A stretch of 6,012 nt of DNA from Synergistota bacterium (GTDB lineage: Bacteria; Synergistota; JAGHAJ01): assembly GCA_021161545.1 (NCBI GenBank), contig JAGHAJ010000134.1, positions 1 to 6,012 of the forward strand, read 5' to 3'. Every line of letters starts with the position of its first letter. Position 1 is the first letter of the stretch. The position numbers and the translations under genes are program-made. The notes beneath the pieces were generated by a model. The model was not told the origin of the DNA. It saw nothing but the letters and a program-made list of their open reading frames with translations, and made no database searches. This document shows positions 1 to 6,012 of this stretch, piece by piece.

Positions 1-1
1 T

Positions 2-311
2 ATAAGAAACAGGGTAAGGAGGAGGCATTGGGATGAGATACTGAAGAAGCTTGATGAGGTAGTAGATTCTAAAGATGAGGAAGAGGGTAAGCGGAAAATG
101 AGGGTTTTTATTGAGAAGTGGGTAAGAACTATAGGAGCATATCAAACTTGAAAGGTAAGATAGACAACTATACCCAATTTTTGAGGTTTCCGGATAAAAG
201 GAGAAGAGTACAGATAAGTTTCTCTATCTGTTCTTTAGCAAGAAGCGTGAGAGATAGTTATCAAGGAGGCTCAGATATTCTGGTGTTATACAAGAGGTGT
301 TTGGGGAGTGA
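2..311 (+). pseudogene. Decayed IS256/Mutator-family transposase, C-terminal remnant
   Basis: The remnant reads in three successive frames. Frame 2 (bases 2-about 120) gives RRHWDEILKKLDEV and ends FIEKW, running into a TGA at 149-151. Frame 1 (about 118-195) continues with NYRSISNLKGKIDNYTQFLR then FPD. Frame 3 (about 198-311) gives STDKFLYLFFSK, an in-frame TAG at 255-257, then LSRRLRYSGVIQEVFGE and a TGA at 309-311. In this order the pieces follow the usual C-terminal layout of Mutator-type transposases: the E-K-W block, the Y-x-x-F-L-x-F-P block, then the E-S-x-x-K-x-L-Y-L block and a basic R-R-L-R stretch. The segment that normally joins the last two (I-R-R-x-I-Y-T-T-N-x-I-E, about 30 residues, thought to carry the last catalytic acid) is missing. 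So there are two frame changes, one internal deletion and one nonsense codon: it cannot be active. The 5' part lies outside the window. Family assignment is from remembered consensus. Confidence 0.78.
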
Positions 312-330
312 AAGGAAAAATGATAAAAGA

Positions 331-358
331 GGGGTGACACAAAAAGGTTGACATTACC
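331..358. repeat. Candidate right terminal inverted repeat of the IS256-like element
   Basis: Twenty bases after the transposase stop lies a stretch that begins GGGGTGACACAAAAAGG and ends TTGACATTACC. Read outward-in (GGTAATGTCAACC, then a T-run, then GTGTCACCCC) it looks like the ends of IS256-family elements as I remember them, and its distance from the transposase stop is normal. The left end is outside the window, so the repeat cannot be paired here and the target duplication cannot be checked. Confidence 0.42.
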
Positions 359-441
359 TTGGATTTTGACATTCTGATAAAGGCTTGATATTTGATGTTC
401 TGCGGAGTTGAAGTGGAAGGGATAGTATATAGAATAGACTT

Positions 442-1770
442 TTAAGGTGTAGGTTGGTATTCTTTGTCTATGAGAATGACGATTACATCGTTTACATTGG
501 TGTGCGTAGGCCCAGTTATGACGAGCGAATCTATTTTGTTGAAGAAGGAGAAGGAGTCGTTGTTTGAAAGATAAGAGAGTGGGTTTAAGTCTTTTTCTTT
601 TGCAAGTTTAAGGGTCTTCTCGTTTACTATTGCACCAGCAGCTTCTGTGATACCATCGTTTCCATCAGAGGCAAGTGATACTGCAGTAAATCCTTTCCAT
701 CTATCCATTGATATGGCCAATGATAAAGCGAGCTCTTGAGCTCTTCCCCCTTTGCCATTTCCCTTCACGGTTACAGTAGTTTCACCACCTATGACGATCA
801 TTTCTGTCTTTCTTGTGTTTGAAAGTAACTCTTCTTTTATAATGGCAGCTATAACCTTTGCAACTTCTTTTGCTTCTCCTTCTACGAAGCTTGTGAGGTG
901 GATGCCGTTTTCTATCCCATGTCTCTGAGCAGATTTGAGTATTTCTCTGCAAAAGTATCTATTGTCTGCTACAATCTTTATTAGGTCTTTTTGGAATGAT
1001 TTATCTCCGGGCTTTGGTGTTTCAGGGATAAGGCCTCTTTTACCTCTTAACAGATGTTCTTTCACACTATTTGGAACTACCTCCCATAGGTTATATCTTT
1101 TTAATGTGCTTATTGCATCTTCGAATGAAGAGGGGTCTGTTACAGTAGGTCCAGATGCTATCGAGGATATCTCATTTCCTATGACGTCTGATAGTATAAT
1201 GGTTATTACTGTTGCTGGGTGTGCAATTTGTGCCAGTTTTCCTCCCTTTAGGAAAGATAGGTGTTTCCTTACGGAATTTATCTCCTGTATAGTAGCTCCG
1301 CTTTTTAATAGCAGTTCTGTTACAAGCATTTTGTCTTTTAGAGTAATATTGTCAGGTGCGGGTAAGAGTGCTGAGCCTCCACCAGATATTAGTACAAGTA
1401 AGGTATCTTCAGGAGGGATACTTTTTGCAAAGTTGTACACTGCCTTTGATGCCTCTAATCCATTTTGATCAGGTATGGGATGTCCAGCTTCAATGACCTT
1501 GCATTTTTGTAGAGGTAGCGAAAAACCATACTTTGTTACTACTATACCATCTCTCAGATACCCTTTTAACATGTCTTCTGCTCCTTTTGCCATGGAACAA
1601 GCCGCTTTTCCTATAGCTAATAGGTGTATGTTCTCAGAGATAGGGAATCTATACTTGTCTATATACAAAGTGTTTTTTTCCACTTTTAGATGTTCTTTTA
1701 CTATATTGTCCCCTCTAACCTTCAGAAGTGCTTCGCCTATTATATCCTTTATTATATCTCTGTTGTTCAT
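442..1770 (-). CDS. Glycerate 2-kinase (MOFRL family)
   Basis: Cytosolic ATP-dependent kinase converting D-glycerate to 2-phosphoglycerate (the EC 2.7.1.165 type), which feeds lower glycolysis; homologues are often mislabelled hydroxypyruvate reductase (TtuD). Numbering from the outer GTG at 1782, visible landmarks are: LLAIGKAACSMAKGA (54-68) with the conserved lysine of the N-terminal GK domain; HPIPDQNG (101-108); SGGGSALLPAP (133-143), the glycine-rich substrate loop; NSVRKHLSFLKGGKLA (169-184); LSDVIGNEISSIASGPTVTD (197-216); then the MOFRL domain with GGETTVTVKGNGKGGRAQE (332-350), ASDGNDGITEAAGA (371-384) and TNVNDVIVIL (428-437). Length (442 or 446 residues) is normal and no key motif is lost. 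I prefer ATG 1770 because MNNRDIIKDIIGEAL fits the family N-terminus; GTG 1782 adds four residues and has its GGAG about 14 bases upstream. It is the last gene of the operon, 71 bases after dctM by the ATG start. No terminator is visible after it. Confidence 0.95.
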   Translation of the reverse strand: MNNRDIIKDIIGEALLKVRGDNIVKEHLKVEKNTLYIDKYRFPISENIHLLAIGKAACSMAKGAEDMLKGYLRDGIVVTKYGFSLPLQKCKVIEAGHPIPDQNGLEASKAVYNFAKSIPPEDTLLVLISGGGSALLPAPDNITLKDKMLVTELLLKSGATIQEINSVRKHLSFLKGGKLAQIAHPATVITIILSDVIGNEISSIASGPTVTDPSSFEDAISTLKRYNLWEVVPNSVKEHLLRGKRGLIPETPKPGDKSFQKDLIKIVADNRYFCREILKSAQRHGIENGIHLTSFVEGEAKEVAKVIAAIIKEELLSNTRKTEMIVIGGETTVTVKGNGKGGRAQELALSLAISMDRWKGFTAVSLASDGNDGITEAAGAIVNEKTLKLAKEKDLNPLSYLSNNDSFSFFNKIDSLVITGPTHTNVNDVIVILIDKEYQPTP

Positions 1771-1790
1771 CAAGGGTGCCACTGTATCAT

Positions 1791-1800
1791 CTTTCTCTCC
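1791..1800 (-). promoter_or_regulatory. Shine-Dalgarno upstream of the kinase, aimed at a mini-ORF
   Basis: On the minus strand, AAAAAGGAGAG precedes an out-of-frame ATG (1788-1790) by six bases, the ideal distance. It sits 14 bases from the kinase GTG (1782) and about 26 from the kinase ATG (1770). The out-of-frame ATG opens a six-codon reading frame (M-I-Q-W-H-P, stop TGA 1770-1772) that overlaps the kinase ATG by one base (TGATG). The ribosome may therefore reach the kinase by coupled re-initiation. The site is clear; the coupling is inference. Confidence 0.45.
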
Positions 1801-1812
1801 TTTTTAGTATAT

Positions 1813-1832
1813 GGGGGAGGCCATCCTCCCCC
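1813..1832 (-). promoter_or_regulatory. Intercistronic GC-rich hairpin between dctM and the kinase
   Basis: GGGGGAGG (1813-1820) and CCTCCCCC (1825-1832) form a perfect 8-bp stem with a four-base loop. In the operon transcript it lies just after the dctM stop and about 12 bases before the kinase Shine-Dalgarno. The sequence after it on the minus strand is ATATACTAAAAAGG, with no U-run, so it is not a standard intrinsic terminator. It may protect the 3' end of the transporter message, pause polymerase or set the kinase-to-transporter ratio. A perfect ten-base palindrome, CCGTTAACGG (1831-1840), overlaps its base by two nucleotides. Confidence 0.6.
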
Positions 1833-1841
1833 GTTAACGGC

Positions 1842-3188
1842 TTACATCATGTGATTTGGCAGCCATAGTATGAGTTGTGGAAATACGCTAAATAAGAATA
1901 GCGATCCGATAATTATAGCTACAAAAGGGAATACTCCCCTTATTATGTCGCTCATAGTAATACCAAGTTCTGGTGGGGCGGTGCCTCTAAGAACGAATAT
2001 GGACATTGCCATAGGTGGCGTTTGGAAGGCCATCTGTAGGTTTATGCATATCATCATCCCAGCCCATAGGGGATCAAATCCTAATGCTGAAATGATAGGG
2101 GTAAATATGGGTACAATTATAAACACTATGCCTATCCACTCTATAAACATTCCAAGTAGGAATACGATTAACATTATTACGATGAAGGCTCCCCACTTAC
2201 CGCCGGGAACAGACATTATCAGGCGAGCTACAACATCACCTCCACCAGCGCTCATGAATACACCAACAAAAGCATAACACGCACCAGCTATTAGTACTAC
2301 AAATGAGCTTACACGGAGTGTCTCTATTCCTGCCCGTTTTACCAGATTCCAGCTGAACTTTCTATATACGATTGTTAGTATTACAGCAGCTAAACTACCC
2401 ATTGAAGCTGCTTCTGTAGGAGGGGCTATTCCTAAGAATATGGTTCCAAGTACCGATAGTATGAGAAGTACAGGTGGAAGTATGGCTTTTGCAATCTTTG
2501 TTAATCTTTCCTTTACAGGGATGTGCTTTCTTTCTTCAGGTGGCAGTGCGGGACCCAACTCTGGCCGTAGTGCAGTTCTGACTGCAACATAAGTGATATA
2601 GGAACCTGAAAGGATTAAGCCTGGAATGAAGGCTGCCATGAACATCTTGCCTATAGACAATCCGGCTTGTGGTCCATATACTACTAACATTATGCTGGGA
2701 GGTATTAGAATTCCCAATGTTCCACTTGCAACCACTGTTCCTGCAGCTAAAGATTTGCTGTAGCCTCTTTTGACCATTGGCTTTAAGGCAATCAGGGATA
2801 ATATTGTTACAGATGCGGTGATAACGCCCAGACACGCAGCGAGGATGGTTCCAAATATTATGGTAACTATGGCTAATCCTCCTCTGAGTCCACCCAGGTT
2901 TTCATACAATACTTTGTACAGATCTTCGGTTATTCCTGAATATTGAAGAACTACTCCCATAAAGGTAAATAAGGGAACAGCCAGGTATGGGTAGTTTAGT
3001 GTCATTGCATATAGCCTTGTATATAGGATATGTAGTGTAATGTCTTCACCAAATAGTAGGTATCCAAATATCAGGCCAAGACTTCCTATGACAAATGCTA
3101 TTGGGAAACCTGTTAATATAAGTATCAACAAGGTTGCGAACATAAGGATTGTGATTAGTTGGGTGCTAACTTCAGTCAAGGTGCTCAC
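1842..3188 (-). CDS. dctM: TRAP transporter large permease, DctM type
   Basis: Integral inner-membrane subunit that forms the ion-coupled translocation path of a tripartite (TRAP) importer, working with DctQ and the periplasmic DctP. The 448-residue protein is almost wholly hydrophobic, with about 11-13 membrane segments and no insert or truncation. Family landmarks: GFPIAFVIGSLGLIFGYLLF (27-46), VPLFTFMG (71-78), GTLGILIPPSIMLVVYG (156-172), the P-P-T-E-A-A motif in GIAPPTEAASMGSLAA (253-268), and FLLGMFIEWIGIVFIIVP (343-360) followed by QMAFQTPPMAMSIFVLRG (385-402). The last block resembles the FcbT3 (mannitol/chloroaromatic-like) branch, which matches its partners. Start: the outermost GTG at 3188 is given, but it lies inside the TAAGGGGTGA ribosome binding site; TTG at 3179, eight bases after GGGG, is the likelier true start (445 residues). 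It overlaps the end of dctQ by 17 bases (8 if TTG), so translation is probably coupled. Confidence 0.96.
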   Translation of the reverse strand: MSTLTEVSTQLITILMFATLLILILTGFPIAFVIGSLGLIFGYLLFGEDITLHILYTRLYAMTLNYPYLAVPLFTFMGVVLQYSGITEDLYKVLYENLGGLRGGLAIVTIIFGTILAACLGVITASVTILSLIALKPMVKRGYSKSLAAGTVVASGTLGILIPPSIMLVVYGPQAGLSIGKMFMAAFIPGLILSGSYITYVAVRTALRPELGPALPPEERKHIPVKERLTKIAKAILPPVLLILSVLGTIFLGIAPPTEAASMGSLAAVILTIVYRKFSWNLVKRAGIETLRVSSFVVLIAGACYAFVGVFMSAGGGDVVARLIMSVPGGKWGAFIVIMLIVFLLGMFIEWIGIVFIIVPIFTPIISALGFDPLWAGMMICINLQMAFQTPPMAMSIFVLRGTAPPELGITMSDIIRGVFPFVAIIIGSLFLFSVFPQLILWLPNHMM

Positions 3189-3690
3189 CCCTTACTACAA
3201 AATATATGTCTCTGATGAATTTCGCTACTCCTTGGAGAGTTAAGAGATAAACCCCTATTGCAACTATTGTTCTGTAAGGGGCAGCAGGTGGGTACCAAAA
3301 TGTAGTTGTCATGGTTTCGTGAATTCTCCATGCCCTTATCGCCCAGGATGTAGCTGTTATGTCCAATGTTATCATTAGAGGGAAAAATAGGAACAACGAT
3401 AATATGGTGTCTAGCTTTGCTTTACCTCTTGGAGATAGGCGTTGGTAAAACATGTCCACTCTTGTATGTGCATCATGTAGATGATCATATGACCAGCCCA
3501 ATGTGTATAAAGTTCCACCAGACATGCATAGTACATCGTATGCCCAGATGGTTGGTGCGTTGAAAAAATGTCTCATTATGGTATCGTAAGCTCCGACTAA
3601 TACCAAAACCCATGCAAACCACTTTGCAGTGCTTCCAGAATGTTCACTTATGCGGTCAATTGTCCTTATAATTTTTATTGGAAGCTTCAT
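3172..3690 (-). CDS. dctQ: TRAP transporter small permease, DctQ type
   Basis: Small membrane subunit that binds and orients DctM and helps dock the substrate-loaded DctP. The 172 residues hold four hydrophobic segments (roughly 23-40, 50-68, 95-116 and 137-155), the family number. Conserved-looking blocks are IWAYDVLCMSGGTLYTLGWS (48-67), HDAHTRVDMFYQRLSPRGKA (72-91) and WYPPAAPYRTI (132-142) with LTLQGVAKFIRDI (150-162). The D-x-H-x-R-V-D and P-P-x-x-P patterns fit the FcbT2-like branch rather than the shorter C4-dicarboxylate DctQ type. ATG at 3690 is the only conventional start; its nearest Shine-Dalgarno (GGGAG) is about 14 bases upstream, longer than ideal. The reading frame is open back to the dctP stop but has only a CTG as a possible upstream start. 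The gap to dctP is 27 bases, and the 3' end overlaps dctM. Confidence 0.94.
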   Translation of the reverse strand: MKLPIKIIRTIDRISEHSGSTAKWFAWVLVLVGAYDTIMRHFFNAPTIWAYDVLCMSGGTLYTLGWSYDHLHDAHTRVDMFYQRLSPRGKAKLDTILSLFLFFPLMITLDITATSWAIRAWRIHETMTTTFWYPPAAPYRTIVAIGVYLLTLQGVAKFIRDIYFVVRGEHLD

Positions 3691-3717
3691 TATGATAAGG
3701 TTGTCTCCCTTTTGCAG

Positions 3718-4758
3718 TTATTGTGTGCTAAAATACGCCTTTTTATAGCTGTTCATTGAGTTAAGTATCTTTGCGTATATTCCACCGTATTCTTTCGCCT
3801 TTTCTTTGTAAAATTTGTCAGCTTCTCTTGATATGGCTTCTTCAACCGGTTTTGGAAGCTTGTATACTATACACCCATATTTCTTAAACTCCTTAAGGGC
3901 CTTTATAGACTGGTACACTAAGTATTCGTGTTGTGCTTGCGTCCATTTTCCTATTATATCGCGGACCAACTCTTTTAGATCGTCCGGCAGCTTGTCCCAT
4001 GCTTGCTTATTCACGAAGAATACCTGCGGATCACTTGGTGCACGTACAGGGGAGAGTATTACGTATTTTGCAATCTCATTGAAGTGCATCTTCCAATTTG
4101 TGGCAAGGGTTGAGTACTCAAATGCGTCTATTGTACCTCTCTGCATAGCTTCAAAGAGCTCGCCACCTGGTAGAAACACTACATTTGCTCCTAACCTTGA
4201 CAATATTTCCCCTCCATCCCCAGCAGCTCTTAGTTTTAATCCTTTTAGGTCTTTTACTGTTTTAATCAGTTTTTTAGAGTGTAAGAAGACTTCGGGTGGT
4301 AAGGGAGCAAGTGCTCCAGGGAATGTTAGGATATTGTAGCCCTTCATCATCTCGTTCATAAGATCGGCTCCTCCTCCATAGTCAAACCATGTACGCAGGG
4401 CTTCTCCAGGCAGACCTCCGGGTCGTGAGCTAATCAGTCCCGCAGCTTTCCATTTGTCAAGATTGTACATTGGGCATGTATATGCCATTTGAAGGACACC
4501 ATCGTTTACTGCATCAAGCTCGTGGGTTGCTGGAACTACAGATCCTCCAACAAAATGCTTTACTATTAATCTCCCCCCGCTTGCCTTGGTTATCGCTTCG
4601 CATACTTTGTCATGAAATATCTGAGAGGGATCAGATGCAGGTCCGTGTCCTGAAGACTTCCACACAATTGCCTTTGCCATAACCCCATTACTTACCCCTA
4701 AGAAGGACACACTAACCAAAAACACTACAATAAAAATAAATATTGCATGCTTTTTCAT
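3718..4758 (-). CDS. dctP: TRAP transporter periplasmic solute-binding protein, DctP family
   Basis: Extracytoplasmic receptor that captures an organic acid and delivers it to DctQM. From ATG 4758 it is 346 residues, typical for the family. An N-terminal signal peptide is clear: MKKH, a hydrophobic run (5-22), then NGVMA with likely cleavage after Ala28 (or after Ala30). The mature part starts with IVWKSSGHGP. GLKLRAAGDGGEILSRLG (173-190) supplies the conserved Arg177, which in TRAP receptors pairs with the ligand carboxylate; PGGELFEAMQRGTIDAFEYS (197-216) follows. This layout matches the TakP/FcbT1 branch (keto- and hydroxy-acid receptors), but where many members show E-W followed by V-G-P, this one has EYSTLATNW. 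ATG 4758 is chosen over GTG 4767 because the GTG lies inside the strong AGGAGGTG site, eight bases before the ATG. No lipobox cysteine is seen. The ligand is unknown; the neighbours suggest glycerate or a related acid. Confidence 0.95.
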   Translation of the reverse strand: MKKHAIFIFIVVFLVSVSFLGVSNGVMAKAIVWKSSGHGPASDPSQIFHDKVCEAITKASGGRLIVKHFVGGSVVPATHELDAVNDGVLQMAYTCPMYNLDKWKAAGLISSRPGGLPGEALRTWFDYGGGADLMNEMMKGYNILTFPGALAPLPPEVFLHSKKLIKTVKDLKGLKLRAAGDGGEILSRLGANVVFLPGGELFEAMQRGTIDAFEYSTLATNWKMHFNEIAKYVILSPVRAPSDPQVFFVNKQAWDKLPDDLKELVRDIIGKWTQAQHEYLVYQSIKALKEFKKYGCIVYKLPKPVEEAISREADKFYKEKAKEYGGIYAKILNSMNSYKKAYFSTQ

Positions 4759-4764
4759 AAAGCA

Positions 4765-4773
4765 CACCTCCTA
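4765..4773 (-). promoter_or_regulatory. Ribosome binding site of dctP
   Basis: The minus strand reads TAGGAGGTG, near-perfect to the 16S anti-Shine-Dalgarno, with GGAGG eight bases before ATG 4758. It rules out the GTG at 4765-4767 as the start, since that triplet is part of the site. Confidence 0.8.
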
Positions 4774-4787
4774 TTTAGTTTGATACT

Positions 4788-4813
4788 GGAATGGTTTTAT
4801 TTACACCACCTCC
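4788..4813 (-). promoter_or_regulatory. Leader hairpin covering a second, upstream Shine-Dalgarno
   Basis: About 41 bases before the dctP ribosome binding site the leader carries a second strong one, AAAGGAGGTGG (4806-4816). Its GGAG-G-TGGT can pair with ACCA-TTCC across a nine-base loop (GTAAATAAA): eight pairs including one G-U, with one bulged G. No ATG, GTG or TTG at proper distance opens a real frame; an ATA eight bases downstream starts a nine-codon frame ending at TAG. It may be a ribosome standby site, a decoy, a relic of a lost small gene, or chance. Confidence 0.3.
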
Positions 4814-4865
4814 TTTCTATATTTAAAATAGCATAACTCTTCTGGACTTTCTATGTACGATTTGC

Positions 4866-4894
4866 ATAATAAATGCTGGTATATGACCTTTAAA
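4866..4894 (-). promoter_or_regulatory. Candidate sigma-70 promoter for dctP-dctQ-dctM-kinase
   Basis: On the minus strand TTTAAA (4889-4894, four of six matches to TTGACA) and TATTAT (4866-4871, five of six to TATAAT) are separated by exactly 17 bases. Transcription would begin near 4859, leaving a leader of about 100 bases. A weak -35 is usual for activator-dependent promoters, which fits control by CdaR. AT-rich sequence makes chance matches common. Confidence 0.4.
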
Positions 4895-4895
4895 G

Positions 4896-4911
4896 TAGTT
4901 CAAATTGACTA
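4896..4911. promoter_or_regulatory. Near-palindrome abutting the -35, candidate operator
   Basis: TAGTTCAAATTGACTA contains 7-bp arms, TAGT(T)CAA and TTGACTA, with one bulged T and a single central base. Its centre lies about 44 bases upstream of the predicted start, where class II activators such as CdaR-like proteins could touch polymerase. The position and symmetry are seen; binding by CdaR is inference. Confidence 0.3.
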
Positions 4912-4956
4912 TTTTGTGCTTTGTAGTTTTGAGCAGATAACAAAAAATGGTGTCCT

Positions 4957-6012
4957 TTACGAGCTTTGGTTGAATACTATAGCGAGGTATAGTTGAACTG
5001 CATCATAGAAGTTTAGAGGGTCTTTCCCTGTTAGGGTGCGGATCTTTCGTAAGTGATTATTTACGGTATTTCTGTGGAGATGTGCTGCTTTTGCAGTCTT
5101 ACAGATGTTGAATCCGTTGTTAAAGAATGCAGTAAGTGTTTGAACGAGGTACTCTTTCCCTTCCAGTCCTTTTAGTGTTTCAGTTATAAAGTTCTTCTGG
5201 ATATGGGTAGGTATATTGGTGAGTAGTTCTTCGAATACAAGCTCGTCAATGAAGTAGATATCAGCGCTGTTGTTGAATATTTCACCTATATGCAGTGCTT
5301 TTAGTGCTTCTTGATAGGATATGTGGATACCGTGTATACCCTGATGGTATTTCCCTATACCTACTTTGACAGATGCCTTTCTTATACCTTCAATGTAGCT
5401 CTTTATTCTGCTGAGATAGTGGATTATCCGTGCTTTCTCATCTTTTGATGGGTCTATGTGTTTGAGTATGAAGTAATTATTCCTGATGTTTGAACCAACG
5501 ATATCGCTGCTATTTCTCATGAAACCTCTTATGTCTTTTATGAATTGCTCTCTTTCTGCTTCTTCACTTAGAACGGTATTTTTACCTTTTTGGGAATCTC
5601 CTCTTATGGCTATAACTATCGCTATTCTTGGAAGAGTTAGGTCAAATCCGAGCACTCTGCCACGGTATATCATGGCTTCTTCAGCTTCCTCAAAGTAGCC
5701 GTTTAGGAGATCATTCAAAAACCTCTCCTTTGCAAGTGAACTGAGTCTTATTTCCTTGGTTAGTATGTTCTGTTTTATCATGAGTTCTACAGTCATTTTT
5801 ACAAGTCTTGTGTAGCTCCTTATTTCATCAGGTGGTCCTGTTACTCCGACCACTCCTGCTATCTTTCCGTCTATCTCTATAGGCATATTTATTCCGGGTT
5901 TTGTACCTTCCAACTTTTGGGCAGTTGGTATGTCTATCTCTAATGTCTTACCTGTCTTGATCACGATAGAAGCACCTTCGTGATATGTATCTATTCGTTC
6001 CTTGTCACCGGA
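4957..6012 (-). CDS. CdaR-family sugar-diacid/glycerate-responsive regulator (5' partial)
   Basis: Cytosolic transcription factor; E. coli CdaR is activated by D-glycerate and switches on galactarate, glucarate and glycerate genes. The frame stays open to the window edge: reading upstream of the GTG at 5964 gives S-G-D-K-E-R-I-D-T-Y-H-E-G-A, exactly the conserved stretch of the N-terminal diacid-recognition domain, so the apparent start there is false. The visible 351 residues lack perhaps 35-40 at the N-terminus. Order: sensor domain to about residue 80, including KPGINMPIEIDGKIAGVVGV (38-57); a GGDEF-like CdaR domain about 126-260 with VGIGKYHQGIHG (217-228) and SYQEALKAL (232-240); and a C-terminal PucR/CdaR-type helix-turn-helix, NICKTAKAAHLHRNTVNNHL (302-321) then RKIRTLTGKDPLNFYDAVQL (322-341). 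It is upstream of and co-directional with dctP, 198 bases away, and likely controls it. No hairpin terminator follows, so read-through into dctP is possible. Confidence 0.94.
   Translation of the reverse strand, partial: SGDKERIDTYHEGASIVIKTGKTLEIDIPTAQKLEGTKPGINMPIEIDGKIAGVVGVTGPPDEIRSYTRLVKMTVELMIKQNILTKEIRLSSLAKERFLNDLLNGYFEEAEEAMIYRGRVLGFDLTLPRIAIVIAIRGDSQKGKNTVLSEEAEREQFIKDIRGFMRNSSDIVGSNIRNNYFILKHIDPSKDEKARIIHYLSRIKSYIEGIRKASVKVGIGKYHQGIHGIHISYQEALKALHIGEIFNNSADIYFIDELVFEELLTNIPTHIQKNFITETLKGLEGKEYLVQTLTAFFNNGFNICKTAKAAHLHRNTVNNHLRKIRTLTGKDPLNFYDAVQLYLAIVFNQSS

Follow-up and report, generated by a model that had tools for sequence, protein, structure and literature searches.

The locus described here raises the question of which compound its TRAP transporter brings into the cell. 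The stretch of DNA that was analyzed, called the window in the following, is the whole 6,012-bp contig C27 of a Synergistota MAG (G000; 1.58 Mb, 82% complete) and carries five genes, cdaR, dctP, dctQ, dctM and gckA, which follow each other in this order on the minus strand. A preliminary description had read them as a CdaR-type sensor, a TRAP importer and a glycerate 2-kinase, and this gene content was confirmed by Pfam for all five genes, with all matches above the cut-offs. The accompanying statement that only three functions are present holds for the window; beyond the contig ends the compactness of the operon can be checked in relatives only. With a probability of roughly 70% we assume that the window represents a D-glycerate utilization operon, for which ligand and stereoisomer, inducer, product of the kinase and coupling to a cation are predicted.

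The transporter is encoded by dctP (3718..4767, 349 aa; Pfam DctP, E 9.6e-36) for the solute-binding protein, dctQ (3172..3690, 172 aa; DctQ, E 2e-16) for the small membrane subunit and dctM (1842..3188, 448 aa; DctM, E 1.3e-79; TIGR00786 above cut-off) for the large one. The reading frames of dctM and dctQ overlap by 17 bases, and PF03480, PF04290 and PF06808, all above cut-offs in adjacent genes, identify a complete DctPQM set and thus a TRAP transporter. The regulator gene cdaR (4957..6012, 351 aa read, 5' end missing) has the domains of the CdaR/SdaR-type family, namely Diacid_rec (E 6.6e-33), GGDEF_2 and the PucR-type helix-turn-helix HTH_30. As the Diacid_rec match begins at profile position 33, the N-terminus has been lost at the contig end, and the truncated protein reached 176.6 bits with the NCBIfam CdaR equivalog NF008550 (cut-off 612). 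Glycerate is cited as the signal of CdaR in a passage of PMC4551912.

The last gene, gckA (442..1782, 446 aa), encodes a MOFRL-family (class II) glycerate 2-kinase (DUF4147, E 1e-80; MOFRL, E 1.4e-37; 271 bits for PF13660 and 128.5 bits for PF05161), which has matches to solved structures, namely the putative glycerate kinase 2b8n (E 1.3e-83) and PH0495 (1x3l, E 3.3e-94). The scores with the NCBIfam glycerate 2-kinase equivalogs stayed below the cut-offs (274.9 versus 550 for NF041176 and 228.2 versus 670 for NF040791), and therefore we claim the MOFRL family for gckA and not these narrow equivalogs. MOFRL and PF02595 are different Pfam families, which represent separate classes of glycerate kinases, and no PF02595 match was found in the 82% complete window genome. 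Both glycerate kinases of E. coli produce 2-phosphoglycerate (PMC4378991).

The contig breaks inside cdaR at one end and beside a transposase remnant (138-358) at the other. This remnant shares 95% identity with Mutator-type transposase DNA of contig C21 in the same genome, where the transposase fragment lies near a C-terminal CdaR fragment with 94% identity to the CdaR of the window (L004, 1024-2125). As far as can be judged from the sequence, the shared transposase and CdaR DNA suggests that the element either caused a rearrangement or marks the place where the assembly broke off. Contig C21 also carries a second MOFRL kinase (59% identical to that of the window), which adjoins a homologue of the LarA-type nickel racemases and a branched-chain-type ABC transporter (L004, 2122-9357). 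The LarA homologue has Trp-Gln at the alignment position of W358-T359 of LarA1, and a glutamine at that site has been tied to glycerate activity in LarAH43 (PMC11770544), which makes the protein a candidate glycerate racemase. Four more loci (L139, L140, L145, L146) have LarA homologues at a distance of roughly 1.6 to 2.2 kb from a MOFRL kinase, and in L054 and L096 such homologues are located near dctPQM. In the gap between dctM and gckA, positions 1813-1832 form a perfect 8-bp G+C-rich hairpin with no T run behind it, possibly an element for mRNA processing or attenuation. A promoter and terminator scan of the window yielded no more sites than shuffled sequences, and an Rfam search of the window gave no match.

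To place the transporter, relatives of DctP were gathered by scanning species genomes and by several searches within phyla. Close DctPs with 63-84% identity (alignment A1) are found in Atribacterota, KSB3, one deltaproteobacterial MAG, Spirochaetota, Synergistota, Alphaproteobacteria and Desulfofustis. A plasmid search at E 1e-60 revealed no close DctP, and in samples of 375 genomes from the phylum of G072 and 385 from the class of G071 only the centre genomes matched at E 1e-120, so that the transporter is rare in both groups. The neighborhoods of 42 locus entries, corresponding to 41 distinct loci (L035 overlaps L049), were scanned for selected neighbors using local HMMs derived from members that Pfam had identified, and the counted kinases were verified with Pfam except for L041 and L048, where the assignment comes from NCBIfam glycerate 2-kinase models below cut-off and PF13660 in the genome search. 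A glycerate kinase directly adjoins dctPQM in 12 of the 41 loci, whereas our rough estimate of the chance expectation is about 0.02 loci (assuming a kinase frequency of about 1 in 2,500 genes and two possible positions on the same strand). Four of these kinases are of the MOFRL type and are located 3' of dctM, in the window, L041 (Spirochaetales), L048 (Desulfofustis) and L124 (Synergistota family f11). The other eight belong to PF02595 and lie 3' of dctM in the spirochaete L046 and ahead of dctP in seven Atribacterota loci (L038, L049, L089, L091, L092, L094, L095). The spirochaete DctPs L041 and L046 are sisters in the tree (97/89) and have unrelated kinases, MOFRL versus PF02595, in the same slot after dctM. 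A side observation is a PF02595 fragment of about 76 codons in L040 (3195-3422), between dctM and a GarR-like gene, which is perhaps a kinase remnant.

In the kinase tree the window gckA groups with its own paralogue on C21 and L041 groups with L048, the L124 kinase is separate from both, on a long branch of uncertain position, and most other gckA genes of Synergistota form a clade of their own. The transporter-adjacent MOFRL kinases thus occupy three places, one of them being the unsure long branch, and this pattern suggests that MOFRL kinases were joined to the transporter at least twice, perhaps three times, and PF02595 kinases at least twice. On the genome level, a MOFRL-family kinase above cut-off is present in 20 of 24 tested genomes and PF02595 in the remaining four, including G074 with only a PF02595 fragment, while G006, counted under MOFRL, additionally has PF02595 below cut-off; the test takes in G002, G004 and G042 with only more distant DctPs (39-42% identity). 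The control genomes have MOFRL in 4 of 14 and PF02595 in 5 of 14 cases. As MOFRL may be general in Synergistota, this genome-wide presence is weaker evidence than adjacency. MOFRL kinases also occur near other TRAP genes (L130, L137, L146), which counts against the reading as a glycerate operon.

The regulator recurs as well. Two Atribacterota loci, L049 of genome G073 and L094, have a CdaR-type regulator in the order cdaR-glxK-dctPQM, which for G073 was assembled from two contigs overlapping by 488 bp at 97%. The DctP of G073 falls into the window clade (99/100) and is 83% identical to that of the window, whereas the CdaR proteins share 39%. These values fit a separate recruitment of CdaR, with faster divergence of CdaR as the alternative.

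The solute-binding protein itself was inspected in an AlphaFold2 model with a mean pLDDT of 86.2. TakP, 7ug8 and 4pet were retrieved as fold matches and TTHA0766 slightly lower (Z 35.3 for TakP, 2hzk, and 31.9 for TTHA0766, 2zzv); TakP and TTHA0766 are also among the best sequence matches, with about 23-26% identity. In TakP the carboxylate is held by Arg177 and Tyr100 and the cation by Glu214, Glu240, Gln156 and the backbone of Trp215 (PMC1839085). Arg177, Tyr100 and Glu214 align to Arg180, Tyr101 and Glu217 of the window DctP, which are invariant in 21 relatives, and Trp215 aligns to Tyr218. Fold and carboxylate pair place the protein in the TakP/TTHA0766 branch and uphold the TakP-like placement proposed before. 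The cation ligands Gln156 and Glu240 correspond to Pro157 and Pro244, with the invariant Glu159 and Asp246 nearby, and the cavity residues F40, V97 and T213 of the TakP pyruvate site are replaced by Gly42, Cys98 and Phe216, again invariant in the 21 relatives. Judged from alignment and model, the pocket fits a small 2-hydroxy or 2-oxo acid and would be unlike that of TakP, and glycerate is not singled out among such acids.

Since two unrelated kinase families recur beside the transporter, a CdaR-type regulator stands in two Atribacterota loci and a reductase-like gene in one or two, glycerate or a compound one step away from it is the simplest substrate, though not a proven one. The earlier proposal that the transporter takes up glycerate itself is thereby supported, as either of the two kinase families stands beside close DctPQM sets in Atribacterota, Spirochaetota, Desulfofustis and another Synergistota family. 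In one alternative, which we consider unlikely, a precursor such as hydroxypyruvate, tartronate semialdehyde or a glycerate ester or conjugate is imported and converted ahead of the kinase by enzymes encoded elsewhere. It is supported by the GarR gene 3' of dctM in L038, which scores above the tartronate semialdehyde reductase cut-offs, and the similar gene 3' of dctM in L040, and it is in line with the 2-oxo acid binders within the TakP branch. A GntR-FCD regulator and a metallo-beta-lactamase-fold hydrolase, the nearest solved relatives of which are 2p4z and 3h3e (the latter named uncharacterized), are located ahead of dctP in L048 (6269-7821), L043, L044, L046, L047, L053, L055, L056, L098-L101, L119, L120 and L126. 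This context is commoner among the relatives than the kinase context, which counts against the glycerate-operon reading, and the hydrolase, located beside dctP in many relatives and accompanied by a kinase in L046, L048 and L124, likewise speaks for a precursor; a weaker homologue lies 3' of dctM in L089 and L091. However, the window has neither a reductase nor a hydrolase gene, and what it shares with the Atribacterota cdaR loci is the kinase.

A second alternative, which we regard as quite unlikely, is that not glycerate but lactate, pyruvate, glycolate or similar small 2-hydroxy or 2-oxo acids are taken up by the transporter, the kinase being a passenger or part of a second pathway. Pyruvate, 2-oxo acids or lactate are indeed the ligands of the closest solved relatives of DctP, the GntR regulators that adjoin many of the relatives show similarity to LldR, PdhR, GlcC and also NanR, all below cut-offs, and 29 of the 41 loci have no adjacent kinase, partly through contig ends. 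On the other hand, kinases of two unrelated glycerate kinase families recur beside this transporter, the CdaR-type regulator recurs in another phylum, and the residues of the TakP pyruvate cavity are changed in DctP and its relatives. According to the preliminary description, glycerate uptake would be refuted if genes for aldarate dehydratases or aldolases were consistently present in homologous loci, and no such gene was found among the selected neighbors of the relatives' dctPQM scanned with Pfam. A search for PF04295, the family of galactarate dehydratase and altronate hydrolase, gave no match in the incomplete window genome nor in G063, G065, G070, G073 and G074; G006 and G072 do have this family, on contigs other than that of the transporter. 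That the operon is a remnant or part of a glucarate/galactarate pathway with dehydratase and aldolase upstream of cdaR or elsewhere is thus very improbable, even though the E. coli regulon includes CdaR and a glycerate kinase, the contig stops inside cdaR in an 82% complete MAG, and HpcH/HpaI-family and NAD_binding_2 proteins, which are common and uninformative genome-wide, are encoded elsewhere in G000.

Under the preferred reading of glycerate import, DctP would, by analogy to TakP, capture glycerate in the periplasm by the Arg/Tyr carboxylate clamp and probably with a bound cation, and DctQM would import it on an ion gradient. The MOFRL kinase would then convert glycerate to 2-phosphoglycerate, which enters lower glycolysis, and the CdaR-type regulator is predicted to turn the operon on in the presence of glycerate. 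Furthermore, we think it rather likely that the whole DctPQM subfamily of Synergistota, Atribacterota, Spirochaetota, Desulfofustis, Alphaproteobacteria and others is a glycerate-specific TRAP family that was repeatedly joined with two unrelated glycerate kinases. This proposes a testable ligand for a TRAP subfamily of largely uncultured anaerobic lineages, and the exchange of unrelated kinases in one operon slot offers a route to the substrate of a transporter. If true, glycerate would join the known TRAP ligands, and these Synergistota and Atribacterota would be predicted to use it as a carbon source.

Compared with known systems, the window resembles the E. coli CdaR regulon (gar/gud, garK) in combining a CdaR-type regulator with a glycerate kinase. 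It differs in the unrelated kinase family and in lacking genes for an aldarate dehydratase, an aldolase and a tartronate semialdehyde reductase, and the gar/gud importers of E. coli are MFS proteins, whereas the window encodes a TRAP transporter. With TakP and TTHA0766 the DctP shares the fold, the carboxylate arginine and tyrosine and one cation glutamate, and it departs from them at two cation ligands and three cavity residues. In the searched literature on glycerate with TRAP transporters or solute-binding proteins, titles and the beginnings of abstracts mention no glycerate-type TRAP system. The closest parallel is sdaR-grtP-garK of Shewanella, a D-glycerate system without aldarate enzymes, in which GrtP is a GntP-family permease for D-glycerate and deletion of grtP abolished growth on this compound (PMC2996990). 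Like this Grt system, the window has its CdaR/SdaR-type regulator gene clustered with the genes for a dedicated importer and for a glycerate kinase, and no aldarate enzymes are encoded beside them. In contrast, its importer is the three-part DctPQM instead of a GntP-family permease and its kinase is of the MOFRL type instead of the PF02595 kinase GarK, although the Atribacterota relatives do have PF02595; therefore, the window is a variant of the Grt system and not a member of it. The logic of sensing, import and phosphorylation is already known from Shewanella, and what is new is the combination of a TRAP importer and a MOFRL kinase within this Grt-type logic.
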